Notes: generated by a model from the letters alone, not told the origin. Positions 1 through 64,000 are shown, counted from the first letter of the stretch. The stretch: 64,000 nucleotides of DNA from a virus (IMGVR_UViG_3300030117_003378:1-64000), one strand, 5' to 3'. Made by a program: numbers and translations.

Positions 1-210
1 TCATTCTTCCGCGTTACTATCGACGACAGAGGCAAGTATATCGCCTTCGATAACTCATCTGAAATAGAAGGTATCTCCACCATCGGACACCGCATCCTTG
101 CCGAGAGATTCATCGTCAAGAAAGTCGAGCCATACTACTCAATTGCAGGTTGGGACTTGCAGCCCATCCACAACGCGCTGAATGGATTGGGCGATTTAGG
201 GTGGATTTAG
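1..210 (+). CDS. C-terminal fragment of an unrecognised protein
   Basis: An open frame enters from the left edge and ends with TAG; 69 residues are visible (ends DLGWI). The composition is ordinary for a folded globular protein. No domain is recognised. It lies just upstream of the zinc-ribbon gene at 272, so it probably belongs to the preceding operon. Confidence 0.6.
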   Translation, partial: SFFRVTIDDRGKYIAFDNSSEIEGISTIGHRILAERFIVKKVEPYYSIAGWDLQPIHNALNGLGDLGWI

Positions 211-223
211 GGCAATCACAACC

Positions 224-230
224 ATTATAA
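224..230 (+). promoter_or_regulatory. possible TATA box
   Basis: ATTATAA lies about 42 bases before the ATG at 272, in the only gap between the first two genes. It would give a transcript with a leader of about 15-20 bases that carries the ribosome site GGGAGTGA. Confidence 0.35.
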
Positions 231-271
231 GCAAATAATTCCTAGTGAAATTACCGAGAGGGAGTGAGAAT

Positions 272-634
272 ATGACAAAAGGATTCAGACAACCGAAAAA
301 GCAGACGCACGCACAGCGAGCAGATTCAATCGAAGCACAGGTCGAGCAGATTGCTATGACACAACAAGGACTTATCCGAGCAGTGGGTAGTGACATTGAG
401 CGATTGAACGTTTTAGTTTTCACACTTCTCGACGAATTGGGTAAGGCAGAGAAGATTGAGTGCGTCAACTGTGGTCACGAAATCTACCGACCCATCCTTG
501 AGAAGTTGCCTATGGAGGACATTTGCCCTGTATGCAACAACCCGACCGACGAATTGGTACAAGAGAAACTTGACGTTCTCGGTGAAGAGGAAGAAGAAGG
601 TGGAGAAACCCTTTCAATCGGGGAAGAAGAATAA
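272..634 (+). CDS. small zinc-ribbon protein with acidic tail
   Basis: The 120-residue product has a basic N-terminus, a helical middle and then a zinc ribbon: CVNC at about residues 65-68 and CPVC about 24 residues later. The C-terminus is almost all Glu. The ATG at 272 is preferred over an in-frame GTG at 245 because GGGAGTGAG sits correctly before it. The function is unknown; zinc ribbons of this size in viral early operons often bind nucleic acid or transcription proteins. Confidence 0.8.
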   Translation: MTKGFRQPKKQTHAQRADSIEAQVEQIAMTQQGLIRAVGSDIERLNVLVFTLLDELGKAEKIECVNCGHEIYRPILEKLPMEDICPVCNNPTDELVQEKLDVLGEEEEEGGETLSIGEEE

Positions 635-669
635 ATACATTGAAGTAACAGTCTAACGGTGGTGAAATT

Positions 670-954
670 ATGTCTGTCCTTGTCATTTCCGACGATGCTG
701 ATGTTGTAGCCGCCGCTATCAAAGAACACGGGGCGGAGAACGTATCATGGTATGCTTGCTTCTCACGACGCCGAGAGGCGTCTACTCTCGGTCTTGGCGA
801 CCGTCTGCTCTCAAAGCAGATGATGTCTGCCAAAGAAGCCGAGTCAGCAAGCGATTGGTCATCCGTTATCGGAGGCTCAAAGAAGGCCGCACCTGCCCCC
901 AAAGCAACAAAGAAGGAGGCGAAGAAAGGTGCAGTTAAGAGCGGCGACGAATGA
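670..954 (+). CDS. unrecognised small protein with Lys/Ala-rich tail
   Basis: The product is 94 residues. The N-terminal 65 residues (MSVLVISDDADVV...) look like a small alpha/beta fold; the C-terminal 25 are Lys/Ala/Pro rich, as in flexible nucleic-acid-binding tails. GGTGGTGAAATT precedes the ATG. The last 26 bases overlap the start of the nuclease gene at 929, so the two are probably co-translated. No family is recognised. Confidence 0.75.
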   Translation: MSVLVISDDADVVAAAIKEHGAENVSWYACFSRRREASTLGLGDRLLSKQMMSAKEAESASDWSSVIGGSKKAAPAPKATKKEAKKGAVKSGDE

Positions 955-1771
955 AGAGATAGAGAACTCTTCTTACAATCCATCCGAGGGCCAATACCTT
1001 CGCGTGAGTAAGTCATCATTTATGACTTACAAGACCTGCCCACGTCAGTTCTATTGGCGCTACATCGCAGACATTCCTAAGCCACCGGCCAACGAAGCCA
1101 TGCTTCGTGGTACACGGGTTCATTCGTGGCTTGAGGGGACATACATGAACGATGAATCAATTGACACGACAGAGGATGAAGATGCCGAATGTGTCGCCGC
1201 TTTGGGGCAGATGGAGAATGCCCGAATCGAGGAATGGGGTCAGGATGAAATCTTTGACGCTGTTGTCTCTGCCGAACACAAATACTACGCCTTCGATGAA
1301 GAGAACCAAGTCGTACTCGTCGGTGTGATTGACGGTGTGCTACGTCACCCTGATGGTAGCCTAATCATCGCCGAACTCAAGACCGGAGAGATGGGCGACT
1401 CCAAATTAGGCCGCACCCGTCGAGAATTGTGCTACTACAATGCAATCCTTCAGGCTAATGGTATGGATGAGGTCAAGCACTTCATGTATCTAACGCCTGA
1501 CTGCACCAACGAAAAATTCCTGACCAGCATGATTAACAACCGCAACAAGAAAGTTTGGTTGGGAGAAAGCATGGGTGTCACCGTGATTGAAAAGGTAAAT
1601 GCACGCTCTCTTAATGCTTTTGCGAAAGCCTATAATAGTGTCATTCCTTCGATGAAATCCCGCGAGTGGCCCATCAGTTGGAACGACTACTACTGCCCAA
1701 CATGGTGTGAGTTTTTCGCGGCCTGTGAGAACGAGATGATGGGTGTTACTGCGCCTTTGGAGTTGGTATGA
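929..1771 (+). CDS. Cas4/RecB-like PD-(D/E)XK nuclease with Fe-S cysteines
   Basis: This 280-residue protein is a predicted DNA exonuclease of the Cas4/AddB/Dna2 type. The core is visible as an Asp in GVIDG, then ELKTG (the E-x-K of the nuclease motif), then a Q/R-x-x-x-Y-like helix (RELCYYN). One cysteine in TCPRQF near residue 38 and three near the end (CPTWC...C, about residues 256-264) match the four ligands of the Cas4-type iron-sulphur cluster. The GTG start at 929 has GGAGG nine bases upstream. There is no CRISPR array, so a role in replication, recombination or end processing is likelier than adaptation. It is followed directly by the zinc-ribbon gene at 1768. Confidence 0.88.
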   Translation: MQLRAATNEEIENSSYNPSEGQYLRVSKSSFMTYKTCPRQFYWRYIADIPKPPANEAMLRGTRVHSWLEGTYMNDESIDTTEDEDAECVAALGQMENARIEEWGQDEIFDAVVSAEHKYYAFDEENQVVLVGVIDGVLRHPDGSLIIAELKTGEMGDSKLGRTRRELCYYNAILQANGMDEVKHFMYLTPDCTNEKFLTSMINNRNKKVWLGESMGVTVIEKVNARSLNAFAKAYNSVIPSMKSREWPISWNDYYCPTWCEFFAACENEMMGVTAPLELV

Positions 1772-1944
1772 TGGAGTCAGATGGTGAGATAGCAGAACAC
1801 GTTTGCGAGTTTTGTGGCGCGAACGATTTTACCGAGCCTGAAATCCTTTTCATACTAACGAGCGACCAAGATACACCTACAAAGCGAGTGGCCTCGGCAT
1901 TTTGTGGTGCGTGCGGTCGTCGTGTCAAGGTCGAACACATTTGA
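1768..1944 (+). CDS. 58-residue zinc-ribbon microprotein
   Basis: The start overlaps the stop of the nuclease gene (TATGATGG), and an in-frame ATG at 1771 is an equal candidate. Two pairs, CEFC and CGAC about 30 residues apart, form a complete zinc ribbon. The gene lies between the nuclease and the primase and may encode an accessory factor. The function is unknown. Confidence 0.72.
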   Translation: MMESDGEIAEHVCEFCGANDFTEPEILFILTSDQDTPTKRVASAFCGACGRRVKVEHI

Positions 1945-1962
1945 GCCCAAGGAGGGTTGTAT

Positions 1963-2976
1963 TTGCGAAGTCTGTTGAGTTTCCCCCGTGAGATTGGTTT
2001 GAAGCGTACCACCTGTGGTAGCCGCGAAGAATTCGATTCTTACATCATGCGTTTGAACGGCAAGGCATCTTGCTATACGTCGCTATACCATTTCCGTGAC
2101 CGATGCAGTGTCAGGCATTGGAAATTCGACACAGACAGTGTGGTGATTGACCGTGCGTGGTGGGACTTCGACAGTGGTGAGCGCGGAGATATTGTAGCCG
2201 TTAAGAAGGATGTAGCCAAACTACTGACTCGCCTGAACGGTGACGTAAGAATCGTAGCGACGGGCCGTGGGTTCCATATCCATGAATTGTTTGAAAGTCC
2301 GGTCATCGGTCGTGATTGGTCACGCCACCTAGACCGATATGAGCGGGAGATGGCACGCGGCCTCAAGACCCTAGATGGCGTCGGTCATGCACAAAAATTG
2401 ACTCGCATACCGGACACCTTCAACGTCACGCGCTCTCGCTGGGCGGTCAACATCGACGCAGATGCCTTCAAAGCAGACCCGTTAGGCTACGAGATACCAC
2501 TGCGGCCCGACCCAAGATTGTTTGTCAACGACCCATTCAGAGGCCAGCCATCCCGTAGTAAATTCAACCTCGCTAGATGGGTGGCAGAGAACCCAATCCA
2601 ACAGGCCATACAGTTGCCCGCCTACAAAGGACCAATCGGTGTGGCTTCGCAGGTTCCAATCCCACCGTGCCTTGAACGGGGCATCAGTGTCAACAATCCA
2701 TCTCACGAAATTCGTGTTGCTTTGGTACAGCACATGACAGAGAACCTACGTTGGTTCGCGCCATCAGACACAATGACCAACGAGCAGCGTGATTCTATCA
2801 CCAAGGAGATTTGTGATTTCATAGCCACTCTAGGTTGGAGAGACTACAACCCTTCAATCACCCTGAAGCAAGTACGCTCTGTCGTAAACTACGAGCGTGC
2901 CCCTTCCTGTGCGTGGTTCCAAGGTCGCAACCTATGCGACAGACCGTGTTGGCGAGACGACGGAACGTTGAGATGA
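1963..2976 (+). CDS. archaeo-eukaryotic primase: PriS-like catalytic part joined to a PriL-like Fe-S part
   Basis: Predicted DNA primase of 337 residues. The catalytic AEP core shows WWDFDS (metal-binding D68-F-D70), GRGFHIH (residues 101-107, equivalent of the S-x-H motif) and RIPDTFN. The C-terminal third looks like the PriL iron-sulphur domain: IPPC at 236, an R-x-A-L-x helix, then Cys at 316, 325 and 329 in PSC...LCDRPC. This is a single-chain PriS-PriL, as known from some archaeal plasmids (for example PolpTN2 of pTN2). The TTG at 1963 is chosen because GGAGGG is about seven bases upstream; the TTG at 1957 is too close. The gene sits between two nuclease genes. Confidence 0.85.
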   Translation: MRSLLSFPREIGLKRTTCGSREEFDSYIMRLNGKASCYTSLYHFRDRCSVRHWKFDTDSVVIDRAWWDFDSGERGDIVAVKKDVAKLLTRLNGDVRIVATGRGFHIHELFESPVIGRDWSRHLDRYEREMARGLKTLDGVGHAQKLTRIPDTFNVTRSRWAVNIDADAFKADPLGYEIPLRPDPRLFVNDPFRGQPSRSKFNLARWVAENPIQQAIQLPAYKGPIGVASQVPIPPCLERGISVNNPSHEIRVALVQHMTENLRWFAPSDTMTNEQRDSITKEICDFIATLGWRDYNPSITLKQVRSVVNYERAPSCAWFQGRNLCDRPCWRDDGTLR

Positions 2977-3004
2977 TTTAACTATCATTAGGGGGTTGAA
3001 TATA

Positions 3005-3238
3005 TTGTTGAGGTTGGAAGATATGGGTAAGGTGCGTAGTGCTGCTTCACACCGAGAGATGCTACACGAAGCAATCCGTCTGCTCAAAGAGTGGGAGGTA
3101 TGGATGCAGCACCCTGACTGTAAACATGACAAAAAGGCATTTGCGGAGGCCGTTCGTAACTACAATGCTCTACGCGGCGTGGTCAAGTGTCTCAAGTGGT
3201 CTTTGCGTTTTCCCAACGTCGATGAACCATTGTGGTGA
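3005..3238 (+). CDS. unrecognised 77-residue helical protein
   Basis: The short, mostly helical product contains HDKKAFAEAVRNYNALRG. Start choice is uncertain: TTG codons at 3005/3008 lie nine bases after AGGGGG, while an ATG at 3023 has GAGGTTGGAAG before it. It ends four bases before the XPF-like nuclease gene, so it may be its partner. No family is recognised. Confidence 0.6.
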   Translation: MLRLEDMGKVRSAASHREMLHEAIRLLKEWEVWMQHPDCKHDKKAFAEAVRNYNALRGVVKCLKWSLRFPNVDEPLW

Positions 3239-3242
3239 TTGG

Positions 3243-3962
3243 ATGCTATACATTGACGACAGAGAGAACGACAAAGTGAAGCATAAGATATTGATGCGTC
3301 TTGGTGATAGCAAGCACGACCCAAAGGGACAGGCGCAAGTCAAGCGCCTAAAGTCGGCAGACTACATCATGGGTCAGTGGGGTATCGAGGCCAAAGAAAT
3401 CAACGACCTGTACCGTAGCATCCTAGGTATCGGGAGGACACGCACAATCGCAGGTCAGTTGGCGGACCTCAACGCATCCTTCGACGTACCGATGCTAGTA
3501 GTTTATGGTACAGAACTCAAGCCGTGGATTGCGGGTAGAAAGGGCAGACCGACGGCAAGAGAAATCGCGATAGAACGTAGTAGAATGGAAAAGACCATAT
3601 CGTCATTCAAGGCTTCATTCTTCCACCGCTACCCCAACATCAGATTCATGCAGGTCAAGAGCATGGATGAGTTTGTAGAGTGGATTGCTCTCAACCATTT
3701 GCAGATGGCTGTGGCTGGCAAAACCAAGGCTATACCACCCCAAATCAAGAGTGCCCCTAAAACGCTCTCCGATGCCCGTGAGGGCGCGCTTTTTTCCATT
3801 AGTGGTATCACCCAAGAAGTCGCACAAAGGCTCTTAGAACGCTTCGGAGGGCTCGTAGAGGTCATCTCCGCAAGTCGCAAGGAACTTATGCAAGTCGAGG
3901 GCATCGGAAAGGCCAAAGCGGACAAGATTCTGTCACTCAAAGAGCCTTACGAGTTGTCGTGA
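3243..3962 (+). CDS. XPF/Hef-type (ERCC4) structure-specific nuclease
   Basis: The 239-residue protein has DDRE at residues 5-8, and GIEAKEINDLYRSI takes the place of the ERCC4 motif (normally ERK..D...S); the canonical R of ERK is replaced by A. A helix-hairpin-helix pair forms the last 60 residues (LFSISGITQEVAQRLLERFGG, then VEGIGKAKADKIL), as in archaeal Hef/XPF and Mus81. It is expected to cut branched DNA in replication restart or recombination. Its 3' end overlaps the convergent late operon by 16 bases. Confidence 0.82.
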   Translation: MLYIDDRENDKVKHKILMRLGDSKHDPKGQAQVKRLKSADYIMGQWGIEAKEINDLYRSILGIGRTRTIAGQLADLNASFDVPMLVVYGTELKPWIAGRKGRPTAREIAIERSRMEKTISSFKASFFHRYPNIRFMQVKSMDEFVEWIALNHLQMAVAGKTKAIPPQIKSAPKTLSDAREGALFSISGITQEVAQRLLERFGGLVEVISASRKELMQVEGIGKAKADKILSLKEPYELS

Positions 3963-6900
3963 TTTTTCCAATCGTGGAATCCGAAGTTTCGGCTTGAAGT
4001 TTGGTCAACATTGACGGATGCTCTGTTGAACCTGATTGACAGGTCGTGTACCACCACTCCATCTTCGTTGGCGTTGTCGGCCTGTGTCGAAGAGGTAATG
4101 GTGGTCGTACCATCGACTCTGCTAAGTTGATTGCTTATTGTCGTGGTCGTACCGGGCTTCCTCTTGACAGTGACCTTGATTTCGCTACCGGGGCTTATAC
4201 CTGATAGCAGTGTTTGGTCTAACAGAGCCATATCGGATTTTGTAGTACCTGTTTCGATTGCGACATTCTGTGATACCGTGGTTTTTGCAGTATCGGTCGT
4301 ACACTGTGCCTCGACAATCAGAACTGCTTGTCTAGCACCTGTCTTTCCACTACCATCTAAATCAATTGGCGCACAGGAAATAGTGCCAAAGATTGAGATT
4401 GACTCGCCTATCGCATCTGATGGTACTTGTAGTGTGGTAGAGATGGAATGCTCTTGGTAGCCGGTTTCGTCAGGGTGCCCCTTACCGGGCAAACAGAATC
4501 CATCGTCGGTCTTTACTGCCATACCGCTTTCAGGTACTACATCGAAATTCAAGCCCTCTACCGGAGACATAGCAGATGCCGGTGGTGCAGGTCTGTTCTG
4601 ACCCAAGATTCCCCACTCCCCAACGGTGGCGCCATCCATATCCATTCTTCTCTTGATATTGCTATGCAAACCCTTGGTTGTGTTGTTGACACTCCACTGT
4701 ATATTGGTATGGCTACCCGTTTGGTCGCCAAAACCGGGGAACTGTCCGCCCTGTGGGTGTTGCGGTCGTTGGTCAGGCTGGCTTGGGCCTTGCGGTCTAC
4801 CGTCTTGCGGCGGCCTATCCGGTGCGGGTTGTGGTGGCGCGGGAGGTGGGCCGGGTGCGTTAGCGCGGCTAGTGTCTCCCAAAACCGGGAATAGGTAAGC
4901 ACCTAGACCACCTGCAAACCTAGACTCATCTCTCTCAAGGGACAGCGTAACTCTCTCGGTGTTTCTACCGTCGATTTGCCAATTGACTCTTTGTATGGCG
5001 AGTACCTCGCTGTTGAGGTCATGTGACTTGTTCGTGTAAGTTACTGTGGTGGCGGGTATGAAGTTCAAATCATTGACGATGTGGATGCGAGGTGCATACC
5101 ATGCTGCTCTACCATGTGCTACTGATGACATCTCCGCGTACTTCCGCATACCAATTGGGAAGATGCTGTTGGCGTTGGTAGCAGACCAATTGGAACCCAT
5201 CATCTCTGATATGTTGTGAGCATTGTGGAGGATTCCCGATGCAGTGGGGTCGCCGCATCGGTGGCGTAGTAACGCCTTACAGTATTCTGCATTGAAAGAC
5301 ACAACGATTTTAGATTGTGTATCGGCGGCAATCATATATGAAGTTGGAACCTCAATCTCATAAAACCCGCTACCCTTAGCCACGACACTCTCAAATCCAT
5401 TAGTCGCTAGAGATGCGGCCAAAGAAGGACCACCGCCACCCTTAGCAGTGGTGCTGCCCGAGAATGAGCAATCACTGATACCGATTAGGAATTCAGCGTT
5501 GTCTATGTCCGTTCCACTCTGACCGTTCTTGAGAGCAACCCAAACCCTTAACTCTTCGCCTGTACCCACGCTGACCTTCGGGATGCCGTTAGCGACGTGG
5601 ACTATTTGCACCGCATAACTGATGCTGTTAGCGCCGTACCAATACCAATTCTCATTCCAATCAACAGAGTGCCCCGCCGTAGCAGTGGTATCTATCTGCG
5701 CCGATTGTCCGTATCGGTTGTAGATGTCGGTGGCCGTAGCCATGTTGCCATCAAGTGCGTTACACATACCGGGGAACGGCATACCTCCCGTCTGCAAGGA
5801 GTCCCAAGAGTTGTATTTAGGTGCGCTAGAGTTGGAGTTAGTGGCATCGGATTCGACCATCCTAGTAGTATCTGCGATGTAACCGTACCTAGCGCCCGTG
5901 AGCATCTTGTTGTGTTCAAGCGTGATTGTATCGCGCATGATTTCTACCTCAACCTTTAATTTAGAATCCTTGACCCGATTGTATTCGTTCTTGGCAACTG
6001 CCTCTGCCTCTATTTGGCTTGTCAGGGATGGCATATCAAGCACTTTCCATTTTGTTGTGTCTGTGGTTGATGCTACCGGGAAATCAGCGAAAGAGCGACC
6101 TGCGTTGTAGTAAACTCTGACGTGGCTAATCTGTGCGCCGATGTCAGCATCCAATTTTGTGCTTAGGCTGTTGTCTCTGTTGATTGCCCAACCACTGTTG
6201 TAGTTCGGCCTAAGTTCGATTCTACCATCACGACCCATAAGATACGAGAAGGACTTTGCCGTGTCGTTGTCCACACCCGCTTTGATTGACTCCTTGATGG
6301 TTCTGACAGAGCCCAAAACAGTCTTACCTCTAAGGTCGGACACACTACCGAAAGAGTCACTGTTCGATGCCGTTCCATCGGTAGTCATATCCATAGTCAA
6401 GGGTACGTTGTTGATGTCAAAAATACAGGAGAAGTTGGTGCGAGGCATCCAAGAATCTAGTGTGCCAGCAGTCCACAGTGTACGCATCTTATCGCTCTCA
6501 AAGTATGTACCTAATCCTCTACTTTCGACATAGCCCTCAATCGTCATCATCAGGCGTAACATGAACTTAGATGCAATCGTATTGAAAATTTCAACCTTGT
6601 CGTAACCTCCCGATGTTGAATTTGTTGTGTTCAAAGTAAATGTAGTGGGCGCACCTGCGTTGTTCACCAGCATCCTCAAAGCCATTTGTGTGTTCAAATG
6701 GTCTAAAATCTGTTGCGAAGAGTACCCGGCATTGACAATCGTTTGCTCCCAGCCCGAAGGTACATGATTGATACCTGCCAACTGCGGTGCGAACTTGTAA
6801 GTGTGTCCCGACGAGAATGCGCTGGTGGCTTCTGATGTGAATACTTTGAGTGTCGTGGCGCTTGTAACCTCTCGGACAATCGCTGCTTGGTTGGTGTTGT

Positions 6901-9900
6901 TGTTCTGTACGACCATTCCTACTATGATTCCCTTGTTGATGAAATCGCCGGATGAATCTACTAGAGTTCGTGTTTCCGTAGCACCCGAACCTGCGACGGT
7001 GTTTGTTCCGCTGGTCATGGTTCCGGTTATCTCGTTAGCGACACAACCTGACCAATGGAACCACTTACTGACCTTTGTGGTCTGCGAAGAAGAGGTAGAT
7101 GACGTAGTACCCGAGCCACCACCCGAAGATGTAGCCACCATTTCGCCCCACCCACGGTAGGGGAAGTTGCTGGCATCTTTGACTAAGATAGCAGTATCTC
7201 CCTGCAATATAGTGTTGGTGGCGGTCGTACCGTCTGACATACACCACATCGTATTGGGGTGCTGCGAATAAGGAACCGTCACGGTTTTGAAGTTCGCCAT
7301 AGCCTCTGACCAATAACTGTCGATTAGTTTAGGGAATCCTCTGACCGATGCGAAATAATCTTCCAAGTCAGTTCGACCACCCGAATCCTGACCACTCTTC
7401 CCGTTGTTGGCTAGTGTGTTGAGATTGAAGAACTTCGACGCATCAACGACTACAAATGCGCCTCCCTTGTTCTCCCAATCTTGATAAACAGAATTGCTAG
7501 AAGGTGAGGTCGGCTCTGCTGAACCTGACGCACCACCCGGTCTGTGTTCTGTTTCACTTCCGATTGCTCTACCCCACTTGTAGCCCCATGCCGGTGCGTT
7601 ATCCGTTCCAGCAAAATCCAAATCCAAATCTATCGTTGTTGACCCGACAGCGCTTACCTTGTGTACTCCGTCGTGTAGTGCGCTACCTACGACGTGGACA
7701 TAGTAATCGAGAGAGCCCGATGGTCCGAAGATGTAGTGATTAGATGCTACTGTTAGTCTTGCTTTACCACTACCGTTGTCAGTAATGGATGTTAGAGTCT
7801 GTAAGTCGGCATAGTTCGCTGGTTTGGAAAACGCACCGCCGGTAGTAGGGTCTGTCAGTGAGGATATTTCCCACAAATCACAGTCCTCACCCAACTTGAG
7901 AGAAGCGAATCTATCCGGCTCTCCGGTCATAGCATCAAATTGGTCGTCATAAAATAGACTCACTTCGTAGTTCTCACTCGTAGGGAACATCAGACCGAAT
8001 TTGTCCTTTCTTTGGCTGTTGTCTGCATCTGCTTTGCCGTTATTTCTCATATCCGCCCACAGAACCCAACAGTGCTTGTAGTCATCACTGACGGTCAGCA
8101 CGTTGACAGTCGCACCGTTATCGTGCGCCTTACTCAAGAACTGAACCCCTATGAGATAATAATTACCTCCGCCGGTAGCCTTTGCTTTCCAAACGAAGGT
8201 ATCTACTGTCCCGTCGGCATCTACGATTTCACCAAGACCTCCGGTGGTATCAATGGCGTTGTAGGCGGTCGCATCTATTTGGATATACTTGCTATCGGTG
8301 GTTGTTGCGGCTTGTATGGTCCCGGTTGCGTCGGGAGCATTCGCAATCTGCCCGAAGTGGTATTGGAACCATAGCGACTTGGGTAGGTCACGCACCCAAA
8401 CTGCATGAACTGCCTTGCTCTCAATCAGGTTGTTTGTTATGGGCCGAACTACGCCCGATTCCTTACCGAGTTTTGTGAATCTGATTCTCGCGTTGCCGCT
8501 AAGGTAGCCGGATGCGTCAGTCGTGTTGTACTGCCCCGTGGTTGCGTGCCCCTCACTATGAGTGGAAAACTTCTCGTCGTCAAAAACAGCCACTCTATGA
8601 TAAGTCACGTTGTTCCGTGTGTAGGTACTTTTGAATCTGCAAGTGTAAATCCCACCAACAGCGCCATCCCCTAGTCCCGTGGGTCTTGAGTTGTCAAGCG
8701 CGCCACCATCGGGAATCAAGAATCTATCTCCTTGCTCTAACTGTGGGTCTGAATCGAAGTGAAAGTACATCGCACTTGCTGAAAGGGGGCTGTTACTACC
8801 GTCAGTAAATCTGTCCCCGTGGTAGCCTCCGGCGTACACGATAAGTGCGCTCTCTCTTGTGTAGGCAAGAACAGAACCCGAAGTACCATCAAACTTCAAG
8901 AATTGATGCGTGGTGGTGGGGGCCGTGGGTAAGATTGATGGGTTAGTGTAAGTTCCGACCGCAGATGGCTGCTGCGTCGCTACAAGATTGTGGTTTGCGG
9001 TGTTACTGACCGTAACGTCGCTGCTTGTAGTGTAGCCGGGATTGCCAGCCAAAAGAAGCATCGTGTGCCCTGAAGTGTCTATACCTACGCCCAACAAAGT
9101 GTTGCCCTCGTATTGTTCCTCTATACTGTTTGGTCCTGAATTTGACTCGTTGTTGTAGATTTGGATTGGGTGGGAAGAGTGAAGTTGAGTACGTTGGTCG
9201 GTGCGCTCGACGTAGTTGTCATCTTTGTCGAACCCAACAGTTTTTGAGAGCATCTTCAACCTCGCTGCGCCCATGTAGAAAACGTCGTTCCAACCCTTAG
9301 CCGAATCTGTCCAATACGCTTTGGCGGAGTTGTCGTCATTCAACGACCCCTGACCTAGTTCCCAAAGAGGAACCTGTCTGTCGAGTGCGTGTAGAGTGTC
9401 CTTTGCCGTAAGTTGGATGGTTCTTTGTTTTGGCCCATTGTCGTTGACGGACATTTTATCTAGGATGCCACGCCAAACGGGTCTGTCGATACGGCCACCG
9501 CCCTCCCTAGCGGTATGTTTGTTACCCTCATCATCAGCGAACATCAACAAACTCCAATCGTCGTTTGAGGATGTAGAGAAGAGTTTGGTCAACTGATGAC
9601 CGTAGTGGGTATCTAGGCTACCGATATTGTCTCCATCTCTACCGGGGTCATCCGATACCTCAATCTGCAAATTTGATATACCATCTACCGGACTGACCAT
9701 TTTCATACTGCGAATCGGTGGCATATCCCAACCATCACCCTTTTGTTCGGGTGAGTCGGTTAGCGGCCTCACAAGACCCACACGGTCAAGCATCAGTACG
9801 ATTGTGCAGTTTTCATTGTTAGAACTACTCTGTGGCTCTACCGTAGCCATCCATCCCTTCATCTGCGTTGGTGTGAAGTTTGCAGATGTGACGTTGTTGT

Positions 9901-11200
9901 TTTTGAGTGTGTAGTAGCCACTAGATTCCGAACCACCTAAAGCATTTGTGCCTGTGACCTGTGTACCATTACAGAACACACGGTATCGGTTGTTGGTGTA
10001 ATCTAGTACGAAATCCATATCAATCCACAAGTCGTCATTGTCATAAGTTTGCTTCGTCGTACCACCGGCTTCCGTGTATAGTTGCCTCAAGAAATCGTAG
10101 TTCAATCCCGACTTTAGACCTTCGTTATCTGCGAAATCCATTGTCCATTCAATCGCGGCAGTGTTGGTGTTGCTTGAGTAACCTAACTCATCCGTAGCAG
10201 ATAGTGTGTCGGAATAACCCACATATAGACTCACTATCGGCGCTCTGCCCGAAGTAGAGCCACCACTACTTGAAACATGACCATTGAACCCACGGACTGC
10301 AAATCTGACTGTAAATATGTCGCCATCATCACGGCTGTTGAGTGTACCGTTGTATGCGATTGCAGGTCTTTTGTGTGTACCTCCACTGTTGTTGATGTGT
10401 GCTTCGTGTGAATTATTGTGAGTAGTATTATTGTTGCTATCTCCGTGGTAGGATGTGATTTGTAGGAATGGTTTTCCAGCAGGGGATTTCACGGGAACCC
10501 AAACCGCGTTGGGTGATTCATCTACCCCTCCGGCTACATCGTGAAATGTTGGTGCGCCTAGGGAGCGAGCCTCAAGTCTTTCTCCCATCCAACAACCCGT
10601 AAGGTGAGCGAACTGTTGATAATCTACTCTTTCTTCGTTAGAGCCGGAATATGTGATTGCACCCGAGTAGTTGGCGTTGTGGTTGTTTTGGCTGAACGAG
10701 TATTTCAAGACTCTACCGTGCGTTGAATCTTGGTCGCCGTTCGGCACAATGTAATCTGCCGCTGTCCTAAAGCCATTTACGAATCTCTGAAATCCACCGA
10801 CGTTGGTTCCAATTGAGTCAGTATCATCGAATCGCATACGGTTTGGGTTGGCAATACCGTCAGGATATTGTAGTTGCGCCATACCCTCCCATCCCGTGTG
10901 CCCGTTGCGTATATCGTCATGCCTAAGCCACTTGTACTCTGCGAGGTTGGCTATGAACTTGGTAGTGGATGTCGTAAGCAATCTGCTTGTTACCGCAGCC
11001 CTCTCGTTGTAAGACCAACGGAAGCGCGGGTTGAGAGTAGCCTCTCCGTTCATCGGGTTGCCGTGGTGGGATGTAACGTGGCTGTATGTGGCCGTGAGAC
11101 TAGGGGAGTTACCATCGTCGGCGATTGCTCGCGCCCCCGTGAAATCGTCGTAATAACCTGCAAGCCAAAACTGATATAGACTATCTACCGCTCTTACCAT
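3947..11200 (-). CDS. giant tail / host-recognition protein (2417 residues)
   Basis: This is the last gene of the late operon and by far the largest. The N-terminal part contains jelly-roll-like stretches (a segment near residues 370-420 with DLWIDMDFVLDYTNNRYRVF resembles concanavalin/LamG-type folds). Around residues 490-660 a segment (SDDPGRDGDNIGSLDTHYG, then TIQLTAKDTLHALDRQ) resembles tail-hub or baseplate proteins. A Pro/Gln-rich linker lies at about residues 2113-2157, followed by a beta-rich C-terminal domain of about 250 residues. It is very rich in Asn, Thr, Ser and Gly. Position after the tape measure fits a hub/tip-attached adhesin. The domain calls are by eye. There is no frameshift over 7.2 kb, and its stop lies inside the end of the convergent nuclease gene. 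Confidence 0.8.
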   Translation of the reverse strand: MVRAVDSLYQFWLAGYYDDFTGARAIADDGNSPSLTATYSHVTSHHGNPMNGEATLNPRFRWSYNERAAVTSRLLTTSTTKFIANLAEYKWLRHDDIRNGHTGWEGMAQLQYPDGIANPNRMRFDDTDSIGTNVGGFQRFVNGFRTAADYIVPNGDQDSTHGRVLKYSFSQNNHNANYSGAITYSGSNEERVDYQQFAHLTGCWMGERLEARSLGAPTFHDVAGGVDESPNAVWVPVKSPAGKPFLQITSYHGDSNNNTTHNNSHEAHINNSGGTHKRPAIAYNGTLNSRDDGDIFTVRFAVRGFNGHVSSSGGSTSGRAPIVSLYVGYSDTLSATDELGYSSNTNTAAIEWTMDFADNEGLKSGLNYDFLRQLYTEAGGTTKQTYDNDDLWIDMDFVLDYTNNRYRVFCNGTQVTGTNALGGSESSGYYTLKNNNVTSANFTPTQMKGWMATVEPQSSSNNENCTIVLMLDRVGLVRPLTDSPEQKGDGWDMPPIRSMKMVSPVDGISNLQIEVSDDPGRDGDNIGSLDTHYGHQLTKLFSTSSNDDWSLLMFADDEGNKHTAREGGGRIDRPVWRGILDKMSVNDNGPKQRTIQLTAKDTLHALDRQVPLWELGQGSLNDDNSAKAYWTDSAKGWNDVFYMGAARLKMLSKTVGFDKDDNYVERTDQRTQLHSSHPIQIYNNESNSGPNSIEEQYEGNTLLGVGIDTSGHTMLLLAGNPGYTTSSDVTVSNTANHNLVATQQPSAVGTYTNPSILPTAPTTTHQFLKFDGTSGSVLAYTRESALIVYAGGYHGDRFTDGSNSPLSASAMYFHFDSDPQLEQGDRFLIPDGGALDNSRPTGLGDGAVGGIYTCRFKSTYTRNNVTYHRVAVFDDEKFSTHSEGHATTGQYNTTDASGYLSGNARIRFTKLGKESGVVRPITNNLIESKAVHAVWVRDLPKSLWFQYHFGQIANAPDATGTIQAATTTDSKYIQIDATAYNAIDTTGGLGEIVDADGTVDTFVWKAKATGGGNYYLIGVQFLSKAHDNGATVNVLTVSDDYKHCWVLWADMRNNGKADADNSQRKDKFGLMFPTSENYEVSLFYDDQFDAMTGEPDRFASLKLGEDCDLWEISSLTDPTTGGAFSKPANYADLQTLTSITDNGSGKARLTVASNHYIFGPSGSLDYYVHVVGSALHDGVHKVSAVGSTTIDLDLDFAGTDNAPAWGYKWGRAIGSETEHRPGGASGSAEPTSPSSNSVYQDWENKGGAFVVVDASKFFNLNTLANNGKSGQDSGGRTDLEDYFASVRGFPKLIDSYWSEAMANFKTVTVPYSQHPNTMWCMSDGTTATNTILQGDTAILVKDASNFPYRGWGEMVATSSGGGSGTTSSTSSSQTTKVSKWFHWSGCVANEITGTMTSGTNTVAGSGATETRTLVDSSGDFINKGIIVGMVVQNNNTNQAAIVREVTSATTLKVFTSEATSAFSSGHTYKFAPQLAGINHVPSGWEQTIVNAGYSSQQILDHLNTQMALRMLVNNAGAPTTFTLNTTNSTSGGYDKVEIFNTIASKFMLRLMMTIEGYVESRGLGTYFESDKMRTLWTAGTLDSWMPRTNFSCIFDINNVPLTMDMTTDGTASNSDSFGSVSDLRGKTVLGSVRTIKESIKAGVDNDTAKSFSYLMGRDGRIELRPNYNSGWAINRDNSLSTKLDADIGAQISHVRVYYNAGRSFADFPVASTTDTTKWKVLDMPSLTSQIEAEAVAKNEYNRVKDSKLKVEVEIMRDTITLEHNKMLTGARYGYIADTTRMVESDATNSNSSAPKYNSWDSLQTGGMPFPGMCNALDGNMATATDIYNRYGQSAQIDTTATAGHSVDWNENWYWYGANSISYAVQIVHVANGIPKVSVGTGEELRVWVALKNGQSGTDIDNAEFLIGISDCSFSGSTTAKGGGGPSLAASLATNGFESVVAKGSGFYEIEVPTSYMIAADTQSKIVVSFNAEYCKALLRHRCGDPTASGILHNAHNISEMMGSNWSATNANSIFPIGMRKYAEMSSVAHGRAAWYAPRIHIVNDLNFIPATTVTYTNKSHDLNSEVLAIQRVNWQIDGRNTERVTLSLERDESRFAGGLGAYLFPVLGDTSRANAPGPPPAPPQPAPDRPPQDGRPQGPSQPDQRPQHPQGGQFPGFGDQTGSHTNIQWSVNNTTKGLHSNIKRRMDMDGATVGEWGILGQNRPAPPASAMSPVEGLNFDVVPESGMAVKTDDGFCLPGKGHPDETGYQEHSISTTLQVPSDAIGESISIFGTISCAPIDLDGSGKTGARQAVLIVEAQCTTDTAKTTVSQNVAIETGTTKSDMALLDQTLLSGISPGSEIKVTVKRKPGTTTTISNQLSRVDGTTTITSSTQADNANEDGVVVHDLSIRFNRASVNVDQTSSRNFGFHDWKNHDNS

Positions 11201-11213
11201 TTTTACACTCTCA

Positions 11214-14200
11214 CTATCTGCTGTCGGAGATGTTGATTCCTCGCAACCCCGCCTCTTCCTCTATCAAATCCATGATTTCCTTCGCAACTTGGTCCGTCGT
11301 CATTCCATTAAATACGTTGGTTTGGATGACCTCTGTTTGGTTAATCAAATTTTCTACTCCTTCATTGATAACCTGCTTCATTAGGTCGCCCGTCAGATTT
11401 GCTGAAGAGAATCCAAAGAACAGTTCTTCTCTTTGGTTGTTAAAATCGAACAACTGCTCGCTGAAGGTAGTCAAGTGTTCTGTCGCACTTTTAATCGGGT
11501 CAACAACCCCTTCATCAAAAACAACACCCATAGTCCGCAAGAACGTCAAAACATCATCGGTACTTTTGAACCCTTGTGTACGCATGAAGTTGAAAAAGTC
11601 TTTTTGCGCCTGACCACCGTTTTTGAAAGACTGTTCCATGAGTGTCATTTCACCGGACAATTCAGAAAGGGGTTTTTCCAAAGGATGAGCAGCGATGAAA
11701 TCAGGCATCAAATCAATACCAAAGAATCCAGCATCCGAAACCCCCTTTTCAAAATCATCAATTTCCTTTTGGAAATCATCTATTTGGAAGTAAGCACGGA
11801 TGTCTCCTTCGTCTAATTGTCCTTCCGTGAATAGGTCGGCAATTGTTTTTGATTGGAGAGTTTGGAAGTTACCCAAAGATTCATTCACCGTGTTTAATTG
11901 AGTGTTCAGCAAGGATGCAGTAGCCCCATCAGCGCCTTCAATCGCCTCTGTCAATTCTCCATATTCTTGCTGCAATCTCTGGATATTTGTTGTTATTTGA
12001 CTCATTGGCATATCTTCGTTTGCCTTAGCGAAGTCAATCGTATCTTGAGTAACAGTTCCCACGATATGACCGTATGATTCGACAGAATCACCAGCGTCGT
12101 CGAAAACACCCGCTGCTTCAAGACCAAAAGAAATAGCCAAACCCGCAAGCACTGCCACTGCACCTAAACCCGTACTAATCAATGCAGCCCTGAAAGCCTT
12201 GGCAGCAGCCGCGCCTCTAAGCATAGAGGCGTTTGCTACATTTTGTGCTGCGGCTTGTCCTTGTAACCCTGTGGTAACAGCACCTATCTGTACCACCATT
12301 GGTATCATAGATGCGGTCATCAGAATGATGCTGGCGCGAGCAGCGTGTTTGCTATCGCCAAACATCATGGTAGCCATAGAAGCCATACCCAAAACCATAC
12401 TAAATTTATTAGCGCTCATGGTGAGTCTGTCTAGTTTAGGTGCTGTGGTTTCAGCACCAGCGGCAACGGCTGGCATTCTTCCCGCCAAAAACCCTAGACC
12501 ACCGGCTGCTTGTAGTGCTTCAACGCCTTGGTCGTGTATATGGAAATTCAACTCTCTCATAGCGTTGGTAAGTGCCTCTTCGACAAGTAGCAACGTTTGC
12601 TTCTGCCCCTCGGTGCCACTCAAAGCGGCCTGTAACTCTTTTTCTAGTGTAACCGACACCGACTTTAGTCTGTGCATTTCTGCCTCGTCATTGGCGCGCT
12701 GCGCTTCTATCTGCTGCCTCTTTATTTCTCTTTGGATGTAAGTATCTTGTGTGAGAATGTATTCCTGTTCCTTTGCGATTAGTTTTTCTAATCCAGCCAA
12801 CCTTCTAAATCCTACTTGACCATACTTTTGTTCGACTTTGACTTGAGCGGATATTTCCAATCCGGTTAATCTATTTATAGCGACTTCTCTATTCTTAATT
12901 GCTGTTTCCTGTGATAAGTTTCGCCTCATCCTCTTCCCGTCTAAATCTGTGGCCTTATCACCCATCTTCATCATAAGGGCGATTTCAGCCTGTAAATTTG
13001 CTTTTTTCTTTGCGTGAAGATTACCTGCACTGTTGAATTCCTCAATAAAATCCTGTTGCTTTTCCATGCTCATCATATCGAACTGCCTACGCAAATCGCT
13101 CGCATCCGTGATGTTTTTCCTGTGAAGCACCATAGAGTTAGCAAAGTTGACTCTAAATGCCATTTGTTGCTCTGTGGTCAAAGCGCGCATAGTGTCTCTT
13201 TCGGCCATGACCATACTTAATCGCATTTGGGCAGAAGTCTTGCCTTCTTGTTCTCCCTGTATCAACATATCTTGGACAGCCAAACGCTCTTTCACTTCGT
13301 TAGTCAATCTTTCATTAGACAATACCTGCTCTTGAAGTGAATCCACAGCAATAGCGTTAGAGAAGGTGATGTTTTGATTTAAAGCCGCCCTCATTTTTTC
13401 CAATATGAAAATTTGGCTCTGCAACATTTGTTGCTGATTCAATCTTCCTGTCAAAGCACCTGTGATTTCGTTTGTTCTCCCATAAACCTGTTTACGCACT
13501 AACTCTGTACCCAACATACTCTTAGTGATTGCTTGTTGCGTCATCAGCGCTACTTTCAGTTGCATCAAGTTGATGAACATATCAAAGGGGCCAGCAGCCA
13601 ACTTACCGAACTGTTGAGCCATGATGACGAATTGCGCGGTTGCACCCCCTACGTTGGTGCCTACGAAATCATTCAAGGCACTTGTGAGTCTACCCTGTGC
13701 CTCTGTAACGTGTGTAAGGGCCGGAAGTAACTCGTTGCCCATTTCCGCTCGATAATTTTTCAGTTGCGCCTCGGCCTTTCTAAACGCAGTTACGTTTTCT
13801 TCAAGTCTCTTATCTACTTCATCCTGTGCCTTCGCTTGGTCGAGAAGTGATTGAATCTGCAATTCCTGTGCGCGGTCAACATTTTCTGCCAACTTCAAGA
13901 ATCGAACATAGTGGTTGTTACCTGCAACAGCCTGTGCGATTGCTTGCTTCTGCGAATCCTCAAGAGTGTCGTAGATACCACTCAAGTCTTTGAGGATGTG
14001 GCTTAGGGCACGCAGGTTGCCCGAAGAATCGTGTGTCGCTACACCGAAGTTCTGCAAAGTAGTTGCCGCACCGTTTGTGTCGGCACCAAGACGAGCATAA
14101 ATCATCTTGAGGGCTCGACCGGCCTTACCCTGTTCTTCACCGGCCTCAATCATAACCGCCGATTGGGCAGCCATCGCCCCTATCGACTCGCCGGTCATAT

Positions 14201-14963
14201 CCGCTTGCGAAGCGAACTGATTCATAACGAATGTTATTTGGCTCATCGTCGCTGCGCTACGATTCTCAATAGTGTTCAGTTGGTCAAGAATAGCCATGCT
14301 GTTGCGACGAACGGTGTTGGATTGCTCTTGGGCGTCTAACAGTAGGTACTGCTGACGAGTCAAGTCGCCATACATGAATCCTGTTTGCTGTTGTAAGTTG
14401 ATAAGGCGTGTCATGGCTGCTTCTGTTTCCATGCCACCAATCAGAGCAAACTTAATACCCACTTCTGTTGCGGCACCCATAGCACCGGTTCCGACGATAC
14501 CCGACAACTGCGCCATACGCGCACCTGCCGCTAGGGATGCGTCGGCAGCGAATCCATACGTTTCACCCATTCTGACGATTTCATCGGTAACTTTTGCTAA
14601 ATTTTCTCCTTCCTGTACGAATTTTTCAAACTCAATTCGGGCATCTGCGACTTCTATGGTCACTTCCTTAAACGAATCAACGAACATCTGTACGTTGTCG
14701 CCTAGCATCTGAAATGACTCTTGTATGCCCGAAAGACCGTCAAGCATAATAGCGTTGAATGCGGCCTGTTTAGCGCCCGCATCCTGAAGCATTCTGTCTG
14801 CTTGGAATGTACCCACAATGTCGAAGAAAACACGCGACGCACCACCACGAAGTTGCATCATGGGGAATAGCGATAGAATAGCGAGAATGACCCAAAGCAG
14901 GTCAATCCATGAATCGCCCCACGACCATGTGGGAATCATCAAATCAGGGGTTGGGAAATCCAT
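11214..14963 (-). CDS. tail tape measure protein
   Basis: The 1249-residue protein sets the length of a long flexible tail. It shows the family hallmarks: long helical/coiled-coil segments rich in Ala, Gln, Glu and Leu, hydrophobic segments (residues about 20-37 and a cluster near 930-1010 including LGAVAVLAGLAISFGLEAAG), and a motif-rich N-terminal region (AADASLAAGARMAQLSGIVG) like TP901-type tape measures. It directly follows the frameshifting tail-chaperone pair, the usual order in siphoviruses. Its stop is 13 bases before the giant tail gene. Confidence 0.93.
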   Translation of the reverse strand: MDFPTPDLMIPTWSWGDSWIDLLWVILAILSLFPMMQLRGGASRVFFDIVGTFQADRMLQDAGAKQAAFNAIMLDGLSGIQESFQMLGDNVQMFVDSFKEVTIEVADARIEFEKFVQEGENLAKVTDEIVRMGETYGFAADASLAAGARMAQLSGIVGTGAMGAATEVGIKFALIGGMETEAAMTRLINLQQQTGFMYGDLTRQQYLLLDAQEQSNTVRRNSMAILDQLNTIENRSAATMSQITFVMNQFASQADMTGESIGAMAAQSAVMIEAGEEQGKAGRALKMIYARLGADTNGAATTLQNFGVATHDSSGNLRALSHILKDLSGIYDTLEDSQKQAIAQAVAGNNHYVRFLKLAENVDRAQELQIQSLLDQAKAQDEVDKRLEENVTAFRKAEAQLKNYRAEMGNELLPALTHVTEAQGRLTSALNDFVGTNVGGATAQFVIMAQQFGKLAAGPFDMFINLMQLKVALMTQQAITKSMLGTELVRKQVYGRTNEITGALTGRLNQQQMLQSQIFILEKMRAALNQNITFSNAIAVDSLQEQVLSNERLTNEVKERLAVQDMLIQGEQEGKTSAQMRLSMVMAERDTMRALTTEQQMAFRVNFANSMVLHRKNITDASDLRRQFDMMSMEKQQDFIEEFNSAGNLHAKKKANLQAEIALMMKMGDKATDLDGKRMRRNLSQETAIKNREVAINRLTGLEISAQVKVEQKYGQVGFRRLAGLEKLIAKEQEYILTQDTYIQREIKRQQIEAQRANDEAEMHRLKSVSVTLEKELQAALSGTEGQKQTLLLVEEALTNAMRELNFHIHDQGVEALQAAGGLGFLAGRMPAVAAGAETTAPKLDRLTMSANKFSMVLGMASMATMMFGDSKHAARASIILMTASMIPMVVQIGAVTTGLQGQAAAQNVANASMLRGAAAAKAFRAALISTGLGAVAVLAGLAISFGLEAAGVFDDAGDSVESYGHIVGTVTQDTIDFAKANEDMPMSQITTNIQRLQQEYGELTEAIEGADGATASLLNTQLNTVNESLGNFQTLQSKTIADLFTEGQLDEGDIRAYFQIDDFQKEIDDFEKGVSDAGFFGIDLMPDFIAAHPLEKPLSELSGEMTLMEQSFKNGGQAQKDFFNFMRTQGFKSTDDVLTFLRTMGVVFDEGVVDPIKSATEHLTTFSEQLFDFNNQREELFFGFSSANLTGDLMKQVINEGVENLINQTEVIQTNVFNGMTTDQVAKEIMDLIEEEAGLRGINISDSR

Positions 14964-14972
14964 TACTCAACA

Positions 14973-15263
14973 CTACTCGCTATCATCGTCGAACCCGACT
15001 CGCTCAATTGGCATACCTGCCGCTCTGATAGCATCTAGCATATCAGTGTTGGATAAACCTTCCCTCGCTTCACGCTTTCTGTTGCGTCTTGCGACTGCGC
15101 CCTTGGCGTTGCCAGCCGATTTCTTCTTGGCCGCATTCGTAGCCTCTCGGGTCTGTTCCGATATTTCTGCCGCGACCAACAGGTCTAGGTTCATTCGGTG
15201 TGTACCGCCTTCGCAATCGTAGCGGTCCCACAGTTCCGAGGGCAGCGTTCCCTTGAACGCCAT
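14973..15263 (-). CDS. tail assembly chaperone, frameshift-encoded C-terminal part (GT-like 'T')
   Basis: The 96-residue frame can be read alone from the ATG at 15263. It is also open upstream of that ATG back to the slip site at 15296-15302, in the -1 frame of the preceding gene. A -1 shift there gives one 221-residue protein from 15637 to 14973, the arrangement of lambda G/GT. The T part is basic and Ala-rich (ATNAAKKKSAGNAKGAVARRNRKREAREG). In lambda, G and GT bind the tape measure protein, and the tape measure gene lies directly downstream here. There is no clear ribosome site before the ATG, which favours expression as a fusion. Confidence 0.8.
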   Translation of the reverse strand: MAFKGTLPSELWDRYDCEGGTHRMNLDLLVAAEISEQTREATNAAKKKSAGNAKGAVARRNRKREAREGLSNTDMLDAIRAAGMPIERVGFDDDSE

Positions 15264-15277
15264 GCAAAGATTCGGGG

Positions 15278-15637
15278 CTACTCGGAAGAAGAGGCCAAAG
15301 GGATTGCGCCCTCCAAATCATCACCACGGATGAAGTAGAGGATGTCACGGCACTCTTCGGATGTCAACGATTCAACGTCAAAATCTTTGTCCATGATGCA
15401 CTTTGGAATCCACTGCTGCATCTGCTGTTCGATTCCACACCCTGCCTCGTCAATCGCCTGTGCAAACTCTTCGTTCTGCTTTGGCGACCACTCGTTCGGG
15501 TCTAAACCAAAGTGTCTAAAATCTCTAAACACTCGGGCCTGTGCCGTTTCAATCTTGAGTTTGTCCATGCCGGAGGCTTGGCGCACCCAAATCTTTGTTC
15601 CATCATTCAATTCAATTTCTTTTTTCAATACGGGCAT
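15278..15637 (-). CDS. tail assembly chaperone, short form (G-like)
   Basis: The 119-residue product begins MPVLKKEIELNDGTKIWVRQ, a beta-hairpin start typical of tail-tube/chaperone proteins, followed by helical sequence and an acidic end (RGDDLEGAIPLASSSE). Its last codons contain the slippery heptamer CCCTTTG, 18 bases before the stop, so a fraction of ribosomes should continue into the 14973-15263 frame. Position between tail tube and tape measure supports the call. Confidence 0.85.
   Translation of the reverse strand: MPVLKKEIELNDGTKIWVRQASGMDKLKIETAQARVFRDFRHFGLDPNEWSPKQNEEFAQAIDEAGCGIEQQMQQWIPKCIMDKDFDVESLTSEECRDILYFIRGDDLEGAIPLASSSE
15296..15302 (-). other. programmed -1 ribosomal frameshift site CCCTTTG
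   Basis: Read in frame the codons are ATC CCT TTG, a perfect X-XXY-YYZ heptamer (C-CCT-TTG). Slipping back one base re-pairs the tRNAs on CCC TTT and enters the downstream frame, which stays open for 12 codons to the ATG at 15263 and then through the T-like gene. The geometry equals that of lambda G/GT (GGGAAAG). Confidence 0.8.
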
Positions 15638-15685
15638 ATTTTCATCCTCTTCTCTACACTATCTTTCTCTAAAATCTAATCACTA

Positions 15686-15883
15686 TCAAGCAACGTCATA
15701 CCATACTACTGTCAAGGTTATGTCGTTGCTATCTTTCTTTCTGCTCGTATCGCAAGAAATGATAACATCATTGTTTGCGATTGCGGCCCTAAATGCCGTC
15801 TGCACAGCCGACGCTGTTCCTGTGAATTGGTTGACTTTCAGTTTGGTCTTGTCCGTAATGACAGTTCCACCGTTGTTAGCCAA
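15686..15883 (-). CDS. unrecognised small virion-region protein
   Basis: The 65-residue beta-rich product (ends LTVVWYDVA) starts at TTG with GAGGTGAT three bases upstream, the spacing used by several genes of this operon (GGTGAT-NNN-start). It lies between the tail tube and tail chaperone genes. No family is recognised. Confidence 0.65.
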   Translation of the reverse strand: MANNGGTVITDKTKLKVNQFTGTASAVQTAFRAAIANNDVIISCDTSRKKDSNDITLTVVWYDVA

Positions 15884-15892
15884 TCAATCACC

Positions 15893-16945
15893 TCAATATG
15901 TGGAGGTTCGCTGTGCGCCTTTGGTCTTTACAGACATACAGTTGTTACTGTTGTTGATGTCTGCGAGTGCTACGAAGTTTACAGTCATGGTCTGCGTATC
16001 GCGACCACTGACACTTGCTTCAGGTGCTTCAAACCGAAGGTGGAAGAATTTGACCTCGACGTAGTTTGTTCCGGCCTCATCTTTGAAGTTGAGTACCATA
16101 GCGGGCGTCGAGGTTGATTGGTTGATGCTGTGACCGTCTGCTGCAATCAAGTTATCGTATGTTGGCTCGTTGGTGCTACTTGCCGCACTGTGGATAACTT
16201 GGTTGAACTCGATTGTGCCCGTAACCTCTCGCATCTGCACGGGTGGTGCGCGAGTGTATGTCGGGCTACCGATTCCACAGGCGTTGTCTGTATCACGGTT
16301 GAGATTGATTTCAAAGTTTACAGCCTTGACCTTTGCGGTTGCTGTTCCATCAGATGCTTGACCCAAGAACACTGTTCCGTCTGCAAAGTGTAGAGCATCA
16401 ACGGTGTGGAAGGCTACATCGGATGCACCCAAACAGGCGTTTGAGTTGTCGATGGCTAGAGTACCGGATTCTGACTTGCCAACGAAGTCAACGCTCATCA
16501 TAACGTACTCGTTTACTGATGCGCTTAGACTCATTCTGTTCGCACACATTCCGGTGTACTTGTGTTCCTTGTCCTCACGACCCACACGGATTGTGAAGGA
16601 TGGGTATGCGTGCGCGGTTGTCGTATCTCCCTCATCGAAAGTGTGAGCGGAGGAACCGTATGTGTTGTTAGGGAAGAATCCCAAGAAGCACATATTGACG
16701 AAATCGTCAGGTTGTAGTGCCATGTTGACGCCACCTTCGGAAAATTCCTTTCCGGTTACAGATTTTGCTGCGATTGCTCGGCTCATATCAGAGCGAGTCA
16801 GTAGGTCGAATTTGTGTGCGAACGATTCGTCGTCACACTCGCCGTAAAAATACGCTGACGAAGGCGTTGCTTGCGGGTCTGTGCCGTATGTTGATTCCTT
16901 TGCGATTGCCACATAGCGCAGGTCGAATTCACTTGATTGAGCCAT
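15893..16945 (-). CDS. major tail (tube) protein
   Basis: The 350-residue protein begins with the pattern of phage tail tube proteins: RYVAIAKESTYGTDP near the N-terminus, then a beta-rich body (GGVNMALQPDDF, FTIRVGREDKEHKYTGMCANRMSLSASVNEYVMMSVDFVGK). Length and place, after the terminator-like gene and before the chaperones and tape measure, fit a siphovirus tube subunit. GAGGTGTA precedes the ATG. Confidence 0.85.
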   Translation of the reverse strand: MAQSSEFDLRYVAIAKESTYGTDPQATPSSAYFYGECDDESFAHKFDLLTRSDMSRAIAAKSVTGKEFSEGGVNMALQPDDFVNMCFLGFFPNNTYGSSAHTFDEGDTTTAHAYPSFTIRVGREDKEHKYTGMCANRMSLSASVNEYVMMSVDFVGKSESGTLAIDNSNACLGASDVAFHTVDALHFADGTVFLGQASDGTATAKVKAVNFEINLNRDTDNACGIGSPTYTRAPPVQMREVTGTIEFNQVIHSAASSTNEPTYDNLIAADGHSINQSTSTPAMVLNFKDEAGTNYVEVKFFHLRFEAPEASVSGRDTQTMTVNFVALADINNSNNCMSVKTKGAQRTSTY

Positions 16946-17012
16946 AGAGAGTTACACCTCTTATGTGTCACCATCCATTGAGTGTCTTATCAACGTTTGT
17001 ATAATGTTCGCT

Positions 17013-18092
17013 TTACCGCGTTCTCATGTTGATTCGGCGCATATAGCGCATGGTCAATGTATGCACGCAGACTGTTTCATCATCGTCGCGTTTGGTGTCT
17101 AAATCAGCAGCATAACTGACGATACTGTCAGTGTTGGCGCTCAATCCCGTTTTCGTGTAAAGTTCGTCAAAAACCTCACCAACAATGTTTAGGCAAGAGC
17201 GGTAGGCATCAGAATAATTAGTGCCGCGTGTGGTCACAAAAATAAGCACATCATACTCTTGGATGATTCGACCACCACCTAATGCGTCAAAGGATGGTGA
17301 TTCGATGCCTTTGACAAGAACGTGTATAGCCGGTGCTGAAATACGATTGACCATTTCGGATGAAATGTCATATCCATATACGATACTACTGTCCTCGACC
17401 TGTGTTTTGAGGTAAAGGCGGTTACAATCTCTCAACCTTTCTACGATTGATAGCCCCATGCGCGCAAGGGTGTCCTGTGCAAAGTCGGAAGTCATCAACT
17501 CTTCAGGACTGAAAGCGCCGTGCGTAGAGGCGTACACAGAGCCCCATTTTACAGAACCGTTAGCGTTACCCCACAAGATGCTTTTTGATGACCCTGACGC
17601 CCCTGTAACGGACAGGAAATGGGTAGCCCCGTCGTCATCCTCGATGATTTCACGCATATACAGTTTGGCAGCACCGCCATCCTCAAGAGTCAAGCGAAGA
17701 ATCAGAGTAGTTGGCTCATCTTCAGCCAAACCCAAATCTAAGTCGTGTGTTGTGACTGTGCTTGCGCCTACTAGGTCTAATTTAGAGCGGTTGCCCTTCG
17801 ACCTAACCTCAACCTTATGGGTGCCGTTATCAAGGCTTAGAAGCACCGTACCGTTGCTCGGTATGCTGCTTCCATTGTCCATGTAGAGTGCTGCAACGAT
17901 TGTGTATGAATTTGTGGTCGGTGTAATCGAAAAGGTCTGATTGGAGGTGATAGTCCAATAACCATCAGTAGTAGCGGAACCACCTGTTCCGCTTTTTGTC
18001 CAAACCTGATTGTTGATGTCGCTAGTCGGTGATTCAGGATTGTCGCCGTTCAAACGACTTGTCCAATACTGCGTCTTATCTGCGATAGCCAT
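17013..18092 (-). CDS. tail terminator/completion-like protein with N-terminal jelly-roll domain
   Basis: The 359-residue product seems to have two parts. Residues about 1-190 are beta-rich and resemble a concanavalin/LamG-like sandwich (YTIVAALYMDNGS, VLLSLDNGTHKVEVRS, LILRLTLEDGGAAKLYMRE). Residues about 200-359 (RLRDCNRLYLKTQVEDS...DVLIFVTTRGTNYSDAYRSCLNIVGEVFDELY) resemble the small alpha/beta minor tail or terminator proteins found between connectors and tail tube. Its ATG overlaps the stop of the upstream gene by one base (TAATG). Both domain calls are by eye. Confidence 0.6.
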   Translation of the reverse strand: MAIADKTQYWTSRLNGDNPESPTSDINNQVWTKSGTGGSATTDGYWTITSNQTFSITPTTNSYTIVAALYMDNGSSIPSNGTVLLSLDNGTHKVEVRSKGNRSKLDLVGASTVTTHDLDLGLAEDEPTTLILRLTLEDGGAAKLYMREIIEDDDGATHFLSVTGASGSSKSILWGNANGSVKWGSVYASTHGAFSPEELMTSDFAQDTLARMGLSIVERLRDCNRLYLKTQVEDSSIVYGYDISSEMVNRISAPAIHVLVKGIESPSFDALGGGRIIQEYDVLIFVTTRGTNYSDAYRSCLNIVGEVFDELYTKTGLSANTDSIVSYAADLDTKRDDDETVCVHTLTMRYMRRINMRTR

Positions 18093-18709
18093 TAGTACCC
18101 CATCCCCTTGTTCTTTGCGTGTTTGACAAACTCTTTCGCTAGAATTCTAGGTATTTTATCAGACAGTAGTTTTTCTACAATCCTGTCTGCGGTTTTTGAC
18201 AGCCAATCTGTTCTCGGGAATCCGGGGTGTCTGTGCATTGTTTCACCGGGCAAGTAACCCATTTTGCCGCCAAGAAGTCTCTTGAAAGTACCTGATGCTT
18301 CAATCTCTTTACCCTTTTCATAAGCAGCACTAGATTTGAAGGCGTACACAAATGGGCTCATACCATCTTCTAGCATTTCAGCAAGGTTGATACCGCGAGA
18401 ACCCAAAACACCCGTTACTGTACCATCCTCGGCAACCGATGCGATGAAGGTTTCTGAATCAGTATCATCTACTATTTGCCCGACCTGCAAAGATTGAGCC
18501 ACGGCATCTCCCTGCTCACCGTGCCGTTTCAATCGGGCTTGGGCGTTGCGTTTTTCATCTTGAAATACTTTTTTGATTTCACGGGCCACCAATACACCAG
18601 CCCTTCTTTTGAAGGTTCTAAGCAGTTCATTGACTTTTTCTTGTGGGTAACTTACCTCAAATCTAAGGAAATCACCTGCGTTGCCAATCTTTGTAAATTC
18701 GGTTGCCAC
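18092..18709 (-). CDS. head-tail joining protein, HK97 gp10-like (tentative)
   Basis: The 205-residue product has a helical, basic middle (RTFKRRAGVLVAREIKKVFQDEKRNAQARL) and a C-terminal part mentioning a fixed Pro/Gly loop, as in gp10-type completion proteins. The GTG at 18709 is chosen: GAAGGTGAT lies three bases before it and overlaps the previous stop. A longer frame to 18865 would overlap the upstream gene by 146 bases and has no good ribosome site. The family call rests mainly on position and size. Confidence 0.6.
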   Translation of the reverse strand: MATEFTKIGNAGDFLRFEVSYPQEKVNELLRTFKRRAGVLVAREIKKVFQDEKRNAQARLKRHGEQGDAVAQSLQVGQIVDDTDSETFIASVAEDGTVTGVLGSRGINLAEMLEDGMSPFVYAFKSSAAYEKGKEIEASGTFKRLLGGKMGYLPGETMHRHPGFPRTDWLSKTADRIVEKLLSDKIPRILAKEFVKHAKNKGMGY

Positions 18710-18719
18710 AATATCACCT

Positions 18720-19256
18720 TCAGTCAACAGAACCAAGGTGTGCAAGTCTGCGGAGATTCTGCGTTCCGCGTTCGCGAAGTCGATGTGCGCGACCGGTGCC
18801 CTCTGTGCCGGAAGTTTGGAATGTAGCCTCATCTTCGATGTAGTAAGCCGCAGCCAAATCCGCACAGATTTCTCTTAGAACGTGGGCAAACTCTCCCTGT
18901 TGTACGGTTACATTATCAGCATGGTCTGCCGATAGTCCTGTGACGCCTGTAAGTTGGTTTGTAGATTTACCTGACCATGCAAACGAGTCTCCGTCAATGT
19001 TACCGTTGCCGGAAGTGGAAAAGGCTGTACCGGAAGTTAGATTAACCGTTGTTGCTCCCGCAGCGGTCGCGCCGTCGAGCGTAGTCTCTGCGGTTTCTCG
19101 GCTAGGTGTATCTCTGCCGTAGTCTAGGAACTCTTGGTCGATGTCGATGGTTGCACGGCGAATAGCGCTGTTTAGGCGCGTAGTCGCTTTGTCACGCTGC
19201 GCGCTGTTGAGCCCCAATCGGCTTCCAACGTCGGCGTTCGTGCAATAGTATGCCAT
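18720..19256 (-). CDS. head-tail connector / adaptor-like protein
   Basis: The 178-residue product starts MAYYCTNADVGSRLGL, like connector proteins that open with a short helix-turn (NADVxxRLG), and ends with the helical stretch FAHVLREICADLAAAYYIED. A beta-rich insert (TTVNLTSGTAFSTSGNGNIDG) sits between. AAGGAGTGA precedes the ATG. Its place between capsid genes and tail genes supports an adaptor role. Confidence 0.65.
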   Translation of the reverse strand: MAYYCTNADVGSRLGLNSAQRDKATTRLNSAIRRATIDIDQEFLDYGRDTPSRETAETTLDGATAAGATTVNLTSGTAFSTSGNGNIDGDSFAWSGKSTNQLTGVTGLSADHADNVTVQQGEFAHVLREICADLAAAYYIEDEATFQTSGTEGTGRAHRLRERGTQNLRRLAHLGSVD

Positions 19257-19260
19257 CTAA

Positions 19261-19449
19261 TCACTCCTTGATTTCTTTGACTTCCTTTTTCGTTTCTTTT
19301 GCCTTGTCTGCAACATCTTCAACAGTGTCAATCAGTTCGTCAAGGGTAATCTTGCCATCAGCCATAACCGACTGATACTTCTTTATTCCCCAAACGGCTA
19401 CACCGATACCTAGCACTGCTAATGCACCATACATCTCAATATCCATCAT
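19261..19449 (-). CDS. small membrane protein
   Basis: The product is 62 residues with one transmembrane helix (YGALAVLGIGVAVWGI, residues 7-22) followed by a charged helical tail (ETKKEVKEIKE). GGTGAT precedes two tandem ATG codons (19449, 19446). It overlaps the upstream gene (TGATG). It could be a holin-like or virion membrane protein; no family is recognised. Confidence 0.65.
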   Translation of the reverse strand: MMDIEMYGALAVLGIGVAVWGIKKYQSVMADGKITLDELIDTVEDVADKAKETKKEVKEIKE

Positions 19450-19634
19450 CTATCACCTTCTCTATTATACAGAACCTCTTTGACTGCTGAATGCGGAATC
19501 ACCGTAAACGGCCTGTCGTGACCTGCCCTGTAAATCTTATAACCATGAGGTGTTACTTCAATATACACGTTGGTATAACACTTCTCGGGTGGAACATACA
19601 CAATTTTACCTAGTCTCTTTTCTTCTTTGCTCAT
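19446..19634 (-). CDS. unrecognised 62-residue protein
   Basis: This basic, beta-rich small product contains KIVYVPPEKCYTNVYIEVTPHGYKIYRAG. The ATG at 19634 overlaps the region of the upstream stop; a GTG at 19643 in frame is an alternative. It is embedded in a run of three overlapping small genes between the fibre and connector genes. The function is unknown. Confidence 0.6.
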   Translation of the reverse strand: MSKEEKRLGKIVYVPPEKCYTNVYIEVTPHGYKIYRAGHDRPFTVIPHSAVKEVLYNREGDR

Positions 19635-19635
19635 T

Positions 19636-19809
19636 TTACTCACTCATCCATGTTTCTAGTTGTTCATCTGTGGGTGCTTCGCCCCACTCTGCGGGCCAAT
19701 TTTGCCTTTTGAAATATACACCGTCGCCTTTATCTTCTACTAGATTAACCCATAGTGGGTCAAAATCAGGATAGTTTTCCATCAATACTTGTTCCATACT
19801 TTTACTCAT
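19636..19809 (-). CDS. 57-residue acidic protein, tail-chaperone or fibre-assembly-like
   Basis: The product (MSKSMEQVLM...QNWPAEWGEAPTDEQLETWMSE) begins in TAATG, overlapping the fibre gene stop by one base, with GGAGG upstream. The C-terminal E-x-P-T-x-E-Q-x-x-x-W pattern is like the short proteins and tail segments that follow phage fibre genes. It is plausibly the fibre's assembly factor; this is inference. Confidence 0.62.
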   Translation of the reverse strand: MSKSMEQVLMENYPDFDPLWVNLVEDKGDGVYFKRQNWPAEWGEAPTDEQLETWMSE

Positions 19810-21728
19810 TACAATACCTCCATAATACTCAAAAATGTTTGGTTAACACCTACATTATCACCAATAAGATTTTTACCTGAACCTCCATTGTGATAACAAA
19901 ATAACTGAAGATAATCACCTGCGGATAATTGTAACAAAAGAGTCCCATTAGAAATCCATGATGAGTCTTTACCATAGTTTCCTCGATAAAGACCTGTTGT
20001 GTCTCCATTTTTTTGTAATTGGACAATTACTGAATGAGAAGAAGTTACATATCTGACTGTTGCGCCCATCGCCACAAGATACACACCGTCGCGTGGGACT
20101 ACCCATTTACGATTTGTATTATCCCATGCGCTTGCAGTATCAAAAGCGACAGTATCAAGTGGACATAAAGTGTAAGCCGCACTTGTAGCAAAGTTTGTTA
20201 CACTTGTTCCGAGAGAGATATGTGCAACATGGGGCGAAGTAACAACAAAATCCATATTGCCGTTAGCATCGTCGTAAGTCACCGTTATGCCCGTTTTTGT
20301 ACCTCCGGTCGCCACCAAAGCCCCTGCGTAGTCCTCAACCTGTTCTTGAGAAAGTTGTGTGTTTGTATCGGCAGAAGAAATTGTAACAACACCACCGGCC
20401 TCTGCTAAAGTAATGTTTGTACCTTTTTTCAGCATTAGAGTTTCGCTTGAGCCCAATGTGTTGTCGGCACTTCCGTCGCCATCTGTATCAACTGTTACCG
20501 TTCTTACCGAGCCGCCACCACCGGATGCCGCAGCCCACTCAATATCGTTACCACCACTGTTGACGGTAAGAACCTGATTCGCAGAACCTAAAGCAAGAGT
20601 TGACATTGAAACGTTACCGTTGCCGATAAGCAAAGACTTAGACACTACATTATTCAACCCTGTTCCACCTTGAGACACGGGGAGGGTGCCTTTGGCATCA
20701 AGAGAGCGATAAATACCATCTGCGACCTGTTTGAAGTTCCAAGAGCCATTTATTTTTGGGCGGTTCAGCAAGTGTATTTCAGAGCCGGGGTTTGCGTTCG
20801 GACCGTATAATCTTCCACCGCTGGCTATTTCCAACTTGTCGCATTCAAGAACGGCACCTGAAGTAATCGCGCAATAATGGCTAGCCGTTGTTGCTCCCGG
20901 TTCAATGACGACTGACCTGTAAGATGCAGTAAATGAGGTTCCGTAACCGGCCCCCGTAACAGGTAGATTAAACGGACCCGCACTACCGTAGAAATGTACG
21001 GTGGATTTACCCCAATCGTGTAGAGCAGTAGAGGAAGAGGCAAATGTACCGTTAATTTTGAATATGGCTGAATAGTCAGCCTCGACTGTTACAACACCGC
21101 TAGGAGTCAAACTAACATTGTTGCTAGATATGTTGAGGTTTAGCATTTCTACACCCCTGTCTATGTTAGCATTTTGTAATGTCGTGTTAAATGCGGGCGA
21201 CCATTTCTGTCCCGATGAGCCAGCAGTAACATCTACATTTGGGTACGTTCCTGAAGGCAAAACCATTCTACCCGAAGCATCAGAGCCAATCACTGTAAAC
21301 TTAAATGTTGTCCTTGAACGAGATGTAGAGTCGTCGAATATACCATTGTCCAACAGAGACAAGGATTCAGTAACGGAATCTGTTGACCCGGCAAATTTTA
21401 CAAAACTGTTGGAGTAATCGTAAGCGCTATCTGAAAAGTTAAACACCAATGTTCCCGAGACAGTCAAAAAATTGCCGCGCTCAAATAGGGCACTTTTCAA
21501 ATTGATTGTACCTGCGGAAATAGTAACAGAAGCATTTCCTCCTTTGAAATCTTCCATGACTCTAATATCATCGACAGTGCCATTTGTTGCTGGATTCCAA
21601 ACACAAGGGTTTCCCGGCTCTCCCATAAAAACTACTGTGTCACCGGAACCGGGAACTGCACCCGTGTCCCAATTCGCGGCGGTGTTGTATGCGTTAGATG
21701 CCACGCCAAGCCAAACTGTAACTGCCAT
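19809..21728 (-). CDS. tail fibre with C-terminal C1q-like domain
   Basis: The 639-residue protein has a beta-helix-like N-terminal half (W-x-G-x-A-x-N...A-x-N-W-x-x-G repeat-type start, then many Ser/Thr/Asn/Gly strands). A fibre linker follows at about residue 355 (LPVSQGGTGLNN, a motif common in phage fibres), then a C1q/TNF-like head in the last 140 residues (VPRDGVYLVAMGATVRY, VQLQKNGDTT, LQLSAGDYLQLFCYHNG). It likely binds the host surface. Its location inside the head/connector cluster rather than near the giant tail protein is unusual. Confidence 0.82.
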   Translation of the reverse strand: MAVTVWLGVASNAYNTAANWDTGAVPGSGDTVVFMGEPGNPCVWNPATNGTVDDIRVMEDFKGGNASVTISAGTINLKSALFERGNFLTVSGTLVFNFSDSAYDYSNSFVKFAGSTDSVTESLSLLDNGIFDDSTSRSRTTFKFTVIGSDASGRMVLPSGTYPNVDVTAGSSGQKWSPAFNTTLQNANIDRGVEMLNLNISSNNVSLTPSGVVTVEADYSAIFKINGTFASSSTALHDWGKSTVHFYGSAGPFNLPVTGAGYGTSFTASYRSVVIEPGATTASHYCAITSGAVLECDKLEIASGGRLYGPNANPGSEIHLLNRPKINGSWNFKQVADGIYRSLDAKGTLPVSQGGTGLNNVVSKSLLIGNGNVSMSTLALGSANQVLTVNSGGNDIEWAAASGGGGSVRTVTVDTDGDGSADNTLGSSETLMLKKGTNITLAEAGGVVTISSADTNTQLSQEQVEDYAGALVATGGTKTGITVTYDDANGNMDFVVTSPHVAHISLGTSVTNFATSAAYTLCPLDTVAFDTASAWDNTNRKWVVPRDGVYLVAMGATVRYVTSSHSVIVQLQKNGDTTGLYRGNYGKDSSWISNGTLLLQLSAGDYLQLFCYHNGGSGKNLIGDNVGVNQTFLSIMEVL

Positions 21729-21746
21729 GCTTTCCTCTCACTATCA

Positions 21747-22211
21747 CTAATCACTCAACACACCTGACAAATCATCAGACGAGTCGTGTGTTGTCGTAAT
21801 GATAGTTTTGGAAGAAGGTGTCGCGCCTGTCTCAAGTCGCGTGTCTGTTTTGCCCGAATAGAATGCACTGCCTCCTTTCTCTTCGATAGTTCGCAGTGCC
21901 TCCAACGCTTGCTTTTCAAAAGATTTAAGTTGTTGGTTGTAACGAATATCCTGTGTACCTTGTTCCTTTTCAGGAACCCATGCTGGAACGGTGTCAATCA
22001 AGACACGCAAGCAGTCGCAGCATACTAGGAGTTTGACAGCACTTTCTTTGAGAGCGGTAGTAGGTGCGTTATCAACTACACCAAAGTTAGCGCCACGCGC
22101 TTTCTTGGTAACTTCTGCGTCACGGATTGTAATGTATTCGTTGATTGTACCGTCGTTTAGTCCACGCGGTCTATTCAACAAATCACGAATCTGCGCTACC
22201 GTCACTGCCAT
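21747..22211 (-). CDS. unrecognised structural-region protein
   Basis: The 154-residue, mostly helical product begins MAVTVAQIRDLLNRPRGLNDGTINEYI. CGGAGG precedes the ATG at 22211; a longer frame to 22298 would overlap the upstream gene much more. The N-terminal part resembles head-tail adaptor proteins that start with a short DNA-end/portal-contact helix bundle. It overlaps the upstream gene by 29 bases. Confidence 0.65.
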   Translation of the reverse strand: MAVTVAQIRDLLNRPRGLNDGTINEYITIRDAEVTKKARGANFGVVDNAPTTALKESAVKLLVCCDCLRVLIDTVPAWVPEKEQGTQDIRYNQQLKSFEKQALEALRTIEEKGGSAFYSGKTDTRLETGATPSSKTIITTTHDSSDDLSGVLSD

Positions 22212-22539
22212 TGTTCCAAGCCTCCGGGTAATCCTTTGGTATTTCAAGATGAGTAGTGTCGGATAAGGGTTGTGGCTCTCTACCCAAAACAAACACAAGT
22301 TTGCTTTCGATAATATGCTGTGCGAAGGTACTATTGGCTACCCAATAAGTAGTGTTTGGCTCCATCAAAACAACGGGATTCCAAGGTTTGCGAGAAGCAG
22401 GGCGTGCAAGTCTAAGTAAAAACCCATCACCGGGCAAGTAAACGTCAAGCCTGTGTTGTAATTCTTCAACAGTGGCACCCTTTGGAACGGGAATGCCGCG
22501 TGCTTTCAGTTCTTTAACCAATGCTGCCTTTGATGCCAT
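22183..22539 (-). CDS. SAP/HeH-domain protein of the head cluster
   Basis: The 118-residue product opens with a helix-extended-helix (KAALVKELKARGIPVPKGATVEELQHRL, residues about 5-32), a fold often found next to phage capsid genes and on transcription terminator Rho. The remaining part is short and mixed. It may contact DNA or the capsid floor. The family call is from the helix pattern only. Confidence 0.65.
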   Translation of the reverse strand: MASKAALVKELKARGIPVPKGATVEELQHRLDVYLPGDGFLLRLARPASRKPWNPVVLMEPNTTYWVANSTFAQHIIESKLVFVLGREPQPLSDTTHLEIPKDYPEAWNNGSDGSADS

Positions 22540-22543
22540 CTAC

Positions 22544-22702
22544 TCACTCTTTCTTCGCTTTACTCTTCTTCGCTTTACTCTTCTTAGCAGGTTTTGCGCT
22601 TCCAACGCAGACCCAATGCTTACCATCAATTTCAACGGTAATACCTGATGGCTCACTAGCCATCTGATACAGTTTGCCTTCGTGTTCCATTTCTTCAGTC
22701 AC
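22544..22702 (-). CDS. 52-residue protein with Lys-rich repeat tail
   Basis: The GTG start at 22702 has GAGGTGG upstream; an ATG at 22690 is a second choice. After 35 ordinary residues (ITVEIDGKHWVCVGSA) the tail repeats A-K-K-S-K twice and ends KKE. Such tails suggest packaging-related DNA binding in the head. No family is recognised. Confidence 0.6.
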   Translation of the reverse strand: MTEEMEHEGKLYQMASEPSGITVEIDGKHWVCVGSAKPAKKSKAKKSKAKKE

Positions 22703-22712
22703 TTAGACCACC

Positions 22713-23171
22713 TCAAGCAGCCTTGTAACCTTGGACAATGACAATCATTGGCTCCAAATCCGAGCCGGAGTTGTCGGAGGTAGTAACTCGTAGTGTGCCA
22801 CCTGCCGCGATTGTAACGTTTGCGGTTGTTAGGTTGGCTGCGCGAACAATGTCACCTGCGCTACCTGATACATCAAGAGCGGCGGTAATGTGGTTGCTAC
22901 CTGTTCCGTTGGTTACACGGACTGTATCGCTTGACGCACCTGCACCTGCCATGATAACATGAACATCTGTAACGGTCATTTTTTCTTGAATCTCGGTATC
23001 AAGGTTTGCGCTTGCACCTGCGGCAGTTACAATCTCAAGCATAATGGGGATGTATTGCACACCACTTGTGGTAACTGCTGTGCGAGGCTTGATAGCCGCC
23101 TCAAGCAACAGCGAATCGTCTTTGAGGTATTTGTCCTCAACAAAGTCTTGGAATTTTCGGTTTTGTGCCAT
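22713..23171 (-). CDS. head protein next to the major capsid protein, possibly decoration
   Basis: The 152-residue product has a charged N-terminus and a beta-rich Ala/Gly/Thr body (MIVIVQGYKAA at the end). GGAGAGTGA lies correctly before the ATG at 23171; the GTG at 23180 is too close to it. Immediately downstream of the capsid gene, it is likely a virion protein; a head decoration or neck role is inference. Confidence 0.6.
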   Translation of the reverse strand: MAQNRKFQDFVEDKYLKDDSLLLEAAIKPRTAVTTSGVQYIPIMLEIVTAAGASANLDTEIQEKMTVTDVHVIMAGAGASSDTVRVTNGTGSNHITAALDVSGSAGDIVRAANLTTANVTIAAGGTLRVTTSDNSGSDLEPMIVIVQGYKAA

Positions 23172-23210
23172 GATTGTCACTCTCCTATATTTTTACCTCG
23201 GAGAACAACC

Positions 23211-24122
23211 TCACGAACGGACACCGGTAATCTTCACAATTCGGTTGTTTTTGCCACTTGCTGCACCATCTTGGTGTTCGTGGATAACAGTTCCCATGTA
23301 TGAAGTGAGTAACCAATCGAATCCAACACCGGGTAGTCGTGTCAATTCAGTCTCTTGGAATCCTTCTCCGTTGTATTGGAAGAACTCTGCGGTTTCTGCA
23401 CCGGGGATTAGCAATAGTGCATCGTTACCTAGTGCGCTGCTGGTTCCGTAGTCACGGGAGTAGTAGATTCGCAAGTTTGCGATTCGACCCATGTGGTCTG
23501 CGAGTGACTCAACAACGTTTCCGAAGAGTTGTGTGTTGAGCATAGCACTGCGCTTGTCAGCAGGTAGAACAAGAGCCATTGGCTCGTCACCGCTAACACG
23601 GGCGTTTGCGAAAATCAAGTCCATAGCAGCCAAGAGGTCTGCTTCTTCGTCAGCAGTTGCGCTACCGAATACTGCGGTTGCTGCTTGTGTCTGACCTGCA
23701 CCTGCGACCAACGTGGTTAGAATGTGGTTGTCAATCTTGTCTGCGCGAGCGCGGATAATTCCGAGTTGCTGGCGGTCGATGTTTTCAAAGGACTCGCCTC
23801 GTAGTCGAACAGCGTCTAGGAAGACACAGCGGCCTTGTCCCTTCTCCAACTTAACGGAGTAGTTTGCAGTTCCGACCTTGGTTGGGTCAGTGACAGCAAC
23901 ATCGTCTAGTGGGTAACTGAAAGTACCGTTGACTCCGGTGTACCACTTGAATTCAAGCCATCCGACTGTGCGGTTTCCAACAAGGTCTGTACCGATAGCG
24001 ATGGTAGTGGACTGAAGTTGGATAAAGTCACGAAGGGTCTGCTCAAGAACAGCGTCGCCGACCGAGAATGGCCCTGCTGCTGCCTCGACGTTCAAAATTT
24101 GCTCTAGTGAATCATTTGCCAT
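23211..24122 (-). CDS. major capsid protein, HK97 fold
   Basis: The 303-residue protein shows the usual pattern: a helical N-terminal arm (LEQTLRDFIQLQSTT), an E-loop-like region, the long spine helix region (DRQQLGIIRARADKIDNHILTTLVAGAG), a conserved LVLPADKRSAML stretch, and a P-domain/A-domain end (LPGVGFDWLLTSYMGTVIHE). The ATG at 24122 is nine bases after AAGGAG; the ATG at 24131 abuts it. The gene follows protease/scaffold and decoration genes, the canonical order. Confidence 0.88.
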   Translation of the reverse strand: MANDSLEQILNVEAAAGPFSVGDAVLEQTLRDFIQLQSTTIAIGTDLVGNRTVGWLEFKWYTGVNGTFSYPLDDVAVTDPTKVGTANYSVKLEKGQGRCVFLDAVRLRGESFENIDRQQLGIIRARADKIDNHILTTLVAGAGQTQAATAVFGSATADEEADLLAAMDLIFANARVSGDEPMALVLPADKRSAMLNTQLFGNVVESLADHMGRIANLRIYYSRDYGTSSALGNDALLLIPGAETAEFFQYNGEGFQETELTRLPGVGFDWLLTSYMGTVIHEHQDGAASGKNNRIVKITGVRS

Positions 24123-24156
24123 ATTTTTCATCTCCTTTATTCATTTAGGTCTGCCC

Positions 24157-24573
24157 TCAAGCAGTTGCGGCCCCCGCCGTCATAACCGGAATCATATCTC
24201 CGGCTGTGGTGCTTGACGCACCTTCGCCGACATATACACCGAGAACCTTGCTTGTGTGGTCGTTGCTGTCAATTACTTGACCGCTTGCACCGACGTAAAC
24301 CAAAAGTCCGGTTGTGTAAGTTTGTGATGCCTCGGACTGAACCATTAGGACACCGCCCAATGGGTAGTAAGCGACTGTTGCACCTGAAGTTTCAAGTGTT
24401 CCGTCTGCATCGCGTGAGGACTCTGCTGCACTGATACCAATGCAAATTTCTCCATCTGCACATAGGTCAAGTGTGTTGTTTGTTGAGTCATTCACCAAAC
24501 ACAAACCCGGACCGCTAACGGTTGTGCTTGCCTTTAGTGTTGCATTTCGTGGGTCTGCTCCTTCTCCATACAT
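24157..24573 (-). CDS. capsid decoration protein (DUF2190/lambda D-like)
   Basis: The 138-residue beta-rich product includes GICIGISAAESS-like and YYPLGGVLMVQSEASQTYTTGLLVYVGASGQVIDS segments, typical of small capsid-stabilising proteins that sit between the protease/scaffold and the capsid genes. AAAGGAGATG precedes the ATG. Confidence 0.75.
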   Translation of the reverse strand: MYGEGADPRNATLKASTTVSGPGLCLVNDSTNNTLDLCADGEICIGISAAESSRDADGTLETSGATVAYYPLGGVLMVQSEASQTYTTGLLVYVGASGQVIDSNDHTSKVLGVYVGEGASSTTAGDMIPVMTAGAATA

Positions 24574-24574
24574 C

Positions 24575-25078
24575 TTAGTTCATCTCCTTTAGTTCATTGT
24601 AAGTTTTTGCGCGCATCTTGACATCGTTGCGCTCGTCGATTGTGAGTGTTTGGTTCCAAGCCTTTGCCCATGCGTTGTATGCCTTTGAGTAAAGACTCTC
24701 GGGGGTTTCGACCATCTTGCCGTTGAGGTAGTTTGCTACAACCGCTTCGGATTGTGGCTCGCTTGCTACAACGGGTTCTGATGGACTCTCAGTTGAAGCG
24801 ACCACAGGGGCCATATCAACGGGTTCCGGTGCTGGGTTTGCTTCTTCCCATGATGCAATTAGATTCTCGACAACCTCAGTGGACAAATCTTCGTGTCCTC
24901 TAAGTCCGATTTCAGTTGCTCGCTGAACAACCTCTTGACGTGAAGCCTCCATTCGTGCTTCCTCGCTTGCCTTAAATGAATCAATCTCCGCATTCTTCAA
25001 GACCATTTCAGCCTTTAGGGATTCGATTTCTGAAAGCAGTTCTTGCTGCTCATCCATATTTTTCTGTTCTTCTGCCAT
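24575..25078 (-). CDS. possible nested scaffold protein from an internal start
   Basis: Met653 of the protease-scaffold protein begins MAEEQKNMDEQQELLSEIESLKAE, exactly where the protease domain ends and the coiled coil begins. GAGG lies eight bases upstream. Independent initiation here would give a 167-residue scaffold, as Nu3 is made inside lambda gene C. This is an inference from position and the ribosome site. Confidence 0.35.
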   Translation of the reverse strand: MAEEQKNMDEQQELLSEIESLKAEMVLKNAEIDSFKASEEARMEASRQEVVQRATEIGLRGHEDLSTEVVENLIASWEEANPAPEPVDMAPVVASTESPSEPVVASEPQSEAVVANYLNGKMVETPESLYSKAYNAWAKAWNQTLTIDERNDVKMRAKTYNELKEMN

Positions 25079-27034
25079 GACGATTGCCTCGCTTTGCTGA
25101 ACCGACGAAGAATAAGAGTGACTTATCAACGTTTGCTCACTCTTGTCAAAGTCACTTTGCGTTGCGGCTACTTTTTCGGCGGTTTCGATATTTGCACGTT
25201 CATACGCCGGTCGATGCACAATAGCAAGATGGTCGAATTTGAAATCGTGGTCGAACAACATACCATTTTCATCTGCGACGGTTGGAACGCCTGTTCCTCC
25301 GATTGATACGCCGTAACCATCACGAAGCCACAATCCTGACTCAAGAGCCTCAAAGAGTTCGGGCCTATACACACGCGCAGTATAACGTACATTCCATTTG
25401 CCATTTCCTAAGTCCTGTATTTCTGCGGCTGTAATAACACCAACAACTGCTTCATTTACATCACCTGCCATGTTTCTACTAAATCCAAAATCATCAGGAG
25501 AAGGGTGATTTAGTGTAACGTCAGCACCAATCATTTGTGGTAGAATCATTTCTACTGCTTGGCGTGTTACTTCCCACTTGTTTCTATTCATGCCTTCGTG
25601 GAATGCTATGCCTGTAATCTCAATCATGGTTTTTCCGGTCGATGCTTCTACGATACTTTGTGTACTCTCTACACTTAGTTCCAAGTTGACACTAACAGGT
25701 TGACAGGAACCATTTATCCATTCTTCACCGATTGGGCAGATGCCATCATCTTCGGCTTCTAGGATTTCGTAATCATCTTCGCAACCACAACCACAGGAGT
25801 CAATAGATGCTTTTTTGCTTTTGCGTGGGTGTCCCTTTGGTAGAAGGTCGTTGTCTTGAGTGTATTTTGGGTTGGAAGGTTTACCGCTTCTGACTAACTT
25901 TAGGAAAGCATTTACACGGGCCATAGACCATGCTGCTCGCGATACACCGGGTCGGTGAGAAGTAGAGTAGGCACCAGCGCCACGACGATAGACTGCTTTG
26001 AGCATACCGAGCGTAACTTTTCTGTCGTGCTTTTCGTTGTGTTCTTTGACTTTGTTCTTGAGAGAATTAGTCACTGATTCTGAAAAGGTAACTTTGCCGC
26101 CGGGAGTAGCAGAGCCGGGTTTGTTTTTCTTTGAGCCCTTTCTTCGGTCCTTTGGTGGGGCAGGGGTGTCGGGGTCACTTGCAGTCATAGATTCCATACA
26201 GTGACCTGCTTGCATACAGTATTCTTTGTCGCCACATTGGGCGCACATGGAAAGTTCAGCCTCAACCTTGCTACCTCCGCGCCACTGTCGGCAAGACCAA
26301 TAGCGAGCCTTGTATTTTGGTCCGGGGTTGTCGCAGTTATGTCTGTCGCGGAAAGCCTTTCTTCTTTTTGGGTCATCCCGTTTGATTTCCATGTTAGGGT
26401 CGCCAAACCTAACAATAACGACGTTGCCATTTGGCCCCATCGTGTAAACGCCAAACTTTTTGTTAGCGCCGGGAGTTCTAAATGGTTTGTTTAGTGTGAC
26501 CTTTCTACCTTGGTATTCTGCGGCAGTAACATCTTCTTCATCCCATTCTTCATAGGCAACAACTGCGCCTTTACATCCACAACCACAATCCTCCGAGGCA
26601 TACTTTTTCTTTTTGTGTTCCTCATCATCATCGTGGTAGCCCTCTACTTCTACGTCACGACCTTGATTCTTACTCATGTATTCTTCGTGTGTTTTGCATG
26701 GCATAAATACTGTTCGCCCATCTTCGTCATGCTGGTGTATTTCATCGCACCCCATTTCTTTTGCGCGATTCATAGCCTCGCCGGGATTGTCGAAGACATC
26801 TCGCCTAATCATGCGTGCTTCAACAGGCTCGCCACTAGAACCACAGTCACAACCCATGTTGTCATCCGTGCTGTTTAATGATTTATCAACATTGGCCTTT
26901 GCCTTCTTTTCAAAGTAAGAATTGCACACTGCCGCCCTTTGTTGTGGGTTTCCGAACTCGCTGTTCATTTTTGAGTCACCCATACACCTATCCATAAAGT
27001 CATCTCTCGACTCTCCTTTTTTTGGGTCAGGCAT
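24575..27034 (-). CDS. prohead protease fused to scaffold, with cysteine-rich N-terminal modules
   Basis: The 819-residue protein carries, in order: an R-C-M-x-D...Q-R-x-A-V-C-N-S segment (residues 15-40) often seen in phage head proteins; cysteine clusters (GCDCG; CGCGCKG; CAQC...YC...HC; CGCGCED); an F-G-D-P-N-M segment followed by R-H-N-C-D-N-P-G-P-K-x-K-A-R-Y-W-S-C (about 215-260); a K-V-T-L-G-M-L-K-A-V-Y-R-R-G-A-G module (about 340-390); the protease domain (about 470-620) with LNHP near 506 and YGVSIGG near 572 as catalytic His/Ser region; and a coiled-coil scaffold (653 to end). GGAGGTAAC precedes the ATG. The fusion of these modules in one chain is large for a phage protease. Confidence 0.85.
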   Translation of the reverse strand: MPDPKKGESRDDFMDRCMGDSKMNSEFGNPQQRAAVCNSYFEKKAKANVDKSLNSTDDNMGCDCGSSGEPVEARMIRRDVFDNPGEAMNRAKEMGCDEIHQHDEDGRTVFMPCKTHEEYMSKNQGRDVEVEGYHDDDEEHKKKKYASEDCGCGCKGAVVAYEEWDEEDVTAAEYQGRKVTLNKPFRTPGANKKFGVYTMGPNGNVVIVRFGDPNMEIKRDDPKRRKAFRDRHNCDNPGPKYKARYWSCRQWRGGSKVEAELSMCAQCGDKEYCMQAGHCMESMTASDPDTPAPPKDRRKGSKKNKPGSATPGGKVTFSESVTNSLKNKVKEHNEKHDRKVTLGMLKAVYRRGAGAYSTSHRPGVSRAAWSMARVNAFLKLVRSGKPSNPKYTQDNDLLPKGHPRKSKKASIDSCGCGCEDDYEILEAEDDGICPIGEEWINGSCQPVSVNLELSVESTQSIVEASTGKTMIEITGIAFHEGMNRNKWEVTRQAVEMILPQMIGADVTLNHPSPDDFGFSRNMAGDVNEAVVGVITAAEIQDLGNGKWNVRYTARVYRPELFEALESGLWLRDGYGVSIGGTGVPTVADENGMLFDHDFKFDHLAIVHRPAYERANIETAEKVAATQSDFDKSEQTLISHSYSSSVQQSEAIVMAEEQKNMDEQQELLSEIESLKAEMVLKNAEIDSFKASEEARMEASRQEVVQRATEIGLRGHEDLSTEVVENLIASWEEANPAPEPVDMAPVVASTESPSEPVVASEPQSEAVVANYLNGKMVETPESLYSKAYNAWAKAWNQTLTIDERNDVKMRAKTYNELKEMN

Positions 27035-27354
27035 TATTTGTTACCTCCCTTAAGTTTGACGCGCTTTAGGTCATCTTCAGTCTTTGAAATACGACGCATA
27101 GCCTCAACACGTTCCTCTTGCTCTGCATTCCACCTGTCAAAGAATCGAGAGATAGCCATGTACGATGGGCCGCTCAAAATACCAAGAACCGCGATGTAAG
27201 ATTCAATATCTTCTCTTACTTGCGGATTTACGAACGCTTGGTTGATAAGTTGATACGATAGAATAAAGAAGATAAAAACCATTGGTAGCGACACCACGGC
27301 TACGAAAATATCGTTTAGCGTAACTCGTATTTCCCATGCGCCATTGTCTTTCAT
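27034..27354 (-). CDS. two-helix membrane protein
   Basis: The 106-residue product has two transmembrane helices (IFVAVVSLPMVFIFFILSY; YIAVLGILSGPSYMAISRFF) and a charged helical C-terminus. GGTGAT-TAG-ATG gives the start; the stop overlaps the protease gene by one base. The topology is holin-like, but its place among head genes is unusual for a holin. Confidence 0.65.
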   Translation of the reverse strand: MKDNGAWEIRVTLNDIFVAVVSLPMVFIFFILSYQLINQAFVNPQVREDIESYIAVLGILSGPSYMAISRFFDRWNAEQEERVEAMRRISKTEDDLKRVKLKGGNK

Positions 27355-27358
27355 CTAA

Positions 27359-27778
27359 TCACCTATACACAAACATTGGAAGTGCGGATAGCACCTCATA
27401 GACTTCACGCGCCATAATATCAGACACCTCATCGTAAGTATCGACCGCAACGCCGCCTTGCTTTGCCACCTGTTGTTCTAATATTTCAAGGGTCGTATCT
27501 TCAATTGGATTTGCGAGCGTGATTTTGGGTTTGTCGTGCAAGTATTCGTTGCGCTCGGATAACAAACGGCTATACAGACCATGCCCTCTATGCGCGGGTG
27601 TAATGTAAGTGTTGCCCACGAAATAGAAATCGCCCATATCGGAAAACGATGTGTAGCCGACCATGTGGGGGTAGCAACAGCCAATTAAATATGTGATTGG
27701 TTCAATGATAGAAGGGTAGCCCTTTTGTGAAGGTGTGGATTCATCAATCCAATTTTTTTTGGAGGCAAATGTAATCAT
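27359..27778 (-). CDS. GNAT-like acetyltransferase
   Basis: The 139-residue product contains the GNAT core VGNTYITPAHRGHGLYSRLLSERN (strand, then the R-x-x-G-x-G/A acetyl-CoA loop as R-G-H-G-L), with a following helix. It is short for the family and its substrate is unknown; near head genes it could modify a virion protein. The start overlaps the upstream stop (AATGA). Confidence 0.65.
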   Translation of the reverse strand: MITFASKKNWIDESTPSQKGYPSIIEPITYLIGCCYPHMVGYTSFSDMGDFYFVGNTYITPAHRGHGLYSRLLSERNEYLHDKPKITLANPIEDTTLEILEQQVAKQGGVAVDTYDEVSDIMAREVYEVLSALPMFVYR

Positions 27779-27921
27779 TTCAAATCCTCCGGTCCGTAGT
27801 GCGGTGCGTCAGGGCAATAATGAGGGTCATAAGGAAGAGGGTTCAATAGCATATCAGAAATAGTGTGAAGCATCAATAGCCCAAAACATAGACCACCAAT
27901 AACCCAACACGCGATGTCCAT
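27775..27921 (-). CDS. 48-residue membrane microprotein
   Basis: One transmembrane helix (CWVIGGLCFGLLMLHTI) is followed by a Pro/Tyr/His-rich tail. It begins in TAATG after the spike-like gene and ends in ATGA with the acetyltransferase gene, so it is coupled on both sides. The function is unknown. Confidence 0.6.
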   Translation of the reverse strand: MDIACWVIGGLCFGLLMLHTISDMLLNPLPYDPHYCPDAPHYGPEDLK

Positions 27922-29048
27922 TATTCATCCCTTGCCTTCATTTCTACATCAAGCCATTTGTCTTCCTTAATCATTTGCCCTTCTTCGTTAATCAAGTAAG
28001 CATAAATATCGTATGACCCATTTTCAAAATTACTTAGGAACACAGTTCGACTGTCCCAATCTTGGTAGGTTGTGTTGTAAGTATCAGTGGTGTAGTTGTA
28101 AGGTGCTTCTCCGTGACCGCTACCGTTGACGTATGCTAGGAATTGGATTGTGACTTCCTGTTCCTCGTCACACGAAATATCCACGTCATAAGTAAATTGT
28201 AATCCTGTTGTATTGTTATCGGTATAGCCCACATAGTAGTCGTAGTATTCCGGTTCACAATCCGGTTCAGGTTCAGGTTCAGGCTCGGGTTCAGGTTCGT
28301 CGTTCTGTAAGATAATAGCGGGGAATGTTTCATCATCCATCAGTTCTCCTTCGGGGTAGTACGCACGGATTCGCACAACCCATTCACCATCTTCTAAGTC
28401 ACTCCAATACTCTTCAACGTGTCCTGTATCACCGGGGTACTCTTCGGTATGTCGGTCGTATTCAGGTCTTTGTTCACCATCATGTTGTACTGCCCACCAT
28501 AATCCGATGTCGTCTTCAAAGTGACCTTCAACGACTAGATACATCTCCATCTTCATATCACCATCAGGCGTAAGGGATGACTCTATCTGTGTAATATCTA
28601 CGCTCGGTTCAACGTGGTGCGGATAGTCACAAGACCCATCATCCACCTCTGCCGTTTCATCGTAGTTTAGTGCGTTGTAATCTGTGCATCCCAAACGAGG
28701 TATATGTGGATAGTGGGGGTCATTATTATCTTGCCAAAACCATTCGTCGTCGTCACCATCACCTGCGGGTGTAACGTCGATAACACCACCGAGTTCCAAA
28801 CCGCTACCTGCAATAAGAACAAGGATTGGGATAATAGCAGTCAGGAGTTTCTGTAACTTCTGTGCGGTTTCTGTGGCCCGTTCGATAACGTCTTGAGTTT
28901 CACCGTTGGACTCAATAAGTCGTTCCGTGGAGCCAAGAAGGTGACTGTTGTTTAGCAGACCATCGTCCGCAAGGTCTTTGGCGATGTCTTCGTGACTACG
29001 ACCGGACGCCAAAGCACGTTTGATTGCTTCCTCATTACCATCACTCAT
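27921..29048 (-). CDS. membrane-anchored acidic surface or spike protein
   Basis: The 375-residue product has a cytoplasm-side helical N-terminus, one membrane segment near residues 70-92 (LLTAIIPILVLIAGSGLELGGVI), then an acidic Tyr-rich ectodomain. It carries one copy of the G-C-T-D...A-x-N-Y-D...D-D-G-S-C motif common in marine secreted proteins, a (Glu-Pro)6 spacer and a beta-rich end. The ATG at 29048 overlaps the portal stop by eight bases. It probably forms an exposed virion or membrane component; its location directly after portal is odd. Confidence 0.65.
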   Translation of the reverse strand: MSDGNEEAIKRALASGRSHEDIAKDLADDGLLNNSHLLGSTERLIESNGETQDVIERATETAQKLQKLLTAIIPILVLIAGSGLELGGVIDVTPAGDGDDDEWFWQDNNDPHYPHIPRLGCTDYNALNYDETAEVDDGSCDYPHHVEPSVDITQIESSLTPDGDMKMEMYLVVEGHFEDDIGLWWAVQHDGEQRPEYDRHTEEYPGDTGHVEEYWSDLEDGEWVVRIRAYYPEGELMDDETFPAIILQNDEPEPEPEPEPEPDCEPEYYDYYVGYTDNNTTGLQFTYDVDISCDEEQEVTIQFLAYVNGSGHGEAPYNYTTDTYNTTYQDWDSRTVFLSNFENGSYDIYAYLINEEGQMIKEDKWLDVEMKARDE

Positions 29049-30423
29049 TGCCACCACCCGAACTGTTATTCTCATTCTCATTCTTAGGCTTATCGGTTAC
29101 ATTATCCTCTTGTTCGTTCTGTCGAGGCATTTGTCCTTGGTCGGCATTTCCTTCAGACTTTCTTTCCTCTCCTTCTTTTCCGATAGACGGCATATCAAGA
29201 ATGTCAAGTGCTTGGTTTAGCGTAATAACACCAGAGTCGTAACCCATAGTAGCGCGACGCATCTTGTCGAATCGAGATTCATCTTCAATTGGGTGGAACA
29301 TAAGCCGTGGAATTTGTCGTGGCTCAACGCTAATTCCTTGTAAAGCAAGGTGTCGCATAAACAATTCTTGTATTCCTTGTTCTACTACGCCTTGCAGTCT
29401 TTTCATTGCTGATACTGACCACATATTTGCGTTGAAGGTTGCGGCAAACGTAGAACCGCGTTCCTGACCTGCCGCTACACGCGGGACGTTAAGAACCGCC
29501 GCAATATCGGCGTTCACACTGTCAAGGAACCCTGAGTTGTCAGGAATTGTATTCTTGAGGTCAACGTGGTGCATTTCAACATAGTGTGGAAGAATTGGGA
29601 TTTGGTCACCGCGTAGCCCACCGAGTAGCGAAGCGACTTCGTCCATAATGTACACAAGTCGGTCACGTTGTTCGTTAGGGTCTGTAATGTGTTCTACCGC
29701 ATCTGAACCAATCGTGATAAACTGCTTTGTCAAACTGTCTTCAAGCGCGGTTCTGTTGTTGATACTGTTGTACTTTGCGCGGATTGGTTGCTTTAGACTG
29801 CTGAATCGAGATGCGCCCCAAATACCGTAAGTCCACCGCAATTTCTTGTCCTTGTACCAATTGGAACGGTAGTCAATCTTAACGTGAAGGATTTCGTTTG
29901 CAGGGAATGTCATTGGGTCGCGTTTTTCTTCCCGCAGGATGTAATAATTTGCTTTCATAACGGGATTGTCTTTATCAGCCGCAAAGGGTGGCTTGCGCTC
30001 GTCAACAATAGTAATTTGTGAGATAGGTAGACTTTGTACCGCCGTGATACCGACACCGGCCTTACCGACTAATTTGTTTATGTCGTTTCCATATACCATC
30101 ATGTTACGCATAGCGTTGATAAGAACGTCGTCAAAGTCAATTGTATCAACGAGGTCACGAATACTGTTTCGGATTCGGGCATTTTTACCGGGGCGGTAGT
30201 CGATTTCCCAATTATTGGCCGTCAAACTCACGGAACGGACTGCACCGTTCAACTCGGGGTCAAATCGAACCATATCGTCGTAAAGGTCAAACACCGTATC
30301 GTAATGTGCGTCCTTTCGCATATCTTCTGTGTCGTCAACGATAGAAGGAATGCCTGTGGCCGCTTGGAAGGCATTTTTTGGTCTGTTTGTAGCAGTCGCA
30401 ACGCGATACTGTTTCTTGCTCAT
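29041..30423 (-). CDS. portal protein
   Basis: The 460-residue protein matches the phage portal family: an early D-x-E-x-N-G-A-V-R-S-V region, YGNDINKLV, a P-A-N-E-I-L-H-V wing segment, YGIWGASRFSSLK, then SGFLDSVNADIAAVLNVPRVAAG and a C-terminal helical crown. It forms the dodecameric DNA channel and the terminase dock. The ATG at 30423 has no ribosome site but lies 23 bases after a TATA box, so a leaderless transcript is likely. Confidence 0.9.
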   Translation of the reverse strand: MSKKQYRVATATNRPKNAFQAATGIPSIVDDTEDMRKDAHYDTVFDLYDDMVRFDPELNGAVRSVSLTANNWEIDYRPGKNARIRNSIRDLVDTIDFDDVLINAMRNMMVYGNDINKLVGKAGVGITAVQSLPISQITIVDERKPPFAADKDNPVMKANYYILREEKRDPMTFPANEILHVKIDYRSNWYKDKKLRWTYGIWGASRFSSLKQPIRAKYNSINNRTALEDSLTKQFITIGSDAVEHITDPNEQRDRLVYIMDEVASLLGGLRGDQIPILPHYVEMHHVDLKNTIPDNSGFLDSVNADIAAVLNVPRVAAGQERGSTFAATFNANMWSVSAMKRLQGVVEQGIQELFMRHLALQGISVEPRQIPRLMFHPIEDESRFDKMRRATMGYDSGVITLNQALDILDMPSIGKEGEERKSEGNADQGQMPRQNEQEDNVTDKPKNENENNSSGGGNE

Positions 30424-30445
30424 GGTGTTGTGATAAAGCAAGTGG

Positions 30446-30452
30446 TATTTAA
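30446..30452 (-). promoter_or_regulatory. TATA box for a leaderless portal transcript
   Basis: Read leftward the sequence is TTAAATA, immediately after the terminase stop, spanning about -29 to -23 from the portal ATG. This is the archaeal TATA-to-start distance, so transcription should begin at or near the ATG. Confidence 0.55.
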
Positions 30453-30453
30453 C

Positions 30454-31944
30454 CTATCCGCCGAAAGTAACAAATTTTCCTCGACTTGAAGAAGATTTTT
30501 TCTTTTTTTCGCCTTTTCCCCAATTATTCATCGTTGTTGTGCCGGTTGAAAAAGCCGCAAAGTTATCTTGGAAAGAAAATTGGTCAACGGCGTGAGCCAA
30601 AGCCATCGTTGTATCGTTGTGTCGGCCTATGTCTGTAATTTCACCGGCCTTCCACACATGATTTTCTAATTCTTCAAGCACAATTTCCATTTGCTTACGG
30701 GTATTATCGTCTCCGTACGGAAATTGAATTTTATCTTGCTCAAACCATACGCGCAAACGATTTAACAGGCTTTGTTTCAAACCCTTGTTGCTTACTTTGC
30801 TTGGTTTGAAATCTACTGCGCCATTTTTTTGATTGATTAGTGATTCGTACAGTCTTTGGAAGCCAACCTCTTCACAAGCAAACACAGGCATCTTGAAAGC
30901 ATGATTCCAACGAAGAATTTCGTCAACTTGCTTTGACGGTGGGAAATCATTACGACGCCACATATTTACAACGTGCAAAATACCTTCTTCGTCCTGCCTA
31001 ACAACAATCATTACAGAATAGTCCTGTTTTAAACCGTGTGCGGGGTCAAACCCGATAGCATATTTTCCGGGGTGTCTTTTTTCTGTTTCTAGTACAGATT
31101 CCATCTTTAGGTGCTTACGAATTACACCACGGGGATAAACCTGCGCGTCGTCATCGACTACTTTGCACAGGTACTCTTGGATAAACGCCAAATCACCCAT
31201 AGCCTGTCGTTGTTCCATGATAAATTTTTCAGAACGGTGTTCCGGCCATAAACATTGCAGTTTTACGCCGTCAGGATTCGATTTCCACTCATCCCAATTC
31301 GGAAAGGCCGACCATGTGCCGGATTTCCATGTATCGTTCTTCAACATTTCTGTATGGTAAATATCTGTCTTTGACATCGGGGTTCCGACAACGTAAAAGT
31401 CGGTTCCGGGCGACAACATTGGTGTTACGACCTTTCGCATCCATTGTTGAACGGTGTCCATTGATGTATCGCCTAAATCAACAAGTACGTCGTCAAAAGC
31501 AATGCAAGCAGGGTGTTCACCACGAATAGCGGAGCCAACAGAGGTGGCCTTAATCCACGCGCCGTTTGTAAAGCGCAATTCCATCTTTCCGCCCCGCCTT
31601 TCGTCAATCATTTTCCGCAAATCGGGATGCCTTGTTAAATCGGCACGAATTTCTGCTAATCTGTTGGACGCCGTGTCCTTTGAAGCCGAAAATAACCAAA
31701 CTGTATAAGGTTTGTTGCGCCATTTTCGGAACAGGCAGTTGTGGGCGAGGACAATACGAAGGGTCGTTGACTTTGAGTGGTCACGCGGTGCGATAATACA
31801 CACACGGTGGACTTCAGAGTCACCACGTTCACGGTATAAGTCCATCCATTCGCCTATATGGTTTCCCCATGAGTAACCGAGCCATTCGTAGAAGTGTCTA
31901 ACGTCTTTCCGCGACCTCTGAAAGTGGAACGCGGACATATCCAT
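30454..31944 (-). CDS. terminase large subunit
   Basis: The 496-residue packaging motor has a Walker A variant APRDHSKST (residues 52-60), Walker B CIAFDDV near 150, and an RNase H-like nuclease with FDPAHG near residue 310 and a second acidic site (CEEVG). The C-terminus is Lys/Ser rich. The ATG at 31944 is three bases after GGTGAT; a longer frame would overlap the zinc-ribbon gene at 31949. Confidence 0.9.
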   Translation of the reverse strand: MDMSAFHFQRSRKDVRHFYEWLGYSWGNHIGEWMDLYRERGDSEVHRVCIIAPRDHSKSTTLRIVLAHNCLFRKWRNKPYTVWLFSASKDTASNRLAEIRADLTRHPDLRKMIDERRGGKMELRFTNGAWIKATSVGSAIRGEHPACIAFDDVLVDLGDTSMDTVQQWMRKVVTPMLSPGTDFYVVGTPMSKTDIYHTEMLKNDTWKSGTWSAFPNWDEWKSNPDGVKLQCLWPEHRSEKFIMEQRQAMGDLAFIQEYLCKVVDDDAQVYPRGVIRKHLKMESVLETEKRHPGKYAIGFDPAHGLKQDYSVMIVVRQDEEGILHVVNMWRRNDFPPSKQVDEILRWNHAFKMPVFACEEVGFQRLYESLINQKNGAVDFKPSKVSNKGLKQSLLNRLRVWFEQDKIQFPYGDDNTRKQMEIVLEELENHVWKAGEITDIGRHNDTTMALAHAVDQFSFQDNFAAFSTGTTTMNNWGKGEKKKKSSSSRGKFVTFGG

Positions 31945-31948
31945 AGTA

Positions 31949-32089
31949 TCACCCGTAAATCCAAGGAACAAGTTTCTTTTGACCGCAAAATGGACAAATG
32001 CGAGTAGACGCGGTCTTGATGCCAAGGTATTTTGTTGCCCAACCACAGGATGTGCATTTTACGGCTTGTCTGTCGTGTGGGTCTTCCAT
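31949..32089 (-). CDS. 46-residue zinc-ribbon microprotein
   Basis: Two pairs (CTSCG and CPFCG, about 17 residues apart) form a complete zinc ribbon. It begins in TAATG overlapping the phosphoesterase stop and ends just before the terminase start, whose ribosome site lies in its last codons. It is possibly a terminase partner. Confidence 0.7.
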   Translation of the reverse strand: MEDPHDRQAVKCTSCGWATKYLGIKTASTRICPFCGQKKLVPWIYG

Positions 32090-33297
32090 TACTCATCACC
32101 GTTAAGGATTTTCAACGTTCGGACGCCTTGTCTTAGGTCTGTAAACACCTGAATCTCTCTTGTTTCGGGATTGAGAATAGCCAACGGACAAGTTGGTCGG
32201 TCTGAAGCAAACCCAATCATTTCTGCAAATTTGTCAATGACTTTGTAAGAGCCGGGGCGAATAGCCCAACGCTCAACTCCGTGTCGTGTAAATGGGGCGG
32301 TAATCGGAACGTGGTTGTGACACACGACACCGATGTCGAAATCTGACTCTCCATCTTCCCACATTTTCTTTACTACACGCGCGGGGTCAATTTGTGAATT
32401 ACCGCGACGCTTGTGGCGCACAGCAATATGATATGGTTGCTTTCCAAGGAAAACACGCACGTTTAATTCGTCTGTTTGATATAGCATATCGCGGTCTTCC
32501 ATAATATCGGCTAATGGGTCAATACCGGCATACTTTTTTGTCCATTGGTCGTGGTTACCCGCAACAACGGCTAAAATGTCACCATCGAACATATCAATGT
32601 AATGTTCCATCAACTGCCATTGTTTATCGGGAAGAATAGTGGCTTTTGCGGCGGGGAATGCTTTGTCAGCAGGAAGGAAATTGTCAATAAAGTCCCCACC
32701 CATAATCGCGTAGCAATTTGGTGTTGCGGCGACCATTTCTGCGTCTTCGCGCATACGCTTCATATCACAGAACGTACTTCCGATGTGTTGGTCGGCGGCA
32801 AATGCAATACCGATGTATTTTTTACCGTCGAAGTGAATATCGGCCCATCGCTCATTTTCATGGTTGGAAATAGCACGGGTCGTTCTTAATTCGATTTCGT
32901 TCCACAGGTCTTCGGTGGTAATCTTTGGTCCTTTGAGGTGTGTTACAATAAAATCGTTGTGTGCTTTACGAACCAATTTTCCATTTAGTCTCGCTTGATA
33001 TACACGGTCTTGCCATCCATGAACTGAAATATCGGGTCTTTTGTCGTGGAGAATTCTTGCAAGGTCAGTCCACGACCCCCCTTCCCATTCGTCGGGAATC
33101 AATTCGTTCGGGTCGTCTTTTTCTATTACAGGCATTTCATCAGGAAATTCTGCTTTGAATCGTTGAATTGCCAAACGCCATGAGTTTGGATTCTTTTCAC
33201 CGGTTCTCTCAAAGAGAAGCCGTCCATATTCAGTGTCGTTTCCTGTCCATTCGTGGATGAAGGCCCTGACTACATCGTGTGCGGTCTTTGGTTCCAT
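32089..33297 (-). CDS. calcineurin-like metallophosphoesterase
   Basis: The 402-residue enzyme has motifs D-x-H (ADQHIG, near 172), GGDFID (near 203), GNHDQ (near 252) and a late C-H-N-H in place of G-H-x-H. The N-terminal 150 residues look like a helical DNA-binding extension (SWTDLARILHDKRPDISVHGWQDRVYQARLNG). Mre11/SbcD and phage phosphoesterases share this core; a nuclease acting before packaging is possible. It is the first gene of the leftward late operon. Confidence 0.85.
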   Translation of the reverse strand: MEPKTAHDVVRAFIHEWTGNDTEYGRLLFERTGEKNPNSWRLAIQRFKAEFPDEMPVIEKDDPNELIPDEWEGGSWTDLARILHDKRPDISVHGWQDRVYQARLNGKLVRKAHNDFIVTHLKGPKITTEDLWNEIELRTTRAISNHENERWADIHFDGKKYIGIAFAADQHIGSTFCDMKRMREDAEMVAATPNCYAIMGGDFIDNFLPADKAFPAAKATILPDKQWQLMEHYIDMFDGDILAVVAGNHDQWTKKYAGIDPLADIMEDRDMLYQTDELNVRVFLGKQPYHIAVRHKRRGNSQIDPARVVKKMWEDGESDFDIGVVCHNHVPITAPFTRHGVERWAIRPGSYKVIDKFAEMIGFASDRPTCPLAILNPETREIQVFTDLRQGVRTLKILNGDE

Positions 33298-33321
33298 TGA
33301 TTAATACGAAAAGCGGTTGCC

Positions 33322-33328
33322 CTTTAAG
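33322..33328 (-). promoter_or_regulatory. TATA box at the head of the leftward late operon
   Basis: Leftward CTTAAAG ends 24 bases before the ATG at 33297 and there is no clear ribosome site, so a leaderless transcript fits. This is the main candidate promoter for the 29-kb late operon. Confidence 0.5.
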
Positions 33329-33385
33329 TGTTGTGGGGCAAATAGACGGAATTGTTATCACTCGCGCTCACATTTTAACATTCCA

Positions 33386-33655
33386 ATGACTGACACAGTA
33401 GAAGGGACTGATTGGGGTTCGCTTTGGGATGCGGTCACGAAGCCGGACCCTTTCACGGTGTGTTTTGACGATTTTTGCTACGATGTTCCGGGGTGGGGTT
33501 CGCCATACTTGCTTGCTTTGGGCATTTTTGAAATCCTGTGGTGGTTATTCGTTTCTGCGTGGTTAGGGAGAAAACTTAAGAGAGTCTTGTTGCGTCGTAA
33601 GGCTCGGAGGGAACGGCGTGAGCAAACAGACGGATTTGATAATGACCCGTATTGA
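33386..33655 (+). CDS. small membrane protein with basic tail
   Basis: The 89-residue product has one transmembrane helix (YLLALGIFEILWWLFVSAWLG) followed by a very basic C-terminus (RKLKRVLLRRKARRERREQ), so the tail is cytoplasmic. The ATG lacks a ribosome site and may be leaderless. Next to a coiled-coil membrane gene, it could form a lysis or holin pair. Confidence 0.65.
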   Translation: MTDTVEGTDWGSLWDAVTKPDPFTVCFDDFCYDVPGWGSPYLLALGIFEILWWLFVSAWLGRKLKRVLLRRKARRERREQTDGFDNDPY

Positions 33656-33935
33656 CATTATCAATGACAAGGTCGGAGATGTCCGCGAAGACTTGCGCCG
33701 CCATGAGACACGCCTCGTCCGATTGGAAGATATGAATGCAGACCATGAGGCGGCGACAGAACGAATCTCCTCATTGGTTGAAATGGTGGCATTGGATGTA
33801 CGGGAAATTAAGAACGGCCCTGTCTATTCCCTCGACAAGTTTATCACGAAGCGTGTAGCCCAAATCGTGAGCGCATGGACGGGCGGCGTTGGCATCTTCC
33901 TATTTTTCGTGTTCAAATTTTTTGAAGTAATATAA
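33618..33935 (+). CDS. coiled-coil protein with C-terminal membrane helix (XhlA-like)
   Basis: The 105-residue product has an N-terminal coiled coil (DVREDLRRHETRLVRLEDMNADHEAATERISSLVEMV) and one C-terminal transmembrane helix (TGGVGIFLFFVFKFFEVI). This is the layout of XhlA/holin-like lysis accessory proteins. The GTG start has CGGAGGGAAC upstream and overlaps the preceding gene by 38 bases. Confidence 0.65.
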   Translation: MSKQTDLIMTRIDIINDKVGDVREDLRRHETRLVRLEDMNADHEAATERISSLVEMVALDVREIKNGPVYSLDKFITKRVAQIVSAWTGGVGIFLFFVFKFFEVI

Positions 33936-33958
33936 TTTTTTTTTTGAAAAAATTTTAT
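33936..33958 (+). terminator. oligo-T terminator
   Basis: A run of nine or more T after the stop codon, followed by a second T-rich run, fits archaeal oligo-T termination of the two-gene membrane operon. Confidence 0.6.
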
Positions 33959-34063
33959 TGTGTATTTTGTGCGAAGGTTGCCCCAGTGAATATACAAGAT
34001 GGCCGGATTTATGGCAAAATCGCCGTTTTTGGGCTGGAATCGACGATTTTAGAGGTAGTCAAG

Positions 34064-34070
34064 TATATAT
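34064..34070 (+). promoter_or_regulatory. TATA box TATATAT
   Basis: It ends 22 bases before the ATG at 34093 with no ribosome site between, so the transcript is probably leaderless and starts inside the adjacent palindrome. Confidence 0.6.
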
Positions 34071-34083
34071 GTAACCACTAACA

Positions 34084-34103
34084 TGGGTCACCATGGTGAC
34101 CCA
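34084..34103 (+). repeat. perfect 20-bp palindrome around a start codon
   Basis: TGGGTCACCATGGTGACCCA is its own reverse complement; the central ATG is the start codon of the gene at 34093. At the expected transcription start it could be an operator, and as RNA it could hide the start codon in a hairpin. Confidence 0.75.
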
Positions 34104-35034
34104 CCTGAGCCGGAATCGGAAGGCGATAGCCTCACGCGTAGCACTGTGTGACATGGTCGGATTTGGTGATATCGCCGAATTGAAGTACGAGGCCACAGAA
34201 TCAACTCAAGGCATGGGCCGGTTCAAAGAGTCCAACGGTGGACACCTAACCAAATTCGGCAAAGAGATGGTTCTAAGCATGGAACAGGCCGGATATGCTG
34301 GCAAGGGTATTAGTCGAGGCGGGTTCATCGTCGATGCCAGCGAAGAGGGATGGCAATACGCCGCCGATGTCCTAGGAGGTAACCCATGGCACCGATTAGA
34401 CGACGGGCAAGTTATCCAATACGGTGACATCAGACAAAGCGACAACCCATTGACTAACAACTACTACCACGTTCTACAAGGCGTATTCGATATGGCAGAG
34501 GGTGACCGTGACCTTGAGCGACTTATCGCCCTCCTTCATACAAAGGTCCGATTCAAGACCACATTTGACGAGGCACAAGGTAACTACGACACAGGCCCAA
34601 GCACCCGAACCCTATGGACAAAGGCACGTTCATGGGTTCAATTCATCCGTAAGAAGGAGAAGCAAGCCGGATTCATGCCCATTCTACTCAAGGACGCCGG
34701 ACATTATGACCGCATCAAGCACCTTATCGTCAAGCCGTCCGATGTTATTCACCTATCCGGCAAGCGTGCCGGAGATGTCAAGCAGTCATGGCTTGACGCA
34801 GTAAAGCGACGCCGTAAGAACGCGGACAGTCGCAACAACAAACGTTCAAACCGTAGCCGTTCCCGCCGCAAGACAGCGGGAGAGAAGGCTAAGCGGTCAG
34901 CCCGGAAGAACCGCCGGGGTGCTACGCGGGAAACCCCCACACAGCGTAGCGAGGCAGGACGCGCCTACGAAAGCGTCAGTGCAAAGCACAGCAGGGACAT
35001 TGCACCTGTGACCCGCAAGGGATTCACTAAGTAA
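34093..35034 (+). CDS. unrecognised protein with long basic C-terminal tail
   Basis: The 313-residue product has a globular N-terminal two thirds (FGDIAELKYEATES, HVLQGVFDMAEGDRDLERLIALLHTKVRFKTTFDEA) and an extremely Arg/Lys-rich tail from about residue 238. The tail suggests nucleic-acid or ribosome binding. Start at the centre of the palindrome; leaderless. No family is recognised. Confidence 0.75.
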   Translation: MVTHLSRNRKAIASRVALCDMVGFGDIAELKYEATESTQGMGRFKESNGGHLTKFGKEMVLSMEQAGYAGKGISRGGFIVDASEEGWQYAADVLGGNPWHRLDDGQVIQYGDIRQSDNPLTNNYYHVLQGVFDMAEGDRDLERLIALLHTKVRFKTTFDEAQGNYDTGPSTRTLWTKARSWVQFIRKKEKQAGFMPILLKDAGHYDRIKHLIVKPSDVIHLSGKRAGDVKQSWLDAVKRRRKNADSRNNKRSNRSRSRRKTAGEKAKRSARKNRRGATRETPTQRSEAGRAYESVSAKHSRDIAPVTRKGFTK

Positions 35035-35037
35035 TGC

Positions 35038-35120
35038 TGGCTCCGCCTTCGGGCGTCGAGCAATTCCCTGACCCCCTAACAGGGGGTGGCCCTCAAAGGG
35101 CGACCCATTAGGCGGAGCCA
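35038..35120 (+). promoter_or_regulatory. structured RNA element with two competing folds
   Basis: TGGCTCCGCC (35038-35047) pairs perfectly with GGCGGAGCCA (35111-35120). The same 5' arm can instead form a local hairpin closed by a TTCG loop (GCTC-CGCC-TTCG-GGCG-TC-GAGC, 35040-35061). Between them are two more hairpins, ACCCCC/GGGGGT (35071-35087) and GCCC/GGGC (35089-35101). The alternative pairing is like an attenuator or switch, or a protected 3' end for the upstream mRNA. Confidence 0.5.
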
Positions 35121-35332
35121 TGGACGGCGTAGCATACCGTTCCATTGTTCTGAACCGGTGGGTTGCAAAGGTACCTATGTCCCGGCTTGTGACCCCAAGC
35201 CCGACAGAGAGCCACCCCCGAATAGGATTCCAAGAAAGGACAGAATATCAGGGCCGAACACGGGCAACTGTGGTGAGGAAGAAAAAGGGGGTGGCTTGGC
35301 TTAACCTTATCAAGTCTCTCATTTCACCTTGA
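35120..35332 (+). CDS. possible small basic protein
   Basis: This 70-residue open frame (MDGVAYRSIVLNRWVAKVPM...VRKKKGVAWLNLIKSLISP) has its ATG at the 3' end of the hairpin element, with GGCGGAG close upstream. The composition is plausible but there is no family and no overlap with a neighbour. Confidence 0.35.
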   Translation: MDGVAYRSIVLNRWVAKVPMSRLVTPSPTESHPRIGFQERTEYQGRTRATVVRKKKGVAWLNLIKSLISP

Positions 35333-35639
35333 CAGGAAACAGTTGCCGTGCGGCGATATAACCAAAAACTGTTTTCATTGTCTTGGTGGTGAGATAAAAT
35401 ACTGTGTGTTTATACCGTTAGAGTTTGGTTGCTTTCTCTATCCGACAAATACAGCAACAAATACACACAAGGCGCTATCCGTAGTCTGAGTAGTTAACAG
35501 ATTGCGAACAACGTAAGAGAGAGGTTGTGGGGTGACTCCCCTCTCCGCCTATCCGTAAATCAGCCGTAGCCGGTCACAAGCCCGGTTTAGAAATGATGAG
35601 TGCGGAAACCCGACCGAAGAGGGATAAGGAGTGAGAAAA
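35333..35639 (+). other. non-coding stretch with a TATA box and a hairpin
   Basis: There is no convincing gene. TTTATA at 35409-35414 could start a transcript with a leader of about 200 bases for the gene at 35640. A GAGAGG...CCTCTC hairpin lies near 35519-35548. No tRNA-like fold was found on either strand. Confidence 0.4.
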
Positions 35640-36212
35640 ATGAATGGAACAGAAGCAGTCGTTCTGCTTTTCTTCATGGGCGTATTTGCCGTAACGGCAA
35701 AAATCGCACACGGAGTTAAGAAGGGCGATATTGTGATGGTGAAGCCAACGCTTTCCGCAATCGCGGAAGGTCTTGGTCTAAAGGTGGAAACGGAATATGA
35801 TGCGCCATATTGGTTGCAGATTGTCCACGCGCATGGGTTTGAAAAAGCCTTACGCGGCGTGGTCAATACGCTGAAACATGGTGGTCAACTTGTTGCAGAA
35901 GTAAACGTGTTTGCTTTGTACAACAAGGGAGTTCGTGAGATGAACGCAATACCGTGGAGAATTGGAAAAGAGTTGGCAAAACTCAACACGCAATTTGAGT
36001 GTGGTTGTACCGAAAAACTAGATGATGGTGTTGCGTCATGCACCGAGATATTGGAGATGGCAATTAAGTCGTTGGTTGAAGAACATTATCGGCACAATGC
36101 TTTAGCGCGGTTAAACAAATTCTATCTTGACCGCCTCGCTTCGGATGCTGAAATCGAAGCGGACAATGCCTCTCGATGGGGAACGCACATACCCGTTAAA
36201 GGTATGGATTGA
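35640..36212 (+). CDS. membrane-anchored protein of unknown function
   Basis: The 190-residue product has an N-terminal signal anchor (AVVLLFFMGVFAVTAKIAHG), then a mixed alpha/beta domain with one C-G-C pair. AAGGAGTGAG precedes the ATG; an in-frame GTG at 35631 is too close to it. It shares its block with the amidoligase protein, which is also membrane-bound. Confidence 0.7.
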   Translation: MNGTEAVVLLFFMGVFAVTAKIAHGVKKGDIVMVKPTLSAIAEGLGLKVETEYDAPYWLQIVHAHGFEKALRGVVNTLKHGGQLVAEVNVFALYNKGVREMNAIPWRIGKELAKLNTQFECGCTEKLDDGVASCTEILEMAIKSLVEEHYRHNALARLNKFYLDRLASDAEIEADNASRWGTHIPVKGMD

Positions 36213-36233
36213 CCGGGCTTAGGCCCCGATTGT

Positions 36234-36263
36234 GAGTCCGGGGGGGTACATCCCCCTCGGCTC
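36234..36263 (+). promoter_or_regulatory. strong GC hairpin after the stop codon
   Basis: GAG-t-CCGGGGGGG tacat CCCCCTCGG-CTC pairs over about 12 bp (one G-T pair, one bulge). It lies between the stop at 36212 and the microgene at 36301; no T-run follows, so RNA protection or processing is as likely as termination. Confidence 0.5.
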
Positions 36264-36300
36264 CGACGGGAAAGCCGAAAGGCAGGAGGTGAAAACTGAA

Positions 36301-36372
36301 ATGGCACAATTGTTAGTGAGACTTGAGTTCCCAAAAGAAGGATGCGTTTTTGAGGAATACAAAGTAGCATGA
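36301..36372 (+). CDS. 23-residue microprotein, first of an overlapping chain
   Basis: The product (MAQLLVRLEFPKEGCVFEEY...) has a perfect GGAGGTGA ribosome site eight bases upstream. Its stop overlaps the next start (ATGA). No function is recognised. Confidence 0.5.
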   Translation: MAQLLVRLEFPKEGCVFEEYKVA

Positions 36373-36503
36373 ACACCACAGAACACGGAGACAGGGTGAG
36401 TCGGTACGTCCGGCCCCTGCTCCAAAGTGTCACTGTGACACTCGGTAAACCACAGTTAGCAAGTTGTAGCGTTAGTAAGCAAACGAGCAAAGGGTTGGAA
36501 TGA
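36369..36503 (+). CDS. 44-residue microprotein
   Basis: It starts in ATGA of the preceding frame and ends in ATGA of the next. The product is basic, Ser/Thr/Leu rich (DRVSRYVRPLLQSVTVTLGK). The gene contains the palindrome at 36426. Confidence 0.45.
   Translation: MNTTEHGDRVSRYVRPLLQSVTVTLGKPQLASCSVSKQTSKGLE
36426..36442 (+). repeat. 17-base inverted repeat
   Basis: AGTGTCAC-T-GTGACACT; eight perfect pairs around one base, inside the microgene at 36369. Candidate protein-binding site. Confidence 0.5.
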
Positions 36504-36568
36504 CAGAGGTGCGCGGAAAGGCATTGCGCCGGACCCCTGCTGTCATAAACAACAAAGAAGCCATGTGA
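36500..36568 (+). CDS. 22-residue microprotein
   Basis: MTEVRGKALRRTPAVINNK...; starts in ATGA overlap and ends overlapping a GTG start (ATGTGA). Support is the chain of overlaps only. Confidence 0.35.
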   Translation: MTEVRGKALRRTPAVINNKEAM

Positions 36569-36753
36569 TAACGGGACAGTCTGTAAGCATTAAAGAAGCG
36601 ATACCTGCCAAACATGAAGGATTAGACCTCCTATCATTGAGGTACAAAAAATCGCAATACGCAAGCAGATTGACACCCACACGATATGAAGGCGATAGCA
36701 CAAAGCGAACACAATACAACGAACTGACTGACATAACCGCATTAAAGGCATGA
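36565..36753 (+). CDS. 62-residue unrecognised protein
   Basis: GTG start coupled to the preceding stop. The product (MITGQSVSIKEAIPAKHEG...) is polar and Thr/Lys/Tyr rich with no membrane segment. It is the last and longest of the four-gene chain before the amidoligase gene. Confidence 0.45.
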   Translation: MITGQSVSIKEAIPAKHEGLDLLSLRYKKSQYASRLTPTRYEGDSTKRTQYNELTDITALKA

Positions 36754-36780
36754 GGAGTTCGACGCCAGAGTTACTCATGG

Positions 36781-36799
36781 CCCACCATTTACCGGTGGG
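36781..36799 (+). promoter_or_regulatory. hairpin upstream of the amidoligase gene
   Basis: CCCACC-atttacc-GGTGGG lies 35 bases before the ATG at 36835, just upstream of the perfect ribosome site GGAGGTGAC. Confidence 0.45.
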
Positions 36800-36834
36800 T
36801 ACTCGGATGGCGCAAAATAACGGAGGTGACATTT

Positions 36835-39800
36835 ATGACAAACAACATGAATGTAACTAACGGTCTACGGGTCGTCTTCGTTGTCATGGCACTTGCTTTC
36901 GTTGGCCTCGCGGCTAGCGGAGCAGTTGTCACAGACAGCGCAGACACCCACGGGGTTGTAACAAACCCCACACACATGGGAGTCGGTGGAAACACTGACC
37001 ACATGGAGGTGCTTGAGTTGCACCATCGTCCGCGAAACAGCGCCCAACGTCGTCGTTGGCGTCTTGCCAAAACATCATGGCAACGTCGACGCGCTCGTTG
37101 GCTCTCGCTGAATAGCCTTCAGGCTTTGCGAGACGCATGGGACAAACTTGCCCCAAGAACACAGTTTAGAATTAAGCACGGCTTCGCCAAAGCAAAATTC
37201 GTGGGTGTTATTGGGCTGATGGCTATGATGACTTACTACGTCATCGGACTGCCATTGGCCTTCCTTGTGGGCAAAACCAACCGACGGTGGTACAAGCCCG
37301 GTGTCTATGTGGCGGCGGATTACCTCGTTGCAAAACTCAAATCCGATAAAGAGGATAGAGAACTTGTAGCGCAGGAAAAACGTCAACTGCATCGGGACAT
37401 GGATGAGGTTCAGGACGAGTTGAACATTGCGACTGAAGAACACGAAAAAGCGGTTGACCATCACCGTGAACTAGAATTGTTGCATAAGGACGACCCTGTA
37501 CTGTTTGGTGAGGACGAACTGAAGCAAGCAATTGCTGATGTAGAAGACACCAAGGAATGGGTCAACGAAGCCACTGAGTCATTGCAGTCTGTTCTCGACA
37601 GAGTGGAACAATTCTACTCTGTCAAGATTGATATGCGGCTTGGTAAGTACGGTGAGAATGTAGCCGAGAAATACGGCAGTAGGTTCGCTGAAGTTGACAC
37701 AAGTCTGTTGGAACTTAACCCTGACAACTGGACAGTTGCACCTGAGCATGAAGCAAAGGTTCTGAACATTAGCGACGAACCTAAAGATGGCTTGCGACAA
37801 ATGATGCGAACCAATCTACGGGAAGTGTCAAAGGAGTTTGGTGTGCAAACACCTGTGTTCCGCAACGGTCCGCGTTCGTACACCATCAAGGGCGACGGTT
37901 CAGTGCATGACTATGTCAGAGACGCTGACAGGTCAACCGATACGGTAGCACCCGATACCCGTGCCTATGGCTTTGAGACAAATTTCCCTGTCTCAAACCT
38001 AACTGCGATGATGCGTCACTTGGACATCTACTACACGGCGCAACAACGGTTCCATTGGCCCGGACACTCAAAGCCCGGACAACCGTCAATGATTGTTGAT
38101 GTAGAGTGTGGTTGGCACCTCCACATATCGGTTGCCGCTGGACTTGAGGGCGCGAAGGACAACATCAAAAGAATTCGCAAACTTGGTACTGGCAACGCAA
38201 CACACGATGTGTGGGTTGACTGGCAAGCCGCATTTACCATTAACTATCATGGTAACATTGAGCAGTTCAATGGGATGATGGGCAGAAGCCGCGACCACAA
38301 CAACAGTAACAACACTGGCTATGCGAAGCCTCAGTTTAGTCGTATCAACCATTTGCGTAAGGCAAAGGCACTGTACGAACTTGCGAAGCCTCGCGTGACA
38401 GAAACGGCGCAGGAAGCAAAAGACCGCTTCACTTCGCTCGCTGTTGAGTGGCGAAAGTTTGACGGACCCCATGCGGTTGGACACGAAACACTGGAACAAC
38501 TGGAAAAGTGGGACGGCGTGTCTGCCGTTCCTACGCGAGTTGCTAACCGGTTGCTTAAGAATGCTCGTAAGAAGTATCACGAAGCATTTTGGGCTATGGT
38601 CGACGAAGGTCGTAGCGACTACTGGATGGTTAACTTCGGTGGTTATACGGAACACGGCACAGTAGAGGTCAGACACATGGGCGGATTGAACAACTGGTTC
38701 ACTTCCTGCCTATGGATGATTACCATACAAAAGTTGATGATTGATTCAATGGATGGCAAAGAGTTCTTCATTGCATCACAACACAACAATGGTAGCCAAA
38801 AGGACCCACGCCGCGATGCGTCACAGGCACACGCCTTTGCACAATGGTTGTGTAACGGCTACGAGTGGCCGAAGCCGGTACAGGTTTTCTTGGATGTCTA
38901 CGGCATCACGGAATTCGCAAGTCTGAATGCGGACGCTGTCAACAAGAGTCACCTTGAAGGACAAAGTGTCTTTGTCGAGTCAATCTTGGCATTCAAGGAA
39001 TTTGACGATTGGCAACCATCTGCTGATTTCGTGGACATGAGCGACAAGCGATTAGCCAAGTGGCGACAAAAGTCGTATGCCATGATGGGTGAGACATACA
39101 TCGAACCCGGCAGTACCAACCCGTACAACGCAAGTCTGTTCGGTGTCGGCCTAATCGGTGCTATTGTCGCAGGTACGTCACCAGTGCTAATTGCGCTCGC
39201 GTGCGTAGCGTGTGGCATCGGCGGTTGGATTAACATGAACGTCGATGACGATGGCAAGCCGACAAAGCCAAGTCGTGGTGAGTGGAAGGGGATTCTCAGA
39301 ATCCTCGCCGAACTGTCCTCGCGTGGCTCAGAAGCCTGTGGTGTTGCTTACAGCAGAGGTGACGGTAAGGTACACGGTGCATGGGAAGTAGAACCCGAGT
39401 CCAAGAAGAAGGACAAGTGGGGCTACTACTCATCAGGTATCAACGTACCCAAGATGGTCGGCAGTCTGATTATGAAGAAGATTGCCAAGGGCCTCGGTCG
39501 AATGGGCTTCCGCATGAAGTGGGTTATGACGCACACCCGTCATAGCACAGGCGGTGCTAACAACCGACGCAATGCACATCCAATCAAGGTTGGACCGAAC
39601 GATAACCAAAATGCCGGTATAGTGCTAACGCACAACGGCATGATTTCGTTCAACGCAGAGCGCAAGGTCGAGGACACGCTACCCGAAGAATACTTCGTAT
39701 CGCGTAGCAAGGACATTCGTGGTCTTGAGTTAGATACACGTTGCATCGTGTACTGCTTGGACTACTATGGTTCGACCAACGACGGCATCGACAAGATGGC

Positions 39801-40533
39801 GGCACTGTGTGACTTCGACGGTAGAGCGTCCATGCGTCTCGTATGGGTCGACAAGTCAGAATCGCGTGACGGGTTCCCCGAGCGCGTTCACTTGTGGGCT
39901 AACTGCGACGACCTATGGGTTGCACAGACAGTCAAGGGTAACTGGGTGTATGCTTCAACGCAAAACATCTTGAAGCGTACCTTCGGTAACGTGCTTATAG
40001 ACAGCACTATCCGACACCTAAACCTTGACGCGCACTATGTCATTGATTGGCAACATGGCCTAATCAACCTTGGCAAGTGTGGCAACAAGCACATCGTAGA
40101 GCCTGTCAAGCGTGACTCAAACGCATGGAAGACTGGTCGTAGCACAACTAACAAGCCCGCGACTGTCAACTTAGATGCTTTGGTGTCACCCAAGACAGTA
40201 CCGCCTGTCAAGAACATCATGGATGACGGCTTCTACGAATGCCGCAACTGTGAAAACGGACACTGGTTGACGTTTGACAACAACTGGAATATGTGCCAAA
40301 TCTGCGGTCGTTCAGCAGACGATGTGGTTGACTCTTGCAGTAGCCCATCGTGTGAGACTGACACATTGTGGGACACCTTGCCCGAAGAGGTCAAGACAAC
40401 TGTTCCACCTGTTGGTAGTCCTGACTTGAAGGGATTTGTCGACGAGGTAAATGCCAAGGCAAAGGTTGACGCTAACCTGCGACCGGTCAAGGGCGCACTC
40501 ATGGCGCACGACGAAGACACGCGACAGGCCTGA
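36835..40533 (+). CDS. membrane polyprotein: amidoligase + class II glutamine amidotransferase + zinc ribbon
   Basis: 1232 residues. In order: signal/membrane helix (residues 10-32); second membrane segment (about 121-145, VGVIGLMAMMTYYVIGLPLAFLVG); long coiled coil (about 170-270); amidoligase domain (about 360-640) with YGFETNF, VECGWHLHISV (family CG-x-H-x-H), RSRDHNNSNNTGYA and GTVEVRHMGGLNNW; hydrophobic segment (about 767-792); then a class II GATase starting at Cys793 in ACGIGG, with SRGSEACGVAY, THTRHSTGG and LTHNGMISF as the RG, R-H and N-G motifs; a C-terminal zinc ribbon (CRNC...CQIC). Amidoligases of the ATP-grasp/GS-like type form amide bonds using ATP, and the GATase would supply ammonia from glutamine. 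Class II GATases need Cys at the N-terminus, so cleavage after Ala792 is predicted. GGAGGTGAC gives the start. Confidence 0.8.
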   Translation: MTNNMNVTNGLRVVFVVMALAFVGLAASGAVVTDSADTHGVVTNPTHMGVGGNTDHMEVLELHHRPRNSAQRRRWRLAKTSWQRRRARWLSLNSLQALRDAWDKLAPRTQFRIKHGFAKAKFVGVIGLMAMMTYYVIGLPLAFLVGKTNRRWYKPGVYVAADYLVAKLKSDKEDRELVAQEKRQLHRDMDEVQDELNIATEEHEKAVDHHRELELLHKDDPVLFGEDELKQAIADVEDTKEWVNEATESLQSVLDRVEQFYSVKIDMRLGKYGENVAEKYGSRFAEVDTSLLELNPDNWTVAPEHEAKVLNISDEPKDGLRQMMRTNLREVSKEFGVQTPVFRNGPRSYTIKGDGSVHDYVRDADRSTDTVAPDTRAYGFETNFPVSNLTAMMRHLDIYYTAQQRFHWPGHSKPGQPSMIVDVECGWHLHISVAAGLEGAKDNIKRIRKLGTGNATHDVWVDWQAAFTINYHGNIEQFNGMMGRSRDHNNSNNTGYAKPQFSRINHLRKAKALYELAKPRVTETAQEAKDRFTSLAVEWRKFDGPHAVGHETLEQLEKWDGVSAVPTRVANRLLKNARKKYHEAFWAMVDEGRSDYWMVNFGGYTEHGTVEVRHMGGLNNWFTSCLWMITIQKLMIDSMDGKEFFIASQHNNGSQKDPRRDASQAHAFAQWLCNGYEWPKPVQVFLDVYGITEFASLNADAVNKSHLEGQSVFVESILAFKEFDDWQPSADFVDMSDKRLAKWRQKSYAMMGETYIEPGSTNPYNASLFGVGLIGAIVAGTSPVLIALACVACGIGGWINMNVDDDGKPTKPSRGEWKGILRILAELSSRGSEACGVAYSRGDGKVHGAWEVEPESKKKDKWGYYSSGINVPKMVGSLIMKKIAKGLGRMGFRMKWVMTHTRHSTGGANNRRNAHPIKVGPNDNQNAGIVLTHNGMISFNAERKVEDTLPEEYFVSRSKDIRGLELDTRCIVYCLDYYGSTNDGIDKMAALCDFDGRASMRLVWVDKSESRDGFPERVHLWANCDDLWVAQTVKGNWVYASTQNILKRTFGNVLIDSTIRHLNLDAHYVIDWQHGLINLGKCGNKHIVEPVKRDSNAWKTGRSTTNKPATVNLDALVSPKTVPPVKNIMDDGFYECRNCENGHWLTFDNNWNMCQICGRSADDVVDSCSSPSCETDTLWDTLPEEVKTTVPPVGSPDLKGFVDEVNAKAKVDANLRPVKGALMAHDEDTRQA

Positions 40534-40549
40534 GCCTGACCCAACGATT

Positions 40550-40575
40550 GAGGGGGGGCAGTAATGCCCCCTCTC
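40550..40575 (+). promoter_or_regulatory. GC hairpin between amidoligase and GNAT genes
   Basis: GAGGGGGGGCA-gtaa-TGCCCCCTCTC forms a stem of about 11 bp with a four-base loop, ending 10 bases before the ribosome site GGGAGGTGA of the next gene. It could insulate the two messages or mark a processing site. Confidence 0.5.
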
Positions 40576-40597
40576 TCTCTAAGGGAGGTGAAATAAT

Positions 40598-41092
40598 ATG
40601 GAGAAAACAATCAAGAAGATTGAAGCCCATTTGGCTCTTTGGATTGAGATGGTTGCGGTATTGTGGATTGATGGCAATGCCCACTATCTACTTTTCAATG
40701 AATACCAAATATCCATGTTCCGAAGTGGACGAACACTACACTTTGGTTTGGTCGTAAACGGTGAAACGGTTGCCAAGTCTCAAATGTCATGGATGCCCGG
40801 TTGTTCAGCAATTTGGTTTGCACATGGCCTTTGGGTACATGAAGACTACCGGTCAAAGGGGAAGCACTCAGGTTGCGGTGCATTATACATTATTCGCCAA
40901 TGGCAGAGAAGACTCTTGTTGGATATGGAAGCGAGCCGTGTTTACATCACGGTGCCAGCAGATAATCCAGCAGGGTTGAGAGCGGCTGAAAAGGCGGGTT
41001 ATGTAAGAATGCCCGACCCACACGATGTGGTTAGCGAGCGACACGGATTCGGACGAGCAATCATGTTCGTTTGGGACCCAATCGGCGCTTGA
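40598..41092 (+). CDS. GNAT-family N-acetyltransferase
   Basis: The 164-residue product shows motif A as HGLWVHEDYRSKGKHSGCGAL (acetyl-CoA loop R-S-K-G-K-H-S-G) and motif B as VPADNPAGLRAAEKAGYVRM. It has a perfect GGGAGGTGA start. Amidoligase, GATase II and GNAT genes are known to cluster in predicted peptide- or metabolite-modification systems (Iyer and Aravind's amidoligase survey), so a joint pathway with the upstream protein is likely. Confidence 0.82.
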   Translation: MEKTIKKIEAHLALWIEMVAVLWIDGNAHYLLFNEYQISMFRSGRTLHFGLVVNGETVAKSQMSWMPGCSAIWFAHGLWVHEDYRSKGKHSGCGALYIIRQWQRRLLLDMEASRVYITVPADNPAGLRAAEKAGYVRMPDPHDVVSERHGFGRAIMFVWDPIGA

Positions 41093-41118
41093 ATACGTCG
41101 CAAGATAACACACCGGTT

Positions 41119-41255
41119 GGTCAAGGGGGCTTAGGTTCCCTTGGCTGACTTAGACACAGAGTCGGTTCCGGGGTTGACCCCGCCGACTCATCTTTCACAC
41201 ACCACCTTCGGGTGAGGGTGCAAACGCACAGTAAAAAAGCCCGCTTACAGGCGGG
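41119..41255 (+). terminator. cluster of hairpins ending the amidoligase block
   Basis: Four stems in a row: GTCAAGGG/CCCTTGGCtGAC (41120-41150); GAGTCGG...GGGGttgaCCCC...CCGACTC (41159-41189); CACC-TTCG-GGTG (41202-41213); CCCGC-ttacag-GCGGG (41240-41255, preceded by six A). There is no T-run after the last stem on this strand. It probably protects or terminates the upstream message. Confidence 0.5.
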
Positions 41256-41340
41256 AGTAAATCACGACCACTGGTCGGTTAACGCATGAGCATTAGCCTT
41301 GGGTGCATTGACCCCCCAAAAACGCGGTATAAAATCGTGC

Positions 41341-41419
41341 TAAAATCTAACAAAAAGAAATGTTCAAAAAAGATACAAATAAAATAACAAATAAAATGTA
41401 ACAAATCACAAATCAAAAT
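41341..41419 (-). terminator. AT-rich stretch with ACAAAT repeats, T-rich on the minus strand
   Basis: ACAAAT occurs at 41375, 41387, 41401 and 41408 and again inside the gene end at 41422. On the minus strand this is a T-rich tract just after the stop at 41420, as expected for an archaeal terminator. A DNA-unwinding role is an alternative. Confidence 0.45.
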
Positions 41420-41749
41420 TCACAAATCAGACTCCGCGACGATTCCTACCAAATCCAAAATGTCATCCTCCTCAAATCCAACCTCGCCCGAAAAACGAAC
41501 GAGTTGAGCGGTGAATCGACGCTTGCCATCGACGCGGCCACGGGCGGTGTCCACGAAGGCATCGAATGATGAACGGTCAGTCGCTACGCGCAGGTCACGC
41601 ATGACGCGAAGGCCGACGGGCTTCAAGTCCCGATTGAGTAGTATGGCGCGTACTCGGTCGTCGCCGATGGTCTGAAGTCCACCACGATGTGCGCGCGCGT
41701 GCGCGATGAGGCGGGGCATCTCGGTCAGGTCTGCGGGTATGTCGTCCAT
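41420..41749 (-). CDS. isolated leftward gene, possible regulator
   Basis: 109 residues, Arg/Asp rich (RVRAILLNRDLKPVGLRVMRDLRVATD), higher GC than its neighbours. AGGGTGG lies before the ATG, and a promoter-like GGTTCATAAGGTTAC ends 17 bases upstream. It is the only leftward gene right of 33.3 kb and is divergent from the early promoters, the position of a typical viral repressor. No helix-turn-helix is obvious, so this role is inference. Confidence 0.6.
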   Translation of the reverse strand: MDDIPADLTEMPRLIAHARAHRGGLQTIGDDRVRAILLNRDLKPVGLRVMRDLRVATDRSSFDAFVDTARGRVDGKRRFTAQLVRFSGEVGFEEDDILDLVGIVAESDL

Positions 41750-41765
41750 GAACCACCCTAGCGAC

Positions 41766-41780
41766 GTAACCTTATGAACC
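41766..41780 (-). promoter_or_regulatory. promoter of the isolated leftward gene
   Basis: Leftward GGTTCATAAGGTTAC resembles the virus-wide GTTTATAGGGTAAC motif. It lies 17 bases from the rightward TATA box at 41798, so the two are back to back. Confidence 0.45.
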
Positions 41781-41797
41781 TATCGCTTGGCACAAGG

Positions 41798-41803
41798 TTT
41801 ATA
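41798..41803 (+). promoter_or_regulatory. TATA box, first of a tandem pair
   Basis: CAAGGTTTATAGGCT; TTTATA begins exactly 25 bases before ATGGG at 41823. The same context and spacing recur at 41850/41875. Confidence 0.55.
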
Positions 41804-41822
41804 GGCTCCCCGCCCTTTGAAC

Positions 41823-41873
41823 ATGGGTGCGGCGTGGGTATTCGCAAGGTTTATAGGCTTCTACCCCGTGTGA
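41823..41873 (+). CDS. possible 16-residue leader peptide
   Basis: MGAAWVFARFIGFYPV, start 25 bases after a TATA box and stop one base before the next ATG. Its codons also contain the second promoter. Support is positional only. Confidence 0.25.
   Translation: MGAAWVFARFIGFYPV
41850..41855 (+). promoter_or_regulatory. TATA box, second of a tandem pair
   Basis: CAAGGTTTATAGGCT again, with TTTATA 25 bases before ATGGG at 41875; a leaderless start is expected. Confidence 0.55.
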
Positions 41874-41874
41874 C

Positions 41875-42033
41875 ATGGGCTTGGGGCCTAGTTTACTTTC
41901 TACACCTAGTGTATTTGTTAAATCTGACCCGTTCATTGATAATCCAGCCCCTCCTTTGACTGAACAGGCTCGCAGTCATGCGTTTTGGGGATTTTTTTGG
42001 CATTTTCGCTCCGAATCTAGCCTATTTGGCTGA
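41875..42033 (+). CDS. possible 52-residue leaderless protein
   Basis: The frame (MGLGPSLLSTPSVF...) begins 25 bases after the second tandem TATA box. The C-terminal part is aromatic (HAFWGFFWHFRSESSLFG). No family; low-complexity neighbours make it uncertain. Confidence 0.35.
   Translation: MGLGPSLLSTPSVFVKSDPFIDNPAPPLTEQARSHAFWGFFWHFRSESSLFG
41892..41906 (+). repeat. 15-base direct repeat, copy 1
   Basis: TTTACTTTCTACACC; the second copy is at 42189-42203, 297 bases away in the same control region. Confidence 0.6.
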
Positions 42034-42056
42034 TATTCGTTTATATTCCCCAATTC

Positions 42057-42287
42057 GTGGTACTGCGAGGCCGAAAATTGAGGAGGGTGTATGATGAGGT
42101 AGGGTTTCATACCACTTTTCCACCCGCACTAAGTGTAATTTGTACACCACCCCTTCAAGTAACACCACCTGTCCCCGAACACACTTACTTTACTTTCTAC
42201 ACCGCTCCTACGCGTAAGTACGTTCGCGTGTACGCGTATAGCATGACGAATCGTATGAATCTCATACTGTTAAATATCAGGTCCTAA
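42057..42287 (+). CDS. doubtful open frame in the control region
   Basis: 76 codons from GTG, following TTTATA at about 42039. The product is Pro/Tyr/Thr rich with no family. The same DNA holds direct repeats and TACGCGTA palindromes, so a non-coding control role may be the real content. Confidence 0.2.
   Translation: MVLRGRKLRRVYDEVGFHTTFPPALSVICTPPLQVTPPVPEHTYFTFYTAPTRKYVRVYAYSMTNRMNLILLNIRS
42189..42203 (+). repeat. 15-base direct repeat, copy 2
   Basis: TTTACTTTCTACACC, identical to 41892-41906. Confidence 0.6.
42209..42238 (+). repeat. two TACGCGTA palindromes
   Basis: TACGCGTA at 42209-42216 and 42231-42238, 22 bases apart (two helix turns), with GTACG/CGTGTAC between. Paired palindromes on one face of the helix suit a dimeric regulator or initiator. 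Confidence 0.5.
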
Positions 42288-42304
42288 TTCTAACAATGCC
42301 AAGG

Positions 42305-42310
42305 TTTATA
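42305..42310 (+). promoter_or_regulatory. TATA box of the small-gene region
   Basis: CCAAGGTTTATAGGCAT, 58 bases before the gene at 42368; the same upstream context (CAAGGTTTATAGGC) as the tandem pair at 41798/41850. Confidence 0.55.
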
Positions 42311-42333
42311 GGCATCCATCGGTAGCATCAATT

Positions 42334-42357
42334 TGTGGGAGGGGCCGACCCCCCACA
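42334..42357 (+). promoter_or_regulatory. leader hairpin
   Basis: TGTGGG-a-GGG/CCC-CCCACA with a short loop lies at the expected 5' end of the mRNA, directly before the ribosome site GGATGAT. It could control access to the start at 42368. Confidence 0.5.
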
Positions 42358-42367
42358 GGATGATAAC

Positions 42368-42649
42368 ATGGAACCCAAGCCAGCAACCCGAATTGCAGGT
42401 CGCCACAAGCAAGCCTTGTTGGCCGCAATCTCGGAAATGAAGCCTGAACTGCACTACACGGCAGGAGATATGACATACCACGCGGCGAAGCACAGTAAGA
42501 CTTCCGCCCGATACCTGAAGCCAAAGAATGCGTCCCGTATTCTATGTGCGCTTCAGCGAGAAGGTGCGCCGATTCAAATGCACCCACGCGGCGTCGAAGA
42601 TGAGAATGGGAAGGTCACGACCCAACGCACATTTACGGTGATAGCATGA
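42368..42649 (+). CDS. winged-helix-like small protein
   Basis: 93 residues with a helical core (KQALLAAISEMKPELHYTAGDMTYHAAKHSKTSARYLKPKNASRILCALQREGAPIQ) and a beta end, like several other short putative winged-helix proteins in this virus. GGATGAT-AAC-ATG start. Possible early regulator. Confidence 0.65.
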   Translation: MEPKPATRIAGRHKQALLAAISEMKPELHYTAGDMTYHAAKHSKTSARYLKPKNASRILCALQREGAPIQMHPRGVEDENGKVTTQRTFTVIA

Positions 42650-42759
42650 AGATTTGGAACGAAGCGTGTATTTGGTTCATGCGGACTAATGGATATTGCA
42701 GTAAGTGTGGTTGTGTTCACAAGAGCATGGACGAAGATTTGTGGAAGGTGGTTGAATGA
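42646..42759 (+). CDS. 37-residue Cys-rich microprotein
   Basis: Overlaps the upstream stop (ATGA) and the next start. Contains C-x-x-C-x-C (YCSKCGC) plus another Cys, a half zinc ribbon. Unknown function. Confidence 0.55.
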   Translation: MKIWNEACIWFMRTNGYCSKCGCVHKSMDEDLWKVVE

Positions 42760-42884
42760 GTTACCGGACAAAGTACAGACTGATTCAGCGATTCAAGGGG
42801 GCATTCCAATTCCTCATGTTCTGTCTTCACGCAACCCTTATACCGTTCCTTTTGGTGGGAGTATTGACGGGGGTGCTGAAGTGA
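42756..42884 (+). CDS. 42-residue membrane microprotein
   Basis: ATGA overlap with the previous gene; basic N-terminus then a long hydrophobic stretch (FLMFCLHATLIPFLLVGVLTGVL). One membrane helix, N-terminus inside. Confidence 0.55.
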   Translation: MSYRTKYRLIQRFKGAFQFLMFCLHATLIPFLLVGVLTGVLK

Positions 42885-43069
42885 TGGAAACCGTTCAATG
42901 TTGCCTCCGCCGAATCCCTCGGACTCACATTTTCTATGGTCGCTCGATTCAGACCGGAATTGACAAGTCGTGGTGCTTCGATTGCGCCGCCCCATGCGGT
43001 TATCAAAACGGTGACCATTGGGAAGAAGACGGTTATGCTGATGAAAATGCACGGTGGGTGATTGAATGA
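42884..43069 (+). CDS. 61-residue Cys-rich protein
   Basis: METVQCCLRRIPRTHIFYGR... with CFDCAAPC; start overlaps the previous stop (TGATG), stop overlaps the next start (ATGA). Metal binding is likely. Confidence 0.6.
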   Translation: METVQCCLRRIPRTHIFYGRSIQTGIDKSWCFDCAAPCGYQNGDHWEEDGYADENARWVIE

Positions 43070-43461
43070 CCCGACCACAATATCACAATCACCCCGATGG
43101 GTGGACTGCGGTTTTGACTCCGCATTTCATCGAAACGTGGCGCAAGCGGACCGAAGGTCGGACTTCACTTTCGATGATGGAGTGGGTGTCGAAGGTCGGA
43201 CGCAAGTTTGACCAAATCGGCGACGATGTGCCGAGCGGCGGAGAGATTCTCAATTCCGCATTCGGTGGCCCCGTTGTCGCCTTCGGATATTTCAACCGCA
43301 GATTCAACAAGAGGCGAGGCCGATGGGAATTGGAGATGATTGACGTTGCCCCACCAAACCGATTCAACACGAAGGGTCGCTCAAGTCATGGCAATTCTCA
43401 CGAAGACACCGTGTTCATGGACGTAAATGACAACGTTTATAGGGTAACAAAGGAGGAATAA
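43066..43461 (+). CDS. unrecognised 131-residue protein
   Basis: The product begins MTRPQYHNHPDGWTAVLTPHFIETWRKRTEGR, with conserved-looking His/Trp/Arg, and a beta-rich C-terminal half. The last codons (VYRVTKEE) are also the promoter motif of the next gene. No family is recognised. Confidence 0.65.
   Translation: MTRPQYHNHPDGWTAVLTPHFIETWRKRTEGRTSLSMMEWVSKVGRKFDQIGDDVPSGGEILNSAFGGPVVAFGYFNRRFNKRRGRWELEMIDVAPPNRFNTKGRSSHGNSHEDTVFMDVNDNVYRVTKEE
43434..43450 (+). promoter_or_regulatory. GTTTATAGGGTAACAA promoter
   Basis: TTTATA at 43436-43441, inside the end of the previous gene; AAAGGAGG and the ATG at 43465 follow. First full copy of the recurrent early motif. Confidence 0.65.
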
Positions 43462-43464
43462 ATT

Positions 43465-43968
43465 ATGACAAAGCACTTACAGACTGACGAGGGCTATGGG
43501 CGATACAACAAGATTGATATGACCCTCCACGTTTGTCGGACAGGAGCCAAGGAGCAATTCTACACCTTGTATCAAGAGGGTGTGTGTTGGAGCAAGTACG
43601 GCGCGACATACTACTGCAATTTCATTCAGAATCTCTCTCATAGCAGGGCCGATGCTGAAGAGAAGGCCCATGCCTATGCCGAGAAGCGCAACCTGCGCGA
43701 AATCTGCCACCACCTCGACATTGAGATTCACGATACACCACGACCAATCTATCTTCGACACGAAGCCTTTGGCGTCGAGATGAAGATGAATAAGAAGCGC
43801 ACCGTTTGGTTCGGCAATATCGGCTCGGAATTTTGGGACGAGTGGAGAGAAAACAAGGCCGAAATCAAGGCGGCGGGATATTGGGTAATGAAGGGTGACG
43901 GCGGTTCATGGCTACTCTTCAAGCGCATTGAGCAAGACGAGAGGCAATACGCCGACGAGGAGGAATGA
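43465..43968 (+). CDS. unrecognised 167-residue protein
   Basis: The N-terminal half has a beta-hairpin/zinc-less pattern (LHVCRTGAKEQFYTLYQEG), and a helix of Ala/Glu/Arg follows (SRADAEEKAHAYAEKRNLREICHHL). AAAGGAGG precedes the ATG. First gene of a small-gene operon; no family is recognised. Confidence 0.7.
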   Translation: MTKHLQTDEGYGRYNKIDMTLHVCRTGAKEQFYTLYQEGVCWSKYGATYYCNFIQNLSHSRADAEEKAHAYAEKRNLREICHHLDIEIHDTPRPIYLRHEAFGVEMKMNKKRTVWFGNIGSEFWDEWRENKAEIKAAGYWVMKGDGGSWLLFKRIEQDERQYADEEE

Positions 43969-43970
43969 AA

Positions 43971-44276
43971 ATGATTGACACAGAAAAGTACGAAGACATA
44001 ACACCTGAGCGGTGGACAGTAGATGAGGAAGACCCATACCGTGTGGTAGATGTACAGGACTGCACCATAGCAAGGACTGACTTTATCGACATCGAGGAAG
44101 AAAGAGAGTGGCAGTTAGCCAACGCACAACTGATAGCAGACGCCCCACTACTACTCGCAGAAGTCCAGCGGTTGCGCGAGATAGAGCGTGAGTGGAAGCA
44201 GATGTGGTCTAAGTTAGAGGACTACCCTGAAATTTGTGTTGAATTAATCTACTTTATGGAGGGGATGATTGAATGA
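43971..44276 (+). CDS. acidic helical protein
   Basis: 101 residues; acidic N-terminal half, then a helix (WQLANAQLIADAPLLLAEVQRLREIEREWKQMW) of the type found in phage early 'Ead/Ea22' proteins. ATG at 43971 is seven bases after GAGGAGG; the ATG at 43965 is too close. Confidence 0.65.
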   Translation: MIDTEKYEDITPERWTVDEEDPYRVVDVQDCTIARTDFIDIEEEREWQLANAQLIADAPLLLAEVQRLREIEREWKQMWSKLEDYPEICVELIYFMEGMIE

Positions 44277-44431
44277 AGAATTGTTACCATTGTCACGGAG
44301 AAATGAAGGCAGAATCTATACTATACAATTTGAAGCGACTGATTCGTGAGCAAAATGCGGTGAATGGCGACTACGACGATTTGTATTTCGGCATCAAGGA
44401 TTTGATTCAGGCAATCGAGGAGAGGATTTGA
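44273..44431 (+). CDS. 52-residue protein with half zinc ribbon
   Basis: MKNCYHCHGE then a helical, charged body. ATGA overlap with the upstream gene and TGATG with the next. Metal binding by C-x-x-C is possible through dimers. Confidence 0.58.
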   Translation: MKNCYHCHGEMKAESILYNLKRLIREQNAVNGDYDDLYFGIKDLIQAIEERI

Positions 44432-44505
44432 TGGATTGTGAGATTTGCGGTCACCTTCTCGATGACGACGGAAAGTGCGGTTGTATGGAGGCACTTTGGG
44501 GCTGA
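44431..44505 (+). CDS. 24-residue zinc-finger microprotein
   Basis: CEIC and CGC pairs 12 residues apart make up most of the chain; coupled by TGATG. Among the smallest plausible metal-binding proteins in the window. Confidence 0.45.
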   Translation: MDCEICGHLLDDDGKCGCMEALWG

Positions 44506-44529
44506 TTTCACGGTTCCCGTTCTCCCGTG

Positions 44530-44584
44530 CGTCGACGGCCCTTCGCGGGCGACAGCGACCACGGGGGCGGGACCACATTTTTTT
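44530..44584 (+). terminator. GC-rich hairpin region and T-run
   Basis: CGGCCCTTCGCGGGCG can fold into a short stem and is followed at 44578-44584 by seven T, closing the operon that starts at 43465. Confidence 0.5.
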
Positions 44585-44604
44585 CGGCCATCTGTGAACA
44601 ATAA

Positions 44605-44635
44605 GGTTTATAGGGTAACCGGATATATGTTACCC
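44605..44635 (+). promoter_or_regulatory. promoter copy with inverted-repeat operator
   Basis: GGTTTATAGGGTAAC is followed nine bases later by GTTACCC, so GGGTAAC (44613-44619) and GTTACCC (44629-44635) form a perfect inverted repeat just downstream of the TATA box. It lies 50 bases before a second TATA box. Confidence 0.6.
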
Positions 44636-44656
44636 ACTAATTTTAGGGCGCGGATA

Positions 44657-44664
44657 GGTTTATA
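44657..44664 (+). promoter_or_regulatory. TATA box GTTTATAG
   Basis: Second promoter 39 bases before the gene at 44703, followed by TCTAACAATG and the ribosome site AGGAGAGG. Confidence 0.6.
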
Positions 44665-44702
44665 GTCTAACAATGTAAGGGATATTTACAGGAGAGGAAA
44701 GC

Positions 44703-44822
44703 ATGGTTGAAAGATGTTGGTTTGATTCGCAGGGATTTGGGACTTGGGCTTGTCGCGTATGTGGGCGTCAAGTCATTCAAGACCCGATGGGTTACACTTA
44801 CTCATGTGAGGTGGGAGAATGA
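44703..44822 (+). CDS. 39-residue zinc-ribbon microprotein
   Basis: CW...CRVCG...C gives three or four Cys ligands. AGGAGAGG precedes the ATG. The stop overlaps the next start region. Confidence 0.6.
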   Translation: MVERCWFDSQGFGTWACRVCGRQVIQDPMGYTYSCEVGE

Positions 44823-44977
44823 GAATGAAGAAGATACAAAACGCACTTTACGACATTCACGAATACGCAGACATTCTGCTCAAGAATAACAAGAGTCACA
44901 TTGCCGTTAATGAATTGGCTGAATTGATTTTGGAGAGAGTCGATTTCATTCGTTTGCACTTAGGGATTGATGAATAA
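44819..44977 (+). CDS. 52-residue helical protein
   Basis: Two in-frame starts (44819, 44825) follow GAGGTGGGAG. Amphipathic helices (IQNALYDIHEYADILLKN; LAELILERVDFIRLHLG). No family. Confidence 0.58.
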   Translation: MRMKKIQNALYDIHEYADILLKNNKSHIAVNELAELILERVDFIRLHLGIDE

Positions 44978-44994
44978 CCTTTATAGGGTAACAA
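44978..44994 (+). promoter_or_regulatory. CTTTATAGGGTAACAAG promoter
   Basis: TTTATA at 44980-44985; drives the ArdC gene at 45024 via a short leader carrying GAGGAGAGG. Confidence 0.65.
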
Positions 44995-45023
44995 GAATAG
45001 GATAATTTAGAGGAGAGGAAAAC

Positions 45024-45986
45024 ATGGCAAAGACAGGAAGAGCAGAAGCCGCGCTGAAGCGCGACCAAATGAGAAACATGGTGGTTGAAACCATCATCAA
45101 GCAAATGGAGAGTGGAAGCACCGATTGGTTGCGACCGTGGACAAAGTCGGGTGGTTCAGAATTGCCCGTCAGCAACGTCGGTCGCTCATACCGAGGCATC
45201 AATGTATGGTGGCTTTGGGCCAACGCATCTCAAAACGGATGGGGCAACGAATGGGGGACTTTCGCTTCATGGAAGAAGGCCGGAGAAGCACACGCTAACT
45301 CAATCGGAAGTGACGAGTATTTCGGTGTTCAGAAGGGCATGAAGTCTACACCGGTTTTCTTCTACAAGATGCTCAAGATTAAGGACAAGGACAACGAAGA
45401 CGAGGAGAAGATGATTCCCCTGCTCAAGTGGTTCTATGTGTTCAACCGAGCGCAGACCAACCTGCCGGACAAGGTATATGTTGATGACGAAACTCACGAA
45501 GTCAGCGAGGAGGCCGCAGAATTGGAGGCGTTGGCACTGTACGACAAGCACAATGTGGATTTGCGGTACGGTGGAGGTCGAGCATTCTATCGGGTGTCGA
45601 CAGACCACATTCAAATGCCGAATCGAGAGCATTTCCGTGACTCGACAGGGTTCACGGCAACACTACTACACGAATTGACTCATTGGACAGGTCACCCGTC
45701 ACGACTCAATCGGAAGTTGGAAAACTCATTCGGAGGCAACGAGTACGCCTTTGAGGAATTGATTGCAGAGATGGGTGCGGCAATGGTTTGCGCCGAGGTC
45801 GGCGTGGACAATGACCACCTGATGATTGACAACCACGCGGCATACGTCACATCGTGGCTCAAGGGACTCAAGACGGACGGTGGCGCACAAGCCCTATGGC
45901 GAGCCGCCGCCCATGCACAGAAGGCCGCAGATTGGATTCTCGGCACAGGCTACGACGGAAAGGAGGACGAGAAGAATGAATCATAA
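45024..45986 (+). CDS. ArdC-like antirestriction protein
   Basis: 320 residues: N-terminal ArdC ssDNA-binding domain (DWLRPW near 32, then GRSYRGINVWWLW, WGTFASWKKAG, VFFYKM) and C-terminal zinc metallopeptidase-like domain with HELTHWTGHPSRL (HExxH near residue 218) and a downstream FEELIAEMGAAMVCAE glutamate. ArdC of plasmid pSa protects incoming ssDNA from restriction; many phages carry homologues. It heads its own operon with the recurrent promoter. Confidence 0.88.
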   Translation: MAKTGRAEAALKRDQMRNMVVETIIKQMESGSTDWLRPWTKSGGSELPVSNVGRSYRGINVWWLWANASQNGWGNEWGTFASWKKAGEAHANSIGSDEYFGVQKGMKSTPVFFYKMLKIKDKDNEDEEKMIPLLKWFYVFNRAQTNLPDKVYVDDETHEVSEEAAELEALALYDKHNVDLRYGGGRAFYRVSTDHIQMPNREHFRDSTGFTATLLHELTHWTGHPSRLNRKLENSFGGNEYAFEELIAEMGAAMVCAEVGVDNDHLMIDNHAAYVTSWLKGLKTDGGAQALWRAAAHAQKAADWILGTGYDGKEDEKNES

Positions 45987-46053
45987 TTGTTGGTCTTGTA
46001 ATCAAGACATTGTATGCGAGTGCGAAGTCGGTAAGGAGGGACAAGAAGAATGA
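45976..46053 (+). CDS. 25-residue Cys-rich microprotein
   Basis: CWSC and CEC pairs within 25 residues; overlaps the ArdC end by 11 bases and the next start (ATGA). Short but patterned like the other metal-binding microproteins. Confidence 0.4.
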   Translation: MNHNCWSCNQDIVCECEVGKEGQEE

Positions 46054-46250
46054 CGAGTGGGACGATGGATTTGACACCGACGCCGCGAGCAGTAGCGATT
46101 ATATGCCTTGAGATTCTCAAGAATGCCCACAAGATTGATACACCGCACGACATTCAGTGGGCCGAAGAGCAGATTCTCAAGATGATTATTGAGGATTGGC
46201 CGGATGACAAGTATTCAAAGGCAAAGCGCGAGCAATGGGGGGAATTGTAA
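46050..46250 (+). CDS. unrecognised 66-residue protein
   Basis: Helical (PRAVAIICLEILKNAHKIDTPHDIQWAEEQILKMIIEDW). AGGAGGGA upstream; an ATG at 46065 is an alternative start. No family. Confidence 0.58.
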   Translation: MTSGTMDLTPTPRAVAIICLEILKNAHKIDTPHDIQWAEEQILKMIIEDWPDDKYSKAKREQWGEL

Positions 46251-46460
46251 ATGAATGAAACAGACAGAGAAGTAATAGAAGAGATGTTGGACAGTATAGC
46301 ACATCTCGCAATCATGCAATACGGCACGTTTGCGAGAAACATGGTTGATAAACTACAAATACACATAAACGACCACGTTCATGCCGGAGATTGGATGGAT
46401 GGATTCGTGACCGGCCTTGAATGGGTGCTTGAAGAATTAGACGGCGTGAGGGTGGTCTGA
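46251..46460 (+). CDS. unrecognised 69-residue acidic protein
   Basis: Helical with many Asp/Glu/His (EEMLDSIAHLAIMQYG; HINDHVHAGDWMDGFVTGLEWVLEEL). GGGGGAATTGTA precedes the ATG, directly after the previous stop. Confidence 0.6.
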   Translation: MNETDREVIEEMLDSIAHLAIMQYGTFARNMVDKLQIHINDHVHAGDWMDGFVTGLEWVLEELDGVRVV

Positions 46461-46607
46461 ATGCCGCGCAAGGGTCAAAGAGCAGGTAACCGATGGCGTT
46501 GGAATCAGCGTCGCTCAGTGCGCGAATTGAAGGCATTGCGAATCCCGCACAAGCCACCACGAATGGGTGCGGCACATACCTTTATAGGGTCACAAGAGGA
46601 GGAGTAA
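46461..46607 (+). CDS. 48-residue strongly basic protein
   Basis: Arg/Lys-rich (MPRKGQRAGNRWRWNQRRSVRELKALRIPHKPPRMG), likely nucleic-acid binding. Its last codons contain the promoter of the next gene. Confidence 0.5.
   Translation: MPRKGQRAGNRWRWNQRRSVRELKALRIPHKPPRMGAAHTFIGSQEEE
46579..46595 (+). promoter_or_regulatory. CCTTTATAGGGTCACAA promoter
   Basis: TTTATA at 46581-46586; one-base variant (GGGTCAC) of the recurrent motif, 24 bases before the ATG at 46610, with GAGGAGGAG between. Confidence 0.6.
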
Positions 46608-46609
46608 TT

Positions 46610-46828
46610 ATGACAGAAGAGAAGCCCTGCGAATACTGCGACGACGGTGACGATTTGGATATGGAATGGGCAACCGAATATCAATGTATCGACCTATCCG
46701 ACGCCATGTTTGAAATCGAAGATGGCTCAATCGTAATCAGCGTCAATGAAACGATTGACTGCGAGGAATGCGGAAGGTCTAAGACCTTAACCGGCTACGC
46801 AAAGATACACACATGGGAGGTCGAGTGA
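46610..46828 (+). CDS. zinc-ribbon protein
   Basis: 72 residues; CEYC at 9-12 and CEEC about 36 residues later, with an acidic loop. GAGGAGGAG upstream. Resembles the shape of small RNA-polymerase or transcription zinc ribbons, but no family can be named. Confidence 0.68.
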   Translation: MTEEKPCEYCDDGDDLDMEWATEYQCIDLSDAMFEIEDGSIVISVNETIDCEECGRSKTLTGYAKIHTWEVE

Positions 46829-46945
46829 ATGGCGTGTTATGTTTTCTCAAGCGGCGATAGATATGGCGGCACAGTATATCACGACACATTAACTGATATG
46901 TTCTTCATGCTCAATGACGATGGCGAAGAAGTGAGGTTGTTCTAA
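46829..46945 (+). CDS. 38-residue microprotein
   Basis: MACYVFSSGDRYGGTVYHDT...; TGAATGG junction with the previous gene and TAATGG with the next. No function recognised. Confidence 0.5.
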   Translation: MACYVFSSGDRYGGTVYHDTLTDMFFMLNDDGEEVRLF

Positions 46946-47100
46946 TGGCATATCTTGGTGGATGCGACGAATTCTATTGTGAAGGGTGCGAGCAAGACAT
47001 ACCCGCAGATGAATTCGGTTACCATGAGTTGTGTCGTGAATGTATGCAAGCGGCCAAGGAACAAGCAGACTATCGAGCATGGGTCGTGCGTGGTGGATAA
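46945..47100 (+). CDS. 51-residue zinc-ribbon microprotein
   Basis: Cys at GCDEFYCEGCEQD and LCREC gives two pairs about 22 residues apart. Start overlaps the previous stop by one base. Confidence 0.62.
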   Translation: MAYLGGCDEFYCEGCEQDIPADEFGYHELCRECMQAAKEQADYRAWVVRGG

Positions 47101-47117
47101 GGTTTATAGGGTAACAA
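47101..47117 (+). promoter_or_regulatory. GGTTTATAGGGTAACAA promoter
   Basis: TTTATA at 47103-47108, directly after the previous stop; followed by AGGAGGAATAG and the ATG at 47147. Confidence 0.7.
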
Positions 47118-47146
47118 GGATAGGGAAAATTACAGGAGGAATAGAA

Positions 47147-48322
47147 ATGACTACTACACAGCAAACAAGGAAGCCGTTGCCAAAGCGCAACACAGGAGAA
47201 ATTAGAGGGTTCGGTAAGCAGGTAAAGACTGAAGGTCGCGTCCGGTGGATGAGCCACAACAACCACGCCGCGAATCTGTTCAATTGGTATGATGCCGAGC
47301 ATCGACTGACAAGAGCAGAAACGAGTGACTACTTCAACGCTTACAATTTGAGTTGCTCGGTGCCACGACTCGTAACAATCGACTATGAGATGGAAGATTA
47401 TGAGGTAACCACAGGGACCGGCGATAACGTAGCCAATGTAACAAGGCAACGACCGGTAAAGGATGATGAGGGTTGGCCTATCGTCAAGAGTATTTCACTC
47501 ATCAGTCCGACGGAGTGGTTCTCAACACTAATGAAGATGCACCGAGTGATTGGTAAGAGCCGTAAGGTAGAGGTCAAGGACGAAGAGGGTAACACCGTAA
47601 TGTTGACCACTCACACCGGCAAGCAAGTACCAAAGACCACATACGAGTATTACAACGAATACAAGCCTGTGACTATTCACGAAATTGTCGGGATTGGTCG
47701 AAACGGCGGTGTGCAGAGAATTTTAGACGACTTGAGTGTTATGGTAACGGGTCGTCAGGGTTACCCATTCGTGAATTACATCACGACGGGACGACGAGGC
47801 TCCGCCAATTGTGGGGCGTATGGGGCAAGGACACCGTGGACACAGATTCAGGGTGGCGACTTCAACCGTAACTACCAATACAATGTTCACTACTACAAGC
47901 GCAACAATCAGCGACAGGTCACAGGCGAATTGGACGAGGAATTCATGCGTGTCTACGGTGAGTGGAAGGCGTTATTCGCTGACCTAACTGCACTGAAGAC
48001 GGTGGCCGACACCAAGCAAATCAACGAAACGGTCGAGAATGCAAGAAAGAGTGTCGCAAAGTTAGAGGGTGACTTGACAAAGATTCAGGAGAAGTGGACC
48101 GAAGAATACATGATGCAATTCGCTCGCAACGAGAGGGATAAGCAACTCAAGCAAGTAGAGCAGAATCTCAAGTACCGCAAGGAAAATTTAGAGCGTTACG
48201 AGAAGAGGCAAGCACATCTAAAGACACAGGACACGACATCAGTGACCGCCTTCCAAAAGAAGCACTTCGGGAAGGTCTTCAAGAAGGCAAACGTGGAGGG
48301 GTTGGGAGATGCCGATAATTGA
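47147..48322 (+). CDS. unrecognised 391-residue protein with C-terminal coiled coil
   Basis: Largest protein of the small-gene block. The N-terminal 260 residues are globular and basic (GRVRWMSHNNHAANLFNWYD; EIVGIGRNGGVQRILDDLSVMVTGRQGYPFVNYITTGRRG); about residues 285-370 form a coiled coil (VADTKQINETVENARKSVAKLEGDLTKIQEKW...). AGGAGGAAT precedes the ATG, and the recurrent promoter sits 38 bases upstream. No family; the abundance of Tyr, Asn and Arg suggests nucleic-acid or host-protein binding. Confidence 0.75.
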   Translation: MTTTQQTRKPLPKRNTGEIRGFGKQVKTEGRVRWMSHNNHAANLFNWYDAEHRLTRAETSDYFNAYNLSCSVPRLVTIDYEMEDYEVTTGTGDNVANVTRQRPVKDDEGWPIVKSISLISPTEWFSTLMKMHRVIGKSRKVEVKDEEGNTVMLTTHTGKQVPKTTYEYYNEYKPVTIHEIVGIGRNGGVQRILDDLSVMVTGRQGYPFVNYITTGRRGSANCGAYGARTPWTQIQGGDFNRNYQYNVHYYKRNNQRQVTGELDEEFMRVYGEWKALFADLTALKTVADTKQINETVENARKSVAKLEGDLTKIQEKWTEEYMMQFARNERDKQLKQVEQNLKYRKENLERYEKRQAHLKTQDTTSVTAFQKKHFGKVFKKANVEGLGDADN

Positions 48323-48485
48323 GGGCGTATTGAGAGAATGGGCATTGGAGGAGATGGCCGCCGAAAAGGCGACCCTCCTCCGGCTCGTCTCCGCCATCAT
48401 TGACGGACAAGTAACGGTCATATCAGACACGCCGCACAACGAAGACCACAACGAAATGACATTGGTTTACCGGAGGGACAATTGA
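48309..48485 (+). CDS. 58-residue helical protein
   Basis: Leu/Ala-rich helix (VLREWALEEMAAEKATLLRLVSAII) then a beta hairpin. GGAGGGGTTGGGAG precedes; overlaps the previous gene by 14 bases. Confidence 0.58.
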   Translation: MPIIEGVLREWALEEMAAEKATLLRLVSAIIDGQVTVISDTPHNEDHNEMTLVYRRDN

Positions 48486-48646
48486 TGCTCTGTTCAAACT
48501 GTGATATGTCATTCTTGTCGAAGGAGTGGTCGGTGCTGAGTATCAAGCGCAAGCCACAGTACGAGAAGGGAAGTGAAATCACACTTGCTTGCCCTAGTTG
48601 CGGGGCCATGTGGTCAGTGACAGGATATGCGGAGTGGACACTATGA
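48485..48646 (+). CDS. 53-residue zinc-ribbon microprotein
   Basis: CSNC and CPSCG about 32 residues apart with a beta-strand end (MWSVTGYAEWTL), the classic zinc-ribbon layout. TGATG and ATGA couplings on both sides. Confidence 0.65.
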   Translation: MLCSNCDMSFLSKEWSVLSIKRKPQYEKGSEITLACPSCGAMWSVTGYAEWTL

Positions 48647-48816
48647 CGCATCCGTATTGTCGCATTTGTGGTGAGTACAGTCTCACCGAATTTAGCACCG
48701 ACTTCACATTTAGTGAAATCAAGTTCGGGGAACATTTTACTCACTACGTCAAGGTATGTAACTCTTGCATCAAGGAAGCGGTAAAGCAACGATTGGAGAT
48801 TCTTGGGAGAATCTAA
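48643..48816 (+). CDS. 57-residue zinc-binding protein
   Basis: CRICG near the N-terminus and CNSC near residue 41 followed by a helix (IKEAVKQRLEILGRI), a treble-clef-like arrangement. ATGA overlap with the previous gene. Confidence 0.62.
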   Translation: MTHPYCRICGEYSLTEFSTDFTFSEIKFGEHFTHYVKVCNSCIKEAVKQRLEILGRI

Positions 48817-48817
48817 A

Positions 48818-48834
48818 GGTTTATAGGGTAACAA
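48818..48834 (+). promoter_or_regulatory. GGTTTATAGGGTAACAA promoter
   Basis: TTTATA at 48820-48825, two bases after the previous stop; AGGAGAG leader before the gene at 48864. Confidence 0.7.
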
Positions 48835-48863
48835 GACTACGATAATTTACAGGAGAGATGAAA

Positions 48864-49061
48864 ATGAGTTACAGAAACATGACAAGATTGGCTTGTTTTA
48901 TAGCAGACCGATATGTAGCAGAATATGACCGAGAGATGATTGGGGAATTGGTTCTCAAGTTCGGCGGAGAAGCCGTCGAGGACTTCTACGAAATATATGG
49001 CCGAATATACGGTGCAGATGTTCACCAAATCCTGAATTGGATTTACGAAATGGAGGATTGA
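48864..49061 (+). CDS. unrecognised 65-residue helical protein
   Basis: MSYRNMTRLACFIADRYVAEYDREMIGELVLKFGG...; the ATG at 48864 is better spaced from AGGAGAG than that at 48858. Acidic C-terminus. No family. Confidence 0.6.
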   Translation: MSYRNMTRLACFIADRYVAEYDREMIGELVLKFGGEAVEDFYEIYGRIYGADVHQILNWIYEMED

Positions 49062-49063
49062 AA

Positions 49064-49393
49064 ATGGCAGTACCATACGATTTAGGACAATTGTCGGTGG
49101 CCGACATTCAGCGAAAGGTCGGCGGGTTTAACAAGGAATACAAGGTGGTTACACCTAATCTTGGCAACCGATTTACCGTGCAATGCGGAAAGGGCAAGAG
49201 TGCTATTTTCTATGTGTGGCATTACTACGAGGAAGAAAACAAGATTTACCCCGAATATCAATTCGATACGAAGCACGAAGCCCGTGACTACATCTTTGAG
49301 AAGTGGGCGGAAGTACGACGCAAGGTCTACGAAGAGCATTGTGACTATTGGTACTTTGATGACGAGGTTTATGACCCTGAAGGGGAGGAATGA
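49064..49393 (+). CDS. unrecognised 109-residue protein
   Basis: Beta-rich N-terminus (YKVVTPNLGNRFTVQCGKGKSAIFYVWHYYEEENKIYPEYQF), helix, acidic Tyr-rich end. Close spacing to neighbours; ATGGAGGATTGAAA before the ATG. Confidence 0.65.
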   Translation: MAVPYDLGQLSVADIQRKVGGFNKEYKVVTPNLGNRFTVQCGKGKSAIFYVWHYYEEENKIYPEYQFDTKHEARDYIFEKWAEVRRKVYEEHCDYWYFDDEVYDPEGEE

Positions 49394-49395
49394 AT

Positions 49396-49554
49396 ATGAG
49401 GACGATGACAATAATTGATAGCGAGTTTGAAGATATGTTGGGTTACATCGAGTTTTTGGAAGACAAGTTTGGTAACCATTGGGAAGAGTTTGTACAAGCC
49501 GGACTATCGGTGCGGGAAGCATCTGACGAAGAAGCAAAGCATTGGGAGGAATGA
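49396..49554 (+). CDS. 52-residue acidic protein
   Basis: Glu/Asp-rich helices (SEFEDMLGYIEFLEDKFGNHWEEFVQAGLSVREASDEEA). GGGGAGGAATGAAT before the ATG. Possibly a DNA-mimic; no family. Confidence 0.55.
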   Translation: MRTMTIIDSEFEDMLGYIEFLEDKFGNHWEEFVQAGLSVREASDEEAKHWEE

Positions 49555-49556
49555 AT

Positions 49557-49787
49557 ATGACAAAGGAAGGCACACATTATTTGGTTTTGAGCGTGAAGGA
49601 TTTGAGGGCGTTGCTTTCAATGGCGGAAAAGGGCGCAAGCCTAACCGAGTCGAAGATTGACACATGGACACCGGAAATGCACACTATCGTCATGCGGTTC
49701 AATGAAAACGCCAAGTACGAGGGACAATTGAATGCAATAACAGTGAATGATAAGACCATGAATGAAATACGCAGGGGCGATTTCTGA
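49557..49787 (+). CDS. unrecognised 76-residue protein
   Basis: MTKEGTHYLVLSVKDLRALLSMAEKGASLT... with a beta-alpha start and beta end. GGGAGGAATGAAT before the ATG. No family. Confidence 0.6.
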   Translation: MTKEGTHYLVLSVKDLRALLSMAEKGASLTESKIDTWTPEMHTIVMRFNENAKYEGQLNAITVNDKTMNEIRRGDF

Positions 49788-49794
49788 ATATAAA

Positions 49795-49811
49795 GGTTTA
49801 TAGTGTAACAA
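49795..49811 (+). promoter_or_regulatory. GGTTTATAGTGTAACAA promoter
   Basis: TTTATA at 49797-49802; GTGTAACAA variant; CGGAGGAATG leader before the gene at 49841. Confidence 0.65.
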
Positions 49812-49840
49812 GGGTAGCAAAATTTAGCGGAGGAATGAAA

Positions 49841-50005
49841 ATGACAAGACAAACAATAAAGGTAAAGGTAAAGATAGAATTAGAAGAGGAGATGGAGATT
49901 AACGCGGAAAATTTACGCGATATGAGTATCGAAGAATATATCCACGAAAACTTTGAGTACGAGATTGGCGATATAGTTGACTACATCGAGCATTGGGTGG
50001 TCTGA
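49841..50005 (+). CDS. 54-residue charged protein
   Basis: Lys-rich strand (TIKVKVKIELEEEMEI) then acidic helices. CGGAGGAATGAAA before the ATG. No family. Confidence 0.55.
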   Translation: MTRQTIKVKVKIELEEEMEINAENLRDMSIEEYIHENFEYEIGDIVDYIEHWVV

Positions 50006-50152
50006 ATGGGTGAAAGGTTGATGATTTACTCAGCCGAGGAATTGCGCTCTAAGCCACTCAGTCAGGTCAAGCAATACGAGGCGTATTTGTGGGAGCAATG
50101 GCGTATCGCAGAAACGGTAAAGAAGTACATGGAGATGTTGTCCGATGAGTGA
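50006..50152 (+). CDS. 48-residue helical protein
   Basis: MGERLMIYSAEELRSKPLSQVKQYEAYLWEQWRIAETVKKYMEML; starts at the base after the previous stop and overlaps the next gene by eight bases. Confidence 0.52.
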   Translation: MGERLMIYSAEELRSKPLSQVKQYEAYLWEQWRIAETVKKYMEMLSDE

Positions 50153-50447
50153 CGTAACCATCCTTGTCTATTCGTACCGAAACAAGAGCAACAAGACACG
50201 ATGGGCCGTCAAGGAGCAATGGAATCAGGAGATTCTAAGCAACGGTCGGAAGATGACAGGGTTCGATTACCACGCGGCAAGACAAGAAGCACAGGTTTGG
50301 AAGCGCGAGTTATTGGCTTACGGTATGGATGCGGTAGTGTCTTACAACTACGAGACACCGAAGAGTAACGTCACACCTATCAATTGGGAAGAGCGACTGA
50401 TGTCACAAGACCATGACGAGCAAGACCGATTTGGTGCATTACTATGA
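50145..50447 (+). CDS. unrecognised 100-residue protein
   Basis: Beta-strand start (DVTILVYSYRNKSNKTRWAVKEQWNQEI) and a helix (YHAARQEAQVWKRELLAYG), basic overall. Overlaps both neighbours. No family. Confidence 0.6.
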   Translation: MSDVTILVYSYRNKSNKTRWAVKEQWNQEILSNGRKMTGFDYHAARQEAQVWKRELLAYGMDAVVSYNYETPKSNVTPINWEERLMSQDHDEQDRFGALL

Positions 50448-50608
50448 TTGACTACCGAATCAGCATTCAGGTGCTTGAGCCGCCTATTGGCTCGCGAAAT
50501 ATCCGTTGGGAAATCAAGGATGGCATCGGCATGATTCGTTACGGTTGGACTATGGTCGAATTGATTGAGACACTTGAGGAAATTAATAAGTCAATCAGTC
50601 AGCCTTGA
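50444..50608 (+). CDS. 54-residue protein
   Basis: MIDYRISIQVLEPPIGSRNIRWEIKDG... beta hairpin then helix (VELIETLEEINKSI). ATGA overlap with the upstream gene. Confidence 0.52.
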   Translation: MIDYRISIQVLEPPIGSRNIRWEIKDGIGMIRYGWTMVELIETLEEINKSISQP

Positions 50609-50634
50609 ATGTTGTGAAGGAATACTTTTGAGAG

Positions 50635-50790
50635 ATGATGAGAATGGCTAAGGAGATGAGAATGCGTCAGCGTATCGACAATTGGGTCGAGGACCGTTGT
50701 GATTGGTGGGAAGCCAATTGGGATGTAATCACACCGTGGTTCATGGTCGTAATCGGCGCAGGAATTCTATCCGTAACGTTTATAGTGTAA
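50635..50790 (+). CDS. 51-residue membrane protein
   Basis: Charged Trp-rich N-terminus (NWVEDRCDWWEANWDV) and one C-terminal transmembrane helix (PWFMVVIGAGILSVTFIV). Its last codons and TAA stop are the promoter of the next gene. Confidence 0.55.
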   Translation: MMRMAKEMRMRQRIDNWVEDRCDWWEANWDVITPWFMVVIGAGILSVTFIV

Positions 50791-50792
50791 GG
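50777..50792 (+). promoter_or_regulatory. CGTTTATAGTGTAAGG promoter
   Basis: TTTATA at 50779-50784; the stop codon of the preceding gene lies inside the motif. Expected transcript start is near 50808. Confidence 0.55.
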
Positions 50793-50822
50793 TTGTTAGG
50801 GATTTCTATGGAAGGAATATCT

Positions 50823-51233
50823 ATGGACGGTGTGGTCGAAATCGGCCACGACAGTATTTTGAAGATTGCCCACGGTCATGCGTCTTTGGCGACGACGAGG
50901 GCGGATAATCTACTGTTGACACTTTTCGGTGGCACCGAAAACACAATCGTTTGGAGGTTGCGTGAAAACACATGGATGATGTGGAATGTGACACAGCGAC
51001 ATATAGACGGACCCAACCACCGAGCAATTCGGATTGCCGTAGACCAAAGCGACTTGGTATTCAATGACGAAATTGCCGACCTCATGGACACAATCGGCGG
51101 TTATGTCGTCGTTATGAACGAGGAAGAAGCAAGTATCATATTGGATTGTGTCATCTTTGAAGAGACGATTCACATACCATACCTGTTCCTCCTGCGTAGC
51201 AGGAGAAATGGTGGAGTCGGGGTGTTAGCATAG
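50823..51233 (+). CDS. unrecognised 136-residue protein
   Basis: N-terminal strand-helix (MDGVVEIGHDSILKIAHGHASLATTRADNLLLTLFGG) and beta-rich end. The ATG at 50823 has GGAAGG seven bases upstream; the ATG at 50808 could serve a leaderless message. The next frame begins without a normal start codon, so a frameshift link between the two is possible. Confidence 0.58.
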   Translation: MDGVVEIGHDSILKIAHGHASLATTRADNLLLTLFGGTENTIVWRLRENTWMMWNVTQRHIDGPNHRAIRIAVDQSDLVFNDEIADLMDTIGGYVVVMNEEEASIILDCVIFEETIHIPYLFLLRSRRNGGVGVLA

Positions 51234-51265
51234 GCCGACGAACGAATGGCGGGAGGACAAGGAGG

Positions 51266-51493
51266 ATTCTCCGAACCTGTATTTGGAACGGGCATCTCGA
51301 CGAATGGATTTCCGCCAAGGAGTTGTCTCTTATCATAGCCAAAGAGTACGACACAGATAGTGAAGGAAGGCCGCTCTTGTGGGCGGACGTGACTACCATG
51401 AAAGTAGCAACCGTACTCGGCCAATTAGAGCGATACGGCGAAGTCGAACAGAACCGGAAAGCAGGGAAAATCTCCCTGTGGCGAAAGGTTTAA
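51266..51493 (+). CDS. winged-helix-like frame without a standard start codon
   Basis: 75 codons ending KISLWRKV; WISAKELSLIIAKEYD and MKVATVLGQLERYGEVEQNRKAGK are a convincing winged helix. The frame has a TAG further up and no ATG/GTG/TTG before the domain; ATT at 51266 follows GGGAGGACAAGGAGG. Either a rare ATT start, a frameshift from the preceding gene, or a damaged start. The TAA stop is part of the next promoter. Confidence 0.5.
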   Translation: MLRTCIWNGHLDEWISAKELSLIIAKEYDTDSEGRPLLWADVTTMKVATVLGQLERYGEVEQNRKAGKISLWRKV

Positions 51494-51502
51494 AGGGTAA
51501 TA
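51487..51502 (+). promoter_or_regulatory. GGTTTAAAGGGTAATA promoter
   Basis: TTTAAA variant at 51489-51494 with the GGGTAA flank, overlapping the previous stop; TTGGAGG leader and ATG at 51530. Confidence 0.55.
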
Positions 51503-51529
51503 CACTACCCAAGTTTGGAGGCAAAATAA

Positions 51530-51805
51530 ATGAAGCAGAAAAGACTAAGAGCGGCGATTGCGAGAGTCCTGTTGGACTCGATTGAGCGAGGAGAAGGAGG
51601 TATCACGGTAGGTCAGGTCGCTGACCGATTGTTGAATAACGGGTACAAGGATGTACCGTCGGGGCGACGCCTCGGACAGATTATGCGTTCGACCCGTGGA
51701 TTTGAGCGCAACGAGCGACAGTATATTTACGACAGTGACCGAGGTGGCTCAGTGCTACTCTCACTGTGGACTATCAACGAGACAACGGTGCGTGAATGGT
51801 TATGA
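51530..51805 (+). CDS. winged-helix protein
   Basis: 91 residues; helices LRAAIARVLLDSIERGEGGITVGQVADRLLNNG and GRRLGQIMRSTRGFERNE, then a wing (YIYDSDRGGSVLLSLWTI). Closely similar in layout to the frames at 53547, 56083 and 58161. Probable transcription regulator. Confidence 0.68.
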   Translation: MKQKRLRAAIARVLLDSIERGEGGITVGQVADRLLNNGYKDVPSGRRLGQIMRSTRGFERNERQYIYDSDRGGSVLLSLWTINETTVREWL

Positions 51806-51812
51806 ATATAAA

Positions 51813-51829
51813 CCTTTATAGTGTAACAA
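51813..51829 (+). promoter_or_regulatory. CCTTTATAGTGTAACAA promoter
   Basis: TTTATA at 51815-51820; leader with GAGGAGAG before the ATG at 51855. Confidence 0.65.
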
Positions 51830-51854
51830 TGGTAACAATTTTTGAGGAGAGAGC

Positions 51855-52370
51855 ATGAATATATTTGTATTGCACACAAGCCCGACATTAGCGGCACGAT
51901 ACCACGACGACGTTCGACTACCCAAGATGGTAGTAGAATTATACCAACAGTTAGGCTCTGCCGTTCGACGCCACGGTGCGACCGACGAGCAGATGCCATT
52001 GACACAGAAAGGCACACCACTCAAGGGTGGTTATCACAATCACCCCTGCACCCGATGGGTCGGCGACTCAATAGCCAATTTCTTTTGGGCGCATCGCCAC
52101 GCGGTTGCCCTATGTGCTGAGTACACCAAGCGCTTCGGCAAAGTACATTCTTGTCGAGCAGGTATCGTAAAGTTACTCGACCTATCCGTACTCATACCTT
52201 CAGGCACCCTTACACCGTTCGCACAGGCCATGCCTGACGAATACCGTGACGACAACGCCGTCGCCGCTTACCGCCGCTACTACCACAGTAAGGCAGATAG
52301 TAAGGGCGGCGTTCGTTGGGACAAGTACGTCGAAGTACACGGTCGTTTGCCGGGATGGTGGATGCTATGA
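51855..52370 (+). CDS. conserved phage/archaeal family of unknown function
   Basis: 171 residues beginning MNIFVLHTSPTLAARYHDDVRLPKMVVELYQQL, with H-N-H-P-C-T-R-W-V, N-F-F-W-A-H, EYTKRFGKVHSC, AMPDEY and YRRYYHSK. This pattern (F-V-L-x-x-x-P...A-A...H...K-M-x-x-E, Y-x-x-H-P, M-P-D-E) is a family I recall from marine phages, uncharacterised; the conserved His, Tyr and Glu suggest an enzyme acting on nucleic acid, which is inference. Confidence 0.7.
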   Translation: MNIFVLHTSPTLAARYHDDVRLPKMVVELYQQLGSAVRRHGATDEQMPLTQKGTPLKGGYHNHPCTRWVGDSIANFFWAHRHAVALCAEYTKRFGKVHSCRAGIVKLLDLSVLIPSGTLTPFAQAMPDEYRDDNAVAAYRRYYHSKADSKGGVRWDKYVEVHGRLPGWWML

Positions 52371-53269
52371 AGAATAACGTCATCTTAGACACATCGAAGA
52401 TTGAGATTGAGGAGGTCTACCCGTACACACGGTCAGGCAAGAATCCCGTAATGCAACCGACAATCGTCCTGAGAGATACCGAGACGAAGGAGTATTACTA
52501 TTTGTGCGGCATGAAGGTTCTGTACTCACTGATGAATCAGTTAACACGGCACTACTACCGCACGACAATCAAAGACTATCTATACAACGGACCGACCGAA
52601 GAATTCATTACCCTGTTATCCCACGACATCCTTAGTTACAAGGGTGTCCTGTCTTTCAATCTATGTAACCCCAAACAATACATTCAATCATACGGTCGCA
52701 AGGCTATGGTAAATACACGGACACCGGCTAACGATAGTCACAACATCGTGCAGACCGTGTCCTCGGTCTATCAGGATTCAACGGTAGACCATATTATGTC
52801 CGTAGCCAAGGAATACGACGTACATTGGGAGTTCGTCGGCACAAGTACGCCCAACGACGGTTACGTCAAGGCCACCACAAACAAGCGTTCATATCCTGAC
52901 AGAGTGTGTTACAAATTCCAAAGACATGGTCCGCTGTATAATAAGGGCCAAATCAACATCACACTTTCCCCGACGGGTACTATGATGGCTGAGGTTTGGT
53001 TCAAGCATCCCATTATGGGTTACGAGATTTCGCCCTTTGATTCTCTACTGAAGATGACTGAGCAGGATGCAAGGTGGTTAGGGCCGTGGCTTCAGAAGAT
53101 AGACGAGGCACTTGAATACGCATACAGACGACATGAGCCAACATTAGCGAAGGAGACTTGGGATAGGGAAGTCAGAAAGTTTGAGGGTACTGCATCGGAA
53201 ATTGGTTCGACACGCCGTATGTTGTGGCGCAACAAGGCTCTCAAGTATTCATTCGGGGGACTGCGCTAA
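52367..53269 (+). CDS. unrecognised 300-residue protein
   Basis: Globular, Tyr-rich (IEEVYPYTRSGKNPVMQPTIVLRDTETKEYYYLCGMKVLYSLMNQL) with a short motif HDILSYKGVLSFNLCNPKQY and a basic C-terminus. ATGA overlap with the preceding gene. No family is recognised; co-transcribed with the conserved gene at 51855. Confidence 0.72.
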   Translation: MKNNVILDTSKIEIEEVYPYTRSGKNPVMQPTIVLRDTETKEYYYLCGMKVLYSLMNQLTRHYYRTTIKDYLYNGPTEEFITLLSHDILSYKGVLSFNLCNPKQYIQSYGRKAMVNTRTPANDSHNIVQTVSSVYQDSTVDHIMSVAKEYDVHWEFVGTSTPNDGYVKATTNKRSYPDRVCYKFQRHGPLYNKGQINITLSPTGTMMAEVWFKHPIMGYEISPFDSLLKMTEQDARWLGPWLQKIDEALEYAYRRHEPTLAKETWDREVRKFEGTASEIGSTRRMLWRNKALKYSFGGLR

Positions 53270-53520
53270 TGTTTCTATTATTTCGACGAGACTCAGAAAT
53301 AATTACAGGCTCGCAGTACAACGGTTTTAATTCATTCTTTTCTTACCCATTAGGATGTGTAAAGGAAATCACCAATACGGCACTATCCTACTACCTAGTT
53401 AGTAGAAAGGTAAATACCCTAAACGGGAATAGAAAGAATTACGGGGGGTTCGCCGCAGTAACACGGTTATTTGTTTCAGCGACTCGCAGAAAGAATAGAA
53501 AGAATGGGGTGATGGCATAG
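53269..53520 (+). CDS. possible 83-residue protein
   Basis: Starts in TAATG of the previous gene. Aromatic/Asn-rich (GSQYNGFNSFFSYPLGCVKEI) and a basic C-terminus. Composition differs from its neighbours, so it may be decaying or spurious. Confidence 0.42.
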   Translation: MFLLFRRDSEIITGSQYNGFNSFFSYPLGCVKEITNTALSYYLVSRKVNTLNGNRKNYGGFAAVTRLFVSATRRKNRKNGVMA

Positions 53521-53546
53521 GACACAGGAATGGAGGTCAGCGTTGC

Positions 53547-53954
53547 GTGAGTGATTTCGCGTACCGTATGATAATGGAAAAGGGACGGATGACGACGAAT
53601 GAGATTTGGGTGGCCGCACAAGAAAGTGAGACTCGGATTGCCCACTCAGAAAACACGAATCAGATTAGCAACAGATTGAGGGTGTCCCCACTGTTCACAC
53701 AACACGGCACTGTTCGTCAGCGTTCAGCGCGTAGCGCAATCGGTGTGAATGTTGGCAGTACGGGTCACGGAGAGGAGATATGGCAGGGACAAAGTGTACG
53801 CGCCGATGCCATTTTTCACAACAGTCCTCTATGGGATATTGCGGATTTAGACACGGTTGCCGAGAAGTACCTTGCGAAGACACACAAGGTAAAGGTTCAT
53901 AGGCTTCCCGCTATCCTCCGTAATAGAATCAGGGAGTTGGTGGGCGATGAGTGA
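53547..53954 (+). CDS. winged-helix protein
   Basis: 135 residues; DFAYRMIMEKGRMTTNEIWVAAQESETRI and NQISNRLRVSPLFTQHGTVRQ form the helix-turn-helix and wing; C-terminal helix rich in Lys/Arg. GTG start with GGAGGTC nine bases upstream. Overlaps the next gene by eight bases. Confidence 0.65.
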   Translation: MSDFAYRMIMEKGRMTTNEIWVAAQESETRIAHSENTNQISNRLRVSPLFTQHGTVRQRSARSAIGVNVGSTGHGEEIWQGQSVRADAIFHNSPLWDIADLDTVAEKYLAKTHKVKVHRLPAILRNRIRELVGDE

Positions 53955-54735
53955 CTATTTCGGAAAGAAGGTAGATGCAAAACGAGTTATCGTATGCGTG
54001 GATGGAGAGACGGGACACGCGCCTTTCGTGGCGTTGTCCGCATTCATTCAGGACAAGAAGGCAATTGGTTACATTATGTCACGATTCATGCGCCAAGACC
54101 CCCTCAATACTGTCCCTGATTTCGACGGGGCGGGTTGGCCGGTCTACGATATAGGCAAGGACACTTTGGCAGTCGTAATTCGCGGGTTCCACAGTCCTGA
54201 ATCAACGGGGTTGGGGTCAAACACCATTTGGACGTACTACTACCCTGTAATGAAGGGCCTAGTCGAAGTCATGGCGCGTCACCATTTCAAGTGCAAGGAA
54301 TTGTTCTTCCTCAACACGACTTCAGTCCACCAGTTTATGCCGGACGAATTGTTTGAGCAGTTACCGAATGACAGATGTCACGTCACGTCATTTGAAGCCG
54401 GAGAGATGGTTCGGGATGATGGGATGCCGCAGATATTCTTGCACAGTCCCGCGTGGTGCATCCCGTGGTTGTTCTCGTATCTTGGTGGGGAGGCAAATAT
54501 CCTCACGGTGGGCTTCGATGAGGATAACCCCGAAGCCGTCGACATTACGGCGGCACACACCCTTTCACAGAAGATTCAAGATATGACTGATATTCCCCGA
54601 GACAACGCCCACATGGAAAAGGTCGCGGCAGAAATCAACGAGGTTGACGAGGCCGAGCAAGAAATGTTCCGAAAGGTATTTAGTGAGCAGACCGACCGCA
54701 AGGGTAACGGGGACGTTGGAGGTATGTTCGGATGA
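53947..54735 (+). CDS. possible PAC2-like (proteasome assembly chaperone) protein
   Basis: 262 residues: PFVALSAFIQDKKAIGYI, DTLAVVIRGFHSPES, MKGLVEVMARHHFKCKELFFLNTTSVHQ, and FSYLGGEANILTVGFDEDNPEAVDITAAHTLSQKI follow the order of the PAC2 family (nucleotide-phosphorylase-like fold; late D-x-x-A-A-x-x-L). The C-terminus is an acidic, coiled tail. The match is by pattern only. It overlaps the MCM-like gene by four bases and may encode its partner. Confidence 0.5.
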   Translation: MSDYFGKKVDAKRVIVCVDGETGHAPFVALSAFIQDKKAIGYIMSRFMRQDPLNTVPDFDGAGWPVYDIGKDTLAVVIRGFHSPESTGLGSNTIWTYYYPVMKGLVEVMARHHFKCKELFFLNTTSVHQFMPDELFEQLPNDRCHVTSFEAGEMVRDDGMPQIFLHSPAWCIPWLFSYLGGEANILTVGFDEDNPEAVDITAAHTLSQKIQDMTDIPRDNAHMEKVAAEINEVDEAEQEMFRKVFSEQTDRKGNGDVGGMFG

Positions 54736-56090
54736 CTGATGAGCCAATGGATATTTTCGATTCTGTTCAGCGATATGCTGACGCCAACCACTACGTCGAT
54801 GTGGCTGATAAATTACCCATCTTTATTTGCTCAATCGGCGCACACATCCTCAACACTTTGAACAAGTGTAATCAATGCCCGTTCAAGCCGGAGGACAACG
54901 AGGAGGGGTACGCCATCTTTGACTGTCCCATGCGCCATGAGCATCAATCAATTTACACACCGATGAGCCACGTCGCCGACACCCGATTGCACTTACTAAT
55001 GCGAGGTGCTAAGGGGTCGGGCAAGAACGTCCTCATTGACCTCTTCCTCCGAGAAGGCACGGGTCTTCTATACAACACCAATGCGGTGACAAACGTACTC
55101 GACGCACAACACCGAGATGCGGGGTTCCCGACGGACATTGGCCCCAACTCAATCACGGAAGCCGGTATGTTCGGCTCAGTAGATGAAGAGGGCAACATCA
55201 CAGGTCGTCCTTTGGCCCGTGATATGTGTGGTGGCTTCCTCGGCTTTGAGGAGTTTTCATCCGTGACTGATGCGAGCAAGAAAGACCACAGTATGGATAT
55301 GAAGAATCAGTTGCTCACCTCCACTGACAGTGGTCGTGTCAATAAGCGAATGCGAAGTGGTATTGTCCGCTATCTCACCAAGTACACGATTTGGGCGGGG
55401 ACTCAGCCCGGTCGTTTTGAGTTGGAGTCCGGTCTTGACCGACGCTTCTTCATCATTGAGATTGGTATGTCGCCGGAGAAGGAGCGAGCATACAAGCAAG
55501 CACAGGTTCTCAACAGTAACATGGACATCGGGACTCGGGTGAGACTCGCACAACAAAACCTTGAAATAAGGACTTGGTTCACGACACGTCTTCTCGACGC
55601 CATCAGCAATCCACCGTCACGCCTACTGTTCGACGCCTCTCTTGAGGAGTGGTTGATGCAGGGTGACGTGCGAAGTCACGAAGCAGACTTGTTCCGTCGC
55701 CTCGCTATCGGGTATCACATGATGCAACCTGAGTGGAAGGGGGGACAATCCTTGACGGTAACCGTCGACGATAGGTTAAAGGCGTTACTCGATGCGTCGT
55801 TGTTGATGCGACGAGAAGTGATGGACGCCGACGTGCAACTCATCAAGACCACGTTTTGGGGTACTGAAATGCCCCGCAGTACGTTGCTTAAGGAAGTATC
55901 TCGCATGGTCACAATGGGTGACTACCAATCCGCAAAGCGGTGGGTTGATGACAACCTGCGCGGTCAGCGTTGGTACGAGGAATACAGGCCGGAAGGTGTG
56001 GGCCGTGGGCGCCGTGGCGTCATGGTCAAGATACAACCACCGGCACCGAAGGAGCATACAGAATTAGAATGGGGTGAATCCGATGAATAG
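54732..56090 (+). CDS. MCM-like AAA+ ATPase, candidate replicative helicase
   Basis: 452 residues: an N-terminal Cys pair (CNQC...C), Walker A GAKGSGKNVL near 93-102, an MCM-type insertion (TEAGMFGSVDEEGNITGRPLARDMCGG), Walker B-like GFLGFEEF near 178, sensor-1 IWAGTQPGRFELESG, arginine finger GLDRRFFI near 237, then a helical lid and a C-terminal winged-helix region. Order and motifs follow MCM helicases, though shorter than cellular MCM (about 650) and with a minimal N-terminal domain. It sits with clamp loader, SSB and primase genes. Confidence 0.72.
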   Translation: MTDEPMDIFDSVQRYADANHYVDVADKLPIFICSIGAHILNTLNKCNQCPFKPEDNEEGYAIFDCPMRHEHQSIYTPMSHVADTRLHLLMRGAKGSGKNVLIDLFLREGTGLLYNTNAVTNVLDAQHRDAGFPTDIGPNSITEAGMFGSVDEEGNITGRPLARDMCGGFLGFEEFSSVTDASKKDHSMDMKNQLLTSTDSGRVNKRMRSGIVRYLTKYTIWAGTQPGRFELESGLDRRFFIIEIGMSPEKERAYKQAQVLNSNMDIGTRVRLAQQNLEIRTWFTTRLLDAISNPPSRLLFDASLEEWLMQGDVRSHEADLFRRLAIGYHMMQPEWKGGQSLTVTVDDRLKALLDASLLMRREVMDADVQLIKTTFWGTEMPRSTLLKEVSRMVTMGDYQSAKRWVDDNLRGQRWYEEYRPEGVGRGRRGVMVKIQPPAPKEHTELEWGESDE

Positions 56091-56400
56091 GAGAGCAAGT
56101 GGAATAGAAAAATATACAGCAACGACAGGTAAGCACAAGTGGTGGCGCAACGCTACATACGAGTGGTTGAAGAAACAGGATGGGCCGAAGACCGGTGAGG
56201 AAATCATCGAGGCTTATACGACCGGTGAGATTCTAGCCCGGACGGGGATGCCGTTCTCAACCAAGTATGTTCCGCGCCGACCAAACGATGTCTCCCAACG
56301 ACTACGCCGTGACGCCCGATTCAAGAGTATCAAGGTATGGTCACGACGACCACATGGTGGTGGCTCTTATCACATTCACGCATGGACGGTGGAAGAATGA
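56083..56400 (+). CDS. winged-helix protein
   Basis: 105 residues; KWWRNATYEWLKKQDGPKTGEEIIEAYTTGEIL and RPNDVSQRLRRDARFKSIKVW, then GGSYHIHAWTVEE wing. GGGGTGA before the ATG; overlaps the MCM-like gene end by eight bases. Possible DNA-binding partner. Confidence 0.65.
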   Translation: MNRRASGIEKYTATTGKHKWWRNATYEWLKKQDGPKTGEEIIEAYTTGEILARTGMPFSTKYVPRRPNDVSQRLRRDARFKSIKVWSRRPHGGGSYHIHAWTVEE

Positions 56401-57032
56401 GGTCACGACGAGAAATAGAAGAGCGTATGCACTTACTCCACGCTGAAGGCAACCATGACGCTTCGGGCTTGTTGGGTTGGGTTCTTCAGGATGCAGAATG
56501 CGCTATGTGCGCCCACAAGTCCGCCCGTGAGTTTGAAATGAAACTCAACCGTGAGGAGGTTACCGCTTCCTTCCTTGAGATGAAGATGAATTGGCCTGTC
56601 GGCACGGTAGATACTCACATGAAGGAACACGTTGAGTATGACCCGACTGAGGCTTCTGCTATCGAGCAAGCCCGTACTGAGACGATTGACACGCTCAACG
56701 TGGCGGAGAATCTCATGCAACGTATGGTCGGTTGGCTTGATGAATTGGAAGAGCGACGTGAGATTGAAGGTGTGTCGTCAGATTGGATTGCTGACGCCAC
56801 CAAACTAACAGGTCAGTGCCACACCGGATTGAAACTTATCGGTCAATTGAAGAAGGAGATTGGTGTTGATTCACAGTTACTTCTTGCCGACCGCAAGATG
56901 GATGCAGTCATGGGAATCCTCGTTGACACTCTCCGTGAGGAGCCTCGGCTTCTCGACACTATCGAATTGAAATTGGCCGGTCTGAAAGCACCGAGCCACG
57001 TTATCGACGCAGACTTTGAGGTGGTTGAATGA
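56397..57032 (+). CDS. helical protein with Cys pair, possible terminase small subunit
   Basis: 211 residues; CAMCAHKSAREFEMKLNREEVTASFLEMKMNWPVGTVDTHMKEHV is a Cys pair followed by a helix-turn-helix, and coiled helices (about residues 75-150) follow. Small terminase or DNA-recruiting proteins have this layout (N-terminal HTH, central oligomerising helices), but the large subunit gene is 25 kb away on the other strand. Low confidence for the role. Confidence 0.58.
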   Translation: MRSRREIEERMHLLHAEGNHDASGLLGWVLQDAECAMCAHKSAREFEMKLNREEVTASFLEMKMNWPVGTVDTHMKEHVEYDPTEASAIEQARTETIDTLNVAENLMQRMVGWLDELEERREIEGVSSDWIADATKLTGQCHTGLKLIGQLKKEIGVDSQLLLADRKMDAVMGILVDTLREEPRLLDTIELKLAGLKAPSHVIDADFEVVE

Positions 57033-57259
57033 GACGTAAGCGCACTATGTATCGCACGACCTTCACCGAGAAGGATATGGTTGAGTCCATGATGATTCTA
57101 CGAGAGGACGATGTCACATGGACCGTCCGTTCCGACCGCATTCAATTCCTAATTGGCCCCTATGCAATCACAACTGAATCGGTACGCAAGCGATTCGATT
57201 TGGGTAAGAGCCAAATGCAAAGGTTTATAGCGTTCCTGTTGAGGCAAGAGTGGTCGTAA
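57029..57259 (+). CDS. unrecognised 76-residue protein
   Basis: Beta-alpha with basic residues; the end (FDLGKSQMQRFIAFLLRQEW) looks like a recognition helix. It overlaps both neighbours (ATGA, TAATG). Its last codons contain the promoter at 57222. Confidence 0.58.
   Translation: MRRKRTMYRTTFTEKDMVESMMILREDDVTWTVRSDRIQFLIGPYAITTESVRKRFDLGKSQMQRFIAFLLRQEWS
57222..57231 (+). promoter_or_regulatory. GGTTTATAGC promoter
   Basis: TTTATA at 57224-57229, inside the preceding gene, 30 bases before the ATG at 57259; lacks the GGGTAAC flank. Confidence 0.45.
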
Positions 57260-57930
57260 TGGGCGTGGTCATATTCACACGGGATGCCGAGAGGTATCGT
57301 GAGGGCAACTATGTCGAGGACCACAGGGGTCTTGCGACGCCACCAACTGCACCGGACACCACGTTCATCGTTCACGATAATAAGATGACCGAGAAGAAGG
57401 CGAGTGAGTGGGCAGACATTGTCCCGTTCCGTATGGTTATCGTGACCGAGAAGGCAGTCAATCTCAAGGGAGATGACGAGCGAGTGTTCGCTGACAACAG
57501 TGTAAGCAACCGTAAGCAAAACTACCGGCGCAACGTCGAGTCAATCTTCCGATGGACCGACCGCGACCGCGCACACTCTATCCTTGATGGCACCCCCCTC
57601 CCACTCATCGCGTCATTTGTCCGTGTCAATCGGCCCGACGACATCGCCACGGCACGTCGTTTGGCGCAGGTTCGGTATCAATTACCCGACCAATACGCTT
57701 ATAGCGTTCTCGCTTTTTCAATAGAACCGAGAGCGAGTAAGGTTGTTTGGCCTAAGAAGCATCCGTCTTCGACGGTGGGTTCTTCCATGCCCTTCATCCG
57801 TGCTTCGGATGCCTATATCGACAACCTGCTCGCTCTCACCCCCGCCTTGCGTAATGAAGTGAGACACACTTCTAAGGAATTACCGAAGGGGGTCAAAAAG
57901 ACACAGGAACGTGTAGGAGAATGGTTTTAA
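57259..57930 (+). CDS. unrecognised 223-residue protein of the replication cluster
   Basis: Starts in TAATG; the N-terminal strand-rich part (GVVIFTRDAERYREG, TTFIVHDNKMTEKKASEWADIVPFRMVIVTEKAVNLKG) and a helical C-terminal half (RPDDIATARRLAQVRYQLPDQYAYSVLAFSIEPR). It could be a clamp-loader delta-like or polymerase accessory protein by place, but no motif supports this. Confidence 0.65.
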   Translation: MGVVIFTRDAERYREGNYVEDHRGLATPPTAPDTTFIVHDNKMTEKKASEWADIVPFRMVIVTEKAVNLKGDDERVFADNSVSNRKQNYRRNVESIFRWTDRDRAHSILDGTPLPLIASFVRVNRPDDIATARRLAQVRYQLPDQYAYSVLAFSIEPRASKVVWPKKHPSSTVGSSMPFIRASDAYIDNLLALTPALRNEVRHTSKELPKGVKKTQERVGEWF

Positions 57931-58118
57931 CGACTTGTTTGTCATGGGCGTTTATCATAGGTATTTATTCCTTTATTTGGTGGCTTTTTGGATTTAAAAC
58001 GATGAACGATTACTGTTTGGATGTGGCGAGACGTAACAATTACGAAATGCACGGAGAACCTTACGAACCTTTGGAAGAACCGGAATTCGCAATGTGGTTA
58101 GATTTGGGTGAAATGTAA
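57921..58118 (+). CDS. small membrane protein
   Basis: 65 residues with a transmembrane helix (LSWAFIIGIYSFIWWLFGF) and an acidic tail rich in Glu/Pro. Overlaps the previous gene by ten bases. Confidence 0.58.
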   Translation: MVLTTCLSWAFIIGIYSFIWWLFGFKTMNDYCLDVARRNNYEMHGEPYEPLEEPEFAMWLDLGEM

Positions 58119-58130
58119 TGTTCCGAAATG

Positions 58131-58136
58131 TTAAAG
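58131..58136 (+). promoter_or_regulatory. TATA box TTAAAG
   Basis: Ends 24 bases before the ATG at 58161 with no ribosome site, giving a likely leaderless transcript. Confidence 0.45.
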
Positions 58137-58160
58137 TAACTTCGACGCGCACATTTAACT

Positions 58161-58559
58161 ATGAGTGCGAACAACCGCCGCATCCGGCGAGTCATCGTCG
58201 ATATTCTGTGGGAACACGGGGCGATGACCAAGCAGGAGGTAGCCGAGCATTTACAGAATCACCGTGGGGTGAGGCAAGTACCGAGTCCCCAATCACTATC
58301 TGCTCTTCTATCCAAGAATCCACAAGTCATCTGCGTGGGAATCGCCAAGGTGGAAACTGCGGCGGGGATAACTGCACGTCACATGACCTTCGGAATCGAC
58401 AAGAATTTGATTCGGCGAGAGGGCGACTTAATGCTCACGCGACCGGTCAATGCAATGACACCCGCGCAACGCAAGGAAGCAGAAAAGTGCGGTGGGTGCG
58501 GTCGTATCAGATTGATGCCGAGCGAGGGGCAACCGTGCCTCCATTGTCGTCGACAGTAA
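58161..58559 (+). CDS. winged-helix protein with zinc ribbon
   Basis: 132 residues: NRRIRRVIVDILWEHGAMTKQEVAEHLQNHRG is the helix-turn-helix, a wing follows, and the last 25 residues form a zinc ribbon (CGGCGRIRLMPSEGQPCLHC). This is the usual layout of an archaeal transcription regulator or of a TFE/MarR-like protein. Leaderless start. An overlapping frame at 58118-58606 is judged spurious. Confidence 0.72.
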   Translation: MSANNRRIRRVIVDILWEHGAMTKQEVAEHLQNHRGVRQVPSPQSLSALLSKNPQVICVGIAKVETAAGITARHMTFGIDKNLIRREGDLMLTRPVNAMTPAQRKEAEKCGGCGRIRLMPSEGQPCLHCRRQ

Positions 58560-58575
58560 GGTTTATAGGGTCATC
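58560..58575 (+). promoter_or_regulatory. GGTTTATAGGGTCATC promoter
   Basis: TTTATA at 58562-58567 directly after the previous stop; GGAGGAAG leader before the ATG at 58603; starts the clamp-loader pair. Confidence 0.6.
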
Positions 58576-58602
58576 GCTTTCCCTTCATTTGGAGGAAGCA
58601 AT

Positions 58603-58830
58603 ATGAGTAACTTTGTGACACAGGAAGAGTTTGCGGTCGTGGGTAACGCCACGTTGGAATTATTAAACAGAATGAAGATGGCGGAAGCGCGTTTAGCGAA
58701 TATCGAAAACGCCATCATTGAGTTAGGTAATACATTGACTATTGTTGCCAACCACCTTTCGTTGGTGTCCGATGTAACGATTGATTCAGGTGCGGTCGAG
58801 GCCGCACGTCAACGGAGGGAGAATCAATGA
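58603..58830 (+). CDS. 75-residue coiled-coil protein
   Basis: Helical (LELLNRMKMAEARLANIENAIIELGNTLTIVANHLSLV). TTGGAGGAAG before the ATG; overlaps the clamp-loader gene by four bases (ATGA). Possibly an accessory factor of the clamp loader. Confidence 0.6.
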   Translation: MSNFVTQEEFAVVGNATLELLNRMKMAEARLANIENAIIELGNTLTIVANHLSLVSDVTIDSGAVEAARQRRENQ

Positions 58831-59756
58831 GTGTGATTTGGTGGGAGAAGCACCGGCCAAAGTGCTTCGATGATTTGGTCGGGCAGGACCACATTATCAA
58901 GCACTTCCGAGTAAAGAGTGTTGCCGAGGCGGAGGGGCGAGATACCGCCAATCTACAACACATGATTTTCCACAGTCAAGGTGCAGGGACAGGCAAGACT
59001 TCCCTCGCATATATCCTCGCTGAAAAATACAGGCTTCACCTTCAGATATTCAATGCGTCCACGCGAGAGCAACGGGGCATCGGCTTCGTTCAGGATGAAG
59101 TCATCCCACTCGCACAGTCGCACCCCAACGTCTTGATTCTTCTTGATGAGGCAGACCAACTGACGCCGGACGCACAGTCCGCGCTCAAGGGCGTCATCGA
59201 GGGTAGCGTGGCTACGTTCATTCTGACCTGCAACAACCTCAATAAGATTAGCCCGTGGCTTCAGTCACGGTGTCAAACCCATGTGTTCAATCCTATTACA
59301 CGGGACACTATGATTCAACAATTGATGAACATTGCGGCGGCAGAAAATCTTACGCTAAACTCAAGGGCTGATTTCGGGGTCATAGCAAAGGCACATGAGG
59401 GCGACCTGCGTAGCGCCATCGGTGCATTGCAGACAGTGGCACTTCTTGAGGGCAAATCCCGAGAGCGATTCATCCGGTCGTTACAAGACCCCGAATTTGA
59501 CGCCAACAAATTCCTAAGACTCACATTCAAGGAGCGAGCATTCGACGAGGCTATGGCTATGACTAAGCCTCTCGACCCCCTCACTCTCATCAACGTCGTG
59601 TTCAAGCACGGCACTAATTCTCCCGCAAGTCCACAGGCAAAACTACGCCTGATTGACGCCGCAATCACGTCACGACGTGACCTGATTATGGGTGTCGAGG
59701 ATGTATTTGTACGGCACAACTTTGTTCGCCTTCTGTGCGAACCGGAGGATTTATAG
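58827..59756 (+). CDS. replication factor C small-subunit-like clamp loader
   Basis: 309 residues: WWEKHRPKCFDDLVGQDHIIKHF (RFC box), Walker A SQGAGTGKTSLAYILAE, Walker B VLILLDEADQLTPDAQSALKGVIE, SRC motif LQSRCQTHVF, then the helical collar. These are RFC-small-subunit, not bacterial tau/delta', features, so the sliding clamp should be PCNA-type. No PCNA or RFC large-subunit gene is in the window. The stop codon is part of the next TTTATAG. Confidence 0.9.
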   Translation: MSVIWWEKHRPKCFDDLVGQDHIIKHFRVKSVAEAEGRDTANLQHMIFHSQGAGTGKTSLAYILAEKYRLHLQIFNASTREQRGIGFVQDEVIPLAQSHPNVLILLDEADQLTPDAQSALKGVIEGSVATFILTCNNLNKISPWLQSRCQTHVFNPITRDTMIQQLMNIAAAENLTLNSRADFGVIAKAHEGDLRSAIGALQTVALLEGKSRERFIRSLQDPEFDANKFLRLTFKERAFDEAMAMTKPLDPLTLINVVFKHGTNSPASPQAKLRLIDAAITSRRDLIMGVEDVFVRHNFVRLLCEPEDL

Positions 59757-59758
59757 CC
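59748..59758 (+). promoter_or_regulatory. GATTTATAGCC promoter
   Basis: TTTATA at 59750-59755, overlapping the clamp-loader stop; leader of about 30 bases with AAAAGGAG before the ATG at 59809. Confidence 0.5.
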
Positions 59759-59808
59759 AAACTGCTATGCGGAAAATGTGGGAGAAACCCGAAAAGGAGC
59801 GTATGAAA

Positions 59809-61013
59809 ATGAGTTACGAGCAAGTGATTGAGCGAGCGGCAAAGAATGTCGGCGTGGACGTGGGTGCATTGAGCAGTCGCGCAGACGCCGTTCTTGCGGA
59901 ACACCGTGAAGAGTGGTCTGCGGCAGGTCGTTCAGAAGAAGATAGCAAGATGATGGCCCTTCGTGTAGCAACACGATTGGTCAAGACAGAAACAGAGCGT
60001 GTGACAAAGTCAGGATGTGACCTCTACGAAGGTATGTTCTTGACCTGCCCGCGCTACAAGGATTGGTCAGAATTGGCGTACAACAAGATGGCGCGTACTC
60101 TCGCAAGTGGACCGGATAGCCTCATGGAGAGTTTAGTCCGAAGCGGCAAGATTGTCGCGTTCACAAAGGACGGCGATGGTTGGACAAAGCATTCCAACCC
60201 GAGCCTCGACGCAAAGGAAGCATTCGCGGAAGGTCACACGACCTCAAGCGTAAGCGACCTTCCTGACCGACACAAGTTTGTCGATGGTAGCACTACCAAG
60301 GCATTCTATCTTGTGTGGGACGCCGCAAGCCCAACGTGGCCGAGCGGTGACAACAATTTCAAGTATGGTGCGGCCCGCCCAATGAAGGAGTTACAACGTG
60401 ACTGCCTGTTCATGGGGCGCAAGCAGGGTAGTGGAGATGAGCCGTCCGTGTTCACGATTCGCTTTAGCGGACTTGAGGCACAGGCGCAACACATGACTTA
60501 CCAACCCGGCACTATCGGTATTCGCATGGGTAAGAATGGTAACATCGCCTATGCAAAGGCGGGTGTGACATCGTTCACCCCTAATTCCGATTTGGCATCC
60601 ATCTTCAGCGGCCCGCCCGTAGATATGACCGGCGACAAGGCTTCCGGCCTCGTCGTTGACAATGCTACTGCGTGGTTGGATTCGTTGGATGACATCGTGC
60701 CATTCACCGAAACTCTCACAGACCAAAACAAGTGGGATGCGTGGGTTGCGGCGGCGGTTGAAGTGATTCACATTGACCCCCGTGACCGTGGTGGTTACAT
60801 TGTCACAGTCGGTGACCTCGATTTGACTTCGATGGCATCGACCATTGACATCTATGTCCCTGCCGAGCATGAGTCTCTCGTTGACTTCGGTGTCGGTTCA
60901 ACCTTGATGGTTGCCGGTTCACCTTGGGTCAGCCGTGAAGGCGAAGGTAGGCTATCCGTAATCGGTTGGTGGTGTGTAGACGCCATCCAACCCGCAAGCG
61001 GCGGGTGGGACGA

Positions 61014-61017
<4 letters not shown>
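59809..61017 (+). CDS. OB-fold single-stranded DNA-binding protein (RPA-like, tentative)
   Basis: 402 residues: an N-terminal helical domain (EQVIERAAKNVGVDVGALSSRADAVLAEHREEWSAAGRSEEDSKMMALRVATRLV), beta-rich middle, and a C-terminal OB-like domain (VIHIDPRDRGGYIVTVGDLDL, TIDIYVPAEH, GSTLMVAGSPWVSREGEGRLSVIGWWC). Archaeal RPA-like proteins have tandem OB folds and similar N-terminal helices. Placed between the clamp loader and chaperonins. ATG 59809 is nine bases from AAAAGGAG; 59803 is an alternative. Confidence 0.68.
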
Positions 61018-62829
<1,812 letters not shown>

Positions 62830-62835
62830 TTTATA
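62830..62835 (+). promoter_or_regulatory. TATA box TTTATA
   Basis: It follows the GroEL stop by one base and precedes the RecA-fold gene at 62870 by about 35 bases; flank TCCTAACTGC differs from the recurrent motif. Confidence 0.5.
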
Positions 62836-62869
62836 TCCTAACTGCTATTGGTAAGGAATGGTGAAAGAA

Positions 62870-63805
62870 ATGTCATGGGCAAGTGCAAAGACAGAAGAGG
62901 CCGAACAGGCAACGACAAAATACGATGCGGATTTCTACCGCAATCTGTACGCGCAGGGGAAGACGGCACGGGGCGCATTGCGTCCGGTTCGTATGGCTCT
63001 TGTGGGTAAGGAAAACACAACGAAGACAGGTACGGCATTGGACCTTGCCCGCGCAGGTGGGAACAAGGGTACAATCCACATCTTCGACTTCGACAGTAGC
63101 GCGGAGAACACCGTGGACTATGTGTGTGACGGCGACGAAGATGTCATCGTTCACCGACTATTCGATGAGTTGGATGAGTCCATCTTCCACGAAGACAATA
63201 GTACCAATTGGGTCGCCTTGATTGACAAGGTGTCGTGGTTCGTTAGCATGGTTGCCGAGGATGTCAGGGAGACAGAAGTTGCGGCAATCATCTTTGACGG
63301 TGGTTCTACGTTTATGAAGTGGTGTGAGTTTGCTATGACAGACGCACTACTGCGCCGTGGTGTCATCAAGGAAGAGGGCGAAGGCTTCAACCAAAAGGAA
63401 TGGAGAGAGCGCAACAAACTTTTCAAGAATACGATTCAGCGTGTCAACGCACTCCCTGTATCTCGTATCTTCTTCACGTTCCACTTGAAGGATGTCAAGT
63501 CCTATGTGGACTTGGGCAATGGCTCAAAGGGCCTGATGAAGATTGGTGAGAAGGTCGATTGGGTAGATGGTACTCAGCGCCTCTTCTCGCAACAGATTTT
63601 CCTTGAGCGATATATGAAGGAAGAGGATGCGGCGGCAGGTGTGAAAGGTGACGATAGTCTCGGGCCTAATGATTGGGTTGTGAAAGGCACAATCGAGGAG
63701 ATGAAGGGTCGTTACACTGAGCATCTAGGTGAGACGCACGACGTAATCGAAGTCAGGGGCGGCAAGGTCAAGTGGAACGGGTTCCCGTTCCTTAAATGGG
63801 ACTGA
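62870..63805 (+). CDS. RecA-fold ATPase (Sak4/AAA_24-like)
   Basis: 311 residues: MALVGKENTTKTGTALDLAR carries a Walker A (G-x-x-x-x-T-K-T), TIHIFDFDSSAENT a strand with two Asp, AAIIFDGGSTFMKW the Walker B, and IFFTFHLKDVKSY a sensor-like strand. Phage Sak4-type proteins act in single-strand annealing recombination with an SSB partner, whose gene lies 3 kb upstream. ATG 62870 is seven bases after GGTGA. Confidence 0.78.
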   Translation: MSWASAKTEEAEQATTKYDADFYRNLYAQGKTARGALRPVRMALVGKENTTKTGTALDLARAGGNKGTIHIFDFDSSAENTVDYVCDGDEDVIVHRLFDELDESIFHEDNSTNWVALIDKVSWFVSMVAEDVRETEVAAIIFDGGSTFMKWCEFAMTDALLRRGVIKEEGEGFNQKEWRERNKLFKNTIQRVNALPVSRIFFTFHLKDVKSYVDLGNGSKGLMKIGEKVDWVDGTQRLFSQQIFLERYMKEEDAAAGVKGDDSLGPNDWVVKGTIEEMKGRYTEHLGETHDVIEVRGGKVKWNGFPFLKWD

Positions 63806-63807
63806 GT

Positions 63808-63966
63808 ATGCCGATTAATCCTGTGGGCAGGAAGTGGCCTCCGTGGCCCAAATGCCCTAAATGTGATAATGGATATTTGTTATTGGTGGGTGAATACTTT
63901 GACTGTCATTCGTGTTGGTACAAGATTCCGTACAAGGAACACGGACACGGTGGCGGTCGATTTTAG
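63808..63966 (+). CDS. 52-residue zinc-ribbon microprotein
   Basis: CPKC and CHSC about 20 residues apart; Pro/Trp-rich start (RKWPPWPKCPKC) and a Gly/His tail. It begins two bases after the previous stop, and its stop shares one base with the tRNA that follows. Confidence 0.68.
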   Translation: MPINPVGRKWPPWPKCPKCDNGYLLLVGEYFDCHSCWYKIPYKEHGHGGGRF

Positions 63967-64000
63967 GGGGTGTAGTCTAATTGGAAGGACATCTGCTTTG
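63966..64000 (+). tRNA. tRNA, 5' half cut by the window edge
   Basis: Acceptor 5' strand GGGGGTG, T8-A9, D-arm GTCT-AATTGGAA-GGAC (with G18-G19), A26, anticodon stem TCTGC, loop starting TTTG. All positions are canonical. The anticodon is therefore TGN; TGC (Ala) is the likeliest but the third base lies outside the window. Confidence 0.8.

Follow-up and report, generated by a model that had tools for sequence, protein, structure and literature searches.

Amidation genes of phages of the phiEco32/LUZ24 type form a cassette encoding an amidoligase (PF12224), a COOH-NH2 ligase (PF14395), a class II glutamine amidotransferase (GATase), an ATP-grasp protein and a gamma-glutamyl cyclotransferase. 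The amidoligase gene is followed by the GATase gene in the same direction, as in gp84–gp83 of phiEco32 and in ORF23/25 of UFV-P2 (PMC3890496), and many GATases of this type end in zinc-ribbon-like CxxC pairs. Amidoligase–GATase pairs are common in tailed phages, yet no demonstrated target was found in the literature. Modification of the cell wall against superinfection is usually suggested for such pairs (PMC10580990, PMC11318856), and a cell-wall target was likewise suggested for the amidation genes of phiEco32 (PMC10580990; PMC11318856). In crAss-like phages, namely, Cellulophaga phage phi14:2 (gp51) and the contigs L034, L040 and L051, a membrane helix directly precedes an internal Cys of the GATase. 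The leader comprises about 27–37 residues and the separate amidoligase gene lies after the GATase gene, adjoining it in phi14:2, L040 and L051.

The window analysed here is a stretch of 64,000 nucleotides, part of a virus record of 73,801 bases. It shares with the phiEco32/LUZ24 cassette the order amidoligase–GATase in one direction and the terminal CxxC pairs, and with the crAss-like phages the helix before the internal Cys. It differs from both in that the two enzymes, encoded by separate genes in those phages, are represented by one chain with hydrophobic helices. The COOH-NH2 ligase (PF14395), present in 8 of 12 records, was not found in the window's virus record or in its relative L001, both of which are possibly fragments; genes of the ATP-grasp protein and the cyclotransferase were not seen among the larger ORFs of the window's virus that were scanned. 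Judged by sequence comparison, the fusion of amidoligase and GATase in one chain looks new, whereas separate adjacent genes are known from other viruses.

Organization of the locus and the virus

The following features were annotated; residue numbers count from the ATG at 36835, and numbering from the alternative GTG start is higher by three.

36822–36829, + strand: Shine–Dalgarno sequence GGAGGTGA, 5 nt upstream of the ATG at 36835; L001 is identical here
36835–40533, + strand: fused amidoligase–GATase ORF, uninterrupted, 1232 aa, ATG start
36871–36927, + strand: hydrophobic helix 1 (residues 13–31), from hydropathy; kept in L001
37207–37263, + strand: hydrophobic helix 2 (residues 125–143), from hydropathy; absent from L001
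37333–37611, + strand: charged, helical stretch that is probably a coiled coil (residues 167–259), recognized by eye only
37960–38751, + strand: amidoligase-like domain (about residues 376–639), with GFETN, C425-G-W-H-L-H, YWMVNF and GTVEVRHMGG
39151–39207, + strand: hydrophobic segment (residues 773–791) directly before Cys793, from hydropathy; kept in L001
39211–40005, + strand: class II GATase domain, Cys793 first; C, RG, THTRHSTGG, NAHP, HNG and D all aligned
40240–40305, + strand: C-terminal zinc ribbon CRNC-x14-CQIC (CxxC-x14-CxxC); kept in L001
40598–41092, + strand: GNAT-like acetyltransferase with its own perfect Shine–Dalgarno sequence GGAGGTGA at 40584; absent from L001

Mechanical ORF calling gave an open frame of 1235 codons from a GTG (36826–40533, + strand). 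This GTG was rejected as the start, since it sits inside the Shine–Dalgarno sequence. The start is most likely the ATG at 36835, which gives 1232 residues, because GGAGGTGA lies 5 bases upstream and the stretch is identical in L001. From the N-terminus, the chain contains a hydrophobic helix, a coiled-coil-like stretch, the amidoligase-like domain, a hydrophobic segment, the class II GATase beginning at Cys793 and the zinc ribbon. A single chain of this length and domain order had been described in the initial annotation and was confirmed as a continuous ORF, the coiled coil being assigned by eye. Judged by their hydropathy, the hydrophobic helices may cross the membrane.

Among isolates, tailed viruses of haloarchaea give good matches to DNA polymerase B and the RFC-like clamp loader. 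For the terminase (TerL), matches to haloarchaeal tailed viruses are less clear, and Bacteroides phages score higher. A gene for an ERCC4-type nuclease is also present. The nearest matches of the GroEL-like chaperonin are bacterial and phage GroEL, which makes the host assignment less certain. The best matches of PolB, RFC and, less clearly, TerL agree with the earlier assignment to an archaeal virus, and the genome probably belongs to a tailed virus of marine archaea; Poseidoniales would be a plausible host (magrovirus-like), as suggested by gene content.

Amidotransferase and amidoligase-like domains

The complete catalytic set of class II GATases (nucleophile Cys, RG, HxR, NAHP, HNG and late Asp) was found in the alignment with nine phage GATases, and none of 200,000 shuffled versions of the protein contains the ordered motif (Cys, TRH[AS]T, NAHP, HNG, D). 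Catalytic Cys1, Arg, His, Asn-Gly and Asp are common to this domain and to GlmS, PurF and GltS. A profile built from the GATase alignment finds the structures of GlmS and PurF (best GlmS E = 7.5e-18). The domain matches PHROG 4736 (E = 7.5e-7) and Pfam GATase_6 (PF13522; E = 1.4e-4), the latter with 22.3 bits, below the cut-off of 27, which is a detection threshold and not a biological feature. The NCBIfam GlmS profiles match the GATase part only, residues 866–949 in GTG numbering, and GlmS proper was rejected because of this coverage and the absence of the isomerase domain. In contrast to GlmS and PurF, the protein contains neither the sugar isomerase nor the phosphoribosyltransferase domain, and its GATase sits behind an amidoligase. 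The AlphaFold model of this part, made from a two-row alignment, is of very low confidence (mean pLDDT 28.8). The identity of the domain as a class II GATase is firm, as established by the motifs and profiles. C-terminal CxxC pairs similar to the zinc ribbon were found in many phage GATases.

The middle domain is very probably an amidoligase, as suggested by its motifs and a profile match that is weak but exceeds the nulls. The motifs CGWHLH and GTVEVR follow in the expected order; the first motif, GFETN, with Asn in place of the second acidic residue of GxExE, is partly kept. With a profile of 41 phage amidoligases, hhalign gave a score of 34.0 (E = 3.6e-4), the nulls reaching no more than 23.9 with 100 shuffles and 24.9 with about 167 non-amidoligase ORFs, a set from which five amidoligases, overlooked before as duplicates, were taken out. 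With an iterative HMM of phage amidoligases, the window and L001 proteins ranked first against the ORFs of the window and 200 shuffles, at E of about 0.0004–0.08 varying with the iteration; the first version of 13 sequences did not single them out. The AlphaFold model from a two-row alignment is again of very low confidence (mean pLDDT 35.9). It is improbable that this domain is unrelated to amidoligases and carries two similar motifs by chance. Such a reading is favoured by the absence of a Pfam Amidoligase_2 (PF12224) match to the fused protein at E ≤ 1, by weak hhalign scores with small profiles of 6–7 amidoligases and by the absence of tblastn matches of the domain in 50,697 phage records. 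However, no shuffle of the protein among 200,000 contains the motif pair CGxHxH...[GH][TS]xExR, the profile score is higher than all nulls, and the domain adjoins the GATase, where an Amidoligase_2 gene is located in most relatives.

The GNAT-like gene matches Pfam Acetyltransf weakly (17.4 bits, below the cut-off of 20.7; E = 0.0055), and the motifs RSKGxxxG and NPAGLRAAEKAGY are visible by eye. In four phage cassettes, none of the small genes tested is a GNAT by Pfam. The initial annotation had proposed a functional trio of amidoligase, GATase and GNAT in an archaeal virus: the presence in one viral chain of a class II GATase, its catalytic Cys internal, together with an amidoligase-type domain is supported, as is the archaeal virus, while the third member is represented by a weak match, is absent from L001 and has no counterpart by Pfam among those small genes.

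Conservation and origin of the fusion

Among 2.9 million viral contigs, scanned with DNA patterns as well as with the complete protein and its two domains, a sole close relative was found, contig IMGVR_UViG_3300030090_003649 (L001). It encodes a protein of 1181 residues with the same fused order and 87% identity overall. Outside the known relatives, the patterns CGWHLHI and ACGIGGW gave only chance matches in the viral contig scans, and no relative of the fused protein was found among 84,980 cellular genomes scanned. The second membrane helix (residues 125–143) is absent from L001, as is a stretch of 577 bp of the window containing the GNAT gene. L001 and distant phages share all catalytic residues of the GATase, Cys793 included. 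Assembly error or a frameshift artefact was ruled out, since the same open frame spans the junction in both contigs.

Comparison of the window with L001 by the Nei–Gojobori method gave dN/dS values of 0.25 in the amidoligase-like region, 0.27 in the GATase and 0.14 in the short hydrophobic segment that precedes Cys793, the latter from few changes; the coiled-coil stretch is weakly conserved (0.64). Purifying selection acts on both enzyme domains and on the junction in the two viruses.

A scan with the GATase alignment yielded 39 viral loci. Amidoligase_2 was matched in 33 of the 37 records searched, which include the window's virus and L001, neither of them matching, and three named phages (35 records other than the two with the fusion); as a control, 1 of 14 genomes matched, below the cut-off. 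Both ORFs were placed in 31 viral loci. In about 20 of these, for example, L035, L037, L041, L044, L047, L054, L062, L064 and L065, the amidoligase ORF is located directly upstream on the same strand, ending at most about 150 bases before the start of the GATase ORF or overlapping it; it lies downstream of the GATase in L036, L039, L040, L051 and L057. Of 54 GATase ORFs from the collected DNA, the only fused ones are those of L001 and the window, both of which occur more than once in the set. As the amidoligase gene elsewhere often directly precedes the GATase gene in the same order, the fusion is best read as a joined operon pair.

Expected processing at Cys793 and possible function

In class II GATases the catalytic Cys must be N-terminal, and the residues preceding it are removed autocatalytically (PMC9140057); cleavage between Ala792 and Cys793 is expected on this analogy. 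In nearly all of the 39 loci the Cys is the second residue, right after Met or after an Ile codon serving as the start, so that the demand for an N-terminal Cys made in the initial annotation fits the family. Departures from this are confined to the two fused proteins and to four crAss-like contigs (L032, which is phi14:2, L034, L040 and L051); in the latter, a leader of 27–37 residues with a membrane helix precedes the Cys. A guess drawn from phi14:2, that many phage GATases possess a membrane leader, proved wrong, most of them starting at Met-Cys. The prosegments described for class II GATases are short, in contrast to the 792 residues here.

Fusion of neighbouring amidoligase and GATase genes into a glutamine-dependent amide-forming enzyme is the reading we consider fairly likely. 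The GATase half would use Cys793 to release ammonia from glutamine; the amidoligase half would activate a carboxylate with ATP, to which the ammonia, or an amine, would be coupled by an amide bond. The GATase would probably be switched on by the cut between Ala792 and Cys793, made most likely by the chain itself, as in other Ntn-hydrolases, with the halves remaining associated; the hydrophobic helices, if inserted, would hold the enzyme at the membrane. If segment 773–791 spans the membrane, the amidoligase and the GATase would lie on opposite sides in both variants, in conflict with simple ammonia transfer. Such separation of the two enzymes is the main difficulty of the mechanism. Points against an amide-forming fusion enzyme are the lack of a Pfam Amidoligase_2 match, the Asn in GxExE, the possible membrane separation of the active sites and the long prosegment.

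In a more specific version, tentative and rather doubtful, one gene of an archaeal virus encodes both enzymes as a membrane-bound amidating polyprotein that cleaves itself; release at Cys793 would activate the GATase, and the target would be an archaeal or viral protein, because the host is expected to lack the peptidoglycan usually assumed as the target of phages. With an archaeal host, the peptidoglycan form of the cell-wall target suggested for phiEco32 would be unlikely. The release of a soluble GATase half from a membrane amidoligase and a part in superinfection exclusion, both put forward in the initial annotation, are conjectural.

Other readings concern the way in which Cys793 becomes, or does not become, N-terminal. 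Internal initiation at Met750/Met751, by which a separate GATase with a short hydrophobic leader would be made and the fusion would be partly nominal, is unlikely. An in-frame ATGATG at 39082, about 125 bases upstream of the Cys793 codon, and the membrane leaders of the four crAss-like contigs speak for it, but this ATGATG has no Shine–Dalgarno sequence, in contrast to the perfect GGAGGTGA of the fused gene and the GNAT gene, and removal of the leader would be required all the same. We also hold it unlikely that the chain stays uncut, the GATase half being a binding or structural domain rather than a glutaminase and the amidoligase using free ammonia or an amine. No processing signal could be demonstrated, and a nucleophile this far inside the chain is unprecedented among the relatives examined; the catalytic residues, including Cys793, retained in both viruses and in distant phages, as well as the dN/dS of the GATase, argue against a loss of activity. 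Cleavage by a host signal peptidase at the hydrophobic segment, with one half acting outside the cell, is highly improbable: the segment resembles a signal sequence with small residues before the cysteines (ALA-C, VA-C), and the number of spans between the two domains is odd in both variants, but the ATP and glutamine for amidoligation are cytoplasmic, and the AxA suits Cys790 better than the catalytic Cys793.

For the preferred reading, an amide-forming enzyme that arose by gene fusion, the single chain suggests that amidoligase and GATase act together. The fused version, a single gene that provides the two enzymes in stoichiometric amounts, lends itself to expression and assays. An archaeal host lacking peptidoglycan would widen the list of possible amidation targets. 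That a hydrophobic helix stands before the catalytic Cys both here and in crAss-like phages suggests that such systems may involve anchoring of the glutaminase or its timed release.

N-termini of GATase II in phage contigs

In seven viral contigs with GATase II loci (L028, L030, L031, L033 [phiEco32 type], L042, L056 and L058), an Ile codon precedes the GATase Cys, and a stop codon lies shortly upstream without an intervening Met; translation of these GATases therefore seems to begin at the Ile codon. The annotation of phiEco32 gp83, a separate GATase II gene, places its start at an Ile codon. In four crAss-like contigs, namely, L032 (Cellulophaga phage phi14:2), L034, L040 and L051, a short membrane-helix leader abuts the catalytic Cys, where a start codon is absent; processing would also be required for these GATases.

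GATases and magrovirus ‘GlmS’

‘GlmS’ was reported as a metabolic gene of magroviruses (PMC10160649). For GATases similar to that of the window, matches to GlmS profiles are confined to the GATase part, so some magrovirus ‘GlmS’ genes may, judging by these profiles, be GATases of amidation cassettes.

The fused gene and other genes of the window

Compared with L001, a viral contig carrying the same fusion, the fused gene differs by ~8% overall, in contrast to positions 36841-36948 in its N-terminal part, where ~100 consecutive bases, including synonymous sites, are unchanged. The gene at 35631-36212 has an N-terminal hydrophobic segment; in its place, L001 carries a different one (3020-3475), likewise beginning with a hydrophobic segment. 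The region 41101-42649 shares 95.5% identity with L001 and includes an ORF kept there, for which a Pfam search matched no family:

41420-41749, minus strand, conserved ORF of 109 codons

Other genes were also annotated:

45024-45986, ArdC-like anti-restriction protein (ArdcN and MPTase-PolyVal, E=7e-43), with a conserved counterpart in L001
51855-52370, pyrimidine dimer DNA glycosylase, by a Pfam match at E=4.6e-6
61240-62829, GroEL-type chaperonin, ~40% identity to bacterial and phage GroEL

This chaperonin of bacterial/phage likeness coexists with archaeal-looking replication genes in the same virus.
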